Assembly: GCA_018873225.1 (NCBI GenBank)
Contig: JAEILZ010000006.1
Location: 1,426,001-1,490,000, forward strand
Source of the DNA: [Phialemoniopsis] sp. UDSM-2020
Taxonomy: Eukaryota > Ascomycota > Sordariomycetes > Thyridiales > Thyridiaceae
DNA length: 64,000 nucleotides
Direction: 5' to 3'
In this document: one piece after another, positions 1 to 64,000 of the stretch
How positions within the stretch are numbered: the stretch's first letter is position 1
Layout: every line of letters begins with the position of its first letter
The notes under the pieces: model-generated
The model's input: only the letters and a program-made list of their open reading frames with translations
What the model was told of the DNA's origin: nothing
Database searches by the model: none
Translations under genes and position numbers: made by a program

Positions 1-332
1 ATTCGCGCAAGCGTTCTCGCTCGATGCGCTCCCGGTCAAACTCGGCACTCGGTGCGCCAACCGTCATGGCTGGCATCATCGCTGGCTCGGTTGCTGCTGG
101 CTGGTCCCCTATCGACCGCGCCAGCGGCGAGCGCGACTTTAGCCAGATCTCCCGGACACCTTCCCCGCTCGTCACTAGGGACGACGATCAGGGCCAGCAG
201 TCGTCCAACGTTCTTGATGAGGGTGGCTTTACTGAAGAGCCCCAGGAGATTCCGAGCAGCGCCAAGAACTCCTCTGATGTGCCGCGCCTGTCGGTACCGC
301 AACCGCCGCACCACAAGTCACCCCCATCCTAA
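1..332 (+). CDS. 3' end of an unidentified protein-coding gene (partial)
   Basis: An open frame enters from the left edge (codons in phase with position 3) and ends at TAA 330-332. The readable tail, a little over 100 residues, starts with an Arg/Ser-rich stretch (SRKRSRSMRSRSNS). It then has a small hydrophobic Ala/Gly patch (MAGIIAGSVAAGW) and a polar, Pro/Ser-rich, probably disordered C-terminus with an SRTPSPL motif. I do not recognise a family. The ATG at 24 is probably internal rather than a true start, because the frame is already open upstream. A competing frame (52-345) is richer in Arg/Ala/Leu and looks less natural. The hydrophobic patch could be a short membrane segment or simply a linker, and the missing N-terminal part would decide. 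Confidence 0.5.
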   Translation, partial: SRKRSRSMRSRSNSALGAPTVMAGIIAGSVAAGWSPIDRASGERDFSQISRTPSPLVTRDDDQGQQSSNVLDEGGFTEEPQEIPSSAKNSSDVPRLSVPQPPHHKSPPS

Positions 333-1380
333 AGGGACTGGCTAGCCCGGCGGAGAGCATCGGCCCCCGTTTCTAGCCCGCCTTCGCTACGAGGCGTATA
401 AGTCAACATTTTAATCACTTCTTTTACCCTGTTTTCCCCAGCTCTTCTGCACTTTGCAGGGTGAGTAAAGGGAAAGTACATAAACCACCAACATACCAGG
501 CATGCCAGCATCTTTTTTGTCTATATGGAGTGGACGGCTCGACTTTTTTTTTGCGTCTTTTCTTTCTCATTGCACTGCATCAGCATGTATTTGTACTACG
601 GCGATTGTATAACACCACTTTCCTCGTTTTCTTCGACGTGGAGAGAACAGAGCAGGGCTGGCTTTATTTGTGCGGATTATCAAAACCTTGAAAAATACAC
701 ACATCCGGGTGGGGAAGCACAGCGAGCGGCTTCCCCACGGCGTTTCTTTGTCGTGGGATGGGAGGATGGCGTTCGACTTGGGTTTGTCTGGTGTTTTCTT
801 ACGTGTCTCGCTTTCTTGGCCCAAGAAGGCCGAAGCGATGCAAGGCAAAAAAAGAAATAGAGAGGAGAGAAGAAGGGGACTACATGTAAGCACGAAAGTG
901 CTTTAGGACTTGTGCGAGATACGAAGAATAAGGGATAAGCATGAATGCACTGTCCTTGAGCATTGGCATTATTCTATTTGTAGCGTTCTCGAGTAATACA
1001 TCTGTGAAGAAGTCACAACTACGCCAAATGCATAGACACCCATGGTCGCTTGATCTCTCCTCACTATGTGACATGTCTTGCCCGGGCCTTTTCAGGCTGA
1101 GCATTACCAAGTAGCAGGACTATACTTGTTTGCTGATGCCACTTCAGCGTCCCGGCTCGATCTGGTGTAGAAGCAGAACAACGGGAGTAGGCTGGTGCAG
1201 GAGAGCTCTGGGTCCTGATCTGTTGCTCAGCGTGCGTTGCCTGCCTGATATTGGCCTCGACGTAGCTGCCCCGAGCATCCGGGGATCGCTGCGATAGCAT
1301 GTGAGAATCAATGACCTCTCCAAAGAGACTCATACCATCATTACCTTTTCTAAACGACCAGTCACAAACCCCGTCACAGT
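333..1380. other. Intergenic, 3' flanks of two convergent genes
   Basis: About 1 kb between the stop of the left-edge gene and the stop of the ble-like gene on the other strand. It has T-rich runs (for example 544-552) consistent with 3' untranslated sequence. I see no supported gene. The short reading frames here are Lys/Ser- or Phe-rich and lack family features. Confidence 0.6.
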
Positions 1381-1749
1381 TCACGTAGGAGGAGCCTGGA
1401 CAAGACGGATCAGGCTCCCGTCCGGGTCGAGCAGGGCGCCGACCGTCCCGCCCCAGTCCTCCCTCTTGGGCCGGTGGGCGCGCGGGAACCCTACGTCCGC
1501 CTCGGGCACCCCCGCCGCGAGGACCTCGGCGAAGAAGGCGTCGACGTCGTCGAGCCGGAAGCAGCAGCTGAACCAGCTGGCGGCCGGGTCGAGGTCCGGG
1601 TGCGGGAAGAACTCGAGGACGAGGTCCCCACGCTTGAGGATCATCCAGTCTGCGTCCCGCCAGGTCTCGGCGAAGCCAAACTGCGCGTAGAAGCGCGAAG
1701 TCGCGGCGAAGTCGCGCGAGGGGAGGTTTGGGGTGGCGTGGTCTGGCAT
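1381..1749 (-). CDS. Tn5-Ble-like bleomycin-binding protein (VOC/glyoxalase fold)
   Basis: Intronless gene for 122 residues. The family (vicinal oxygen chelate fold; bacterial Ble proteins) sequesters bleomycin-type glycopeptides as a domain-swapped dimer in the cytosol. Hallmarks visible are the N-terminal ATPNLPSRDF followed by F-Y and GF positions, a DWMILKRGDLVLEFFPHPD core, the Trp-Phe-Ser-Cys-Cys segment followed by RLDD, and the C-terminal WGGTVGALLDPDGSLIRL motif. From memory, these match the Tn5 ble type more closely than ordinary fungal glyoxalases, and the length of about 120 residues is typical of that family. The ATG lies right at the conserved N-terminal motif. The gene is visibly more GC-rich than its flanks and sits 225 bp from an initiator tRNA gene, which together suggest acquisition from bacteria. 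It could also be a VOC protein of other function; drug binding is not proven. Confidence 0.85.
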   Translation of the reverse strand: MPDHATPNLPSRDFAATSRFYAQFGFAETWRDADWMILKRGDLVLEFFPHPDLDPAASWFSCCFRLDDVDAFFAEVLAAGVPEADVGFPRAHRPKREDWGGTVGALLDPDGSLIRLVQAPPT

Positions 1750-1956
1750 AGCGATATATCAACCTTGTAAAGCGAGTGCTGCTGGGTGAAGGTGACGATA
1801 TGTAGTCACTGACCGACCTGAGACGATGCTGCCAAGAGTCTGTCAAGGCAATGAAAGCGAAATATGAAATATTAAAATGAGAAAGACGTATCTTTCATTA
1901 CACTTCAGCGATAATGGCAGGCCTCGCCGGTGCTGTAGATAATAAAAAAAAAGGGC

Positions 1957-1963
1957 AAAAAAA
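1957..1963 (-). terminator. Pol III T-tract terminator of the intron-containing tRNA-iMet
   Basis: Seven A residues on the + strand, read as T7 on the minus strand, lie 11 nt beyond the tRNA 3' end. A second A-run (about 1944-1952) lies further downstream. Runs of at least four T are the usual Pol III stop. No T4 run occurs inside the tRNA or its inserted sequence, so full-length transcription is plausible. Confidence 0.65.
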
Positions 1964-1973
1964 CAATTGCTTA

Positions 1974-2096
1974 TAGCAAGGAGTGGTTTCGATCCACCGT
2001 CCTCCGGGTTATGCTGGAACATATTAGTTGACGTTTTTGGAATTTAGCGTGGAATTTAACTTACAGCCCGGCGCGCTTCCACTGCGCCACCTTGCT
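1974..2096 (-). tRNA. tRNA-iMet(CAU): Initiator tRNA-Met (CAU) interrupted by a 51-nt intron in the anticodon loop
   Basis: Read on the minus strand, with 2014-2064 removed, this is a complete 72-nt cloverleaf. It has the eukaryotic initiator hallmarks: A1:U72 at the acceptor end, three G:C pairs (GGG/CCC) flanking the anticodon loop, and T-loop AUCGAAA in place of TUCG. Compared with the uninterrupted copy at 2252-2323 it differs at three positions only. Pair 7:66 changes from A-U to G-C (compensatory) and pair 49:65 from G-C to G-U. The internal A box (TGGCGCAGTGG) and B box (GGATCGAAACC) are intact and T7 follows downstream. The insertion falls between U33 and C34, not at the canonical 37/38 site. 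Whether the transcript is spliced, or this copy is a silent relic, cannot be told from sequence. Confidence 0.9.
2014..2064 (-). other. Spliceosomal-type intron inside the initiator tRNA gene
   Basis: The 51-nt insertion reads GTAAGT at its 5' end, has AACTAAT (a CTRAY branch site) about 10 nt before the end, and finishes TTCCAG. This is exactly the layout of the protein-gene introns in this window. Removing it restores the loop CU-CAU-AA perfectly. The boundaries cannot be slid to position 37/38, because the insert begins GTAA whereas the exon after the junction reads CATA. It contains a short direct repeat (TAAATTCCA twice) and no T4 run that would stop Pol III. Confidence 0.85.
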
Positions 2097-2240
2097 CTAA
2101 CTTGATTGGGTAATATTGCCTTATTCTTATCTATACAGCCAAAATCATGTGCCCAAGGTCACCATAAAAAATCGCAAAACTCTGGTTCGGCCAGGGGCAC
2201 CAGGATGATGACACATCGACCAGATTTGCCCCAGGACCCC

Positions 2241-2245
2241 AAAAA
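2241..2245 (-). terminator. Pol III T5 terminator of the uninterrupted tRNA-iMet
   Basis: AAAAA on the + strand (T5 on the minus strand) lies 6 nt beyond the discriminator base of the tRNA at 2252-2323, the usual distance for a Pol III stop. Confidence 0.6.
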
Positions 2246-2251
2246 GAAAGC

Positions 2252-2323
2252 TAGCAAGAGGTGGTTTCGATCCACCGTCCTCCGGGTTATGAGCCCGGCG
2301 CGCTTCCACTGCGCCATCTTGCT
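2252..2323 (-). tRNA. tRNA-iMet(CAU): Initiator tRNA-Met (CAU), uninterrupted
   Basis: A 72-nt cloverleaf on the minus strand. All seven acceptor pairs match (A1:U72 to A7:U66) and the discriminator is A. The D stem is GCGC/GCGC, the anticodon stem CCGGG/CCCGG, the loop CUCAUAA with anticodon CAU, and the T arm GGUGG-AUCGAAA-CCACC. The A1:U72 pair, the GGG/CCC anticodon stem and the A54-containing T loop identify the cytosolic initiator rather than an elongator. It lies 155 bp from the interrupted copy in the same orientation. Confidence 0.95.
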
Positions 2324-3703
2324 TGATGAGAGATGTTCTTTCCGACGTTGTTTCGACCGATGCAACCTTTCCGGCTCGACCTCGTGCATCAGGCTTTGAG
2401 GTTGGCAACTTGAGAGTTGCTTGTCGAATTGTATTAGACAGGATGCCCCCGATTGCGTTTTTTTGAAAGACTCAAAATCGAAAAGGCATTGCTTTTGGAA
2501 GGTTTGAAGGTTTTGGGTCTGTCGTGATATTGTCGGTCGCAACATTGGAATGGTCGTGGTGGAATTGCCGAAACTTGGTGTGTGTCTTTTCATCCGAAGT
2601 CTCGTTCCATTTCATTTCCATGCTGTCGTGTCGGGCCACCGAGCACACCAAGACTCGGCCAGCTCGGCCAGGCACCACCAGTCCAGCCAGTCCACCACCT
2701 AGGTAACCTAACAAACCCTCAGGATGAGCCCATGTGCGAGAGAAGGCGAAAGAACTTGTTCAATTTCCACGCAACCATAACCTTCCTGCCTGTCTTGCTC
2801 GTCCCTCTTTCTTCAACTCGGCATTGCCACTCGTCTTCCCATCCCACGATCATCAGCTCAATCTCTTTGATTTCTTCCCTTTCCAACTCCTCATTGGCAG
2901 CAGAACCGATCAAGACTTGCAACCAAAAAGGTAGGCCGGCCTCGAGCAAGACACTTTTTCTCCCAATTTCGCACTAATACTTCTGGCCCATTCGACGAAT
3001 GCTCCAGGCCAGAGTTGCCTCCTCCCCTCCTCTCTCTCTCTCTCTCTATCTCTCTCATCTTCCCAAAGTAGTGTACCTGATCTAAATCCATCTTATTCAC
3101 TCCTTGTCTCTTCACTTGACTTTACCTACACTACCTACCTTACCTCTCTCTTCCCTCGTCGGTCTTGTCGTCGCACCACCCCCCAACAAGAAGAGCACAC
3201 AGCAAAGTATAATCACCTCGTCTCTTTTGTCTTTGGCCCACCCATCATTAAAGAGCGAATGAGTCGCACCTTTTATCTGAGACTTTGCATCACATAAATC
3301 TCTTGTTCCATCATTTCGATCATTCACTCACCACTTGCCACACATTTTCTCCCCTTGAGCAACGACCACTTTTTAGTTGACCTCGTTTAGAGATCTCCCT
3401 TTCGATAATCGTTGACACATATATCCATCCTCCCTCCGCCCGCTCCCACACCTTTACTCACCTCTTCTCTTTTTCTCCCCCACCACTTGTGCTCCCGTCA
3501 ACAACACTCGCCTGACGCGTTTCAAACAGGTCTGGAGTTACAGAGAATCTCCTGCAAAATCACCAGCATTCGAACTCGGAAGAAATTTACGTGTGCAACT
3601 CTATTCATCAAAATTCCATCACCGGGATCATCATCTCCTGATTGCTGGAGATTGCTGGTGGTTTTTGACAACCGGCCAAAGGGAGGGAGTTGGCTCACTC
3701 AAA
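2324..3703 (+). promoter_or_regulatory. Promoter and probable long 5' leader of the SIR2-type gene
   Basis: About 1.4 kb without a supported gene. From about 2750 the sequence is pyrimidine-rich with many CTC/TTC runs, as in fungal promoters and leaders. An ATG at 3412 opens a 140-codon frame that overlaps the SIR2 start at 3704 in a different phase; if transcripts begin upstream of it, it would act as an overlapping upstream ORF. An ATG at 3593 is in frame with SIR2 and would add 37 residues. Possible leader introns cannot be resolved without RNA data. Confidence 0.45.
3030..3057. repeat. (TC)n microsatellite
   Basis: A nearly pure CT dinucleotide run with one interruption (CTATC), lying in the presumed leader or promoter of the SIR2-type gene. 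Such tracts are common in fungal promoters and vary in length. Confidence 0.8.
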
Positions 3704-5462
3704 ATGGCAGACGTCAAAAAATCCAATGGAGTCGCCATTCGCAATGGTGGCCCCAACACCACTACAACCTCCAAGAAGGCCAGCGCGCGTGTAAAGGACC
3801 TGGTCGATTACGACGAAAAGAAACACATGGATGACATCAAGAACGATATCAAACATGGCGTTGTCCATGGCGCCCTGAACGAACTTGAGGAGCGAGTTAA
3901 CGATCTGGGCGAGTCGTGGGAGACAGAGTCATTGTTCGAGGATGCGCTCGAGGATCTAGCCGAGGACAAATTCTTCACAGATGGTGAGTCTCACTTTTAC
4001 CAGCTTGCGTTTTATCCTTCGTACCAGCCTCGAGGTCAAATTTGTCATTTTTGATCTTTTTGCCTTTTTTGCCATGATAAAAAAGTCATATCCTGCCTGA
4101 GCACGCAATCATTGTTTCCCTTTGATGAGTGGTTTCGCTCGTGTTCTCAAATACTGGTTGAATGATTCATTGTTTGCTAACAAACACCTGGCAGTTCCTG
4201 GCGCGTGCACTCCCGATGAGGCAGTCCACTATCGCCACATGTTGCGGGCGATAGGGCCTGAAGAGTTTTGCAGAAGGACAGTCGACGCAGGCATCATCAC
4301 GGCCAAGAAGCTGCTGACTGCCTTTGGCATTCGGCCGCCGGGTTTCCTCGAGGGCGAGGATGACGACGCATACTTTAGCCTGCTGAGCCTGGCCATGAGC
4401 CGCGAGTTATCCAAGCGTGCAAAATTGTCCAAGTTCAACACGATCGAGGATGCTGTCCATCTGCTCCAAACGTCGAAAAACATCATCGTTTTGACCGGTG
4501 CCGGCATCTCGACATCACTCGGCATTCCCGATTTCCGCTCCAAGGGCACGGGTCTGTACTCCAAGCTTGAGCATCTTGGTCTGAATGACCCGCAGGAAGT
4601 CTTTGACATCACCGTCTTCCGTGACGACCCTACGATTTTCTACTCGGTGGCCAAGGACATTCTGCCTGATCAGGACAGGTACTCACCGACCCACGCTTTT
4701 ATTGCTATGCTGCAGCAGAAGGGCAAGCTTCTCACAAACTACTCGCAAAACATCGATAATCTCGAGGCGAAAGCAGGCATCAAGCCTAGCAAGCTCATTC
4801 AATGTCATGGTTCCTTCGCCACGGCCTCTTGCGTCATGTGTGGTTACAAAGTCGAGGGCGACAGCATCTTCCCCATCATCAAGTCGGGCAAGATTCCGCG
4901 TTGTCCAAAGTGCGCTCCCAAGGAGCGGATGACCGCCAACAGCCGCAAGCGCAAGCTCGCTCGCGATGGCTCGGAGAAGAAGGTACGGCGACGCCCCGGC
5001 GATTACGACAGCGCCTCCGACAGCGAGTACGACTTGCCGAGCAACGGCGGCGTCATGAAGCCAGACATCACCTTCTTTGGCGAGCCCCTCCCCGACGAGT
5101 TCTCGCGGCGGCTTACGGAGCACGACAAGGATCTTGTCGATCTCGTCATCGTCATCGGCACCTCGCTCAAGGTGGCGCCCGTCTCAGAGGTCGTGCCTTA
5201 CCTGCCTGCCCACATCCCGCAGATCTACATCTCGCGCACGCCTGTAGGCCATGTCAACTTTGACATTGACATGCTGGGCGACTGCGACGTCGTGGTGTCG
5301 GAGCTGTGCAGGCGAGCAGGCTGGGATCTCAAGCACGACATGGTTCCAGAGGACCAGAAGGTGGACGTCGAGCTTTCGCAGGGCTACAAGAGCCGGTGGG
5401 TGTTTACCGATCTTACGGCGAAGCCGGAAGCGGTGGCAAAGGTCGAGGCGCCGCAGAACTGA
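3704..5462 (+). CDS. SIR2: SIR2/HST1-type NAD-dependent protein deacetylase (class I sirtuin)
   Basis: Exons 3704-3983 and 4195-5462; intron 3984-4194 (GTGAGT, GCTAAC, GCAG) keeps frame (phase 1). The product is 515 residues. The N-terminal 180 residues ([27 protein letters not shown]) resemble the Sir2 N-terminal module (DUF592) of Sir2/Hst1. The catalytic core has the NAD-binding TGAGIS at 194-199, IPDFRS, QNIDN and catalytic His298 in QCHGS. The zinc site is Cys306/309 (CVMC) and Cys330/333 (CPKC). Unusually, a basic then acidic/Ser-rich insert ([21 protein letters not shown]) follows the zinc module and probably holds a nuclear localisation signal. The likely role is histone deacetylation and silencing in the nucleus. 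The start is chosen at the ATG of MADVKKSNG; an in-frame ATG at 3593 is possible. SIR2 versus HST1 orthology is uncertain. Confidence 0.93.
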
Positions 5463-7049
5463 GGCCTTTTTGCGCCCTGGTGCATTAGTTCACAGGCGAC
5501 CTGTGACTACGCGACGCGGTATTCCTATCAAATGCCTCGGTTCGACAGTCAGCACAGCAGCAGCGCTGGCCCTTTTTTTTTTTTTTGGTGTCCGTCTCAC
5601 ACAGAGATGGCAACAGTCTCTACGCAGGGACTAAACAACATTTTTTAGCAGGGTTGATTATGGCAATGAAGCCTGCCCCGCTGGACACTCTAATACAGCA
5701 GCGTTCTTGCGCTGCATAGCAAACGAGAACGATACCTGTCCTTTGAGGCTGTTTTCTCCCAGACGAAAAGCGAACTAGAGAAGAACCCAAAAACTCTGGC
5801 GACATGGAGATGTCCCCAGATTCTACCAAGATCCTGTCTCTCGTTTTTTGGCCACCCTTTGCCCGCACCCCGGGGGGTTTGGGGTCAGCCGGCTTACATG
5901 GTCCAAAAATCAGGATAGTGCAAGACGACAACGGGACAGAGGTCATTCTACATTCTTTTGTCATTTGTGTTTTCGCGTTGTTCATTTGAGCATGGAGTTC
6001 TTGGGCGTTCTGAGTACTTAGATGACGAGCAGAGTCTGGTCCGGATCCCTTCTTTTTGTTAGTTGTTTAGCTAGCTTTAGGCTACCCCGAGTTGGGCGGT
6101 TTTTATCTCGCCTATCCGGGTTCTAGAAAAATTGTACGCAACATTTGAAGATCTGAATCCCGAGGTCTTCCCAGTGAGTGTTATGTGCGGATTATGTGGG
6201 CTGACTGACTGGAGTGGGAACGCCGGAGAAAATACGCATTCTTCTCTTTCCAGGTCCGTGACTGACGTGATGATATCATATGATGAGGGCATTCGCTGTG
6301 CTTCCTGAGGGGAGCTGATGAGAAGGCCTGAACTGCCGTGGCTGGCAACAGGTTGCTCCTGTATGTCTCCTACGCATCCCTGCCGCTGGAGCGAGCCATG
6401 AGAGAGTATTTGCTCATGTAGGTACTTTTGGTATTCGGGTTCGCTCGTAGCCCCGGAGTTCCGGAGTTGCTTCTTTGCCTAGACAGACAACTACATGTAA
6501 CCTTTGAAGCATGTGAATGTCGATTTGTTTTACATTTGTTTACTGTCCACTGTCTTTCGGTTTGATCATACACCATGACTTCCTCGTGGGTCCATGGGAC
6601 TTGGGTTGTTGAATAAATAGTGGCTTCACATCTATCATCACCTTTTTTCTCTTGTTTTTATTTTTATTTTTCTCTTTCAGTGAAAAGGGCAAGAGAGAAA
6701 ACAAACAGTAGAAAAGAGGACGGGAAGAACAGACAAAAGAAGAACGAAAACAAACAAATCGACCAGGAGAAATAGAAAAAGAGAAGACTCGATGAGAAAA
6801 GAAAGGTGGACTAGGTTGACGGAAGGTCTGGGCTCTCGCGATGGGTCCGACTTGCGCGAATATGACAAATGCCCATTCACCAATCAGTAGACTTCAACAT
6901 CTTCATCGTTGGTATATGCTTCGGGAAGCGAGCATCACCGCTCACATATATTCATTCGCTAAAGAACACCGCCGTTTTGATGCCTCCGCTCTATGGTTTC
7001 GCTACATGCACACCTGACCTCTCCCATTACATTCGTTGACATGCACTGC
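5463..7049. other. Intergenic between convergent SIR2 and SCYL2-type genes
   Basis: About 1.6 kb of facing 3' flanks. It contains a T14 run at 5573-5586 just past the SIR2 stop, and purine/pyrimidine-biased stretches around 6640-6790. I see no reading frame with family features, no RNA gene, and no repeat shared with the rest of the window. Confidence 0.6.
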
Positions 7050-7109
7050 CTACAACAAGCTCTCATACTTGGACAACCCAGACTTTGCTGCCCCTTGCTG
7101 CGGTTGAGC

Positions 7110-7140
<31 letters not shown>

Positions 7141-10122
7141 ATCATAGAGCCCATACTACCAGCACTCCCCATGCTGCTCCCTCCCATACCCATGCCCATG
7201 CCCATCCCAGAGGCACCGCCCATCCCAGTCGCGCCAGAAGATAGACCCTTGCCGTAGGCAGATCCCATCGATCCCGTGCTGCCGGTAGACGGCATGCTCG
7301 GTCGTCCGTAATTAGGCTGCTGCGGCTGCTGGACAGGCGGCGGTGCGATGCTAAACCCGCCCATTCCGCCTCCAAAGGTGCTGCCGCTTGTGCTCCCGGC
7401 TCCAGGTGGCGGAGCGAGTGAGTACGACGGCTTCTGCGCCTGAGCCAGGGCGGGTCTCTGGTCCAACCCCATGCCACCCATCGACGAGTTCAGCCCACCC
7501 ATAGGTGTGGACGCGGCAGGTGTGGCGGCCCAGGGATTGGCAGCAGGTGAAGGAGCGCCCCAGCCGGAGCCCTGTGCGGGCGGTGGCGAGAATGTGCTCG
7601 CTGAGGACATGTTTGTGGCCGGTTGCAGCGGCTGGGAGAACTGCGTCGTGGAGGGTGTGAGGGAGGCGATACCGGCCAGATCAGGAGTAACTGTTCTGAA
7701 GCCCGGCTGTGAAGGTTTGGCCCCGGCAAAGGCGCTGGACACGGGCGCGGGACTCGTAGGCTGACTAGACCATGAGAATCTCGGCTCGCTGGCCTGCTGG
7801 GCAGCCTTGATGCCGGGCGATGCGACCCGTGCGCTGGGCATGCTATCCCAGCTGCTCTCCATCGGGTTTGGTGCCGACGAGCCCCCTGCCGAACCCTTGA
7901 CGAGCCGTTCAAAGTCATCTTCTGCGGCGCCGTTGGTAGCGTCGAATTGCGTCCCGGTCAGGCCGCCGAAGGAGAGCATATCGTCGTTGGGTGCAGCTGC
8001 AGACACACCATTGTTTGCGATGGAAGTCTCTTGCAGCTTTTTTGTCTGCTCGTCCTCGACCCTCCTCGACAGGTGCTTGATGAGGTCCATGAAGGTCTGG
8101 AACTGCTTCAGTTCCAACAAGGGACCCAAACTCATTGACCAAAGGACGGGCAGAATGTCCATTGCCACAAAGTCTGCGTCGGCCGACTCTCCTACTACTC
8201 GTAATACGCTGAGTGCCGCCATCATTACCGCAGGTTCTTTTGTCTTGATAGCCTTTATTAGTGGCACAATCTTCTCCTGCATCGTATACTTGTCAAGTGC
8301 GCTCGAGGAAGATGTCTTTTTCTTCTCTGGCGCCAAGCCGCTCAGACCGTCCTCAGCAGCGGGGTCCTCTGAGCCGCCGCATAGTATGGTAAAAGCCTGC
8401 AGACCGCGCACTTTGATAGCGAGACTGTTCGTCTTGCTAAATATTGTCGCAATCACAGGGAACAGGTCGTTCTTGATGGTACTGAAGTCTAGCACTGGGA
8501 GCACGACAGGGAGACTTCGAAGAGCTGCGTCGACCACGGCTGGTGTTGGTGACTCCAAAGCCGCACCGATGATAGGAAGGATATCTAGGGGGATTCATGA
8601 GCATAATGGCAGCTGAGAAACTCTCATATTTGGACTTACCGTCTTTGAAATCCTTTCCTGACGAGCTCTCCGCGATGACAGAGAGGTGCTCTAAGACGAC
8701 CATCAAGCCAGCGTCCCTCTCGTTGTCCTTCTCTTGGGTTTGCTTCGCATTCGTCACAAAATACTCCTTGAGTACTGGCCTGACCTTGTCACCGAATGCG
8801 CGCTTCCCTGACGGCAGGAGTCTGACAATAGCGAAGACGTTCTTCAATATTGGAGCCCACAGCTCCTTGTCCTTCATCTCCTCAAGCAGTCCTGGCAGAA
8901 CCTTCTTCTCCATAACCGACTTGGGAAACTCCTCTAACACACGGGTCAAGCCTCGTAGGAACGACTTCTTCTCACCGGGGGTCTTGGCTGGGAAGGTGTC
9001 GAGGAAACGAATCGTTGATATCAGTATGCCATTGAAGTACTCGCTCATCTGGAACTCCTTGGCCGTCATCCGCTGGGCCGCCCTTCTCGTGATCAGCCGT
9101 GGCAGGACATAATTTGCCAGGTCTCGTGGTATTGGACGACTGCAGAGGAAACTATTACTTTGCGACGGTATCGTCGAAGACGAGTTGAACAGTCTCTTGT
9201 AGCTGGATATGCTTGAATTGCATTCCATCGGGGATCGGTGGGGAGAATTATACAGAGCAATGCAGATCAGTCCTAATGAGAACAAGTCGGCCGAAGTAGT
9301 GAGATTGTTGTCCATGACAAAGTCCGGGGAGGTGTAGTCCAAATTCAGCTGCACAAAGCGCGGAAGCCGGGCATCAAGGTTGAGAACCTCGCCTAGACTT
9401 ATCGGCTGGAAGGATGTTGCTTTTGAGGAATTATCAGGAGGACTGCAGAAAGACAGACCACTAATTTTCCAGTCAGACTGTAGATGGTTAGTATGAGACG
9501 GTCGATGTCTTCTATGATCCGGTCAACTTGCCTTGGAGTTGATGAGGATGGCATCGGGTGTGAGGTTGCCGTGGACCAGCCCGGCATTCTCATGGAGGAA
9601 CTCGAGGGCCTTGCTCAATTGCAGAAGTCCCTTCTGTATCTCCAGCTCGTCGATCTCGAGTTCCCGCCTCCTCCGGTTGCCCTCCGAGTCCTCCGTGATG
9701 TAGCGGCTGGAACGGCCTCCCACACCCCCGGACCGCTCCTGGTCATCCTTCTCCTGGAGTACACTGGCCAACGAGGTAGTGACCGCTTCGGTCACGAACT
9801 GTAGTCCACCGCCTCGTGTGTCCTCCACCGGCTCGACCAATTCTAAGACGCTCGGATGGCGTAGTTTCGCTAACGAGGATGCCTCTTTCTTCAATCGTTC
9901 CACAACCTCGTCGCACACCCGCTTGAAGGCCGAAGCACTCGACCGGCTCATAGACCCTGCATGTGTGTCCAGGGATTTTCTGTCGAAGATGAAGACCGAG
10001 TAGGCCTTGCCCGTGGACTTCTTCTTGGCATCATATATATTCCAGGCCCCAGCTCTTGACGTGGAGGTTTTGGAAACTTCATAGTTGCTGTTGATGTTTG
10101 ACGACCACCTTGACGAAAACAT
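7050..10122 (-). CDS. SCYL2/Ppk32-type SCY1-like pseudokinase
   Basis: Minus-strand exons 9532-10122, 8640-9477 and 7050-8584 encode 987 residues. Intron 2 (8585-8639) is GT-AG; intron 1 (9478-9531) is GC-AG. The kinase-like domain (about 1-340) is catalytically dead. The HRD loop is replaced by VHGNLTPDAI (about 184-193), DFG is replaced within WKISGLSF, and the beta3 strand reads YSVFIFDRK as in SCYL2. HEAT-like helices follow (LLEEMKDKELWAPILKN, ILPIIGAAL). The C-terminal third is low-complexity Gly/Met/Ser/Pro-rich with a run of 10 Gln, and ends in SGLSKYESLL. SCY1-like proteins work in clathrin-dependent or Golgi trafficking; that role here is inferred from the family. The ATG follows the divergent promoter shared with BAT1. 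Confidence 0.9.
9478..9531 (-). other. GC-AG intron in the SCYL2-type gene
   Basis: The donor reads AAG|GCAAGT, the strict consensus typical of GC-AG introns. A CTAAC branch site and CTACAG acceptor follow, for a total of 54 nt. Splicing joins LINSK to SDWKISGL, restoring the conserved kinase-fold strand. No nearby GT donor keeps the frame. Confidence 0.85.
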
Positions 10123-10963
10123 GATCGCTAGCGGGAAGGACCGTTTGTCCGACCTGCATGTCCGTTATGGCCGTGGCATTAAAAGTCGTACCACCGTTGG
10201 GTCCGTCGCCGTCGCCGCCCGTAGCTGCCCACCCGGTTGATCTGAGGACGAGTTGTTTGAGGATACGTAACGTTGCCGAAATGATGCGCTGTGAGTTTCG
10301 ACCGACTTTGTTCGAAAAGAGCTATCATTCCCCCCAGCTCGTCGTATGCGCTCGGTGTCGACCTGGCCCAGAAGTTGCAACAGCTTATGGCATGTGCATC
10401 GTGAGCTACATCTAGCTAAGGTGTTCAGGAGCCACTTTCTTGGGACCCAGGCCAGTTATCCAGCCGATAAGCATTCGCGACACAACTGATAAGGAGCTTG
10501 TCGCAGCCAGCAGCTGTCTTGTCAGCTTGCCAGCTGGCATACAGGGGAAGCCGGCACAGAGCGAAAGTAAGCGAGGCTGGCCGGCGAATGGGATTAGCCC
10601 AGGTCATGCATTACAGCTCATTGGCTCAATTGCCAGGACCCTGCGAAACTGGGGAAGGGCCTTGGCTCCGATTCTGCTCCGAAGGGGCGCTGGGATCCCC
10701 AGCTCAGCACAACAGCTTCACCTCTTGTCGGTGACTCTTACGCACCTCGCGCACCTATTTCAAGCCCTCGACCTCCCGCTGTAGACCGCTCCGCTGGACT
10801 GGACGTCCCTTTTGTGTGTGAAACTCGGTGTCTTGTCATCAATTGGTGTTGAAGCTTTGCGAAGCTTTTTTTCTCTTCTTCGTTATCGCTAGTAATATCA
10901 AAAATTTCTCAGTGATCGCAAGGCATTCTGAGTGTCTCTCGTCCAACGACAAAAAGGGAAAAC
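10123..10963. promoter_or_regulatory. Divergent promoter region of the SCYL2-type and BAT1 genes
   Basis: 841 bp between two divergently transcribed starts. The BAT1-proximal 150 bp is T/C-rich, as in a fungal core promoter. No CCG-N4-CGG Leu3-type site was found by eye. A TGACTC hexamer at 10732-10737 is listed separately. No gene is supported here. Confidence 0.5.
10732..10737 (+). promoter_or_regulatory. Candidate Gcn4/CPC1-type site upstream of BAT1
   Basis: TGACTC, in the context GTGACTCTTA, lies about 230 bp upstream of the BAT1 start codon. It matches six of seven bases of the TGACTCA element bound by Gcn4/CPC1, which activates amino acid biosynthesis genes on starvation. One hexamer is weak evidence, but the gene class fits. 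Confidence 0.3.
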
Positions 10964-12275
10964 ATGTTCCGCCCTCTCTTGCCGCGCTGCGGCGCATCAC
11001 AGGCGTCGCGGACGTCGAGGTTACTACTCGGGCTGAGGCAGAATGCCAGGCAATACAGCATTGGCGCCGGCGCGGCCTCGTCCACCATTCAGCTTGATAT
11101 CGAGCCCAAGCACCTCAGCATCACCAAGACCAGCAAACCTGGTGCGCTACACAAGCCCGAGGAGCTCGTCTTTGGCCAGACCTTCACAGGTAATTTCTTC
11201 ACCGTCACAGTAGCCAGCATACTGCAACACGGAACGCAATTGACTAATCTCCTGATCCTCTCCAGACCACATGCTCACCGTCGAGTGGGACAAGGACAAC
11301 GGCTGGGCGGCGCCCAAGATCTCCCCCTACCAGAACCTCTCCCTGGACCCGGCGTCGTGCGTCTTCCACTACGCCTTCGAGTGCTTCGAGGGCATGAAGG
11401 CCTACAAGGACAAGTCGGGCCAGGTCCGGCTCTTCCGCCCGGACAAGAACATGGAGCGCCTCAACAAGTCGGCCACGCGCATCGCCCTGCCCAGCTTCAG
11501 CGCCCCGGCCGTCATCGACCTCGTCTCGCAGTTCGCCCAGCTCGAGTCGCGCTTCATCCCGGACCAGAAGGGCTACTCGCTCTACCTGCGGCCCACGCTG
11601 ATCGGCACCCAAAAGACGCTCGGCGTCGGCGCCCCCGGCTCGGCCCTGCTCTTCGTCATCGCCTCCCCCGTCGGCCCTTACTACCCGACCGGCTTCAAGG
11701 CCATCACGCTCGAGGCCACCGACTACGCCGTGCGTGCCTGGCCCGGCGGTGTCGGCGACAAGAAGCTCGGCGCCAACTACGCGCCCTGCATCGTGCCCCA
11801 GCGCGAGGCCATGAGCCGCGGCTTCCAGCAGAACCTGTGGCTCTTTGGCGAGGAGGGCTACGTCACTGAGGTCGGCACGATGAACATGTTCGTCGCCATG
11901 GTCAGCAAGGAGACGGGCAAGAAGCAGCTCGTCACGGCGCCGCTTGACGGCACCATCCTGGAGGGTGTCACTCGCGACTCCGTCCTGGGCCTGGCCCGTG
12001 AGAGGCTCATCCCCGAGGGCTGGGAGGTCGTTGAGCGCAAGTACACGATGCAGGAGCTCTACGACGCTTCGCACGAGGGCAGGCTCATCGAGGCCTTTGG
12101 ATCCGGCACGGCCGCTATCGTCTCGCCCGTGCGTAGCATCAACTGGAAGGGTCAGACGGTGCAGTGCGGTCTGCACGAGCACGAGGAGTCTGGCGAGATC
12201 GCTTCCAAGATGAAGAACTGGATCGAGGAGATCCAGTATGGTGACATTGAGCATGAGTGGAGTTACAAGTGTTAA
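10964..12275 (+). CDS. BAT1: Branched-chain amino acid aminotransferase, probably mitochondrial
   Basis: Exons 10964-11189 and 11266-12275 (intron 11190-11265, GTAATT...CCAG, phase 1) encode 411 residues. It is a PLP-dependent class IV aminotransferase that interconverts leucine, isoleucine and valine with their 2-oxo acids, using glutamate/2-oxoglutarate. Family marks include [26 protein letters not shown] and RPTLIGT, then [14 protein letters not shown] with the PLP lysine at about Lys242, then EVGTMNMF and [11 protein letters not shown]. The first 35 residues are Arg/Ser/Ala-rich without acids ([24 protein letters not shown]), a typical mitochondrial presequence. This points to the Bat1-like isozyme. 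The second exon is strongly GC-biased at third positions, as in highly expressed fungal genes. Confidence 0.95.
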
Positions 12276-12649
12276 AAAAGGAGAGAGAGTTGTTGAGACT
12301 GGCGCAGTTGTGAGATAGAAAATAGCATTTTCTGAATTGCTGTTGATGCGTTGCGGATGAAAGCTAGAAGTTAGATATTGAAACATCTAGAGAGCACAAT
12401 GAAATGATACATTGTGCAAAACCAATGAGATGAAATCGCGATTCAATGTAATATGATAGTCTTGTCGAGTCGACGGATTCGACCGTCTATGATGCCAACT
12501 CTAAACCGGTTTCTTCCTCAGCAGAGGACCCCCGCCTTTGCAGGTCCGACAGAAACAAAAGAGAGAGGTATACACAAGCATGCCGCCACTAGCTCGCCCT
12601 TCCACCATGAGTCACTTCTTCCAAACAGCCTGATGAATAGGTCTAACCC
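12276..12649. other. Intergenic between convergent BAT1 and complex I subunit genes
   Basis: 374 bp of AT-richer sequence forming the two 3' flanks. I see nothing else in it. Confidence 0.6.
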
Positions 12650-13108
12650 TTATTGCTTCTTCTGAGGGTCTTCCAGGATGCCCTCGGCTTCTAATCTCCT
12701 CCTTGCCTCCTCAAGAGCCCAGGTTTGTATGCTATGATATCTCAGTCAGCCAAGGACTATTCTCACAAATACGGCAAGCCTGCGAGCCAATTGTTGCAGC
12801 CCAAACCAGTGAAGAAAAGGAAAAAGTTCGGGGGATACTCACGAGGTATCAGGCTTGAATGGCCACGCCAGAGCAAAGATAATCAGACTGCCGCAGAAGC
12901 CGTAGAAGAAGGGCTTCTCCCATCCCTCGTTCTTGTACTTCTCGCCGGGCTTGACACCAAACAGCCAGCCGGTCGGGGGGTCGTACTGGGAGCCGTGCGA
13001 GGCGGACTTCTGGGAGGTGCTGGAGAAAGGGCTGCGCTGGACGGCGCCAGCGGAGCGGCGGGTGGTGACCGCGCGCAGGGCGGCGCCGGTCGGTCGGATG
13101 TGAGGCAT
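12650..13108 (-). CDS. NADH:ubiquinone oxidoreductase (complex I) ESSS/NDUFB11-type subunit
   Basis: Minus-strand exons 12843-13108 and 12650-12731 (intron 12732-12842, GTGAGT...GCTGAC...ATAG, phase 2) encode 115 residues. The N-terminus (MPHIRPTGAALRAVTTRRS) looks like a mitochondrial presequence. The core SQYDPPTGWLFGVKPGEKY is followed by a single membrane span (FFYGFCGSLIIFALAWPF). A charged helix at the C-terminus (TWALEEARRRLEAEGILED) comes from the second exon and is characteristic of the fungal ESSS subunit. This is a supernumerary inner-membrane subunit of the complex I membrane arm. The same frame stays open upstream to 13387, but that Pro/Thr-rich stretch has no family counterpart, so I place the start at 13108, in a good AAATGCC context. 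Confidence 0.88.
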
Positions 13109-14750
13109 TTCGGCAGGCCGTGGATATCGACGTCTGCCCTTGGTTGTATTCGTCGTCGAGTAGAGGTGGGAGTGTGCCGGCGGCGGATTGGAGGGGGTGG
13201 TGGTCTGGCAGGACTGGGACGTGCAGACCGGAGGAGGAGGAGAGGTTGTGAGTGGAGATGGGGGTGTTTTTGGCGTTTGGTTGATTCGAGGTTTGACTCT
13301 TTGCTGGCTCCTGCGCAGAGGCGGTGCGTCAAAATCGGGCAAAGGTAGCCGGATTCGCCCGGTGGAGCCTCGTATCACGTGTGGCACCTGTCACGTGGAT
13401 CGCTTGTCGAGCGGCATCGGCAGCGTGCAGAACACTGTAGCACGACGAAGCCCTTCAACTCTTCTCAAATCGTTGATACTTTCTCTCAATAGGATGTAAT
13501 TCCGGCTTTTTATGAGCTTGACAATCTCTCGAGATGGTCATCTACAGATTGTGATCCCTTCGACCTTTCCATTCCTCCGACACCATCTGGACTTGGTCAC
13601 GAGGATAGTCCGGCGATGCGCTGTACTTCGATCGGCCGTCTCTAGTCCTGAAAAGGCAAGAACCAAGCTCAAGTGCACTACGCTGGTGATCTTGCCTAGT
13701 ATCAAGCATCAACCCCTCTGATCACTGTCCCTTGAGCCTGTTTTCACGCATATGCCGTCGTCACACGTCTCTTCAAAGGGGAACATGGATGCCTCTAGCC
13801 ATTCATGGCTTTTTGCAAATAGAAAGAGAAATCTGTATCGCAGTAAAGTTTTATTAGTTATCACCAAGTTCAGTGATAAGGTGAGCCTGCAAGTGGGTGT
13901 CAGAAAGGTTGACGGTTTTGGATTTATCTCTACCCAAGTTGCTAACAGACTGAGTCATCCATCCATGCTTAGGTAGTGGGATAATCCTGGTTGATCAGTT
14001 AATGATCGAGGTTCATCCACAAGGAAAATCGTCAACCATTCTGACACCCACTTGGCCTGTAATCTGCACGTATTAGCCAGAGCCTCGAGCACTCTGTCTC
14101 ACTGCTGCCGACCATTTCATAAGAAAGGCTTGATATTGGCAAAAGACCTCCTCAAGATTGATTTCAGAGACAAACTGTAAGCTTAATCGTGACATCAGAA
14201 GACTTGACCATTCCGCGAGAACATCCATGGGTCTTGTTTCGCCCTCTGACAGACCAATAGAGTTCGAATGCTTCCCGGTCTTGGCTTCAACCCTCGCAAA
14301 ATAAATAACTCTGAGTTCTCACTTCGAAATATTGAAACAGATCAATTTAGACTTAAAAGATTCTGGGCAATCCGTCTTGGACCGGCATAGTTGCAGCAGG
14401 GCATACTGACAACAGCCGGAAAGGCTGTTGTTGATGTGGTTGTTAGTGCATCTCCACCAGGCTTCCTGAGAGTCGCTAGTGGATGCTTTAACACTTGTAT
14501 AGCGGGCCACTTTTACTGCTCCGCGCCTGCACATCAATTGATGCTATGCGATCTCCACTAACTTTAAACTTAGTAAGAGTTGAAAAACAGTACCAGTCTG
14601 TGTTCATATATGGAATTGATGAAGAGGATTGCTTCCAGCGCCGAAAACAATCTTTGTTTGGTGTGGCCGTCAGGGTCATGAGTTTGATGTCGGGGACGGA
14701 GCTCAGAGAGAGACAAGAGGGCTAGCCAGCATGGCTTACCGTGACTCGAG
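13109..14750. other. Intergenic region with an inverted repeat and a perfect hairpin
   Basis: 1.6 kb between divergent genes. It holds the 30-bp inverted repeat listed at 13890-14054. It also has a perfect 9-bp hairpin (ACAACAGCC - loop GGAAA - GGCTGTTGT) at 14409-14431. No reading frame here has recognisable features. Confidence 0.55.
13890..14054. repeat. Inverted repeat, 30-bp arms, 105-bp spacer
   Basis: The left arm 13890-13919 (starting CAAGTGGGTGTCAGAA) is the reverse complement of 14025-14054 with two mismatches. At 165 bp overall it could be a small non-autonomous element, or a decayed foldback. I see no target-site duplication and no coding capacity. Confidence 0.75.
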
Positions 14751-17700
14751 ATGAGTCTTAAAGCTATGGCTCCGGATGTTTTCTCAAGCCAGTCAGACTC
14801 CAAGCTGGACCGGACGGACACTCGAGCTTCTTCGGCGATGCAATATGTGCATAATCGACGCCCTCGGCAAACCTCTCGCCCCGCGAGAGCTGAGTCCCTG
14901 GCCGAGTCATGGGATCCAGCCAGGCCGGCAGCACATATCCCCCAAGAAGAGCAGCAATACATCAACTCGTACGGCGTGACCGAGTTTCGGGATGGCTTCT
15001 TCGACGCCCTTTTCTTCAGCCCGCGCGAGGTGGAGCAAGAAGACCTGCTTTACCACGCAGACAAGATCTTGCCAAAGGCACTGCGCAAGCGCAAGCGCCT
15101 TCCCCTGAAGGACTTCCTCCCTAGCCGGTGGCTCGAGACACAGGGTGCCGTGGCACGCCTGCGGAACACGGGGGCAGGAATTGCGCTGCTCAGGTCGTTT
15201 CTCGCCGTCTTCACAGCCTACGTACTGTGTCTTGTCCCCGCCGTGAGACACTGGCTTGGCAATTATAGCTATTTCATGGTGATATCGGCCGTCATCAACC
15301 ACCCGGGACGCACAATTGGCGCTCAAATCGACGGCTTTATCCTAACCATCAGCGGTGCTGCGTTAGGACAAGCATGGGGCTCACTCGCCTTGTGGGTTTT
15401 CGTGTCCACTGCTGCTTCGCAGAGAGGATATGGAGCCGTCGTTGCTGTATTTCTGGGTCTATTCATTGTTGCGATAGCGAGCGTGCGGTCCCATTACATT
15501 CGCTTCTTTCAATGTGTCTTATGCGCGGGCATCGCTGTATTCTTCACTTGCCTGTCCGACGTCTCTGACCATGAAATAAATTGGCATAAGCTCTGGGGTT
15601 TCGGCATCCCGTGGGTCTTCGGTCAGGCCTTGTGTCTGATTCTAGGCTTGGTCTTGTATCCCGATACAGGAGCACGATCGTACGCTGCCTCTATTCATGA
15701 TGCTCTTGATGCCATTCTGGTAAGTCACTACACCGCCCTTGTCGCATACCGGGACTGAAGATACTAAGACACCGAGTAGGAAGGACTTGCTCTGCCTGCA
15801 CCCGACAGGTCCAACGTTCGGAGACGTCTCACAAGGACTTTTGTCAATCTCTCCCAAGCTCATCGAGATCTGACACTCGATACGAGCATCACACGCTTCC
15901 ACCCCGTAGAGGCCAAGGTCCTTAGGAACATGCTTCAAGGCGTCATTAGAGCGCTTCTGGCCCTAGAGCCGACGCCGTTGCATCACAAGCTGGCTGGCGG
16001 CAACGACGAAGACCCTGCACAACAGCAAATGGACGACATGGTGTATGATCACTTGGTTCCTCCAGTGGCAGAACTTCTCCGATCTATGCAAGCCTCGGCG
16101 CAGGCCTGTGCAGCTGCGCTGATGGACCTCTCGGGCTTTCGAAAGCAGCTCGGCCCCCGGATGGACGTGTCAGCGGACATGACAAGACACCTCGACCATC
16201 TTCGCGACCAGATGGTCAACTTTGACGCCGTCGAGGCGGATGTTCTCAAGAAGACGGAGCACCAGTCCGCCTTCGCCTCGAAATCTGAGGTCGTCAGGAT
16301 CCTCGCTTACTGCAGACCGATTCGACAAACAGCCCAGGCGATAGAGGTTTTGACAGCCAAGGTTCATGAAATGCAGCTCACGGCGCCCAAGCACCCCCGA
16401 GTGCATCTGCCGTCGTATCCCCTGAACAAAGCGGTGTATCGGCTGAACCAGCAGGTGCGACATGACCGTGGAGGTGCTACTGCAGGTCCGTACTGAGATG
16501 GTGACCCCCCTGAATTTTGATGGCACACATACTGATGAAAAGTCCAATTCTAGGCTCATACTACAAGGCGTTTGAGGAGATCTCTGCGCTCATAGACGAG
16601 ATCAAAGCTCGACAGCATGACCCTGTCTCACGGGGGCGTGAGTCTGAATATACAAGGACAGAGTCTAGGCTCAATGTGGGCTCATCCTCAGCAGCGGCGG
16701 ATGTCCAACGTGAGACCGAACAGTCCGTTGGTCTTGCAAAGGATACATGGCGGGTGATGCATCGCCTGCAAGGATTTGGTACCAGATATGCGCTCAAGAC
16801 GGTATTGGCGACCTCGCTTCTCTCCATACCAGCTTGGCTGGACCAGAGTAGGGACTGGTGGAATTACTATGAGGCATGGTGGGCCGTTATCGTCACTTGG
16901 GTTATGATGCACCCCAGGTACGTTTTATTAAGGCATGGAAGCTGGATGGGTTAGCTAACGAGTACTTAGAGTTGGTCCTAACTTCAGCGATCTTCTTGTG
17001 CGATCCGGTGTAGGCGCTCTCGGCGCGATCTGGAGCGGCTTCGCATACGCAGCTGGGAGAGGAAACCCCTATGTCATGGCTGTCTTTGCGGCCATTTATT
17101 ATCCACCCATGCTGTATCGCTTCACGCAAAGCACCCATCCGGTATGGAGAATTTGGTAAATTTTGTCACCACCAACGCTGACTTTCCCCTTACAGAGGTC
17201 CGGGCTGATCGGCTGTCACTCTTTCACCATTGTCTCCCTTGGTCTTGTCACCGCAGAAGGTCGCGATTCCACGGCTGTCATTGCCGCCACTCGAGGAGCA
17301 GCCATCATTGTTGGGGTCATGACTGCAGCCATCGTCAACTGGCTCCTGTGGCCGTTTGTGGCTAGGCACGAGCTCAGAAAAGCGTCGGCCATGATGCTCT
17401 TCTTCATCAGTATCGTCTATCGAAGTATTTGATCTCCCTTTCCACATATTCAAAAGCCCCAAATCTAACGATAGGCTCAGATGTCCTGGGAAAGTATGTG
17501 TACTATGAAGATGGCGAGGAACCACAGCCGGCCGATGTATTGCGCTCCGAGATCCTGGAAGGCAGAATCCGCGAAGGGTTCGTAAGGATCAGGCAGCTCA
17601 TGGTAAGTCATAAGTCCTACCTGAGTTTTTGCCTACCGTTTCTCTCACTGACTGATTCGCTCACTGCAGCTGCTCACCCGTCACGAGATCCGCCTCCGCG

Positions 17701-18340
17701 GCCCCTTCGATGTCCGCCCCTACGCCCTCCTCACGGACTCGGCAGAGAGCTTCTTCGAGCACCTTGTTGCCCTGCGCCAGTCGGCCCTCTTCTTCCACCC
17801 GCGCTTCATGGGCGGGCGGCATGATCGCGCCGCCGAGAGCCTCCTGAGCTACAGGCGCGACGCGGTGGCGACGATCCTGACCAACTTTTACATTCTCGCC
17901 GGCGCGCTGCGGCAGAGAACCCCAGTCCCGGTAAGCCCTCCTAACCCCTATTCCCCACTTTGTGTTCTGAACAGGGGACACCTCGCTGACCTCATCTACA
18001 CAGAGGTATCTACCCAGCGCAGCAGCAGCACGACAACGCTTGCTGGATCGTATGGCCGAGATGGAGAAGGAGCTGGGTTCTGACGCGGCTGGTGATAAGG
18101 GCGACGATGAGCGGAGGAAGTGGCTGCAGATATACAGCTACTCGTACAATGAGAGCTTGACTGGGTGTGCGGCGCAGCTGGAGGAGATTGAGGTGTACAC
18201 CAAGATGATTGTCGGCGAGCAAGGGTGAGCAAGATATTCCTAGCTCTTTAGGAAGCGCGGCTAACATCTTTTCTAGATTTGACGAGATATACCAGGACGA
18301 CGCGTCCGATGCTGAAGAAGACAAAAGTAGGATACTCTAG
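14751..18340 (+). CDS. ArAE/FUSC-like membrane transporter with C-terminal DUF2421 (BRE4-like)
   Basis: Nine exons: 14751-15719, 15780-16485, 16554-16917, 16970-17141, 17196-17424, 17475-17602, 17670-17930, 18004-18224 and 18277-18340. All eight introns are 50-73 nt, GT-AG and frame-preserving; the product is 1037 residues. There are two membrane bundles. The first is at about 145-315 (AGIALLRSFLAVFTAYVLCL, YFMVISAVINHPGRTIGAQI, WVFGQALCLILGLVLYP). The second is at about 635-800 (YYEAWWAVIVTWVMMHPR, AAIIVGVMTAAIVNWLLW). A long cytosolic segment separates them, and a DUF2421-type tail (FEHLVALRQSALFF, YILAGALRQR) follows. The fold matches the aromatic acid exporter/fusaric-acid-resistance-like superfamily; yeast Bre4 (brefeldin A sensitivity) is the nearest named relative. 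The substrate is unknown. The N-terminal 90 residues are variable, so ATG 14757 or an additional 5' exon cannot be excluded. Confidence 0.85.
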
Positions 18341-18403
18341 AAACTCCTGTCAGACCTGCAGCCAGACTTCACACAGGAAACAAAAAAGAATAGATATGAT
18401 GAA

Positions 18404-18787
18404 ACAACAGGTGGCCAGCCTGTACAGCACATTCAGGGGGGGGGGAGATGGTTTCTTGCTTACCTTTAACGCCAGTAACTGCCAGGCTTGGAATTGAAAT
18501 TGTGACCCCACAAGGTCGCAATCTGGTATCAACGACGCAAACGCCGCGGATCCTTGGAGGAGGACCTCCTGTCTGTTGTATGTGTGGTGGGATGAGGAGG
18601 ACGGTGGTCCTAAAGAACATTCCTGAGTTGGAAGAGCAGCTCTCGCCGCAAACCGGAATCGAAGGAGGCCGACTCAAGAATTGCCATCTCTCGGGAGAGT
18701 GGCTTGCAACTACTGAAGAAGGTGTTAGTCTGAAGTGCATTCAAGGCAATCACGGCGCTGTACAGGCTGGCCAACCTGCAGTTGTTG
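18404..18787. mobile_element. MITE-like element, copy 1
   Basis: It is bounded by inverted copies of a common motif. The left end, at 18405-18430, reads CAACAGGTGGCCAGCCTGT. The right end, at 18755-18787, is its reverse complement (CTGTACAGGCTGGCCAACC, then TGCAGTTGTTG). Internal sequence (GCTTACCTTTAACGCCAGTA, continuing into CAGGCTT) is shared with copy 3. There is no coding capacity. On the minus strand an A-box-like TAGTTGCAAGC and a B-box-like CTTCGATTCCGG (about 18654-18665) occur in tRNA-like order. Confidence 0.6.
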
Positions 18788-18917
18788 AGGGAACAGCAAA
18801 GAATGAACACTGATACACAGGTACCTACACGCATCAAGCTTGAAGAGGAAGAATTGACGTTATCAAGCATTGCATTACTCACTTCGAGATAAGGAAAAAA
18901 TTGCAAAAAAACTATTT

Positions 18918-19293
18918 ACAGGTGACCAGCCTGTACGCTCAGGGGAGGGGATGTTGCTTACCGATTCTTCTTCTCCTCCTCTTCTTTTCTTTCTTTCTTT
19001 TTTTCTCTCTCTTTTTTCTCTCTGTTTTCTTTTCCCTTTGTTTGTTTCTTCTTTTTTTCTCTCTTCTCTTTTTTTTTGTATTTTTCTCTTCTTTTTTTTT
19101 GCTTGGAAAGGCGTTCGAACGTGCGACGCTTGAGTTGGGAGGCTCATGGCCTTGGACGCCAGGACTACGCGGCGGATGGGATTTACAATGCTACGAAGTT
19201 GTTACGAATCTACTGAGAAAGGGGTTAGCTTGGTGGTTAATTAAAGTCGGTGATCGCTGAGCTGTACAGGTAGGTCATCCTGTTGTGGTGGTT
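18918..19293. mobile_element. MITE-like element, copy 2
   Basis: The left end, at 18918 (ACAGGTGACCAGCCTGTAC), is matched in inverted orientation at 19261-19289 (GCTGTACAGGTAGGTCATCC, then TGTTGTGG). It shares TTGCTTACCGATT-type sequence with copies 1 and 3 near the left end. Its middle is filled by the pyrimidine tract at 18965-19100. A B-box-like motif on the minus strand (CGTTCGAACGCC, 19111-19122) resembles a tRNA gene promoter. There is no coding capacity. Confidence 0.55.
18965..19100. repeat. Long polypyrimidine (T/C) tract
   Basis: About 135 nt almost purely T and C on the + strand, with only a handful of purines, inside copy 2 of the TIR element. Such tracts can adopt triplex structure and expand by slippage. 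Minus-strand reading frames over it are only Lys/Arg/Glu repeats and are not genes. Confidence 0.85.
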
Positions 19294-19467
19294 AAAAAAA
19301 GTTGACGATATACTGATTTATAAGGTCGTTGGGCCAGCGAGGGAGGGGGCTCATACTAGGGGAGCAGGATGTTATACACAAGGGGAGTGGTGATGCCGTA
19401 CAAAACACCATGGAACCACTCTCATTCAGGGCAAAGGGGACTAAAAGACCGCTGCAAAAAATGAATT

Positions 19468-19952
19468 ACAGGTGGTCGGCCTGTACAGCGCATTCAAGGG
19501 GAGGAGGGGGTTCCTTGTTTGCTTACCTTCATCGCCAGTAACACCAGGCTTACTTGTTCACAAAGGGGGATTGCCCAGACAAGGAGGTATCCTATCCATC
19601 CCATCTCTCGGGAGGACCAGATGGGCGCTGCCACGAAGGACATGCTGCCTCAACTTGGATACTAAGCTTCTTAACCCCCGTAGGTGGCTGCTTAGGACTT
19701 GGAGATTGGATTTCTCTACCAAAGTCAGGATAAATTGGCGCTTCCACGAAGGGCTTGCTGCCATCCAGAGTGCGGGGGACTTCTGGTGAGTATGTCCGCG
19801 GCACGAGGACCGGGCTCGAACTCGTGATCCCTTGAATCCTTGCTGAGCAAGGGGGAACACACACGTGTCACTATGAAGAAGGAGGGTTAGTCAAGGGATT
19901 TAATTCAAAATCAGTGTGCTGTACAGGCCGACCATCCTGTGCTGGTTGTTGG
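19468..19952. mobile_element. MITE-like element, copy 3
   Basis: The left end at 19468 (ACAGGTGGTCGGCCTGTACA, then GCGCATTCAAGGGG) is matched in inverted orientation at 19918-19952 (GCTGTACAGGCCGACCATCC, then TGTGCTGGTTG). The two arms co-vary: GGTCGGCC in one and GGCCGACC in the other, against GGCCAGCC in copy 1. The left 90 bp closely match copy 1. On the minus strand, TTGCTCAGCAAGG and GAGTTCGAGCCC (about 19807-19818) look like A and B boxes, but they are too close together for an intact tRNA. Confidence 0.6.
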
Positions 19953-20239
19953 AAGGACGGTGATTCATGACCATTGTTATGGGAGGATGGGGGAAGGTAG
20001 GTACATGCCCTTTGAATCACGAGGGAGGGAAGGTCGTGTAGAAGGCGGAAGGTGTAGTGGCAGGTGGTGTGGCTGCCTAGGATCTTAGGGGGCGCGACTG
20101 CCTCACCGGGAAAGGGGGGCTCGAACAAGACTTGTTGATGGGCCATCGCGGAATCAAAGGCTAACCCGTCGTAGAATGGGTATAATTCGTCGCATCGTTT
20201 TGTTATGTATCACATATATTCATACAAGCCAGCTCTTCT

Positions 20240-21934
20240 TCACTCCTCCTTCCGCCGCAGGTCCAATATCGTCTGCAGCCTCAACGACCCCTTGGCACCC
20301 CATCCCGACGGCCCAATGTCGACGTCCGGCCGCACTGCGGTGTACCAACTCCACGCTCTCCGGTCCAGATCCGCCGGCGTCAGATGGTCCACCCAGCTGT
20401 CGAGGACCAGCCTGATGGCTCCTAGGAGCAAGCCAAGGTTCTCCTCCTTCTCCGCGTCCAGGGCTTTCTGCGTCTTTTTCTTGGGCGTCGAGCCCTTCTT
20501 CGCTTTTGCGTCGTCTCCATCGCCAGCCGGCTCAGCAGACGCTGCTGACTCTGCTGACGCGAAGCTCCTGAGCAGATACCCCCTCGCCGCCTCGGGCCTG
20601 TGTATATGCATCCCTACCACAGACGTCTCGTTGCGCGAGCCGTACCCGCTACCAGCAGGCTTATTCCTCGCCGCCTCGAGATCCAGCCCCCAGACGGCCT
20701 CGCCACCCAGCCCGGCCTCGGCGCCCGTCTTGCGCAGGCGGCCTGCGAGCGCCCCGGTCGTGCAGTCGCGCATCAGACGCCAGCGGTCCGGGCCGAGCAT
20801 GATGCCGCCGTACCAGCGCGTCAGCACGACGATGGTGTCGACGGCGCCGACCTCGCGCATGACGCGCAGTAGCAGGTCACCGCAGCCCGTCTCTCCATCG
20901 TCAAACGACTCCTCGCGCATAAAGGACGAATTGGCGTAACGCCGGATGCGGTAGGCCCAGGCGTTGTGCGTGGCGGTCTGCAGTTTGGGGTTGGCGGTCA
21001 TGAGGTCGGCGAGTAGTCTCTGTCTTTCGCTGCCGTCAGTGATGGTGGCTGCCCTGGCGATGAAGGTTGATTGTTTTAGTGAGACGGGTTGGCTTGCAGA
21101 CCACGTCAACGTAGGTGTTTCTGACACTGCCGATAAGGTGCTCGTCTGCTGCGACTCCTTGGCGTCGTCGATACCCTTTCCAACTTGTTTCTCGTCCCTC
21201 CACTCGTACCCACCCCTTTTCAATACAGCGACTTCTCGCCCCATCACTCTGACCTTGGGCTGGCCCTCCCCATACCCTTCATCCTCCGCACTGGGTCCCT
21301 TCTCAATCCCGATACTGACAGCTTTGCTTCTCGAGTTGGCGCTGACGACCGCCTGTCCGAGGCTCAGCCGGCTCGACAACGGCTGCTCGGGCATCGTGTG
21401 CCGCAGCAGCTCCACCGCGAAGGCCAGCACCAACGGCGCTCGATTCGTCTGCAGCACCGTGCCGGCGATTTTCTCTTCGTCGGTGCATAACGGCAACTCC
21501 AGCGAGCGCTCCAACTCCTGCGGCGTCATCTGCGTCGCGCCGCCCGTGCCGTCGTCGAGTTTCGCCCGCTTGCTCGCGCCGGATTCGGCTCCGGCGGCCG
21601 GGCGCTTCGCGCCGCCGGTGACGCCGAGCTTGATGGCCGCCTTGCATGCATTCTGCAACGCGCGGGCCGCCTTGGCGTCCTTGATGGCGGACTCGACGTC
21701 GGACTGTGGGGCCTCGGCTATCTGTTTTATGCTGGCCCTTGTCGGCGACGGGAACTCTCTTTTTCGGGGTGGGTGGGTGGTGGGGATAGATAGAAAATGA
21801 TATTGAACATGTGCTTACCTCCGGAGGTTGACGGCCTGTAGGGCTTTGATGTGTGCCATGGCCTGCATCATGGGGACCTTGCGGGTCACCGTGAGGAGCC
21901 GCAGCAGCTCTTGGAGGTCCTGCTGCGTCGCCAT
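20240..21934 (-). CDS. IMPACT-family (UPF0029 domain) protein
   Basis: Minus-strand exons 21819-21934 and 20240-21731 (intron 21732-21818, phase 2) encode 535 residues. The acceptor is the GGGCCAG before CATAAAACAG; using the next AG would give an immediate stop. The N-terminus (ATQQDLQELLRLLTVTRKVP) is an alpha-helical fungal module. The IMPACT/UPF0029 domain lies at about 265-375 (STFIARAATI, THNAWAYRIRR, FDDGETGCGDLLLRVM, VVLTRWYGGIMLGPDRWR). The C-terminus is low-complexity, with a Lys-rich patch and a Trp-containing end. IMPACT/Yih1 proteins dampen Gcn2 signalling, but this architecture lacks a visible RWD domain, so that function is not assured. An ATG at 22003 is in frame; MATQQ is preferred. 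Confidence 0.82.
21766..21785 (+). other. G-quadruplex-forming motif in the IMPACT-family intron
   Basis: Runs of G4, G3, G3, G2 and G4 are separated by single T residues on the + strand, which is the template strand of the gene, and lie within intron 21732-21818. The short loops make folding plausible. Confidence 0.6.
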
Positions 21935-22782
21935 GGCTTGGGCGTGCTTGGCGTGGGCGCGGCAAGGAGCGCACGAGCGGTACGGGACAAAAGTGTAGAG
22001 CAATCCTAAACTACTTGAGTAATGCTTCAGATCTTGCCGGTGCTAAATGGTGTCCTCGAATTGCCTGCCCGCCTGTTGTCTTGCCACAACGCGCACTCAC
22101 TCACACATGTAAAGGTAGAGGTGACGTTGAGCTGAGGTGGATCCCGCGTCCAATCAAGAAGAGCTCGATTGCCGGTGTTAGTGCTGGCTGTTTGTGCTGC
22201 CTGCTGGCAAACAATGGCATTCTCTGGCATTCCGCTTCCGCCCGCGCCGTCTTTCCATGGATCTTGCCTTGGCGCCTGACCCACACCCACACCCCTTAGA
22301 CGCCGAGGGCATCCACAAGGCCTTGACTCGCCGTAGAAGCGCTAGAAAAATTCACTGCATGCAGAGGTTGCCTCCAAATGCAAGCGAGGTCAGCACTACA
22401 GCACACTCACGTGAAGTTAGCCCGACGTGTGCATTGGCTTCTTGGACGGAAAGCTTCATATTCTTATTGCGCCTCCCGCCAATAGCAACCAAGCTCTGGT
22501 CCACATCTGGCACACCTTCGAGATCTCACACCACGGATCTACATCTACGGCAAGACTCGTGTCTTGGACTAAGCAGCTTCCGCCGAACCTTAACAGCAGC
22601 GCATGCTGACTTGCCAACCTCCCACGGGGCAGAGAAGCGAGTCAAGGCATCACGCCTCTCTTGACGACCCCTCTTTTTGAGTGTGGTTGTGACCTGAGGA
22701 AAAAGGGGTTCACGTTGCTCAGATGAGGTGACACTAAATCGATCTCACCTAACCCCGGAACCAAAGCTCCTGGGCAAACGCT
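21935..22782. promoter_or_regulatory. Divergent promoter region of the IMPACT-family and OMS1-like genes
   Basis: About 850 bp between two divergent starts. No gene, RNA gene or repeat is supported. The short frames (such as 22194-22664) lack conserved features. Confidence 0.5.
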
Positions 22783-24198
22783 ATGGCGGCTCCGGCCAGG
22801 ATATGCACCGCCGGCTGGGCCCCGGCGCTGCTCCGGCACCCGGCCAGACTCGCCGGCCCGGCTTTCGAGATCTGCACCCGGAGGAGATTGCTGCACCAAT
22901 CCTCTCCTGTGTCTGCAGCCAAACCCAAGGCGTCCTCAAAGCCCACGCGGAGGGTCATAGCCCGCAAACCCTCCTCTCCATCCCCTCCTCCTCCGCCATC
23001 ATCACCACCGCCGTCCTCCAGCCGGACAGGTCCATCAGAAGACGCCTCCAAGCAGTCCATCACCGACATCCTCGCCCAGCGGCGCCTACCCCTGGTCGGC
23101 GCCGCCCTGGCCGCGGGCCTGCTGGGCCTGTACGTCAGCTACCTAGCCGTCACCCTCTTCAAGGACACCGGGCCCTGCCCGTCCTGTAGCAGCAGCAGTG
23201 GGCACGCCCATGGCAGCTCGGCCGACGAGCCAGCCACGCCCACAGGCCGGCCCGCGGGCGAGCTCACGCGCGCCACGGGCGCCCAGTTCGACGCCTCGCT
23301 CGACTGGCCCGAGCGCCTGATGGGCATCACCCGCCTGCGCCGGCGCATGGCGCGCCTCGCGACGGGCCACGTGCTCGAGGTCGCCGTGGGGACAGGGCGG
23401 AACCTGTCGCTGTACGACTGGGACGACGTCGCGGCCTACACCTCCCCCGACTCCGCCGCCCCTGACTCAACTGTGGAGGTAGAGGGCAAGCGCAAGCTGC
23501 GCCGGCTCGAAAAGACCAACTTCAAATCCGCATCGCCGGCGACGACAGAAGTGACCTCGTTCACGGGCGTCGACATATCGGGCGACGTGCTAGAAGTAGC
23601 GCGGTCCAAGATGCGCACGGCCGTTCCAGGCGGGAAAAAGGCCATCAAGAAGCGCTTCCGCGCGGCCTGGGGCACGGGGCCGCTTGACGCTGACGGGAGG
23701 GTGGAAATTGTCAACGCGGCAGGCGGGCGCCTGCGCCTGATCAAATCGGACGCACAGCTCCCACTCCCGGCGCCCCCGACCCTCGGCACCGACTCCTCCC
23801 AACCGCAGGCGCAGAAGTACGACACCATCCTGCAGACCTTCGGCCTCTGCTCGGTGAGTAAACCAGAACAGGTCCTCGCGGGTCTCGCGGGCGTGACCAA
23901 GCCCGAGACGGGCCGGATCGTGCTGCTCGAGCACGGTCGCGGTAAATGGGACGCCGTCAACCGCGTGCTGGACCGGTACGCTGGTAGACACTTTGAGCGA
24001 TTCGGATGTTGGTGGAACCGCGACATCGAGGGTGTCGTGCGCGCCGCGGCTGAGCGGGTGCCCGGGCTCGAGGTTGTCAAGGTCGAGAGGCCTGGTTTCT
24101 TGCAGTTCGGCACGATGTTGTGGATCGAGCTGCGGGTGAGGACTCCTGGTGAGGGCGTTCTTGGTGGTGGTGATGCGGCGCAGCGCAAGGCTGCGTGA
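22783..24198 (+). CDS. OMS1: OMS1-like mitochondrial membrane-anchored methyltransferase
   Basis: A single exon encodes 471 residues. It has an Arg-rich N-terminal presequence (MAAPARICTAG, CTRRRLLHQSS), a Pro/Ser linker, and one transmembrane span at about 103-127 (LPLVGAALAAGLLGLYVSYL). A class I SAM-dependent methyltransferase domain follows. Motif I is VLEVAVGTGRN (197-207), then FTGVDISGDVLEVARSKM, YDTILQTFGLCSV and GRIVLLEHGRGKWDAVN. A CWWNRDIE segment and LWIEL end the domain. This matches yeast Oms1, an inner-membrane protein linked to respiratory assembly and coenzyme Q metabolism; its substrate is not defined here. There are acidic/Ser inserts between motifs I and II. The coding GC is high. 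Confidence 0.88.
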   Translation: MAAPARICTAGWAPALLRHPARLAGPAFEICTRRRLLHQSSPVSAAKPKASSKPTRRVIARKPSSPSPPPPPSSPPPSSSRTGPSEDASKQSITDILAQRRLPLVGAALAAGLLGLYVSYLAVTLFKDTGPCPSCSSSSGHAHGSSADEPATPTGRPAGELTRATGAQFDASLDWPERLMGITRLRRRMARLATGHVLEVAVGTGRNLSLYDWDDVAAYTSPDSAAPDSTVEVEGKRKLRRLEKTNFKSASPATTEVTSFTGVDISGDVLEVARSKMRTAVPGGKKAIKKRFRAAWGTGPLDADGRVEIVNAAGGRLRLIKSDAQLPLPAPPTLGTDSSQPQAQKYDTILQTFGLCSVSKPEQVLAGLAGVTKPETGRIVLLEHGRGKWDAVNRVLDRYAGRHFERFGCWWNRDIEGVVRAAAERVPGLEVVKVERPGFLQFGTMLWIELRVRTPGEGVLGGGDAAQRKAA

Positions 24199-25059
24199 GA
24201 CGTAGCCGAAAGTTGGCCGATACGTACTGATGTAAGAATATTCATGTCAACCAACATATAATGTATCATGTAGAAGATAAGATGTATATCAAATCAAAGA
24301 GCCAAATGAATGTTGAGAGCCTTGTTTTGATAAGGAGAATATACTGCCCCTTTTGGGCTTTTCCAGTCTTGTATTTTTGAATGCCTATGTTGCCATGCCT
24401 TTTCGCCAAAATTCATAAAAAGATTCGCCCCGAGCTCCATGTATTTCCAGAAAAGACCCAACCCCAATCCCAGAAACACCAATCTAAATACAAAAACTTC
24501 GTCAAAAGGGAAGGCTTGAACCCATATGCGACAACCACCGTGATACATACACAACCCATCTCTAAGCGTATGCAGCTCTAGGTTCTTTCTCTCCCAAGGC
24601 GAGGTAATGTACATGAATACAGCAGACGAGACGAATCTTGTCTGAGGAGGAGGAGGGCCTGCCAGCGGCGACGTCTATGCCGTGCTGGCGGATTGCCGTC
24701 TTCTTTCTTTTTGTATCCCCAATTTTGGTGTTCCCTTCTTTTCTTTTCCCTTTTTTGTCTTTCCGTCTAGAGCCGAGCCCATCTTTCAGACCTCGATACG
24801 CGACAAAGCTCACAGGCACTTAAGCCTCCAGAATCGAGCAGAGAGTTGTACATGAAGAGTAGTGGAGAGTTGTGAAAAAAGTGGTATCATTCGTGATCGA
24901 CCACCCGCTGAAAGGGTGTGATCCTTGCCCTTCACAGGCGCAAGTCGTTCATCATACGAGGAGGACTGATAATATCGTCCTTCTCACATGGCGCGCCGGT
25001 TGCGCGCAAATCGGCTTTCTCGTCAGAGACACTGGTGAACAGCGAAGGCGATAAGCAAT
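24199..25059. other. Intergenic between convergent OMS1-like and GDS1-type genes
   Basis: 861 bp, AT-rich near the OMS1-like stop. A GGGTTCAAGCC motif on the minus strand near 24510 looks like a Pol III B box, but no cloverleaf can be folded around it. Nothing else is supported. Confidence 0.55.
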
Positions 25060-26332
25060 TTAGAAGCCGTTCAAGAGTCCGTCCAGCTCTTCTAGCTCGA
25101 CGTTCTCAGGGCTCCTGTCCCACTCGAGCATGCTGTCAAACTTGGACCAGCTGTCGGCGTCGTCCTTCTTCACGGTGAAGGTGAAGGTAGGGCGCATGGC
25201 GGGACTAGCGATCAAAGGGACCTGGGTCAGAGCGCCAGCCGATAGCATCTTGGTCTCGCCACCAAAGAGGTTGCTGTCGTCGCGAGCGCCGTCGTCCAGG
25301 TCCATGCTGTGATACGCGGCCTCGACGGCGGGCTTGTCGCTGCTGAGCTTCCTCTTCTGCAGGCCCTCGGCGGTCTGCGTGAACTCCTTCTCGTCCTTCT
25401 CGAGCGGCGGCGATGCACCCCTCTGGTGCCTGGAGACGGCGCCGTGGCGCGGGAAGCGACCTGAGAAGGAGCCGATCGGAGTCGAGGGCATGGGGATGTC
25501 GTCGTCCATGTCGTCAAACTCGGGCGAGGACAGGTCAACCTCGGGGGAAGGGCTCAACTCGCGACGCCTCTCCTCCTCGGCATCCTCGGACGTCGAGTTT
25601 GTGCTCGACAGAGGCGGCGTGACAATGGCGCGTGAGATAAACTGGCTCATGGAGGGATCGGGAAGGGGCTGGTGAGGGCAGGTGGTGAGGTAAAAGTAGG
25701 TGCGACGAGGGTGGACCGTCTCGAGCTCCTTTGCGAGCGGGCAAGGAGACAGCGCAGACCAGCAGGAGCGCTTCAGGTAGGTTGCGAGGCGCGAAGAGAT
25801 GATGGCGCAGGGGTTCGCGGATCTGGAGGAGAAAAGAGTGTTAGTTTGAGATGATATTAATTGCGCAGGCAAAAGAGGAGGCAGGCGCTTACTGTTGAAC
25901 GATGCGGAGCTGTTGCATCAAGATAGCCGAGAGCTCCTTGACAAGGTGCGGCCTGTTGCCCGTATTTTGTAGCTGGACGATGACGGCCTCGACAATCTCG
26001 TCGTTGATGCCCTCGAGATCGATCTTCTTTGTTACCGGGGCGTCGCTGGCATCAGACTCGACTGAGGGAAGGTCGGCGGTGGGCGATGCGGGCGGCGTGG
26101 GCTCGGTCCTCGAGGGCTGGTTCTTCTTGGGCAGGGAGGGAGATCGCGAGTCGTTGTGGGATCGCTTTATCTTCTTGTTGGGGTGCTGTGCGGAGGAGGG
26201 ATCTGAGGCAGATGATGCGCCGGCATTGCTGGGAGATGCCCGGTGTGCGGCAGATCTTGAGGCATGAGTTACAGGAACGTGGATGCCCAGCGACGGGAGG
26301 GACAGCGATTTGCGACGGGTATTGTACGGCAT
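25060..26332 (-). CDS. GDS1-type winged-helix domain protein
   Basis: Minus-strand exons 25893-26332 and 25060-25822 (intron 25823-25892, GTAAGC...ACTAAC...CCAG, phase 2) encode 400 residues. The N-terminus MPYNTRRKSLSLPSLGIHVP is a conserved fungal signature, as I recall it. A folded region at about 110-200 (GINDEIVEAVIVQLQNTG, LKRSCWSALSPCPLAKEL, HPRRTYFYLTTCPHQPLP) fits the GDS1 winged-helix family. It is split by the intron. The rest is Ser/Pro/Asp-rich and disordered, with a basic patch (NKKIKRSHND) that may be a nuclear localisation signal. The role is probably nuclear and regulatory, but that is inference. An in-frame ATG at 26344 is possible; 26332 is preferred for conservation. Confidence 0.75.
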
Positions 26333-29300
26333 TTTGGTCGCCATCGCACCGGATACTCTCAAGTCTATGCGTCTAATCAAGTCTTGTTGTCCTGCAACTG
26401 GAGAAGAGGGACGCTGCGGTCTGGGCTGCTGGATAGACAGAGATCACACAAGACAAGCGCAGTACCTAGTCTAACACGACTAAGAGAGGCGAGGCAAGGC
26501 AGGGTAAGGGTGGTGATAGTAGGGATGTTTGGCGATTGTGCTATGTATGTATGGTTTGTGCGGGTTGGAGGGGGAGGGAATAGTATTACAGGAGGTGAGG
26601 TAGGAGAAGACGGGGGGAGAGGATGTTGGTTGGATGGGTGGAATGGGTGAAGAAGTGGGAATATGATGGGCGGCCAGGGCGAAGATGGGCCGTGAGGATG
26701 AGAAACAGAAACAGGAGCTGGGAAATGTCGGGCGAGAGCAGCAAAGAGTGGATCGAGCTTGTGTCTAAGGCGAACTGGGATGGACAAGGATGGCCGGGAT
26801 GGATGATGGATCTCGCCTGGGTGGAGACGATACCCTTTTTTTCACTAATAGGATAGCACCAGATGCTAAGAAAGAAGAGTACGAGTAGGGGAGTCGGGAC
26901 CACTAGCAGGTAGCGTGGGAGTTTTGGTACTGTAGTTTGGTAGGGGGACCAAGCTCGACTTTTTTTTTTCCTTCTTTCTTTTTTGTGGATGGGGGGAGGA
27001 TGCATGTATTACACCTGCGATTCGGCTGTGTTTCGGGGGAGGTAAAAAGAGGCTAGGGGGGCACCTCACCACCTCACTCACCCAGAACAGAAGAGGGAAA
27101 AAAAAAAGAAAAAAGTCAGAAGCCAGGGGGGAGGTGGAGCCGGATGACATGGGTTCTCGCATGCACGCATGCATGCAATGTACCTTCCGGGGGATGGTGT
27201 GCCAACCTTGCCATCAAAGCCATCCAATTGTGCCGCCTTTTTGCCATTCATACACTCATACTGCAGCAAATACAAAAAGGCGGTATGGAAATGCTGGCGC
27301 CGTTCCCCTGTCACATCGAGCGCAACGACGACGAGATGGATGCGCCGCCGCCATGTGTGATGTGCAACGCGCAGGCAGGTTGGCAGGCCAGGCAACCCGC
27401 ATCGCATCAGGGCGGTGGGAAGATCACCGCCGTGCGAATCAGAGTAGGTGGTTCATTATGATGCATATCCTCTTCATCTGACTGCGTAACCGCACCTTGT
27501 CCCTTTCTGTCTCCCACTGCTTCTCGTGTTCTGCCCTACTGTATGCACACGCACAAAACGAGATGTTTGTTCATTTCTAGCTGTACATATTTCATTGTCA
27601 GATAACAGACGCAATGATGGCGCATCACCGTCATCAAACGTCGGGTAGGACGACCATGGTCCCTGAGTGGCGTGGTTGCGGGGAGAAAGCTCTGACACTC
27701 TCCCAAAACAGGCAGTACCTCACAGAAAGTGCTGCTAACTCGGTAGTTGATCCCACCCACTCAAGCCCAGTAAATCCCACCTCCATCGAATTTCCTCGGT
27801 ACAGACAGTCCCATCACGGACCATTCATTTCATCATCAACCAGACCAGAGATGCGCGACATTACCTCTGTGTCTCCACGGCCCGCATCATCTTTGTCGGA
27901 CCCTGGATTTGTCTCCATCATGCAGATCTGTCCGCTTCTGGCAGCCGACTGGGCTCTGTTTGTTCGTCTGCCTGCGCTTGCTGCACATACCCGTCTGCCT
28001 GGGCTGTTGGTCCCGTCTCAAAATCCCATCTCTCTCTCTCGAAGGGGGGAGGTCAAGACGAAACATGTCGTCTCCCATAGGCTAGGTACATGCAGGCTGC
28101 CCCCGGGCTAGCAGCTTCACTCACAAGACAAGACATGCCACCCCCCCTGCTAGATGGGCGAGGAAAAGTGGCCAATGGTAAAAAATTTACGAAAATCAAA
28201 CAACCCAAAAAAGCAACCAGGCAAAAGTAGGCCAAGGCGAAAAAAGAAAGTGTGGAGCCTCGGCCAGAGCAACGACGCATACCGGATCCACTCGTCGACA
28301 AACTCGCAAGTAGCCGTGGCAGCCCAGAAGGAAAAGAATCTGGAAAAAAACACGAGTCGAAGCAAAACGGCGCAGCCGGGCACTGACATGGACGGGACGC
28401 TCGAGCCAGCACGGACGGACAGACGAAAAAACAGGGGACCTCCCACAAGCGCTTCCACTTCCCATGCGCCAAAAGGACGAAACATGTACATGTTGATCTC
28501 TGACATCAAGAGGCATTTTAGCCTATTGGCTACCAGTCTGGCAGCATCATCGCATTCCCCTTACTGGCCGACCGACCTGCCAGAAAAAATGCGCAGATCT
28601 GCACTTGCATTTTGAGAGACAGCCAGCTGAGCAGTTGGCTGGCTGCCCAACCTCACCAACCACATGCCTTGGCCTCCCTGGCTTTGCATTGTCCTGCATC
28701 TCTTGCGACGAGTGCATGCTTACAGCTACTGCCTCGTGATGTGTCTGTTCTGGTTCACGAGTCCAGCCCAGGCTGGGCCCAATTCTCATTTACCTACTGA
28801 CCCTACTGACTACCTAGTCTGTACGATATGGAGCAGCGACGGACGAGAGAAGAGTAGATGGCTTTGCCGGCAGCCAATGAGGTCAGCGCTAATTCAGATT
28901 CCGGCAAGCTGTGACAGGGCCGCCCGTCCGCAAGCCGTAGCTCTGTCTGGATGGAGCCAGTGGTGAAATGGCTGCGGGTCCTGTCGTGTGCCCAGCTTCC
29001 CGCCCAGCAGAACCAGAACCTGGGCAGTTTGGCTGTGCTCCAAATCTCCAAAGCACTGAGAAAGCACAGGTTCTCGCCCCAAGCCATAACCACAAACGGC
29101 AGCGCTTTACATAATCCTGCAGTAGCCTCTGCTTCCCGGAGCACTTCCGGCATGCGGTCCCCCTGGCCTCGATTGGATACAACCATCGATGTTTTCCCCT
29201 TTCAGCACCCTCCCAACGGCAAGCAGGCCAACCCAGCCAACTGGAACTGCTGCCCTGCTATGCCTAGAGCTAGCCAGCCGTGCCAGCCTCTTCCAACAGT

Positions 29301-31640
29301 GTCGCACACAAATTACCCCTGGGCCCTTGCATCAGCGTATTGTTTCGCTTGCACCGGCGATACCTTAGCTGAACCTCCTGGCGCCCCACCACCTCCGCCC
29401 ACGTTTGGTCACCAAGGGCAGATCCCGCCAATCTCTCAACGTCACTCTTTGCTGCCCCCCCTTGAAAGACAAAATGAGGGCAATTGCACATCATCTCGAT
29501 CGCGGACCTACTGGCCCTGATTCAGACATCATCCCCTCCTCCACCCGCCTTCCAATTAGACCTGCGATCTGCCTCGTTTCTCGCTGCCCTAGGCCAATTG
29601 CTTCATAGCCTCGCTCGCTTGCGAGACATCGCACTCCCAACCCCGCACGCGCTACCAAAGCTCGATCTCTTGAAGCTTTTCGCTCCCTCCCGTCGTCGCA
29701 TTCCGCGCCTGGCATTCCATTCCAGTCGAGGCACCAAGAGAGCTCATGTTGTACCTACTATGATAGCTTCCCAAGCTCCCCTCTCTCATGATACGTAGTG
29801 TGACGCTTATGTAGCTAGCCCCAAGCTCCATCCAAGCTTCCATTGGCATGCACTTTGTTTTGGGGGTCCTGCTTCTGTGTTTGTTTGAGGGCATTGGCTG
29901 TTGCCAAGGGTAAAGTAAATAACAGACATGGCTTGCGCCTGGACTGAGCTCTGGGCAAGCCACCTCCTGCCATTGAATCCTCAATGGCACGAGAGACGAT
30001 GCATAAGTGCGCAGAAGGAGAAGGTTTGCGATTAGTATGCAATTGAAACAAATGGGCCTTGACCGAAAGCACCATGCAGGTTTGTACTCGTACCGACGGA
30101 CGCATGCAGCATTCTGACCGGATTGCTTATGTCTATCTGCATGTATCCATCTGGATGATCTGTCACATATGCAATTGTGAACACGTCGAGAGCTGGACCA
30201 ACCCAGTCCTCGCTGTGTTGCTATCGACACGAACAAGATGAATGCGCCTCAGCCTTGGAAGATATCCCAATCCAACCTCGTGCCTCAATTCGCCCCTATC
30301 TAGATCGCATCGCATCGCATCGAGCACCGCCGTGCCTGCCCCCCTTCCCGCTGGCCACACCACACCACAACATCCTTAGCCAGAAGATCATCAAGCGCCA
30401 GCCCATCCCAAGAGCGTTGTCCTACTCATGCATCCGCATCACTAGCCCCCTTCCCCGCCTCGCACATGGTTGTTCTACCCCTTCCATCAGCATAAGATTC
30501 CTCTGGCAAAGGCGCAAGCTACGCACTCGAGGCACTTCATACTTTTGCGCCGTCCCTCTGGTTGGCCCAGCACGCGAGGCTGGCTGGACCACCAATGCAC
30601 GCAGCACGCTGATATCATCGCGCATGCACGGACAGCCGCCGGCCCCCCCCCCCCCCCCCCCCCCCGCGTTGCGGGGTACAAAGTGTGTGCAGACCGGCAC
30701 GCGAGCCGGACTCTGCGAACTAAGGCAGGTCGGTCGGGACACCACCGCAACCGCCAGCATGGAAATGGATGCTCTATCCGCTTTCTCTCATGGCACGACA
30801 TGCACGATAGTGGCCCCCCGAGTGCTCCCCGCCTGTTGGCTGGCGCAAAACCATGTTTTCCGGTGTCGCGATTGTTTGTTATCATGATGGACAAGTTCAA
30901 TATCACATGCTTGCAACTACTCACGCTCCGCCAAGCTCAGATATCACAAGATTGTAAAAGATCAGACACGAAAGTGATTAGAACCGTAGCAACGCCCTTT
31001 CTTTTGCATAATAAAAAAAACGACCCTATTAAAACATACATAGATTACATACCGTTGCTGCATGTTTTCGACTTATAGACCTGATGCCAGCCAGCCAACC
31101 TGCAGTGAAAAGGGCCCTGCTCTGTCTCGCTTCGTACGGTATCTCTCGCTATCATGACAACTGAGAAGACGTGGAACCTCCGAAACCCCCCCTTTGTTCG
31201 TATTTCCCGCCCCATGCCTCGAATAAAAAACAGGATATAAAAAGGGACGCCAGCCGCCATGCAATACCCTCCTGCCAAGGAATAGGAACTTGCTTTGACA
31301 ACGCTAAAGACGAGACTCCCCTCGCTGCCCCTCCCCCGTGTGGTAATAAGACCCTTAACCGTCTCTACCAAGTCAAGAGGGAGGAATAAACGCCGTATGA
31401 TATCGTCCACTGCCACATATAGAAGAAAAGAATGATTCGTGCCTGAGGATGTCTCCAAGGACACATGCAGGTGAGCCCTGCCTTGATCCCCATTTCAAGT
31501 AGAGCCACCTGCAAAGTCCGGCTACTTTCCTGTGCGTCATGACAACTCTTGAATGTCAATATTAAGAACCTGCGAAGGCTCAAATGCGTGACGACGAGTT
31601 GGTGCAGGTATGTTTTCTCGTCCACGAGCCAGTCATATGT
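26333..31640. other. 5.3-kb gene desert upstream of the GDS1-type gene
   Basis: The longest region without a supported gene. It lies between the start of the GDS1-type gene and the 3' end of NOT1, both on the minus strand, so it should contain the GDS1-type promoter and leader. The TGGCTGGC/GCCAGCCA motif recurs (for example 28633, 30570, 30835, 31085). There are alternating GCATGCATGC stretches (27160-27177), CATCG tandem units (30306-30320) and a C23 run. The longest frames (28951-29520, 29652-30236, 30177-30887) are low-complexity without family features. A non-coding transcript or a multi-exon gene of small exons cannot be excluded. Confidence 0.5.
30643..30665. repeat. Homopolymer of 23 C residues
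   Basis: An uninterrupted C23 on the + strand (G23 on the minus strand). It could form an i-motif or G-quadruplex and is prone to length errors in sequencing, so the exact count should be treated cautiously. It lies in the gene desert, about 4.3 kb upstream of the GDS1-type start. Confidence 0.9.
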
Positions 31641-34600
31641 CTACTGGCGTTGTTGGACAATTGCGCCGAAGCGTTCGGCCAGCTAGTCAATGAGTTAGCA
31701 ACATGAGTGATAAATAGTTTGTCAGCAAAAGGCACATACCTCGGGAGCTGCCTTGATAAAGGGCAAGTCAAAGAGCATGTACTTGTCGTTCTTGACAAGC
31801 TCAATCATAGTGACCAGCAGACCCCAAGGCTGCGGCCAGAGCCCGAGAGATCGCTCCAGAAGAACTCGGCAAATTTGTTCGCGCACCTCCATCTCCTCCG
31901 GATCTGCCATGTCGTGGCCAAAGATGTCCATCAGTGCCTGGCTGAAGAAGTTCGTGTGTGCATTGACGAATCGCAGTTGGTTGACCATGCCAGTAATGAA
32001 GAAATATCGCGCTTCCGAAGACAGCTCGTGCAGGATCATGGACAGAGTTGAGATATCCGAGGCTCCGGCAACGAAGACTGGGCCACCTTTCTGAGCGCGA
32101 GCAACGGCAAACGCTCCGACGTGCAGAATCAGGGCATCTACCAGCGGCAGGTTGACATTGTATGGTACGTTGCCAAATCCTGTAAAGCCCACATCAGACC
32201 TCTGAATTGCGTGCGTGATGTGGGCGATGGCATCCTCCGAGGGTCCTGATTGAAGAGCCTGGTCCAGAATTGCCAAGAGTCCGGCTTGGCTTAGGACGGC
32301 GGCAGCATCCTCAGCGACGCTCGGGGCATCGCGGGACTCTTCCATCCTGTCGATGCGAAGACCAGGTTGCAAGGGGTCGGGCATCTTCGAGTTTGGCATC
32401 GGGCTGGCGAAGAGAACCATGTTAAGGAATTGCGTGCAGTGCGACGGGATGCTCTCGCAAAGCCTGGTATGGCTGGCCACCAGATATTGCGGGAAGTCGT
32501 GTTGCAGGACAACAAGGAGTTTGAGGGTGGCCCGGTAGATATCCTTGGCGACATTGGAAAGTTCCGTCTGCTTGAGCTGTTCGCCAAGATGGTCGAGGAG
32601 CTGGCAAAGGATGGCTGTGAAGGGTGCCCATCCAGCATTTGAAGGCAGCTGGAGCAGGAGTGGGAGGAAGAATCGATGCTGGATCAAAGACAGCCAGCCA
32701 TAAAGGAAACCAGGGAACAGCTTCGGCCCAAGATCGTTGAATCTAGCAGCGAACTTGAGGATGATCTCGTTGCGATCCACATCGGAGAAGTGCTCGGAAA
32801 GTGCGTTGACCTCATGGAGCAGCATAGAAAACAGCCGATAGAACACTCGCTGGTTGAAATGCTCGCCGCGCTGTACATGGTGGTAGTTAAGCATCAGGAC
32901 GCCGACGGCCAGGATATGATCGAGATACTCTGCACGGGCAGAGTTGCTCGTGGTCTGGCTGTCGTCCGAAGTGTTGAGGAACAAGGCAATCAGGCGAGCA
33001 AGCGAGTCGACAGCCGCGTAGCCCTCCACAAGGCTACCGCCGGCTTGCATGTTGGCCTCGAACCTGTCGACAGATTTCTCGATGGCAAGCCGGGTGAAGA
33101 TCAACGAGTCCTCCTTGTTTGAGATGATAGCACGGGAGTGCATTTGCTGAATGAAGATCGCGATAAGCTTCTCCGAGGCGTTGGGATTGCTGCACAAGTG
33201 AATCCACTCGTCAAACACGTATTCCATCTGCTCTTGGCGAGTAGCATTTGGTTCGCTAGGAACAAGGGTAGACGAGGGAGTCTCTCTGAGCGCGATCATC
33301 TTTGACTTGAACTGCTCTCCGTGGGCGACATTGGGATCCTCCATTACCCAGGTCCAAGCCTCCTCCAAGCTGTCTGCAAAGTCGGCATACATTGCCAGCG
33401 GGCCCTCATTAAGGAACACAATGTCGATAAGCTGGTCGAAGAACTCGAGGGAGCTGTCCTTTCGTTGTTTCAGGGCAGAGGCGACAGCAGAGTTGATGTT
33501 CCTCCAGTCCAACAAGTCGGTGCCGAGCAATGCTGAAATAAGCGGCAGATGCAAGAAGACATTGCCCGGCTGCTGCTGGAAGATCATATGAACGCGGTGG
33601 CTAAGTGCCGGGCCTGCCATCCTGCGCAGCGATTCGAGTACATGCACAAGACTCTCGACCATGATGGTGCTGTCCAAGGGTTGGAACAGAGTATGGCAGA
33701 CGTGCTCCGCAGCGAACACCGCATACTCCTCTCCGTGTTGTCGGAGTTTGATGATCGTCTGCATCAAGGCGTCGACAATGTCGATAATTGCAGATGACCT
33801 TGGCAATTCACTAAATTGTTCCACGTTGGTCTCCATGGCTGCACGCTGCAGTTCCGTCAGAAGCTTCTGTACCCTCTCCACCAGCACGCGCGTGTCGAGG
33901 CTAGGGGCAGCTTGTCGGCCGTTGACCATAGCGCCGCCATGAGCCTGAGGATACTGCTGGAGTTGGGCGCCGATGTTGGGCACGGCAGGCGTCTCTGCTG
34001 GCGTCGGAATATTGGGCACCGAGCTATATTGGTCTTGGAGAACCTCGTTAGTAATGGCACGAGTCGCGTCGGACGTTGAGGGCATATGCGACGACACCGC
34101 CGGGCCGGTGGCCGACCGAGGTTGCCGGGCAAAGTCATCATAGATAGCCATCTGTTCAGGGTTCAAGCCACCCATGCTCGGCGAGAGCTTGTACGGGTTA
34201 GGAATCGTCCATGCCCATCGACTGAGACCAGGGTCCACGTAAGGTTCGTTAGGCCTCTGGATATGATGGCGCCGTCGAGCCTCGAGCTCAGCTTCGATCA
34301 TCTCTTCAATCTCGGGAATGGCCCGCTCCTCGGTGGACTTCTCGATGATGCTGGATGCCAAATCGAGGTTTGACGTAACACACATTATGACAGTACCCTC
34401 AGGAAGGCCGCCCTGAGCAAGGTCGCTGGAATAACTACGCATGTAGTTCGTGAAATTGGCTCTCAGCGGCTCCTTGGAGGTCACCAGGGCCAGACTTCCA
34501 GCAGTGTGCTTGACCATGTTGATTGCTGCCGTGCGAACACGGTTCTCGTCAGGCTCTGTGGCAAAATCCTTGTGGATCATCTGCTGCGTAGCAATGGCGG

Positions 34601-37600
34601 CAATGGCCACTGAGCGGTCAACGACGGGCTGGATGATATCTTGGAGGGCCCGTGTGAGTGCGTTGCGGACGATCTCGTGTAGCCGAGTCTGGCTGACTAT
34701 GACCTCGCTAACGCTAGGGATCGAAAGATTAGGGCCCAGGTCGGGGATGGACGGGGCGATGGCGTGCGACGACAGGGCACTGCCCACGCCAGAGCCGATG
34801 CCGTTGAGAGACATGTTCTCAAAGGACTCAAGGGCCGTCTCGGGAACACCAAGATCTGGTACTTCATCGACGGGCACTCTGTTCAAGATCTCCCCGGAGG
34901 GCTGAATGGCGGTGTGGTCTACACCCAATCCTTTGCACAGTACCTCAATCTCAAACTTCTGATTGAGTTTAAGTTCCGCATTGTGGTACAGCTCCATCAG
35001 AAGGTGGATAATATCCATCAACCAAGGGTTCGGCGGGCGGAAGACATTTGATGATGCGCCAGTTATCAGGACTTTGCAGACGAAAGGAATGACAACCAGC
35101 AGACGCTTCGTATCGTGGGCCTCAATCAGTAGCTGCTTGAATGCGATATTCTTGTGCTTGATGGGCTTGTCTCTGGCGAGGGTCAGAAGGCCAAGCCAGC
35201 CACCCAAATTCTTGAGATGGGTCCTCTCAAGAGCCTTCTGCATCGTGGCCTCCGAGTTGATCATTCGCTGAAGGCTGATGTATGTCTCGCGAAGGACTTC
35301 TCGCCACAAGGCTTTGTCCTCGAACTGCTTGATCAGATCAAGGTAGACATGATGATAATTGGGCTGCATCTTGGCGCGCTCCTCTACCAGGTGGCTTGCG
35401 AACCATTGTTGATGCCTATCATCGAGAAGCTGCCGCAGCTCTCCGAACATGCTCTGTAGCGTGGTCTCGGTGATGTTGTTGAGGACGAACTGGATTTTGT
35501 CTTGGGTGTTACCAGCAGGATCTTCATAAAACAAACCAGGAGGAATAGGGTCGACATTGACGGCGGTGAAAGGTGGAAGCGGTTGCTCGGCCCCAATGGC
35601 ATCCTCGCTGTTTCCATTCGTAAGGGCCTCGCCACCCAATGCTGCCGCACCGTTTCGGCTTCGCCCCATTTTCTCATCATGGCTGCGTACAACATCCTCG
35701 GCCTTCTTCCAAGCCTCGGTGCCTCTAAGGCCGGGTATCTGGAGAAGTTGGTCGCAGAACCCTGGCCATTCCCTGAATCGAGAGAATAGCTGCATCAAGG
35801 CTTGCAGGCCAAACTTATACATGGGATGGTCTGGTGGATGGTCTCTGACTGCTTCGAGGATCATCCCAAGACCAATCTGTAGGGGAAGGTCGGAAATGAG
35901 TTTATGGGAGATGATGCCACCGAACAGAACGGCAGTAGTAGCCAACGCCTCAAGGGGGTAGTCGCTGAAGTGGCTATACTCGTCGAAAAGGCCGTGAATC
36001 ATACAGGCAAACACGTCCTGATCAAGCGGATCGCGTGAATGCTTGTAGCGTTCGAGAATTTCGACGATCGTTCGTACTTGAATCTCGTCTCCGTACATCT
36101 TTTTGTAGTGCTCCTCCATCTTACTGTTTGCAGCCGAAGGCAAGGCATTCCCATTTTGGCCGTTTGCATCGATTATATCATCATAGCCCTCTCCGTAGTT
36201 GATGAGGCGAGGGTAGACGGTGATGCAGCTGCGCTGAACCAAGATCAAGTCCGGCACTGGCGTCTTAGGCAGGAAGTCCTCGAGGATGTTGAGCAACGTA
36301 GACACGGTCCGGACTTGGAGAGGGATGCTATTCTTGGCTCCCTGAGTTTGACCCGATGCACCATCAGGGCGCTGCGACTGCAGTTCTTGGCTCGACTTGA
36401 TGATTAAGAACTGGATGAGCGAGCGGGCAATCTCGGTGCTCCGGTCGGCATTGTTCCGTGCCCATTCTGCCAGGTCGATGAACCCCTCGGCATGCGCGTA
36501 GGCAGTGAGATCAAGTCCAAACCCATTAGGGAGATACGCCAATTCGTTGAGCCACTTGTGCTTGACAGCATGCTCAAACATGACGGGTAGATCCATGGGG
36601 TGCAAGGCATGATTCTCAATGAGCCTCTGCTTTACCCAGTTCTTCTCCTTCCTCCAGGTGCTGTCCAGGACGAAATCGTAGTTGGGACTCCTCTTGGCAA
36701 GGTAATTATCCAGAAGGGAGTTCAACGTGTCTTTCGCCATTTCTGGCCACGGTTTCGGTACACCAATGGCTGAGACAAGGAAGATGTCCAGGTTGGGAAC
36801 CACGACGTCCTGGAAGAGGCGCTTGGCTTCGCGGCTAGTAGATGCATGTAGCGAATGCAGAGCCACATGAAAGATAGCGGACAGAGCGGCAGCCGAGACT
36901 AATGGGTGCTTGATAGCATAGGATGCTCGCTCCTGAATGGCTGCAGGTGCTTGCGCATATGTCTCCAGATCGAAAGTGGTGTGTAGACCAGGAATAGTAG
37001 TTGCATCCAGTTGATCCGGAGTCAAAGAGGCGAAGGCACAAATGAAAGAAAGTTGCACCTCTGGGTTTTCCCAATTCCCGCCCCAAAGCAGCTGAATGTC
37101 CAAAGACCGAGGACTATCACGAGCGATGGGCACCAAGGAGTTGTAAAGACGGAGAAACTGCGAGGAGGAGATGCTGGCATCTTTTCGATCGAAGTGGGTG
37201 ACGACTTCCTGCCACTGGAAGGATGAAGGTACCGTGCGACGCAGTGCAGAAACGAGGACGGCGGGATTATAAAACGGTGTCTGCGAGATCGTCGTGTAGG
37301 TCAGCGCGAGCGCCACCTGTTCCTCGCCAAGCTGAACATTGTTAGGGCGCTTGCGGAGGTATTCGGCGCAACTGTCTTCATCCCGTGTGAAGTCGGATCC
37401 TGCCTTGGATATGTACAAAGCAAGAGAACTCTGCCGTCGATCTGCGAGCACTCGGATCAAATCGAGGGCAGCGAGGACCTCTGAAGGTGGGGTTTGGTCG
37501 GCCAAGGCATAACGCGAATTGACTTTGTTGATCAATTCGGCCTCTGCAGCGGCGTTGAAGTTGGGAGGATGTAGTTGTATGAATCGATCAACCAACACGG

Positions 37601-38403
37601 ATATGAACGTCGGCCTGAGGTCGTGAGGGTCACTGCCATTCGGCTTGGAGAGAAGGTTGAGGAATGTGGGGAAGTTGGTCGACAGGATTGCGTCGGCTGG
37701 AGGAAGGCGTTAGGGCTGTGGCAACGTATAGTTCATAGTTCATTGATCAAGCATACCTTTTGTTTTCAGGTCTGACCGCGGGCCAAGCTTGAAAGCCAGG
37801 GCAAGCGCAGTCTTCTCCAGGGCATCTAATTTGAAGTGCTCCATGAAGGTAGACAGATCAAAATCCCTGAAGAGATCTTCAGTCCCGGTCTCGACAGACT
37901 CGGCGATCTTGCGAGCCTGGTCCACGTCGACGGCTATCTTTTCCATCTCAGCGACAAGGAGCTTGTAGTTGTCCTTGTTGCCCCCCGGCGGGGCCTTGGT
38001 GCCGGGGAATATCGTGGAGCCATTACTCGCTATCAGGCGAGAGACATATTTGGTATACACTTCCATGCCGTAGTCATCGATGAGCTGGATTGAAGGGTAG
38101 GGTCAGCATACGAGTGGATGAGACTGACTCTTGACTCAGGCCACTTACCTTTTTTAATTGCTCGACTTGATGATTCCACTTGGACGGGTCGTCCTTATCG
38201 TCCTTGATGGTGCTCAGGAGTAAGAATACCTGAGCGACCACAATCTTGATCAAGGAGTTGTTCCCAGTGGGGCTACTAGTACTAGGGCTGGCAGCAGCAC
38301 TCAGGCCGCCAGTATAGGACGGATGAGGAGAATGACTAGAGCCGGTATGCAAGCCTTGTGTTGAGTTTGGAGAAAAGGTTCCTGGCCGGGGTGGTGGGAC
38401 CAT
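31641..38403 (-). CDS. NOT1: CCR4-NOT complex scaffold subunit NOT1 (CDC39)
   Basis: Minus-strand exons 38149-38403, 37757-38084, 31740-37696 and 31641-31682 encode 2193 residues. The introns are 38085-38148, 37697-37756 and 31683-31739; all are GT-AG and keep frame. The last exon encodes only 13 residues (LAERFGAIVQQRQ) plus the stop. NOT1 holds the Caf1/Ccr4 deadenylases and the NOT module for mRNA decay and translational control. Order: N-terminal HEAT region (SLIKIVVAQVFLLLSTIKDD); a MIF4G-like Caf1-binding region at about 970-1110 (HHVYLDLIKQFEDKALWREV); the DUF3819/CNOT9-binding segment at about 1260-1400 (PVVDRSVAIAAIATQQMIHK, DFATEPDE); and the NOT1 C-terminal domain from about 1830. 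The length is normal for the family. The N-terminal 40 residues are Pro/Ser-rich. Confidence 0.96.
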
Positions 38404-39512
38404 GGGGTTGTGTGTGAGGGATGGTAGTGGAAGGTGGTGCTGCTATCCTCGACTGGATAGAAACCACTCCCGCTCGCAAAGATAGATAGTGACAAGGGCC
38501 GTGTCGCGATCTACGAAAACATCGAAAGATACCAAGAAAAGGGGTGGTCGAGCTCGAGTCCACGATGATTGACCGTAAAGCGACGCCGTTCTTTTGGGGG
38601 AAGAAGGCGTGACGCGATAAGGTTGGGCGAGGAGTCGTGATGCGGGTGTGCGTGGGAGTCGGGTCGAGGTAGCTGGGAAACAGAGTTTGTAGTTTCGACC
38701 TGGCAGAGCACAGAAGCTGCGAATGTGGGTAGAGTGGGGAGGAGAAACGGAACGAGGATCTCGAGTCGCAGTTTGATGCAAGAAAGTTGTCGGGATGAGG
38801 TTTTGTGGTCGCAGCCAGTTGTGGGATGGCAGCTCTTTGGTGGAGGTGGAGGAGGAGGGTGGTGGTGACTTGGAGGGAGGTGCTTTTTCGAGGTGTGAGG
38901 TCGATGGGAAAATCGGCCTTGTTGTCGCCCTACCAATTGGGAGCCACGCCTTTTCTGACTGATCTGAGAGCTGGCAGTCGAGTGCTGCTGCGTGCACGCA
39001 GTGGGAATGTCAGGTGCCGGCAGCTGGTCCGAGCTCGGCCAGCAGTCTTAGGTAAGCGAAACCAGACCCAAGCTTTGAGGTGACACGGTTTTCAACTGCC
39101 AGTGAAGCCAGTCAGTCCACAGGGCGAGTCAGGTCTTGGCGCACCAGACATGCATGCAGCATTGAGAACAAAGGCTTTGTTATCTTATCATGTACTTGGA
39201 CTTTGATGGATTTCATTGTCTACGGAGCAGCATCCTCACTCCCAACATACGAACAAATATAGTGAAGCCTCGACATCTCACCTATAGTCCTCTGACACTT
39301 GTTCTCCGTAATTCTGTCACCACCATGCCATCAGATCTCTTGCCGCTGCGAATTGCCTTGGCCTTGTGAATTCAGCCAATCCATCGCTCTCAATACTCAA
39401 AGGTACACCAAAAAGTAGTTTACAGCGCCGTGTCTACATCTATGCCTGTCTAACAAACAGTAGAGTCAAATGAACTCTGAGTCTTTCGTTTTTACTCTCC
39501 ACCTACTTAAAC
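38404..39512. promoter_or_regulatory. NOT1 promoter and leader / 3' flank of the sugar transporter
   Basis: 1.1 kb between two minus-strand genes. The NOT1-proximal half reads as C/T-rich leader on the minus strand. Minus-strand frames here (for example 38443-38997) are Ser/Pro/Thr-rich leader translations rather than genes. No repeats or RNA genes were seen. Confidence 0.5.
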
Positions 39513-41184
39513 TTAAGGAGTGGATACTCCGACTCGAAGGCTAGGAGGCATTTCGTTAATGGTGCCGCTCTCGTCCGCCCCCAGGGAACTTCTTTGGTCA
39601 AGTTCCACAGAGGTCGTGGATGGTCTCTCGTGGACACTGGGTGCCACCCTTCTCCTCCGCGCGGTGAACTTTCTGATTCTGCTTGTCAGGCTCTGCAAGC
39701 TGGGCTGGTGGAACGCCTGCTGAATGTCTTCAAGGGAGCGCCCTCGAGTTTCCGGCATGCAGACCGCTAGTACAGCAACCGTGCCTAGAGTAAGCCCGCC
39801 AAACAAGAAGTATGCGCCGAAGGCAGATTTGTCAAGGAGAATCGGGGTTAGTATGGCCACGAGCCAATTGGCAAACTAGTGGGACACGGTCAGTCAGCGT
39901 TGCGACGCCGGGGGTGAAGGATAAGGCACTCACAAAACTCAGTCCCGTGGCAACACAATTCGCTGCAGCACGAGTGTGCGATGGCTGGATCTCGCTTGCA
40001 TAGATCTTTCCAAAGATATTCCACGTCGAGCAGTAGATCAGCCCAAAGGCGAAAACAGTCACGATGACGACCCATTTCGCAGCGCCATATGGGTGTACCG
40101 CTCCCGCGGCGTATAAGGTGCCCATCAGCAACATGCATCCCGCGAGACCAACGCCCCCAGTGATGGCTGACGTGCGTCTTCCCCATTTGTCCGCAAACAA
40201 GAAGGCCGGGATCGAGATGGCAAGCATCAGAATGGCTGACAATCCGGAGGCCAAGAAGGAGGCAGTATTGGAAGGCAGTCCAGCTTGAGCAAATAGGACA
40301 GGGGCGTACTTGAGGAGGTCAGCATCCTGAGGAACTTCGTTTTCACACATACTCTTGAAACTCACGTATATCACTGCATCGATGCCCGAGAGCTGAACCA
40401 TACCCAGCACAAACAGGGCTAGGATGGTTCTGCTGCGGTAGCCACGCCTGAAGAGAAGCAGGAAACTCTGCCAGGGCGAAAGGCTGAGTCTCTGCTCGGA
40501 ATTGGCCATAAAGTCTCGCTCCGCTTCTGCTAGAGAAAAGTCGAGACGTTGCAACGCACGGGTCGCCGCCGGCTGTCGCCCGTGCAGCATCAACCAGCGT
40601 GGCGACTCGGGAAGCGCCAGACAACTCAGTGCAAGTAACACCGCACCCACGCCTTGCACCACGTATGGTAGCCGCCAGGCCATGCTCGAATCAATGTCCA
40701 CAGTCTCGTAGCAGGAGAAGTATCCGAGACAAACACCTAGAGTTGCCATAAACTGCGGCATGCCCACCAACATGCCACGTTGTTTCAAGGGCGCAATCTC
40801 GCAGATGTATACACTCATGTTGCCCAGGTACACGCCTTCGCCCAAGCCACTCAATGCCCTGCCGATCAAGAACTGAGTGAGGGTGCCCGCAGTGCCTTGC
40901 AGTAAGGCTCCGACCGCGAAAAAGGTCGCACCGAGAATGATCACCTTAAGACGGCCAAAGCGATCCGCGAGCTGACCAGCAAATACAGAAGGCGGTCCCC
41001 CAGCAAGCATGATGAGGGAGACTGTGAAACCCAGCATAAATGGTGTCATGGGCCCAACAGATTCCTTAAATTGCGGCATGTTGGTGAGGCCCCCAATAGA
41101 GCCGGTGTCATAGCCGTTGAGGAAGCCTCCTCCGGAGACGAGAGTTGACGCAATAACGTATTTGGGAACCATTGTGAAAACCAT
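39513..41184 (-). CDS. MFS sugar transporter (sugar porter family)
   Basis: Minus-strand exons 39934-41184 and 39513-39875 (intron 39876-39933, phase 0) encode 537 residues. The usual 12 membrane spans are present with sugar-porter signatures: GYDTGSIGGL near the N-terminus, DRFGRLK between TM2 and TM3, GRALSGLGEG, PESPRWLMLHGR before the central loop, DKWGRR between TM8 and TM9, and PETRGRSLEDIQ after TM12. A hydrophilic tail of about 75 residues follows. It imports hexoses or related sugars at the plasma membrane; the specific sugar cannot be deduced. It lacks the long N-terminal tail seen in many fungal hexose transporters. Divergent from the F-BAR gene. Confidence 0.92.
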
Positions 41185-42215
41185 GGCTAAGTTGACAGAT
41201 AGTTGTTGAGTTCAAGAACGCTCTTGACCGGCCAGAAAAGTCTATTCCGTTTTATAGTAGTTTGCTCGGCAACATTTGTAATCGAGAGAGTCTATGACCC
41301 CGCTGCTTGCGTTTTCCGGAGGTGCATCGACCGATCGGGGTGGGTATGATCGACACTCCAACGCCGGGCGTAGGCGGTGTCCTTTTGAATAAGAGACGGG
41401 GTAAAGCAGGCTCTGCAAAAATCCTGACAAGCCAAGAAATCCTTCCTTGGATCTTCTTGCATTGCAATTGGATATGAGACTTGGAGGCTTTACTTTCTTA
41501 AATAGCAGGCTGGTAGGGCCTTGTGCGATCAATGCAGTCAAGTCACCTGGGCAGGAAAAGGTAGTGTAGATGGCTCAAAGTATTCAGTCTCGAGGCCGGA
41601 GGACTGGCTGATGAGACCAATTCTCCATGTACGATGAAGTGACTCCTGTGCAATAGGTAGGTCATGGCCCTGCGCAGGCAAGATAACATCATTCTTCAAC
41701 GGCTTCTCTTCAACATCAATCTCGATGAGCAGCTAACAACGTCATACCGCCCGCGCAGCTTACGGTGGAGGGTGCGCCGATTTTGGGTGTCTGGGCCCCA
41801 CCCCCAAAACCGGGCGACGTTGCCGGCGGCAGCGTGGGGCAATTTCGCACGGGCGGTCCTCCAGTAAAACTCCGGGGGAAGAGGAGCACTTTGAGGCGCC
41901 TAAGCCTTGGCGCCTAGAGTTGCTGGGCAACGCGCCCACGCAAAAGTCAACAATCTGGTCCAGGCGCTCTCCCGTCCCTCATCAATGTAGACACCCTTGT
42001 CACATTCACATTCCAACCCAACATATTACTGCGCACTATTACTTCTGCTATCATCACCAATTTTCATATCCTGCGCTGGTAGTTGGCAGGAAGAAAGAGG
42101 CACGTGAAGGAAACCCTTTCACCTGCGACGTCGACAACTTTAGCGAGATATCAACGGTCGTCTATACAGTACACGAGCATTTGGACGGTCGCATTGCACT
42201 GCCGAGCGAGGCACA
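41185..42215. promoter_or_regulatory. Divergent promoter region of sugar transporter and F-BAR genes
   Basis: 1.03 kb between divergent starts. It contains an imperfect GC-rich hairpin around 41778-41813 (TTTTGGGTG ... CACCCCCAAAA) and the palindrome listed at 41894-41915. No gene is supported. Confidence 0.5.
41894..41915. promoter_or_regulatory. 22-bp near-palindrome between divergent genes
   Basis: AGGCGCC and GGCGCCT arms enclose TAAGCCTT, so the 22 bp read almost the same on both strands. It lies about 300 bp upstream of the F-BAR start and could be a dimeric factor site. The function is unknown. Confidence 0.35.
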
Positions 42216-45200
42216 ATGCCAGCAGCTACGATGGACGGCCCTTCTGTCGCTCTATCGTGTACGTGTCATCTAACGTCGAGATTAGCTGCATAGCTTGTGC
42301 TGACATCCACTGATCTAGTTGCGAATAACTTCTGGGGCAAAGAAGATGCAGGCGTAGGACCTCTCCTCGGTCGCATGGCCGCCGCAAAATCGACAAATGA
42401 TGAGCTTAGATCCTTCTATAACGGTATGTTTTCATGCAGGTATTTCGGTGCTGGGACTCGCGCTCACTGATGGTGGCAGCTCGAGCATCGATCGAGGACG
42501 AATATGCAAAGAAGCTTCTATCGCTATGCCGCAAGTCACTGGGCTCGCAAGAGATGGGCACCCTCAAAACGTCACTCGACACGGTGAGGGGTGAGATGGA
42601 AGGCATGGCCAAACAACACCAGAGTATCGCAGCCCAGATGAAGACAGAGCTGGAGGAGCCTCTTGCCGCTTTTGCTGGCGGAATGAAGGAGCGCCGCAAG
42701 ATTATCCAAAACACAGTCGAGAAGCTGTTGAAGGTCAAGGTTCAACAGACACAGATGGTGAACAAGGTAATTTCGGCGATCCAAGAGCCCCTGGCTGCCG
42801 ATGTTTGCTAACTTGGAACAAGACACGCGATCGCTATGAACAGGAGTGTCTGAAGATCAAGGGCTACTTGGCCCAGGGCCACATGGTCATGGGCCAAGAG
42901 GAGCGCAAAAACAAGGCCAAGCTTGAGAAGACTCAGATAAGCCTTGCCACGACGAATACCGAGTACGAGAATGCTGTCAAGGCACTCGAGGACACAACTG
43001 TCAGGTGGAACCGGGAGTGGAAGGCAGCCGCCGACAAGTTCCAAGACCTGGAGGAGGAGAGACTCGACTTCACAAAGAGCAGCCTGTGGACCTTTGCAAA
43101 CATCGCATCTACCGTCTGTGTGAGCGATGATGCAGCGTGCGAGAAGATCCGACTTTCTCTTGAGAAGATGGAGGTTGAGAAGGACATTACGACGTTCATC
43201 AAGGAGAGGGGCACCGGACAGGAGATCCCCGATGCACCCAAATACATCAACTTCTGCCGTGGCGATATCGACTCTCAGTCCGAGGTGTCAGAGGACGAGA
43301 ACTATTCAGTTGCTCAGTTCCCACGAAGCATCAACCCAGCGTTCCGATCCTCTTCGCCTCAGCCATCAACCTTTGAGTCGCACCACGACCCCAACTCGAG
43401 TCTAGCTCGAGAGATGGGACACGCCATCATGGATACCCCCCCTAGCCGGGAACAGACCTTGACGCCGGCCAAAATGGCACCTCCCCCGAAACCTGCTCAA
43501 GATAGGCACCGGGGAGGACCTCCGGAGGGGTTCCAGCAACAGAGTCCGCAATACGATGCTAACGAGTTTGCTCCAGTCCCCCATGATCCCTACCCGATGG
43601 ACGGAATGACCATGCTATGTCGGACTCGACCAACTTCAGACCTTGGTTCTCAAGTTAGCTCGCATGTCAGCTCCGCTCACTCTGGGCGACCTTCGTCCCG
43701 AGACTCGCACAGTGACTATTCTAACCCGACATCTTTCTCTAGTCAGGAACCGCCGAGTGGAAAGGTTTCACCTGTCAAGCAAGAGCCCATTGTCCCCGAG
43801 CAGCGGGAGAAGAAGGTTCTGAAGAAGAAGAGCGGTTTCTTCCAGAATCATAGCCCTTTCCGTCGCAAGAGCACCAAGGAGGTTGCAGCGCCAGCAGCAT
43901 CCAACAGGAACACCTGGCACCCGTCCAACTCTCAGGGCAGCACTGGTTCCGGCAGGAGGGGTCAGTTCTATGGGGGTGAATCGCCCAACTTGCTTCGTGA
44001 CAACACTGCTAGTCCAGACCCTATCGATGCCAACGCTAGTCTGGCACTCAACGTGGGCAACAACGTGTTCCCCGTTTCGAATCCTGAGAGGGAACGCAAG
44101 GCAGCCCCTGCAGAGAGTCAGCCAGCACCGGATGACGACCCGATCGCTTTGGCTCTTGCCGAGTTAAAGGGTGTCACTCTCGGAAAGGAGTCATCCATGA
44201 GGCAGTCCGCCGACCGCTATCACGGAATCGGCACACCAGCTCCGGGAACGCAATCCTTCTCGCGGTCTGGGCCCACTCCGGGTAACAGCGCAGTGGCAGC
44301 CGGGCTTCGGGGCACGCCCCCTCCGTCTTATGACCAGCAGGTGCAGCGATTGGGAGTGCCGCAGCCTGCAGTCACGTCACGGGCCATGAAGGAAACTTCG
44401 CAGAAGTTCGTGGAGCAGACCCGGAACATGTTCAGTCCGCCAGGCCAGGGTCGCCCAGGCTCTGGCTCTGGTGGATATGCACCTTCTCCAGGTCGCTCGG
44501 GTACTAGAGGTCACGATATGCCGCGCACAGCTTCTCCGGCACCACCCCGAAGCGCTTCTCCTCGGCCTGGTACCAGAGCCGCGGAGTCGAGACAGCACAT
44601 GTCAGCATCCCCGACAGCCTATTCGGGCAGCCAGGCAACCTATGCGGGAAGTCAAGGCACATACTCTGGAAGCCAGCGCCAATCATCCCACATGTCGTCC
44701 AAGCGGGGCTCGGATACAGGCTATTACCGCCACAACTCGCCAAACAACATGGCCCGTGCCGCGTCCCCGTCGCCGTACGGAGCAGACTATGCTCGCCCTG
44801 GTAGCAGTCAGATGAATCAGGATATGGCCGTGCAGTTGGCCCCGGTAGGCGACGATGGCTACGGATCTCAGCGGGGCAGAGGAAGCCGCCCTGGCACCAG
44901 CACTGGTTCTCGTGGGACCATGGCCTTCTACGAGGGCGCGGGACCGGTGCAGAGACAGCGCAGCAAGAGCGTCGCTGATCCCAGTCGTCAGTACACTAGA
45001 GACGGCCGTCCTATTATGCATTTCGGTAAGTCGAGACATGTCGTGCTGGCACTTTCGCGGGGTATATCAATGCTAACTTGTCAACTAGCACGTGCGTTGT
45101 ACGTTTATCAAGCTGCCATCCCGGAGGAGCTTGGCTTCGCCAAGGGCGATGTTCTGGCAGTCCTTCGTCACCAGGATGATGGATGGTGGGAGGCGGCGGT

Positions 45201-45258
45201 GCACGGCGGCAGTGGCCAGGTCGGGCTGGTCCCCAGCAACTACCTGCAAGCTTGTTAA
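42216..45258 (+). CDS. F-BAR and SH3 domain protein (Cdc15/Imp2/Hof1 type)
   Basis: Exons 42216-42258, 42319-42423, 42480-42766, 42823-45025 and 45089-45258 encode 935 residues; all four introns are GT-AG and frame-preserving. The F-BAR domain begins at the first junction (LS|FANNFWGKEDAGVGPLL) and continues through RASIEDEYAKKLLSLCRKSL and DRYEQECLKIKGYLAQGH to about residue 275. A long Ser/Pro/Gly-rich disordered region follows, with YSGS/YAGS-type repeats (about 710-730). The C-terminal SH3 domain (ALYVYQAAIPEELGFAKGD, WWEAAVHG, GLVPSNYL) ends the protein. In yeasts, Cdc15/Imp2/Hof1 proteins scaffold the contractile ring and septum; a septation role is inferred. The first exon of 43 nt is supported by the conserved SFANNFW join. 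Confidence 0.93.
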
Positions 45259-45977
45259 ACATGTGGCGCAAAAAGCAATGCATCAAGGGAGTTTTGTCCT
45301 TTTCGAGACTGTTTGCACATAATCAGCCACGGGGTTTCCCACTTTGTATTGGTGGGGACTTCTGATATCCTGTTTGAGAAGTCGTGGCTTTTGATTTTAT
45401 GGGATCATGAACTGGATACACTGGTTTTTTAGTTGTCTGCAATTTCATGTATGGCGTCTTTTCTATGCGATATTCTTCAGAAGTCGTTGTGGCAAGCGCT
45501 ATTCAAGCCTTGCTGTATTCGTCGTCGTTGTCGAGTGTAAGGTAGTCTGTAAGTGAGAGAGACATTTGACATTTTCAACTATTCAATTAAATGAGAGGAG
45601 TTGTGTCCCTGAATGCCTTGTGTAGTCGAAACCCCGAGATTTATGTATGATCAGCCTGATGGTGTACCAATTAGAAGGTTGATGGTGTCTAGTGTTCGTG
45701 ATATGTTGGGGCCAAGCCACAGAAAGGCCCTGGATTTTAGTGAGCAAGCAAGCACATGCCAATCAAGCTGCAGCTCTCATCCCTGCAACCGACGTCAACA
45801 TCAATCTGAACTCCCACCATCCCGTCACTGGGGCTTTTCCCGCCGCACCCAGCATGCCGACACGGAGTAAAAGCTCTCCCTTTGCACAATCAGCTCTTGG
45901 GCATTGCGACTGAAGCTCGAGCTCGAGCTCATGCTCAAACGACTATCGCCTCTACAGTACTCGTTACCGTAGAAGCC
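45259..45977. promoter_or_regulatory. 3' flank of the F-BAR gene and seipin promoter
   Basis: 719 bp. A perfect 16-bp palindrome (AGCTCGAGCTCGAGCT, 45914-45929) lies about 50 bp before the seipin start codon. Nothing else is supported. Confidence 0.5.
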
Positions 45978-47272
45978 ATGGTAAGTCCATTCGCCAATCT
46001 CTGCTGTGTCTCTCCCAATCCACTCTAACCAAGCTGCTCCCTCCGTCCAGGCTGTCGCGGGCTATTACATCGACAGCGCATACCGCGCCGCCTCGTCGCC
46101 GACCTCGAAGACACTGGCCAAAACGGTATTTGCGGCGATACTTTTGATCAGCGGCGCGGCTGTGCTCCTGGGCCTTGCCTTCGTGGCGTACATTTTTTTC
46201 TACAACAATTACCTGCCGGATCAGATCACCACAGTGCCGATACACTTGCAATATGGGTGCGCAGGGATTCTCAGCCGGTCACTCTAGCTAGGAATCGAAA
46301 TGCTAATACTTCGATTGCAATTGCAGATATCAATTAAACCCATACGGCATGGCCGACCTGCGCCCCCGGAACCTCAAGGAGCTCCAGAACTACGATGTCA
46401 CGGTGCACCTTACGCTGCCGCGGTCGCCTGTGAACATGGAGAGGGGCAACTTCATGGTCGAGTTGTACCTTATGGGTAGTGGCTATGTCGCCTTTCCCGC
46501 TCTTGTGCCTCCGTCTACGGAGGACTTTATGGAGAGCCGGCCAGTCCTATCAGCCTCCTTCCGACCTGCAGTCCTCCCATACACGGACCCGACTACATTC
46601 AAGGTCTCGCGGTTATTGTTCCTGGCTTACCACCTGCTGTACCCGGCCAAATCAGAAACCATCAGCCTCACAGTACCGATGATGGAACGCGTTGCATTCT
46701 CGTCGTCGTCGGCGGTACCCTCTGCGCTCTACGTCGAGGTCAAGGCCGGGCAGACCCTGCAGACATACAGCGCAGAGGTGACGTTTGTGGCACGGCTGAG
46801 CGGCCTTCGCTGGTTCATGTACCACCACTGGTTGTCATCCGCAGTGCTCTTCACCACACTCTTCTGGCTATTTGAGGTGCTCTTTATGGTAATGGCATAC
46901 GCTGGTGCGACTGCGCTTCTCGCCTACCTGTCAATTGACACAGAGCCCGTCGTCAAGCGTGAGCCGCAGCAGCTCTCTGAGTCGCGGAGTACACGGATCA
47001 AGCAGGAGACAGACGGCGGTGGCTCCTCCTCCCGGACACTATTGGGATACCCGCCGTACCACTCCGGTAAAGAGCCGGGGTCGTCACAGGAGGCTACTCA
47101 GCAGGAAGAGGAGACGCCTGGGGAGGAGGGCGGGGATGAAGCTAACGAATTTGACGAAGAGGACATTGCGACGCCAGGCCCGTCCGGCCAAGGCTCAACG
47201 GGCTACAGCTCGGCCAGCGCGGAGGGACTGTGGCGGCGTAGGATATCGGAACGGGACATGCCTGGGGCTTAG
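45978..47272 (+). CDS. SEI1: Seipin (lipid droplet assembly protein)
   Basis: Exons 45978-45980, 46051-46256 and 46327-47272 encode 384 residues. The first exon is just the ATG, followed directly by GTAAGT; the CTCTAAC and GTCCAG signals support that intron. Topology fits seipin: TM1 at about 26-52 (TVFAAILLISGAAVLLGLAF), a lumenal beta-sandwich (QLNPYGMADL, DVTVHLTLPRSPVNMERGNF, YSAEVTFVARLSGLRWFMYH), and TM2 (LSSAVLFTTLFWLFEVLFMV). An acidic, disordered cytosolic tail of about 100 residues follows (QQEEETPGEEGG, NEFDEEDIA). Seipin oligomers sit at ER-lipid droplet contacts and organise triglyceride nucleation. An alternative start at 46006, read through the first intron, is possible but less likely. 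Confidence 0.92.
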
Positions 47273-48676
47273 AAGGACTCACGGAGGTTCATCAGGAGAC
47301 GGTTTGGGCCGCACACCTTGCCAGGTGGATGATCAAGGAGTTTATATGGTGCAAAGGTTGGACTGGCTTGTTGATTCCCTAAGTGTCAGTAGACGGGCTA
47401 CCACTTAAGATGATACCCGAGCGTAATGCTTCCCAAGATAAGGTCTTTCGTAAAGTAAAATTCAGAGTTATGTGATATGGTGGTAAAGTCAATTGTGCCC
47501 AGCTTGTGCCGGCACATGATACTTATTGCCTCAGTCAATGAGACGAACCAAATGTACTACTTGACCACAAGAGGTAAACAGTTCAGAACATACTTTAATC
47601 ACATACCTGCTTCAAATAAGGGTAGGGGTCACCGGGTCAGAGCGTTTGAATCTCACCTCTGAGTGTCATCCTCGTTTCCTTTACCGCTCGCCGCCCGAGA
47701 CTGCTCACCGCTAATCTGCCAATCCCAGGCCCGGCCTGCAAACGAGTGCTGGACTTGGTGCTAAAAGAGAGGACGGCCTGCTGACCAGTAGCGGTCAGTA
47801 GCGTGTTCGCAGTGGATGATTTCGCGTTGTCACGCTAGGGAAACCCACCAAGAGGAGCCCAACGACGGAGAGGACCGAATCGGACCGTCATGGATTGAAT
47901 CAATTTCAAGAGAACCAGACTCCAAACCAGCGTAATCACCCCTCAATTCCCGGTCGTTTCGAGAGCGACGGCCTCTCTTTTTTTCCCTACTCTACCCCAT
48001 TTCGCATCCATCCGCATCTCCACCCTGGACCGATGTTAGCTAAACTGTAGTCGAACTGTGAGCGAGCTAGCCTGTTGTGCTCAAGCAACACGCAGAGCCA
48101 ACCTCCACAAACCACTTTCTTTCTCACCCCTCCCCCAACTGTTCAGCCTCAGCACTCTTTTTTTGGGTACGGAACGGCGCCCACCTGCTTCTCGGCACAT
48201 GCACAGAACCCAGCGACAGGAACAGAGTCGAACTTCTTTCTTTATTCCAGGGCTCGGCTTCTTTGGGCAGTGAAGCCCCCCTTGTGCGCGTCTGCTGACT
48301 GTTGGACAAAGACGTTGTCATCGAGAGACTCGGACAGGTACAGGGGCTTTTATTCACTTTGCTCGGCCTGACGTAAATATAATCCCGAGCTCAGCCTGTC
48401 CAGATGGTCCAACCCGTCACAAATCTCCAACCTTGAGCTCATCAGCGCGTCTTGAAACACCCTGTTCAATCGTGAACCTATTTGCCACGACCAGAAAATC
48501 GAAACGTCGAGCGAATAACCAACTTGGGACCGCTTTCACCAAACCCGGCCCCGCCTCTCCAAGCTTCAGAGCTACCACTTCTTCAAGCGACCCAAATTTC
48601 CTGCTCTTGCAAACTTGACACGCCTCCGTGCGACGACTATTCAGCGCAACACTCTGTCCGCTCTCATACCGTAATC
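47273..48676. other. Intergenic, 3' flank of seipin and leader of the DUF7918 gene
   Basis: 1.4 kb. From about 47930 on, the sequence is C/T-rich, as in a fungal leader. The frame 48482-49717 is open upstream of the DUF7918 start and only partly real. No RNA gene or repeat was found. Confidence 0.5.
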
Positions 48677-50551
48677 ATGCCCTGCTTCAAGGGCATTGCG
48701 GTCAGCATCCATGCAAATGGCGCTCCGCTCCCCGAGTACGGCATGCAGAAGCAGTCGCGTGTCTCGCGCATCAATTCCTACATCCCAGTCCCGCCACCCC
48801 AGCTCGACTCGGGCAAGCCCGAACCTGCAAAGTTTGCCATATCAATCACCCTCCTGACGCCAAACCTCCCGATACCCTACTCGACTCCCAAAGCCACCGA
48901 GGCGAACCCCTACCCGAAGCCGCAGCTGGTCGGCACGCTCCCGCCCTCGCCTGCCGAGCGGGGCATGACCGGCGCCGTCACTCCTTATATACCCATGACT
49001 AACTCGGAGCACGAGACCATCGCCGCCTACATCTACTTTGACGGCCGAGGAAAAGAGGAGGTTGCCACGTTGCTGCGGCCAGGAGAGGAAACCTGGGTCA
49101 ACAGTAGATGGGTTCAGGTCCCGATCTCTGAGGGCGGTGGCCTGGCTGAGCGGGAATTCCTGTTTCGCGAGGTTGGCTTGGAGCGATGGCTCAACGGACT
49201 GGACTTGGAGGGTCATGACGCGGCCGAAAAGGTCGAGAAGCGGCGTCAAAAGTTCGAGCGGCGCCGGAGGCGGCAGGAGGCCATGCAGGCTGGAGAGCTG
49301 GACATGGAAGGCAAGATCAAGTCCAAAGACACATTCAGATACGGCAGTGCGGACTCGCAGTCACCTGTCGAGGCTGTCTCGGACGACTTCTCCGACTCTA
49401 TGGATTCCGACGACGAACCGCCAGAGGCTACCGGCCAGATCAAGGTCGCCATGTTCCGAGTCCTGGCCTCGGGCGAGATCAAGAAGGGAGAATACTCACC
49501 ACAATTCGACGCACACGATGACGACGACGAATTTGAAGGTGGTAACAAGGCAAACAGCGGCAACTCGATCGATGCCGATGTTGAGCACACGACCAGCTTT
49601 GCTAAGCCTAAGACGCTGGACCCCAAGACTATCTCCACCCAGACTGTCACTGGGATCGATGGTCCCGAGAAGCCTTACGCTACTTTTACCTTCTTTTACC
49701 GTGGCGAACGTAAGTGAAACAAGCCCTTGTCCAAAATGACTTCCAAACGTGCTAATTTACTCTCAACAGGGCAACTACAAAAGATGGGTGTTCTGCCGTC
49801 CTCCAAGAACCAACAGGCGACCCCGACCTCGAACAAGCGGCGTTCTGCCCAGCTCGATTTCTCTAACCTCGGACCTCTGAAGTCCAGCGGCACCGTAGGC
49901 TTCTCCGCTTTCCGTGACAATGCGAACGACTCTGGCAGGCGACGGAAGCAGCGCAAGAGCGTTGGTGGCATGGACGAGGACAGCGACTCAGACGATGACT
50001 CTGACCAGATCCTGGGTAAGATGGAGGACGTTGATGATAAGGTCGTCAAATCCAAACTCGACCCCGAAGATGCCAAGGTCACCGGCGAGCTCGCCGAAGG
50101 CGTGGATCGTGTCCGCGTAGGTCTCTCCAATCTGTCTTGCTCTCCGTCCGATGACGTACTGACTCCGAGGAAAAAGCTCAAGAGGCAACACTCTGCCGAT
50201 CCCGAGAGTCTCGCCGCGTCCAGCATGCCGCGGAAGTCACCAAGCACCGGTCCCTTTGGCGGCTCGGAAACCCCGCCAGAGACGAAAGGTGGTCAGCCCA
50301 TCCCCGGCGCCACCGGCACTGCTACAGGCACCGCTGGAATGTTTGGAAAGAGCCTAGATGACGCAATTGTCGGAAGCCCCCTCAAGAAGCACCGGGCCAG
50401 CATTCACGGTATGGGAGAGGAGACTGAAGAAACCCCCCGCCCGGCGAGTTTTCCACCGGCACTGGGCGATGTACTGGCAAAGGCAGAGGCAGCGCAGCAA
50501 CAGAAGCAGGCGGCGCCGGTCGTGAAGGAAGAGGAGGAGGAGGAGATATAG
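48677..50551 (+). CDS. Fungal DUF7918-domain protein
   Basis: Exons 48677-49709 and 49770-50551 (intron 49710-49769, GTAAGT...GCTAAT...ACAG, phase 1) encode 604 residues. The N-terminal 345 residues form the fungus-specific DUF7918 region: MPCFKGIAVSIHANGAPLPE at the start, IAAYIYFDG and WVQVPISEGG inside, and TFTFFYRGERQLQKMGVL across the splice junction. The rest is charged and disordered, with acidic patches (DEDSDSDDDSD) and basic patches (RRRKQRKS, PRKKLKRQ) that suggest a nuclear protein. No biochemical role is established for the family to my knowledge. The start is at the conserved MPCFKG in a good context (AATCATGC). The frame is also open upstream to 48482, but that part is not conserved in character. 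Confidence 0.8.
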
Positions 50552-51719
50552 AGGCCGAGCCCAAGGCCAAACCTCCTGGTATACGCCTTTCTTCTAGCAC
50601 GCCCAGTACCAACACAAGGTTACGACAGAACAAGATACTCTTTGTCGGCACCAAAACCCCCAATTCTACCCAGGAGACAAACATATCGCCACACGATACC
50701 CAAATAGTACCACAACGGGCTATTGATTCTGGATAGGCGATGATGTGCATATGATATACGAGCAATACCCGCTTGCCTTTCTTGTTCTCGGCACCAGACC
50801 TATTTCTTACCAGGCAGTCATATCTTCCTTACCCCTAAGAGCATTACTCAGGGTCACAGACGAAGATGCGGACTTGCTTGGTATGTTTTTCATGATACTG
50901 TATATGGAAGGGGCCAGTCCACTCTGTTGGTCGGCTTTTAGACGCGAGAGAGGTACAAGTCATATATACTCGATCTGCGGAAGGGACTCACCAGCTCAAG
51001 TAAGCAAACACGGAAATGGGGAATCGGCTACAGTTGTGATTAGTTGCGGCGTTGTCGAGGTCCCAAAGATAGAAAACAGGGTTGTGGTTCTTAGTGAGAG
51101 TTCTTTTTCTTATGTCAGTGTGCGGATATATGGGGGGAAAGACCAAGAGCAGGATCAAGACCACGCCTGTGTGTGTTTGGCGATGATATTCGTGTATTGC
51201 TGTCTCACGCCTGCATGATGGTACGCGGGATCCTATTGAGGCTCATCCAGCTTTAGTTGAGAGCGGTGGTATTTATTACCTTCTAAACTAGTCGATGAGG
51301 AGGGGGGAGGATGAATACCAGCGAACCTATGCATACTTATCTACTTGACACACTTGTGAGATCAACATCAAAACCCGTGCATGTGAAATTGCGGTCCTGA
51401 ACAAGGACAGTCTCGGTAATTGCTGCATCTCGAGGTACTTTTGGCCCAGTCAAGACTTTGCCATGCACTCTCATATTTCATGATATCTAAAAACGCTGCC
51501 ATAGATATGATACCCAACATTCATACCAAGCAAAGGCCTTGTAATGCATACCGTATCGAATGCCGTACTCAATGCTCCCAAAGAGTGCAAGACAAGGAGG
51601 CTCCTGCGATTCGCTCCCAAAACGCCAATGTCGTAAACCATGCCTAACAGGCGAGGGATTCTTCTCTCACCAACAGTGACAGAAAAGAAGCCATTAGCTC
51701 CAACATCATATCAAATACC
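50552..51719. other. Intergenic between convergent DUF7918 and DNA2 genes
   Basis: 1.17 kb of facing 3' flanks, AT-richer in the right half. The largest frame (50745-51218) has no family features. Nothing else is supported. Confidence 0.55.
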
Positions 51720-54700
51720 CTAGTACGTATTCCCACTGCTCATCATGTCGTTCAGTATGTCTCGCAGGATAGGCTTTCCCCGCAGGATCGCCCTCTCCCC
51801 GATCCTAGCCCTCTTAGGCCCGCCCTCCGAGCCGCCACCGTAGTTCTCCTTGCCCGGGCCCGTCGCCACGCCGCGGGCGACTTTCTTCGGCGTCTTGCGC
51901 GGCGGTGTTGTCCCAGTAGGCGAGCCATGCTGCTGCGTATGCACCGTCGTAGCCGCAGTCCCCGCCATGCCGTCTTCAAAGGCGTGCCCCGCGAGCGCAT
52001 CGGCCGGTAAATCGTAAATCCAGGCGCGCTGCTCCATGAGCGCCACAAAGCGCGCCAGCATCTCTCCTCCTCCACCACCACTGCCGTCCTGATCGTCGCC
52101 GCCGCGACCCCGCAGCGTCTCCCTGCTGCCCACGACGAGCAGCTTGGTCTTGGCCCTCGTGAACGCGACGTTGATGCGCCGCCAGTCCTTGAGCAGCTCG
52201 CCGATGCTGCGCGCCTCGTTGCTGCGCACGAGCGACAGCACGACGACCTCCTTGTCGCGCCCCTGGAAGCGGTCGGCCGTGTGCATCTCGACGCGCGCCG
52301 CTTCGCCGCCGCCGCCGCGCGCCATGCTGTGCTTAAGCAGCGACAGCTGGGAGCGGTAGTGCGTCATGACGCCGACCTCGGCGGCGGGTACCCCGGTGGC
52401 GAGAAGCGCCTCGACGAGTTGGCAGACGATGCGCGCCTCGGTCGGGTTGACGATGCGGTTGCCTTTCGCCTCCTCGCGGGCGTCGGCGATGGCGTCCGTG
52501 TTGACGAAAGCACAGCGCGTCTGCGGGTCGAGCAGGTCGCGCAGCCAGCAGCCCTGCCGCGCGCCGGGGCAGAACGAGTTGGTGCTGGGCGTGGAGCGCA
52601 TGAAGGACGCTGCGTCGTAGTGGAAATGCCTCAGCGCGTCCATGTTGGGGACGTCGAGGTTGCGGAAGCGGATCGATTCTGTGCCGCACTTGAGGCGGCC
52701 CTCGTAGATGAGGGTGTTGCTGAGGGCCATGATGTCCTCGTTCATGCGGTACTGGTGCTCCAGGTTGACGACCGAGTCCGGATGTGCGTCTGAGAGGAGC
52801 TTGAAGAGCGAAATGTCGAGGCCCCCGGCTCTGGCCTCCTCGTTCTGAACCAGGGGCGGGAGTTGGTTATGATCACCGACCAGGACGAATGTCCGCGCCA
52901 TACGGATCGGCCCTAGACAGATTGGAAGGGTGATCTGCGAAGCCTCGTCGACGATGCAGTAGTCAAAGGTCCGCTCGTTGAACACAGGGTGGCTAATGCC
53001 CAAGCAGGTGGTGGCCACGACAGGGGTGTCGTGCCAAGCACTGTGTATCTCCTCAAATGTGCTCATAGGCTGGCCTGCGAGCACAGCAAACTCCTGGACT
53101 TCTGGGTGAACCTTGGCCGGAGCTCCCAATCGCAAGACTGGAATGTTGTCCGTCTTCAGTTTCAGCAAGATATTGTCAACAGCTGTGTGAGTGTATGAGG
53201 TGAGCAGCACACTCTTCCCCTGGCTGATTAGAGCTCGGATAATATGGGCGATCGTCGTCGTCTTCCCGGTTCCCGGCATACCCAGAACTAGAGCATAGTC
53301 TTTCGCGCTCATCACTTTCTGGATAGCCTTCTTCTGATCCACATTCAGGCTGCTATCGTCTGTGATGGTGTATTGCGTTGGTACGGCCTTGAACGTCGGC
53401 GGTGCTAGATCGACCACAAGCCGTCGGATTTCCCTAGAACCAAACGGTCCATCGGCCATGATCTGGACGAGGTTGTTCCGCACGATGGCCATGCCATTGC
53501 TGAATTCGTCCTTGTCGAGCCTGTAACGCACAGGGGGTTCCTTGATCTTACCTTCCGACGCCTGGGTTGGAACGCCTTCAGGGACAACCTCCATGATACT
53601 AGCAAAGACTTGGTTGTCATTCTCATCGAAACCCTTCTGTCGTATGCGCGCATTGTGTAGGCGACGGTCGACGGCGACGGTGATTCGCTGTTTCCGCACT
53701 GTAGTGACGTATCCGAGAGCCAGTGCGAAGTGCCCTTGCTCATCCGAGACAACAATGGGCTCGCCGACAGCGAGCTGGGAGTCTAGAAACGAGAAGCCGG
53801 GCGTCGGGTTCGCCTTGATGAACGTGTAATGGAAGCGGTTGATCTTTGGACTGTTCTTATCCTCCAAAGCTGACCCCTCTTCGATAATCACATCACCGAA
53901 GCACCGGCCGAGCTTTTCGCGCTCAGAGCTGACCATGGTCCATAGCTCTCGGCGGAGTTTTTGGCTTTCCTTTTCCTCCTTGGTCAGCAAGTTCTCCCAC
54001 TTAAGAAAGAATTCGCGATGAGTAGGCGTGAGATGCTTGACCACTTCGTCAAACTTGTCTCCCATCCCGCTGGACTCGGCGTCTCCCTCATCTGCTAGCT
54101 TGTGGTAGATGAAACAAGAGGTCTGGGCGTAGCATTTGCCACATGCGTGCTTGGCCTTCTTCATGGGAGGCAGTTGTACGTTACGCTCCCGGATGTAGCA
54201 AGCCAGTTGATTCCGTTGCAAAATCATTTGGCGTAGTTCATGTCGAATAGCCGGGATCCTGAATGTCTGTGAAGTCTCCATATAGTAAAGAACTCCATAG
54301 ACGATGTCAATATCGTATCGGTCTGAGAGAAGGAGGTTATAGAGCATCGTCTGGACTTGATGGTTACTGCTGACGTTGCGGCCTGTCTTCAGTTCGAAAG
54401 GAACAGTAAGCGTCCGTCGATTAGGGCCCTCGCGCATTGTGACTTGGACCGTGGCATCGATGTTGCCCTTCAGGCCATACATCGGAGACCAGACGTGTTC
54501 TTCGACATCGAGCAGCTTGCTCACGCACATGTTGATCTTTTGGCCGTTGCGATCTTCAACTAAGGCATCCGATCGGGGATGCCCTGAAACAAAGGCCTCA
54601 GCCCAGTATCTTGCCTCTGTAATCTTTGTCGACAAGTGCTCCCGGGCGTCGTTAATGTTGACCTTGATTGTGTAGAGCTCCTCCACGTGCTTCTGAATAG

Positions 54701-56787
54701 CTCGATCGATCTTGGCAGCCAAGAACTCTGCGTCCCATCTGTTTGCCATTAACGCCTCTTGAAAGATCTCATGTAGGAGCGTTCCATAGACTAGAGCTGG
54801 GGATGCTTCGCTAGTGGCCTTGACCCGATCCTGCAGCACTGCGCGTCGCATGCAGCTGAAAGAGTCGGCGATGACTGTCGAAGAGATGAGTTGATCAGGG
54901 TGGAGGATCAACATGTTTTGCGAGTTATCAATGATACACATGCCGGTCGACTCGAATTTGCCTATGATGTGCACATATGACTTCGTGCTGACTGGGGTGT
55001 CAACCCAATCACCGCGGAGATGGACTGTCATGATGGAGCTCGTTCTCTCCGCTTGAATAACAAGAATCTAGGGAGACTGATCAGCATGGGTCTCTGGGCT
55101 GTGCAACGAGATCCTCACCTTTTCGGGGTACTCTCGACCAGCATCGGTCTCATACGAGCTGTCGAGCACGTTTGTGACAAGATATCGCTGGATAATTCTA
55201 GACTTCTGGGATGGCTATTCGGAGACATTTAGTGCACGTCTTCAGATTGAGCTATCAGCCAGTACATACACTCGTTAAATATGTGGATGAAGTAGGTGGT
55301 TTGACAGATTGCGTGGCTGCCAGCTCAGCAGCATCAAAGTCAAAATCTCCAAAGTCGTCACCATATGCATCGTCTGCCTCACCAAGCCCTCCTCCCGAAT
55401 CACCAGGATCGATTTGCGATGGTCTTGATTCGATGGGAGCAGAAGCCTTTGGCTCATGCATCTGGGAGGCGGCCTGGTCAATATCTGCGATGATGTTCTC
55501 AGCCGCCGCAAAGACGTCATCATCCAGTTCTCCAAACTCATCTTCCTCATCTGCGGCTACCATCGGGAGCGGACTCTCCACCTTGCTGTTGGCGGAGGCT
55601 GCCACGGCGAGCATATCGCAACCCACGCCCTGATGACTGAGATTTGCGTCCAGCTCCATTAGAGTGTCGTCGTCAAACTCGTCATCTCCAAAGTCCTCCT
55701 CGAAGGATGCCGCCGCATGAAGCGAAGACACTTGGTCTGTTCCAGTTGCGACACGGTTTGGTGCTTTGCTGGGTGAAACAGTTTCCGGAATCGACTGTTT
55801 CTGTGGAGATGGGGATCTCTGTAGCAAAGTATCTCTTGCCGTCTCGGCGCTTTCGAGCTCGCCAGTGACAGACTTGAGCAGCGCAGATACCATGGAGGTC
55901 TTGGAATCGGATGCTTCTTGCCTCAACATGCTGGGGGAGCGGCCGTTCATCTTCTCTGTCCTCCTACGTTTTGACCAGCTCGTGCCGCAACTAGCGGCTC
56001 GCCTAAAGCCTTTCTTGTCGGCTCCTCCAACTCCAGTATGCGCCGGTCTCGGTGACGATGAGACCATGAGATTTGCCAGCATAGGATTCGTCCGCCCAAG
56101 AGGCGTATTGCTAGTACCACTCAGGGAAAAACGATCCCAGAGCTCCATCGCCGGGTCTGTATGTGGGGACCTTAGTGCCTCCTTCAGCCTCTTCATGTTG
56201 ACCGCTGGCGTGCTGGGAGACGAGGTTGGAGACGAGCTTCTAGCCCTCTTCTTCCCCGTCCTATTCAACATCGGCGATATGACCGCAGAGAGCTTGTCCC
56301 GTTCGTTGTGCCACAGTATACGTTCAGTCGGGGATGTGTCCTCCTCCTCGGTAGATGTGTCCGTAATGCCCATGAGATCTTGCCATGCCAGCCGGGCGAT
56401 CGGAGTCATGGCATCCAACGGCTTGGGCATAGGTGGTGGGGAGACATTGACTTTTTTCGAGCCGCCGCCGTTCTCCTTGTCGGATCCCCCACTAGCTGCT
56501 GTTGTCGCTTCATTTCCTTGGCCAGCGACGGATGGGAATGCAGTCTCGGTAGGAGGTTGAAACTCGAACGCGTGCAGCTTATTCTTAGTGACGTCGGATA
56601 TGGGAACAGGCCTTCTCGCAGTCCTCGGTGCGTTGACGGCAGAGCCGCTCTTTGATCGGTTCCATTGTGGTCGCTATCATGAGCAAGGTCAATACACTGT
56701 GGGCTAGTCTTGTGTAAAGCAGAATAATGAAAGGAGCCTTACCCGGGAGAAACGATTCTGCTCAGAAAATGACTTCTGTAGTGTCAT
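51720..56787 (-). CDS. DNA2: DNA replication ATP-dependent helicase/nuclease Dna2
   Basis: Minus-strand exons 56743-56787, 55270-56673, 55119-55205 and 51720-55067 encode 1627 residues. The first exon codes for 15 residues (MTLQKSFSEQNRFSR). Dna2 trims Okazaki flaps and resects double-strand breaks. The N-terminal 480 residues are disordered (PPMPKPLDAMTPIARLAWQD). The RecB-like nuclease follows at about 600-840 (LVYGTLLHEIFQEAL, LKGNIDAT, FELKTGRN). Iron-sulfur cysteines include Cys in SFSCMRRAV and the CGKCYAQTSC cluster. The superfamily 1B helicase has Walker A GMPGTGKT (Lys at about 1114), YCIVDEASQ, VGDHNQLPPL, HQYRMNED, DRFQGRDKEVVVLS and NVAFTRAKTKLLVVGS. A disordered basic tail ends the protein. 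All key motifs are intact. Confidence 0.95.
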
Positions 56788-57321
56788 TTTGAACTCCCAT
56801 GGCCGTATCAAACAGCCCTCATGTGTGTTGTGTAAAAATGGACATTCGACCTGCCATGGAAAAGTCGATATGTTGTGATGTTGCGTTGTGCATGTGGTTT
56901 GTTTGCTTGGCAGGATGGATGGTACCGCAGGGCCAATTGAAGGGCGGAGACGCGGTGCAGACGCGATTTACTTTACTGACCCGCGTCCAGTCCAGCCACC
57001 CGCCACCGATAAGATAAGGTAACCGTGGGAGACTCGTTAGTGGACTCGAACGGGCGGGATAGCGGGGGTACAGTGCTTGACTCAGCGGTCTTGTAGTGTA
57101 TTGAATTGGTGTCCGTCAGTGGTCGGGTGGCCCAAGCTCCCAACCTGATCACCCCACACTTTTCTTAGCTTCCAGTCTCTCCGGCGCATTAGCTCTCAAT
57201 TCATCTCGACGTCATCTCTCGCCCATGTGAAGACTTCCGTTGCATGACCGAGCCTGTCCACAAGCCACCTCAACCAACAGACTCGCACAATTGCGATCCC
57301 TTGGGATCATATCAGTCAACA
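56788..57321. promoter_or_regulatory. Divergent promoter region of DNA2 and the 57322 gene
   Basis: About 530 bp. A GTTCGAGTCC-like motif on the minus strand near 57044 resembles a Pol III B box, but the flanking sequence does not pair into a T arm. No RNA gene is called. Confidence 0.5.
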
Positions 57322-58485
57322 ATGGCAGACAGCAGCGGCAATGACCCCTACAACACGGGACCTATCCCGTCGACACATACACGCGAATGGCTTCTTCGGA
57401 ACTCCAATAAGCTCACCATCCCGTGGGACGCTCTACCGCAGCTTCCCTTCTGGGGCCCGCTGATGGGATACACCCAACCCTGGTACCGGTCAAACATCGC
57501 GGCCAGAGTAATCGCTGGAGCTCACATTATGAAGCGGGAGCTTACCCAGCCCGAGATTGACGCCATCAGCTATCACATGGCCAAGGCGCTGCGCACGCGC
57601 ACCATGGAGGTGCCCGTCCTTGCCGGCATTGTCTTTGCGCTCGAGAGGAGAGGCCGCAGTACCTATAAGTTTCCTTTCTACCAGCCAAAGGCCGACAAAT
57701 TCGAGCCATTGGCCTTCCCATCCAAGATGCGCCCGCTCATCACGGGACACCTAGCGAAGGCAGCATGGCACGTATCCCGCGCTGGTGCCTATGCGTTTGT
57801 GACGCACTTCTTCACATCCATTCTCCTGCAATCGTACTCGACGACGGTGTGGATGGCACATATGCAGAGAGACTCGAGGTTGAACGAGTTCAATGGAACG
57901 GTTCGATCGCAAGCCGAGCACATGGCAAGACGTGCCGGCGTCCCGGTTCGCTCGCCAGACTCTACCGAAGGCCCGCAAGACCACCAGTTGGCAGCCTCGG
58001 AGGATGAGAGCTCGTTTGAAGCTTCTCCACGCTCGCAGTCGGAGCCACAGAGATCCTGGACCCAGGACTCGTACCAGCGTCCTAGCGCTCCCGCCTCGCA
58101 AGCTGATCAGTCCTCTCAGCTATTTGAAGATGACGCCTCTGCCTTCGATGACGCTTCTCCAGTAGCGCCTTCGGAGAGACAGAAGCCGCAGTCGTCATCA
58201 TCGCCATACTTTGCAGGCACAGCCTGGGACCGGGTCCGACATCAGGGAGGTGGTGCTCGTCAACCCGCGGAGAGAGACAGCGAGGATCCGCAGCCCAGGA
58301 CTTGGAGAGATCGTAAGCAGGACCAGAGACGGGACCCAAGGGCAGCACGGTCAAGCACCGAGTACACATTCTCGCAGGCCGAGGAAGACAGGTCATTGCC
58401 AAAGGAGCAGGCCCAAAAGGATTTTGATGCAATGCTGGAGAGAGAGCGTTCTGGTGAATCTGAAGAACGCCGTCGCAGGTGGTAA
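57322..58485 (+). CDS. Conserved-looking fungal protein of unknown function
   Basis: Intronless, 387 residues from ATG 57322 (CAACAATGGC, a strong context); an in-frame ATG at 57244 would add 26 residues. The first 190 residues look folded, with many aromatics (WDALPQLPFWGPLMGYTQPW), a helical stretch (LTQPEIDAISYHMAKALR), and a hydrophobic segment (AYAFVTHFFTSILLQSYSTT) that may be a membrane helix. The rest is Ser/Gln/Arg-rich and disordered, ending in ERERSGESEERRRRW. I do not recognise a domain. It converges with the GH16 gene, but nothing in the protein suggests a glycosidase. Confidence 0.75.
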   Translation: MADSSGNDPYNTGPIPSTHTREWLLRNSNKLTIPWDALPQLPFWGPLMGYTQPWYRSNIAARVIAGAHIMKRELTQPEIDAISYHMAKALRTRTMEVPVLAGIVFALERRGRSTYKFPFYQPKADKFEPLAFPSKMRPLITGHLAKAAWHVSRAGAYAFVTHFFTSILLQSYSTTVWMAHMQRDSRLNEFNGTVRSQAEHMARRAGVPVRSPDSTEGPQDHQLAASEDESSFEASPRSQSEPQRSWTQDSYQRPSAPASQADQSSQLFEDDASAFDDASPVAPSERQKPQSSSSPYFAGTAWDRVRHQGGGARQPAERDSEDPQPRTWRDRKQDQRRDPRAARSSTEYTFSQAEEDRSLPKEQAQKDFDAMLERERSGESEERRRRW

Positions 58486-58668
58486 GGTGTGTCACATTCT
58501 CATGTATATTAGCATGTTCACTCTGGGAGCGTCTGATTACACAAGCTCAGCTCTTCCCATCGCTCACTGGCGCAGGGTCTTCCCATTAAAGATGCTATAG
58601 TTGCAAGTCTACTATGTACAAAATAGAAAACCCTTTTTAGTGTCCGGCAACCATATTGGCCTACCAGC

Positions 58669-59601
58669 TCAAGTTGAAAACACAGCGACTTCACTAATCT
58701 CAAGTTCAGAGCCATCCCCACCTTTCGTGTCGGCATTCGGGGTCTTGATCCTGGCAATCGCGTCAGGGAACGATCCTCCCACTGCAACGTTGAGCAGCAA
58801 GAACCGCGGCGTCCGAGCCAGGCTCGTCCACGCCGCCAAGTCTCCCACCACTCGCCCGGACACGCTAGAAGTTGGCCTGCCGTCCACGAGCCAGGTGATG
58901 GTCTCCCCGCGCCAATCGCCGCCCGCGTTGGTCCGGTCCACGTCGACAGCCACCGTGTGCCAGTCACCCCTGCTCACCGTCGCCGTCGCGCTGATCCCGT
59001 TGGTCTCGCGGCAGGGCCCGCCGTTTGCGATCCCGCAGTGCACCGTCTGCCACGCCGTCGACGCCCCGTTGAGCGTCTCGAGCACGTCGATCTCGCCGAC
59101 TCCAGGCCAGCCGCCGTAGTTGCCACGGAATGCGGCGCCGAGCGACCAGAACGCCGGCCATATCCCCTGCTGACTGGAGGCGGGCGCCGTGCCCGTGCGG
59201 AGGCGGGCCTGCATCCGGAGGCGGCTGCCGGGGGCGCAGGAAAAGTCGTGCGCAGGGGTCGTCTCTATGCGCGCCGAGGTCCAGCGGCCGTCGGCGGACC
59301 GGCGCGGCGTGATCTTGAGGGTGCCCTCGGGGGTCACGGCGATATTGTCGGGCGAGGACGTGTAGGTCTGAATCTCGTTTGTGCCCCAGCGGGCCGGGCC
59401 GCCTGGGTAGTTTGTGCCGACGTCGACGGTCCACTTTGAAGGGTCCGGTAGTGAGCCCGGTGCCATGTTGGCGAAGGTGTCTTGGAAGAGGACTTGGACG
59501 TAACCATCTGGTAGCTGGACATCCCTGGGAGTGTTGCTGACCGGGTGTGCCGAAGATGTGGCGAGGAGCAGGGAGAGGATGGAAAGGAGTGACATCGCCA
59601 T
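58669..59601 (-). CDS. Secreted GH16-family glucanase (endo-1,3(4)-beta-glucanase type)
   Basis: Intronless, 310 residues from ATG 59601. A signal peptide is clear (MAMSLLSILSLLLATSSA, cleavage near Ala18-His19). The GH16 jelly-roll follows. GEIDVLE contains the E-x-D-x-x-E catalytic motif with nucleophile Glu170, Asp172 and acid/base Glu175, all present. Other conserved pieces are WTVDVGTNYPGGPARWGTNE, SARIETTPA, GIWPAFWSLG, WHTVAVDVDR, and LLLNVAVGGSFP near the end. It probably hydrolyses beta-1,3 or mixed-linked glucans outside the cell, for wall remodelling or nutrition. An in-frame ATG at 59655 would put 18 polar residues before the signal peptide, so 59601 is preferred. The coding GC is high. 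Confidence 0.92.
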   Translation of the reverse strand: MAMSLLSILSLLLATSSAHPVSNTPRDVQLPDGYVQVLFQDTFANMAPGSLPDPSKWTVDVGTNYPGGPARWGTNEIQTYTSSPDNIAVTPEGTLKITPRRSADGRWTSARIETTPAHDFSCAPGSRLRMQARLRTGTAPASSQQGIWPAFWSLGAAFRGNYGGWPGVGEIDVLETLNGASTAWQTVHCGIANGGPCRETNGISATATVSRGDWHTVAVDVDRTNAGGDWRGETITWLVDGRPTSSVSGRVVGDLAAWTSLARTPRFLLLNVAVGGSFPDAIARIKTPNADTKGGDGSELEISEVAVFST

Positions 59602-61000
59602 GCTGGCGCGGAGGACGGGATAGCCTGAACGAGCCGACGTCGTCTTTTGATGCACAAACAGAACAACTGCTACAACGATGTAGAACTGCAGGCATCCTCA
59701 GATCTCAAGCTCTTCCCAGAGCCCCGAGGCATCTCGACTCTTTGTACTCGAAGCGCCTCCCTCATCCCTTACCCTCTACCACTCACTTATGCTCGACGGA
59801 CACCACCACCCGACAGGGTTGTCCAAGCCGAAACTATCACATATTGCGTCCATGAGAGTCCAGATCTATCCACCACTACGGTCGTCTGTCTCCTGCAGGG
59901 ACCCCCCTGACAAGCTGACTTGCATTGAACCCGGTGCGGGAGTCTGCGGGAAGCGGACGGCGGTTAATATGCCGTTCCGCGACACCACCGCCCGCCACCC
60001 GCGTGGGCATGAACATCTGGAGGGGTCCATCCAATATCCGCGATTCATGGGAGCTCATAAGATCGCCCAAAGCCATCAACCTATCGTTTAGAACTCCAAG
60101 CTCTTGTCGCAAACAAAAGTCTTCATAAGCTTGAAACAGGTCTGCGCCGGGAAAGGCACTGATCGGCCGCACACCGAGCTGTGGCTCGCCACAGGTGAAG
60201 TCTGGACTCGGGCAATAAGACAAGAACATCCTTAATGCAAGTAATGGACCAGTAGTATTGGAGAGAGCCAGGAAAGTCGGCGAATGGTGATCACCAAGGT
60301 CTTATTGTGCCTCTGGCCAATGAGGTCGGGACGGGACCTGCAGTAAAGCACGCGCTATCTTGATCTCGTCTTCGTTGCCGATCTTTTCGATAAACGAACA
60401 GGGGCAATGCACGATCTAGTACGTTTAACAACACCGGAGTGAAACTGAAGTCCATGAAGAGTCATTAATGGTCTTCTCATCACAAAACGCCATGTACTCT
60501 TTGCCATGGCCAATCTCTCATTCAGACCCCTCTCGAGGTTTCTCGTTCTTATAGGTGCGGTGCAGTCTCGACGCAGACGTTATCAAAGATCCCCCCACAT
60601 GCGCAACCGAGAGGTGACCTTGAACAAATTGATTTATATTAACTCCGGATGCATTCTCGGTTTTCATCAACCGTGGCATCATCGGCTGTCTTGATATCTG
60701 TCTTTCTCCCTGACAGTTTCTACGCTTTTTAGACGAATTTGGTGATTGCCCACATACCTGTCTTGCGCTGATGCTTGTCAGGGTACTCGACCCCTGAATT
60801 CTCATACACTTTACGTCGCAGCCACCACGAAAATGTACTTGGGTGTTTAACAGGCGTGCCCAAACCGCCAGATGTCTTCTTCACTCATGGTAAAAAAAAA
60901 TTCAAAGACAAACGCCTAGCAATAATTCTATACTTATCAAATTTTTGAACTCTTTTGTTTTCATTGCAGTGTACTCTTATGATAGAGGTGTAAGTTCAAG
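59602..61000. promoter_or_regulatory. Divergent promoter region of GH16 and MFSD5-like genes
   Basis: 1.4 kb between divergent starts, AT-rich in the right third. No supported gene, tRNA or repeat. The frames present (for example 59876-60229) lack family character. Confidence 0.5.
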
Positions 61001-62506
61001 ATGGAGACCTATCAAATGAACCTAGCAGGGCTTCTCAGCCTCTGCGCCGCGCTCTTCGTCACCCAACGCACTACTTCAACGGCTTCCGACGTCGCTGAGA
61101 ACAAAGCAAAAGAGAAGACCGAGAATGGAAAAGCTGCGGTAGCCGCCAAGACTCGTGATGCAGCAAGAGCATCGCGGAGGGCATTCTTGACGGTTTACGC
61201 CCTGGTGATGGGTGCCGATTGGCTGCAGGTCAGCAAACATATTCCCATGATGAAAGATCAAGTGCATCCATCTAATACCCGACACAGGGCCCCTTCCTCT
61301 ACTCGCTCTACACAGACGAGCACAAAATAGCCCCGTCAACCGTCTCAACGCTCTTCACCACGGGCTTCGTCTCGGGCGCCGTCAGCGGCTCCTTCATCGG
61401 CTCCCTCGCCGACGCCCACGGCCGCAAGGCCGTCTGCATGCTCTTCTGCCTGCTCTACGCGGCCTCGTGCTTCCTCACTATGCTTCCCAGCCTACCCTTG
61501 CTCTTCCTCGGGCGTGTGCTCGGCGGCGTCAGCACGAGCATCCTGTTCAGCGTCTTCGAGACGTGGATGGTCGCCGACTTCCACTGGCGCAAGAAGGCCG
61601 GCGGCGTCGAGGGCGACGACCTCTCGCGCGTGTTTGGCCTCATGAGCACGCTGAACAGCGTGGTGGCTATCGCGAGCGGCGTGTTCAGCGAGTGGCTCGT
61701 CGACTATGCGGGGACGAGAAAGGCGCCGTTCGCGGCGAGTATCGTGCTACTGCTCACTGCTCTTTGGGCGATCATGATGAATTTCGTAAGTCTCACAGCC
61801 TAGACACACAACTATCGAGCATATACTGATATGCTTTCAAAAGCGTGAGAACTACGGCGAGGCAGCAGACGCCGACGACGCGAAAGCCAAGTCATCATCA
61901 GGAGGCGGCAGCAAACTCAAGCAGATCCTCACAGACCCGCAGATCCTCTCCCTCGGCCTCGCGGGCACCATCTTCGAAGGGTCGATGTACCTCTTCGTCT
62001 TCTACTGGACGCCCGCGCTCAACGCCGTCAAGCCCGCCTCCGGCGACGAAGGCCTGCCCTACGGCATCATCTTCGCGAGCTTCATGGCCGCCGTGCTCGC
62101 CGCGAGCCTCGCCTTCCAGCTCGTCATGGGCCGGGCGCTCGTGCGCTACAGCATCTTGCTACTGGGCCTTGTGTTGGTCTCGCACCTCGTCTTCTTTGCG
62201 CTCGCGCGTCCGGGGGACTTCCTTACGGAGCAGCGCGCGTTCTGGCTTTTCTGCGCGTTCGAGGCGTGCGTCGGCGCGTACTGGCCGTGCATGGGGTACC
62301 TCAAGGGCCGGCTCGTGGACGATAGCGTGAGGGGCCAGGTCTATGGGTTCATGAGGATCCCGCTTAACTTGTTTGTCGTCGTGTCGCTGCTGCTCTCGGG
62401 AGGCGGAGGGGCGTATGGGACGGTCTTCAAAGTGTGCTCTAACTTACTACTGGGGGCGGCTGGGGCGCTCATGGCGATGATTCTCAACCAGGAAGGTCTG
62501 CCTTGA
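61001..62506 (+). CDS. MFS transporter, MFSD5/molybdate-anion transporter type
   Basis: Exons 61001-61228, 61288-61785 and 61844-62506 (introns of 59 and 58 nt, both phase 0) encode 462 residues. Family marks include YALVMGADWLQ|GPFLYSLY across the first junction, FTTGFVSGAVSGSFIGSLAD with DAHGRK, GRVLGGVSTSILFSVFETWM, FEGSMYLFVFYWTPAL, and YWPCMGYLKGRLV with GFMRIPLN near the end. These fit the MFSD5/MOT2 molybdate-anion transporter group of the major facilitator superfamily, with about 12 membrane spans. A charged linker lies after TM1 (NKAKEKTENGK) and a Gly/Ser/Lys linker at the central loop. Molybdate transport is assigned by family and is not proven here. Confidence 0.9.
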
Positions 62507-63853
62507 GGGCGTGTGTAACGTTAGTAGACATAGATACTTTTCACAATACGGCGCTCATTGTTTGCGGCCAAGTCTGTCGACCCCTTGAGATGATGGGCGG
62601 TGTTGTTACAGAGCCATGTGGCAAAAGAAGCCACGGTGATCTCGTCTCAGGCATCGTGAAGTGGGCAAATTGGAGAGGGAGTGAACTGCCGTGCAATACG
62701 ATGCCCCCGAGTCAAATCTCATTAAAACAAGGCACTTTAACGAGGGAGGCTTGACAAAGTTGGCAACAACTGTGCCTCCTCCCTACATACACGACATGGT
62801 TACACAAAGAGACTGACAACCTCTTCAGAACTCGGAACTTGGGGACGGCAACGAGGAGTGCAAACAGGGTGTTTGCACCCACCCTCTTTCAAGTCGGAGA
62901 CAACCAACCAGCGATGTTGGAAAAAGAAATGAAATGAAAGGTTGAAAGACTCATCTGGCGAAGCGAGATCACCAGCGCTTGGCCCGTGACCCCCCTCTTG
63001 CTTTGTAGGGGTAATTGAGCCGAGACCTCACATTCGGTAACCGTCACACCCTCTTTGGTCATTGGTCGCCGACACGCTCGTACGACGAACAACCACGCGG
63101 ACCCAAGAAGTCTAGGAATCTTGTGTAACAGCGGGAGGAAATGTCCAAGTCATTCCCCGCTCAAAAACAACGGGAGATTGACCAAGACTTCTGGGGAACG
63201 TGCAATGTGCTTGGCAAACAACACCGACGCCAGAACCGCCAGAGTCACAACTGAAAGACGCGTTGGAACATTCAACGTAGACATTACGGGTCAGAGAGCC
63301 CGCACAGACAAGCAATGCATTCATCCAAGAGCAAACACAACCAACAGCCAACAGTCACATCAACACTTAATTCACGTAGATTACGGGTAAAAGAAACGTG
63401 GCGGTGTGCCTCGAATTTTTGACTTGTCTATTCTTTCCAAATAACTCTTCTAATTCCACACATGACATTACACGCGCTCTGGCTTTCTCTTTCTGGGGAA
63501 ACAAAAACATATTTCTGGCCGCCCCTCTTTGGTAAAACAACCGGGATATTATAAACAATGGTAGTCTTTTCAAAAATATCAACCGACCCAATCACATATA
63601 TCTAATCCAGAAATGCAATCAATGCCACTTGACAAGAAGATGGATGTGAGCCGGTGAGGGGGGAGAGTCGTATCATGAGGTCCATGAAGTTCGTTCGAGG
63701 AAGAAAGTTCGGATGAAGCAAAAAAATGATTTGTGGTTTGTCGATGTGCTCTCCAAACAAGGAGTGCCAGATAGTTTTCCCCTGAAGCCCAGTAGCAAAA
63801 AAAACACGCCGTTCATTCAACTCCTTTCATCCCATCTCTATCAAATATCCCAT
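62507..63853. other. Intergenic between convergent MFSD5-like and GPI-protein genes
   Basis: 1.35 kb of facing 3' flanks. The right-hand part probably includes the 3' untranslated region of the wall-protein gene. I see no gene, RNA gene or repeat. Confidence 0.55.
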
Positions 63854-64000
63854 TTACAGGACAATGTAGGTCAGGAAGAGGGCGGCACCGGCAACGATGA
63901 CGTTGGCAGCGGCGCGGGCACCGCTGTTAGGGGTGGTGACGGGGGTGGTGCTAGCAGGGCCGGTGGGAGCGGGCTTGGTGCTGTTGCCGGAGGAGCCAGT
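63854..64000 (-). CDS. C-terminus of a GPI-anchored cell-surface protein (partial)
   Basis: A minus-strand frame entering from the right edge and ending at TAA (63856-63854) gives 48 residues. It is a Ser/Thr/Pro/Ala-rich stalk (GNSTKPAPTGPASTTPVT) followed by a small-residue candidate omega site (NSGA). A hydrophobic tail follows (ANVIVAGAALFLTYIVL) and ends the protein. This is the standard layout of a GPI attachment signal. The functional domain lies outside the window, so the identity of the protein is unknown. Confidence 0.8.
   Translation of the reverse strand, partial: TGSSGNSTKPAPTGPASTTPVTTPNSGARAAANVIVAGAALFLTYIVL

Follow-up and report, generated by a model that had tools for sequence, protein, structure and literature searches.

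An initiator tRNA-Met (iMet) gene is interrupted between U33 and C34 by a 51-nt insert which is very probably a U2-type spliceosomal intron in a nuclear tRNA gene, belonging to a class that occurs in at least 13 tRNA loci of the genome and would be removed by the spliceosome. We also think it likely that the supply of cytosolic tRNA depends on the spliceosome that serves mRNA: all decoding of UUU and UUC, and probably much of the decoding of AAG, GAG and the Pro codons, would pass through precursors with one or two spliceosomal introns, to which tRNA-Phe adds an endonuclease intron. The gene lies in the 64-kb stretch of DNA analysed here (the window), which is C8:1426001-1490000 of a 44.18-Mb genome in 11 contigs (C1 and so on). 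The coordinates are collected in Table 1.

Table 1 Coordinates of the iMet gene pair (window positions) and of other tRNA loci (contig positions).
Feature	Coordinates	Strand	Basis or remark
Initiator tRNA-Met copy A, interrupted, 123 nt	1974..2096	-	Rfam RF00005, 50.8 bits; equals copy B plus one insert
Copy A exon 1, positions 1-33	2065..2096	-	Alignment to copy B
Copy A 51-nt GT-AG intron between U33 and C34	2014..2064	-	Unique placement
Copy A intron 5' splice site GTAAGT	2059..2064	-	Sequence; GTNNGY class in 16/16 tRNA introns
Copy A intron branch-site box CTAAT, branch A 2024, 10 nt from intron end	2023..2027	-	Sequence
Copy A intron 3' splice site CAG	2014..2016	-	Sequence; AG in 15/16 tRNA introns
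Copy A exon 2, positions 34-73, anticodon CAT first	1974..2013	-	Alignment to copy B
Copy A A box region, uninterrupted	2078..2089	-	Sequence
Copy A B box region GGATCGAAACC, uninterrupted	1985..1995	-	Sequence
T7 run resembling a Pol III terminator; begins 11 nt past copy A	1957..1963	-	Sequence
Initiator tRNA-Met copy B, 72 nt, uninterrupted (empty site)	2252..2323	-	Rfam 66.7 bits; ARAGORN tRNA-Met CAT
tRNA-Gln(CTG), GT-AG insert	C4:6073465-6073595		Rfam search, read by eye
tRNA-Ser(GCT), GT-AG insert	C10:2992201-2992353		Rfam search, read by eye
tRNA-Glu(CTC), D-loop GT-AG intron and apparent 8-nt 37/38 intron	C6:1797309-1797431		L080
tRNA-Leu(CAA), GT-AG-like intron ending GG	C1:2349113-2349273		L056
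TTCGA indel region	C8:2737400-2737930		L084
TTCGA indel region	C9:2980400-2980700		L082
TTCGA indel region	C10:1902960-1903280		L105
Inverted tRNA pair	C1:995820/996338		
Inverted tRNA pair	C4:3138750/3139777		
Inverted tRNA pair	C6:356355/356809		
Inverted tRNA pair	C6:1107745/1107963		
Inverted tRNA pair	C6:1465508/1467456		
Inverted tRNA pair	C8:2737511/2737798		

The interrupted gene (copy A) lies 155 bp from an uninterrupted one (copy B), which was found by both Rfam and ARAGORN, and these two are the only iMet loci known genome-wide from our DNA searches. When all 51-nt deletions of copy A were tried against copy B, the sole best solution was the removal of GTAAGT...CAG, which leaves 3 mismatches (the next best leaves 4), and an alignment of the two copies gives the same unique placement. 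In silico excision regains copy B except for 3 bases: A7G and U66C, which form a compensated pair, and C65U, which turns the 49:65 pair from G-C to G-U. Both copies have the pair A1:U72, an anticodon stem closed by three G-C pairs, and a T loop with A54 and A60, a combination which we take to mark a cytosolic initiator tRNA. The two box regions of Table 1 are the A box and the B box of the internal Pol III promoter. These results bear out what an earlier note had read from the window: the GTAAGT...CTAAT...CAG insert with its coordinates and sequence, the uninterrupted copy nearby, and, as marks of upkeep, the compensated G7-C66 pair, the whole A and B boxes and the T7 run. The intron also holds a 9-nt direct repeat, TAAATTCCA, present twice with 3 nt between (window 2038-2058).

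Within the window, on both strands, the combination of GTNNGY, CTAAY and AG at a length of 48-59 nt fits 7 of 1,536,000 choices of start and length, one of them being the iMet intron, so that such exact ends would be expected by chance in a given insert about 5 times per million. At gathering scores, Rfam detected in the window only the two tRNAs and no group I or group II catalytic core; 51 nt is far too short for an intron of either group.

It is conceivable that copy A is silenced or decaying, an intron-like insert having arrived while copy B makes all the initiator tRNA and copy A stays unprocessed. The intact copy B close by and the presence of tRNA relics elsewhere in the genome (L082, L084, L091, L094 and L105) agree with such a history, but the compensated 7:66 pair, the whole promoter boxes and T7 run, and the good quality of all three splice signals do not. 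Moreover, introns of this class also interrupt tRNA-Phe, and our searches gave no working Phe copy free of them, so that the cell presumably removes such introns. We therefore consider the silencing of copy A unlikely and return to the reading of its insert as a spliceosomal intron.

Inserts of the same kind were found across the whole genome in at least 13 tRNA loci, with 16 introns of 48-59 nt. Seven lie in the D loop (Phe-1, Phe-2, Phe-3, Lys-CTT-1, Lys-CTT-2, Glu-CTC and Leu-CAG), seven in the anticodon loop (at 32/33 in Phe-1, Phe-2, Phe-3 and Leu-CAA, at 33/34 in iMet, and at 34/35 in Gln-CTG and Ser-GCT) and two in the variable loop (Pro-AGG-1 and Pro-AGG-2); no T arm is interrupted. 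The spread of the class over 13 loci and over contigs C1, C4, C6, C8 and C10 led us to reject an assembly error. Ratios given below over 16 introns include Phe-3 and those over 14 introns leave it out.

The 13 loci were gathered by an Rfam search, a CTAAY pattern search, queries with tRNA exons and a query of 14 joined introns. The Rfam search of the genome (RF00005) gave at least 62 matches, with 63 of 930 candidates scored, and some of the long tRNAs among them were misnamed by ARAGORN. Our hand tally comes to 73 nuclear tRNA or tRNA-like loci (47 from the Rfam search and 26 others), at least 13 of which are interrupted. This catalogue is incomplete, as Tyr, Trp, elongator Met, Glu-TTC, Gln-TTG and others are absent from it; a query of 14 tRNA sequences (Trp, Tyr, elongator Met, Glu-TTC, Ala, Thr, Gly, Arg and Gln-TTG) had no match in the genome. 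The 15 mitochondrial tRNAs of contig C3 stand outside all counts. This contig (28,924 bases; L047-L049) has the look of a mitochondrial genome, judging from its size and tRNA cluster.

The way in which the introns were found limits how their motifs may be counted. The pattern of CTAAY, acceptor and B box gave 53 matches against 122 in a reversed control, most matches not being intron-bearing tRNA genes; the pattern alone therefore shows nothing and was used as a net only. Eight loci with 10 of the 16 introns also fit the pattern (Phe-1, Phe-2, Leu-CAA, Gln, both Lys, Glu and Leu-CAG) and Phe-3 was picked up by the joined-intron query, so that the count of branch boxes is partly selected. Six introns were found without any intron motif, those of iMet, of Gln and Ser (Rfam), and of Leu-CAG and the two Pro genes (exon queries), and GTNNGY, CTAAY and AG are present in 6/6 of them.

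The splice signals are uniform over the set. All 16 introns begin with GTNNGY and all 16 contain exactly one CTAAY, with its A at 10-14 nt from the 3' end. The 3' end is AG in 15/16, the exception being Leu-CAA, where the junction needed to restore the tRNA ends in GG. Paralogues with an empty site allow the junctions to be placed without use of the motifs: for iMet and Gln-CTG they leave GT-AG as the single placement of the insert, and GT-AG is among 2 equal placements for Leu-CAG and among 5 for each Pro gene, where the five placements arise from AGGT at both ends. No single large gap came out of the alignment for Ser-GCT, whose paralogue has a longer 37/38 intron. The remaining junctions were set by restoring the tRNA.

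Removal of the GT-AG inserts in silico yields recognizable tRNAs. ARAGORN then assigns the expected isotype and anticodon in 12/13 genes, the exception being Phe-3, while for the unspliced sequences it gives a wrong isotype or no call in 13/13, so that similar genes could be overlooked elsewhere. After the removal, it also reports 37/38 introns of 17 nt in Phe, 24 in Ser, 8 in Glu, 28 in Leu-CAA, 11 in Leu-CAG and 18 in Pro. Phe-1 and Phe-2 each hold two spliceosome-type introns and one ordinary intron, and exon 2 of Phe is an inner exon of 12 nt.

For comparison with coding introns we assembled from the window a rough, motif-based set of 19 candidates, which, having been chosen with splice motifs, serves only as a loose yardstick: median length 66 nt, last branch-box A at 9-21 nt from the end, CTAAY in 8/19 and TTTT in 4/19. 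A strict motif version of the set leaves 6. An intron of the Dna2 gene near 55212-55269 was located by homology, its ends being approximate. Residues 1-500 of this Dna2 are 95% identical to a Thyridium curvatum protein, the other matches listed lying at about 73-82%, and a longer comparison with the same protein gave pieces of 87% and 73%. These identities place the fungus among the Sordariomycetes close to Thyridium, probably as a separate species.

Ordinary introns of eukaryotic nuclear tRNA genes, at 37/38 and handled by TSEN and ligase, likewise interrupt nuclear tRNA genes and are present in this genome, including in several doubly interrupted genes. They differ from the GT-AG set in position, length and ends. 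None of the 20 ordinary 37/38 introns that we collected has GTNNGY...AG and one has CTAAY near its end; the ends of these 20 were set by hand, so that a few could be wrong by one or two bases. The 37/38 introns of Pro-1, of Phe-3, of both Pro relics in L084 and of the truncated Leu relic L094 are not among the 20. The GT-AG inserts lie at 33/34 in iMet and in the D loop, at 32/33, at 34/35 or in the variable loop in the others, and so not at 37/38. Among the ordinary introns themselves, tRNA-Pro(TGG) in L087 has one of 8 nt, as tRNA-Glu(CTC) appears to have. In tRNA-His(GTG) at C1:3596815-3596940 (L035), position 37 is followed by a 54-nt insert which, judged by its sequence, may form a long hairpin and which has no GT-AG ends.

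This comparison bears on the call that ARAGORN makes for unspliced copy A, tRNA-Tyr(gta)i(36,51), according to which the insert would be an ordinary TSEN intron of a tRNA-Tyr(GTA) at 36 or 37/38. The body of copy A is that of an initiator, 3 bases from copy B, the D-loop and variable-loop inserts of its sister genes cannot be 37/38 introns, and ends of the GTNNGY...AG kind are those missing from the ordinary set. Cutting copy A at 37/38 would place an A opposite C32 at the A-I position, but this A-I test (position 32 with intron position -3) separates no classes here, pairing being found in 9/20 ordinary and 5/14 ectopic introns. We hold the TSEN reading to be extremely improbable and took the tRNA-Tyr call, with its wrong positions and ends, as spurious.

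Another route would be an endonuclease that cuts non-canonical sites without the spliceosome, as for the tRNAs of a red alga and of nucleomorphs, the likeness to GT-AG introns being secondary. The part of a 2014 review available to us (PMC4090602) describes non-canonical eukaryotic tRNA introns in nucleomorphs and the red alga with bulge-helix-bulge or unknown routes. As here, the introns of Cyanidioschyzon merolae and of nucleomorphs lie outside 37/38, and those of nucleomorphs also occupy the D arm, with up to three per gene, which speaks for this route (PMC4090602, same part). They differ in being tied to bulge-helix-bulge motifs or to an unknown route (PMC4090602, same part). The Cyanidioschyzon introns need the bulge-helix-bulge, whereas in the 14 introns considered here the central helix has between 0 and 3 of its 4 pairs, without pattern, and the donor, the branch sequence and the branch distance are kept in 16/16. 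We judge such an endonuclease very unlikely here, and spliceosomal removal remains our preferred reading.

The case for use of these introns is strongest for tRNA-Phe. Four Phe loci were seen: Phe-1 and Phe-2, interrupted and with intact B boxes; Phe-3, interrupted and with a damaged T loop; and L082 (C9:2980505), the sole uninterrupted Phe locus found, which has the anticodon GAG, a D-stem mismatch and an 8-nt T loop. When we looked for an uninterrupted Phe gene with a 27-base probe reaching from the D loop to the anticodon loop, there was no match at up to 3 mismatches; a more divergent gene, such as L082, would escape this probe. Judging from these loci, every likely working tRNA-Phe gene found has two GT-AG introns, and we know of no other reader of the Phe codons. 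Phe-1 and Phe-2 agree at every position of their mature exons (73/73 nt), and their introns match, signals included, at 36/55 aligned positions in the D loop and 35/55 in the anticodon loop. This is the pattern expected if exons and splice signals were under selection and the intron interiors were not. The earlier note had considered a recent insertion of a spliceosomal intron into a Pol III gene, an unusual splicing route or a silenced copy: of these three, the genome-wide set favours a spliceosomal intron in such a gene, but "recent" does not hold generally, given the strong divergence of the Phe-1 and Phe-2 introns beside identical exons. Phe-3 is probably dead, since 4 nt are missing from its T loop, although it has kept its introns.

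Among the loci found for other isotypes, interruption affects Lys-CTT in 2/2, Glu-CTC in 1/1 and Leu-CAA in 1/1, and the mature Lys-CTT copies are identical (73/73); Lys-TTT is present in the genome, and other isoacceptors could help. Pro-AGG has two interrupted copies with good T loops and two without a GT-AG insert (L084) with bad ones. A paralogue without a GT-AG insert exists for iMet, Gln-CTG, Ser-GCT and Leu-CAG, so that the interrupted copies of these four could be dispensable.

As to how these genes might work, RNA polymerase III would use the internal A and B boxes as promoter and transcribe as far as the T run. U1 and U6 would recognise GTNNGY and U2 would recognise CTAAY, and the spliceosome would then excise the intron of 48-59 nt in lariat form, which would make the D, anticodon or variable loop whole again; a coexisting 37/38 intron would be removed by TSEN and tRNA ligase. 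Because inserts in the D loop or variable loop would disturb the tRNA fold, spliceosomal removal would probably come before end trimming and export. We infer the transcription, the spliceosomal splicing and the order of these steps from sequence features. Runs of at least five T follow 13/13 loci, at +1 to +43, and TTTT is absent from 16/16 introns, which is compatible with Pol III; against shuffles, its absence from the first 14 introns is not significant (P = 0.15). The A-box letters up to GG are left intact by 6/7 D-loop introns (not by that of Glu-CTC), in both Lys copies because the intron begins with GTA like the exon that it displaces. The kept A-box letters and the intron-free T arm would fit transcription from internal promoters.

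Relatives of the iMet intron elsewhere in the genome, which the earlier note had thought worth looking for, exist as members of the same class in the tRNA loci described above and not as near copies: none was found in 44.18 Mb at up to 3 mismatches. A clear likeness of intron interiors was seen only between paralogous copies (the Lys pair, the Pro pair and Phe-1/Phe-3); a weak cross-match of Leu-CAA with Pro-2 (z 3.7), one among 91 pairs, was taken as chance. These data bear on the possibility that a small mobile element of the introner-like kind was recently copied into the gene, its splicing being incidental. Such elements exist in fungi, according to the part of PMC3443670 available to us, and the Pro introns with AGGT at both ends point the same way. 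The iMet insert, by contrast, has neither a second copy at up to 3 mismatches nor a duplicated target alongside, and the 14 joined introns used as a query returned the known tRNA loci and one further interrupted tRNA-Phe, with nothing outside tRNA loci, which sets the set apart from fungal introner-like elements with their near-identical copies. A mobile-element insertion of this sort appears highly improbable; it concerns the origin of the insert, and spliceosomal removal is compatible with it. Reverse splicing, as proposed for U6, would fit as the origin of the introns here.

An invasion of other Pol III genes was not seen in the matched 5S and U6 genes. For 5S, 26/26 matches are full length and uninterrupted (47 of 2458 candidates scored), as are 3/3 U6 loci (47 of 2476 candidates scored); at these scored fractions, interrupted 5S or U6 genes could have been missed.

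The closest precedent is found in fungal U6 genes. The part of PMC10484740 available to us describes, in fission yeast, an mRNA-type intron in the Pol III gene for U6, whose removal is part of U6 maturation, and suggests reverse splicing as its origin. The likeness to the present case is that an mRNA-type intron interrupts a Pol III noncoding RNA gene; on the available text, the U6 system differs in that the interrupted RNA itself belongs to the spliceosome and has its intron close to catalytic nucleotides. Here, unlike in U6, there are many tRNA hosts and three loop positions, and some of the hosts also have an endonuclease intron.

Spliceosomal introns in Pol III genes are thus already known, and with a tRNA as host we know of no precedent. 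No report of spliceosomal introns in tRNA genes stood among the papers listed for the open-access literature on tRNA, U6, spliceosomal introns and Thyridium genomes, subscription papers and preprints being outside the scope of that search. Neither rRNA nor U2 comes from a Pol III tRNA gene. As spliceosomal introns in fungal noncoding RNA genes, those of ascomycete nuclear rRNA genes and of the Rhodotorula U2 gene resemble the present ones, as far as the titles cited in PMC2586383 tell. In the available part of the 2014 review, the string "spliceosom" has 0 occurrences (PMC4090602).

If RNA evidence confirms them, these introns would form a new class of tRNA intron. The available part of a 2026 review presents the spliceosome for mRNA and the endonuclease with ligase for tRNA as commonly kept apart (PMC13149111); splicing as predicted here would mean that this division is not absolute and that short, structured transcripts of Pol III, including those whose inner exon measures 12 nt, are open to the spliceosome. 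Under the dependence proposed for tRNA-Phe, two unrelated splicing machines would join four exons into one RNA of 73 nt, and translation would be coupled directly to the activity of the spliceosome. Intron gain would also become open to study in hosts in which nearly all exon bases are constrained and the correct product is known beforehand.

Some observations concern the tRNA genes more broadly. Locus L091, considered as an interrupted tRNA, was rejected as a degenerate Ile-like relic with no intron. In the TTCGA of the T loop (B box), tiny indels recur in two Pro copies, in the uninterrupted Phe copy and in Phe-3, and look like repair scars at one spot. Several close inverted pairs of tRNA genes of the same isoacceptor occur in the genome, some of them with introns in both members.
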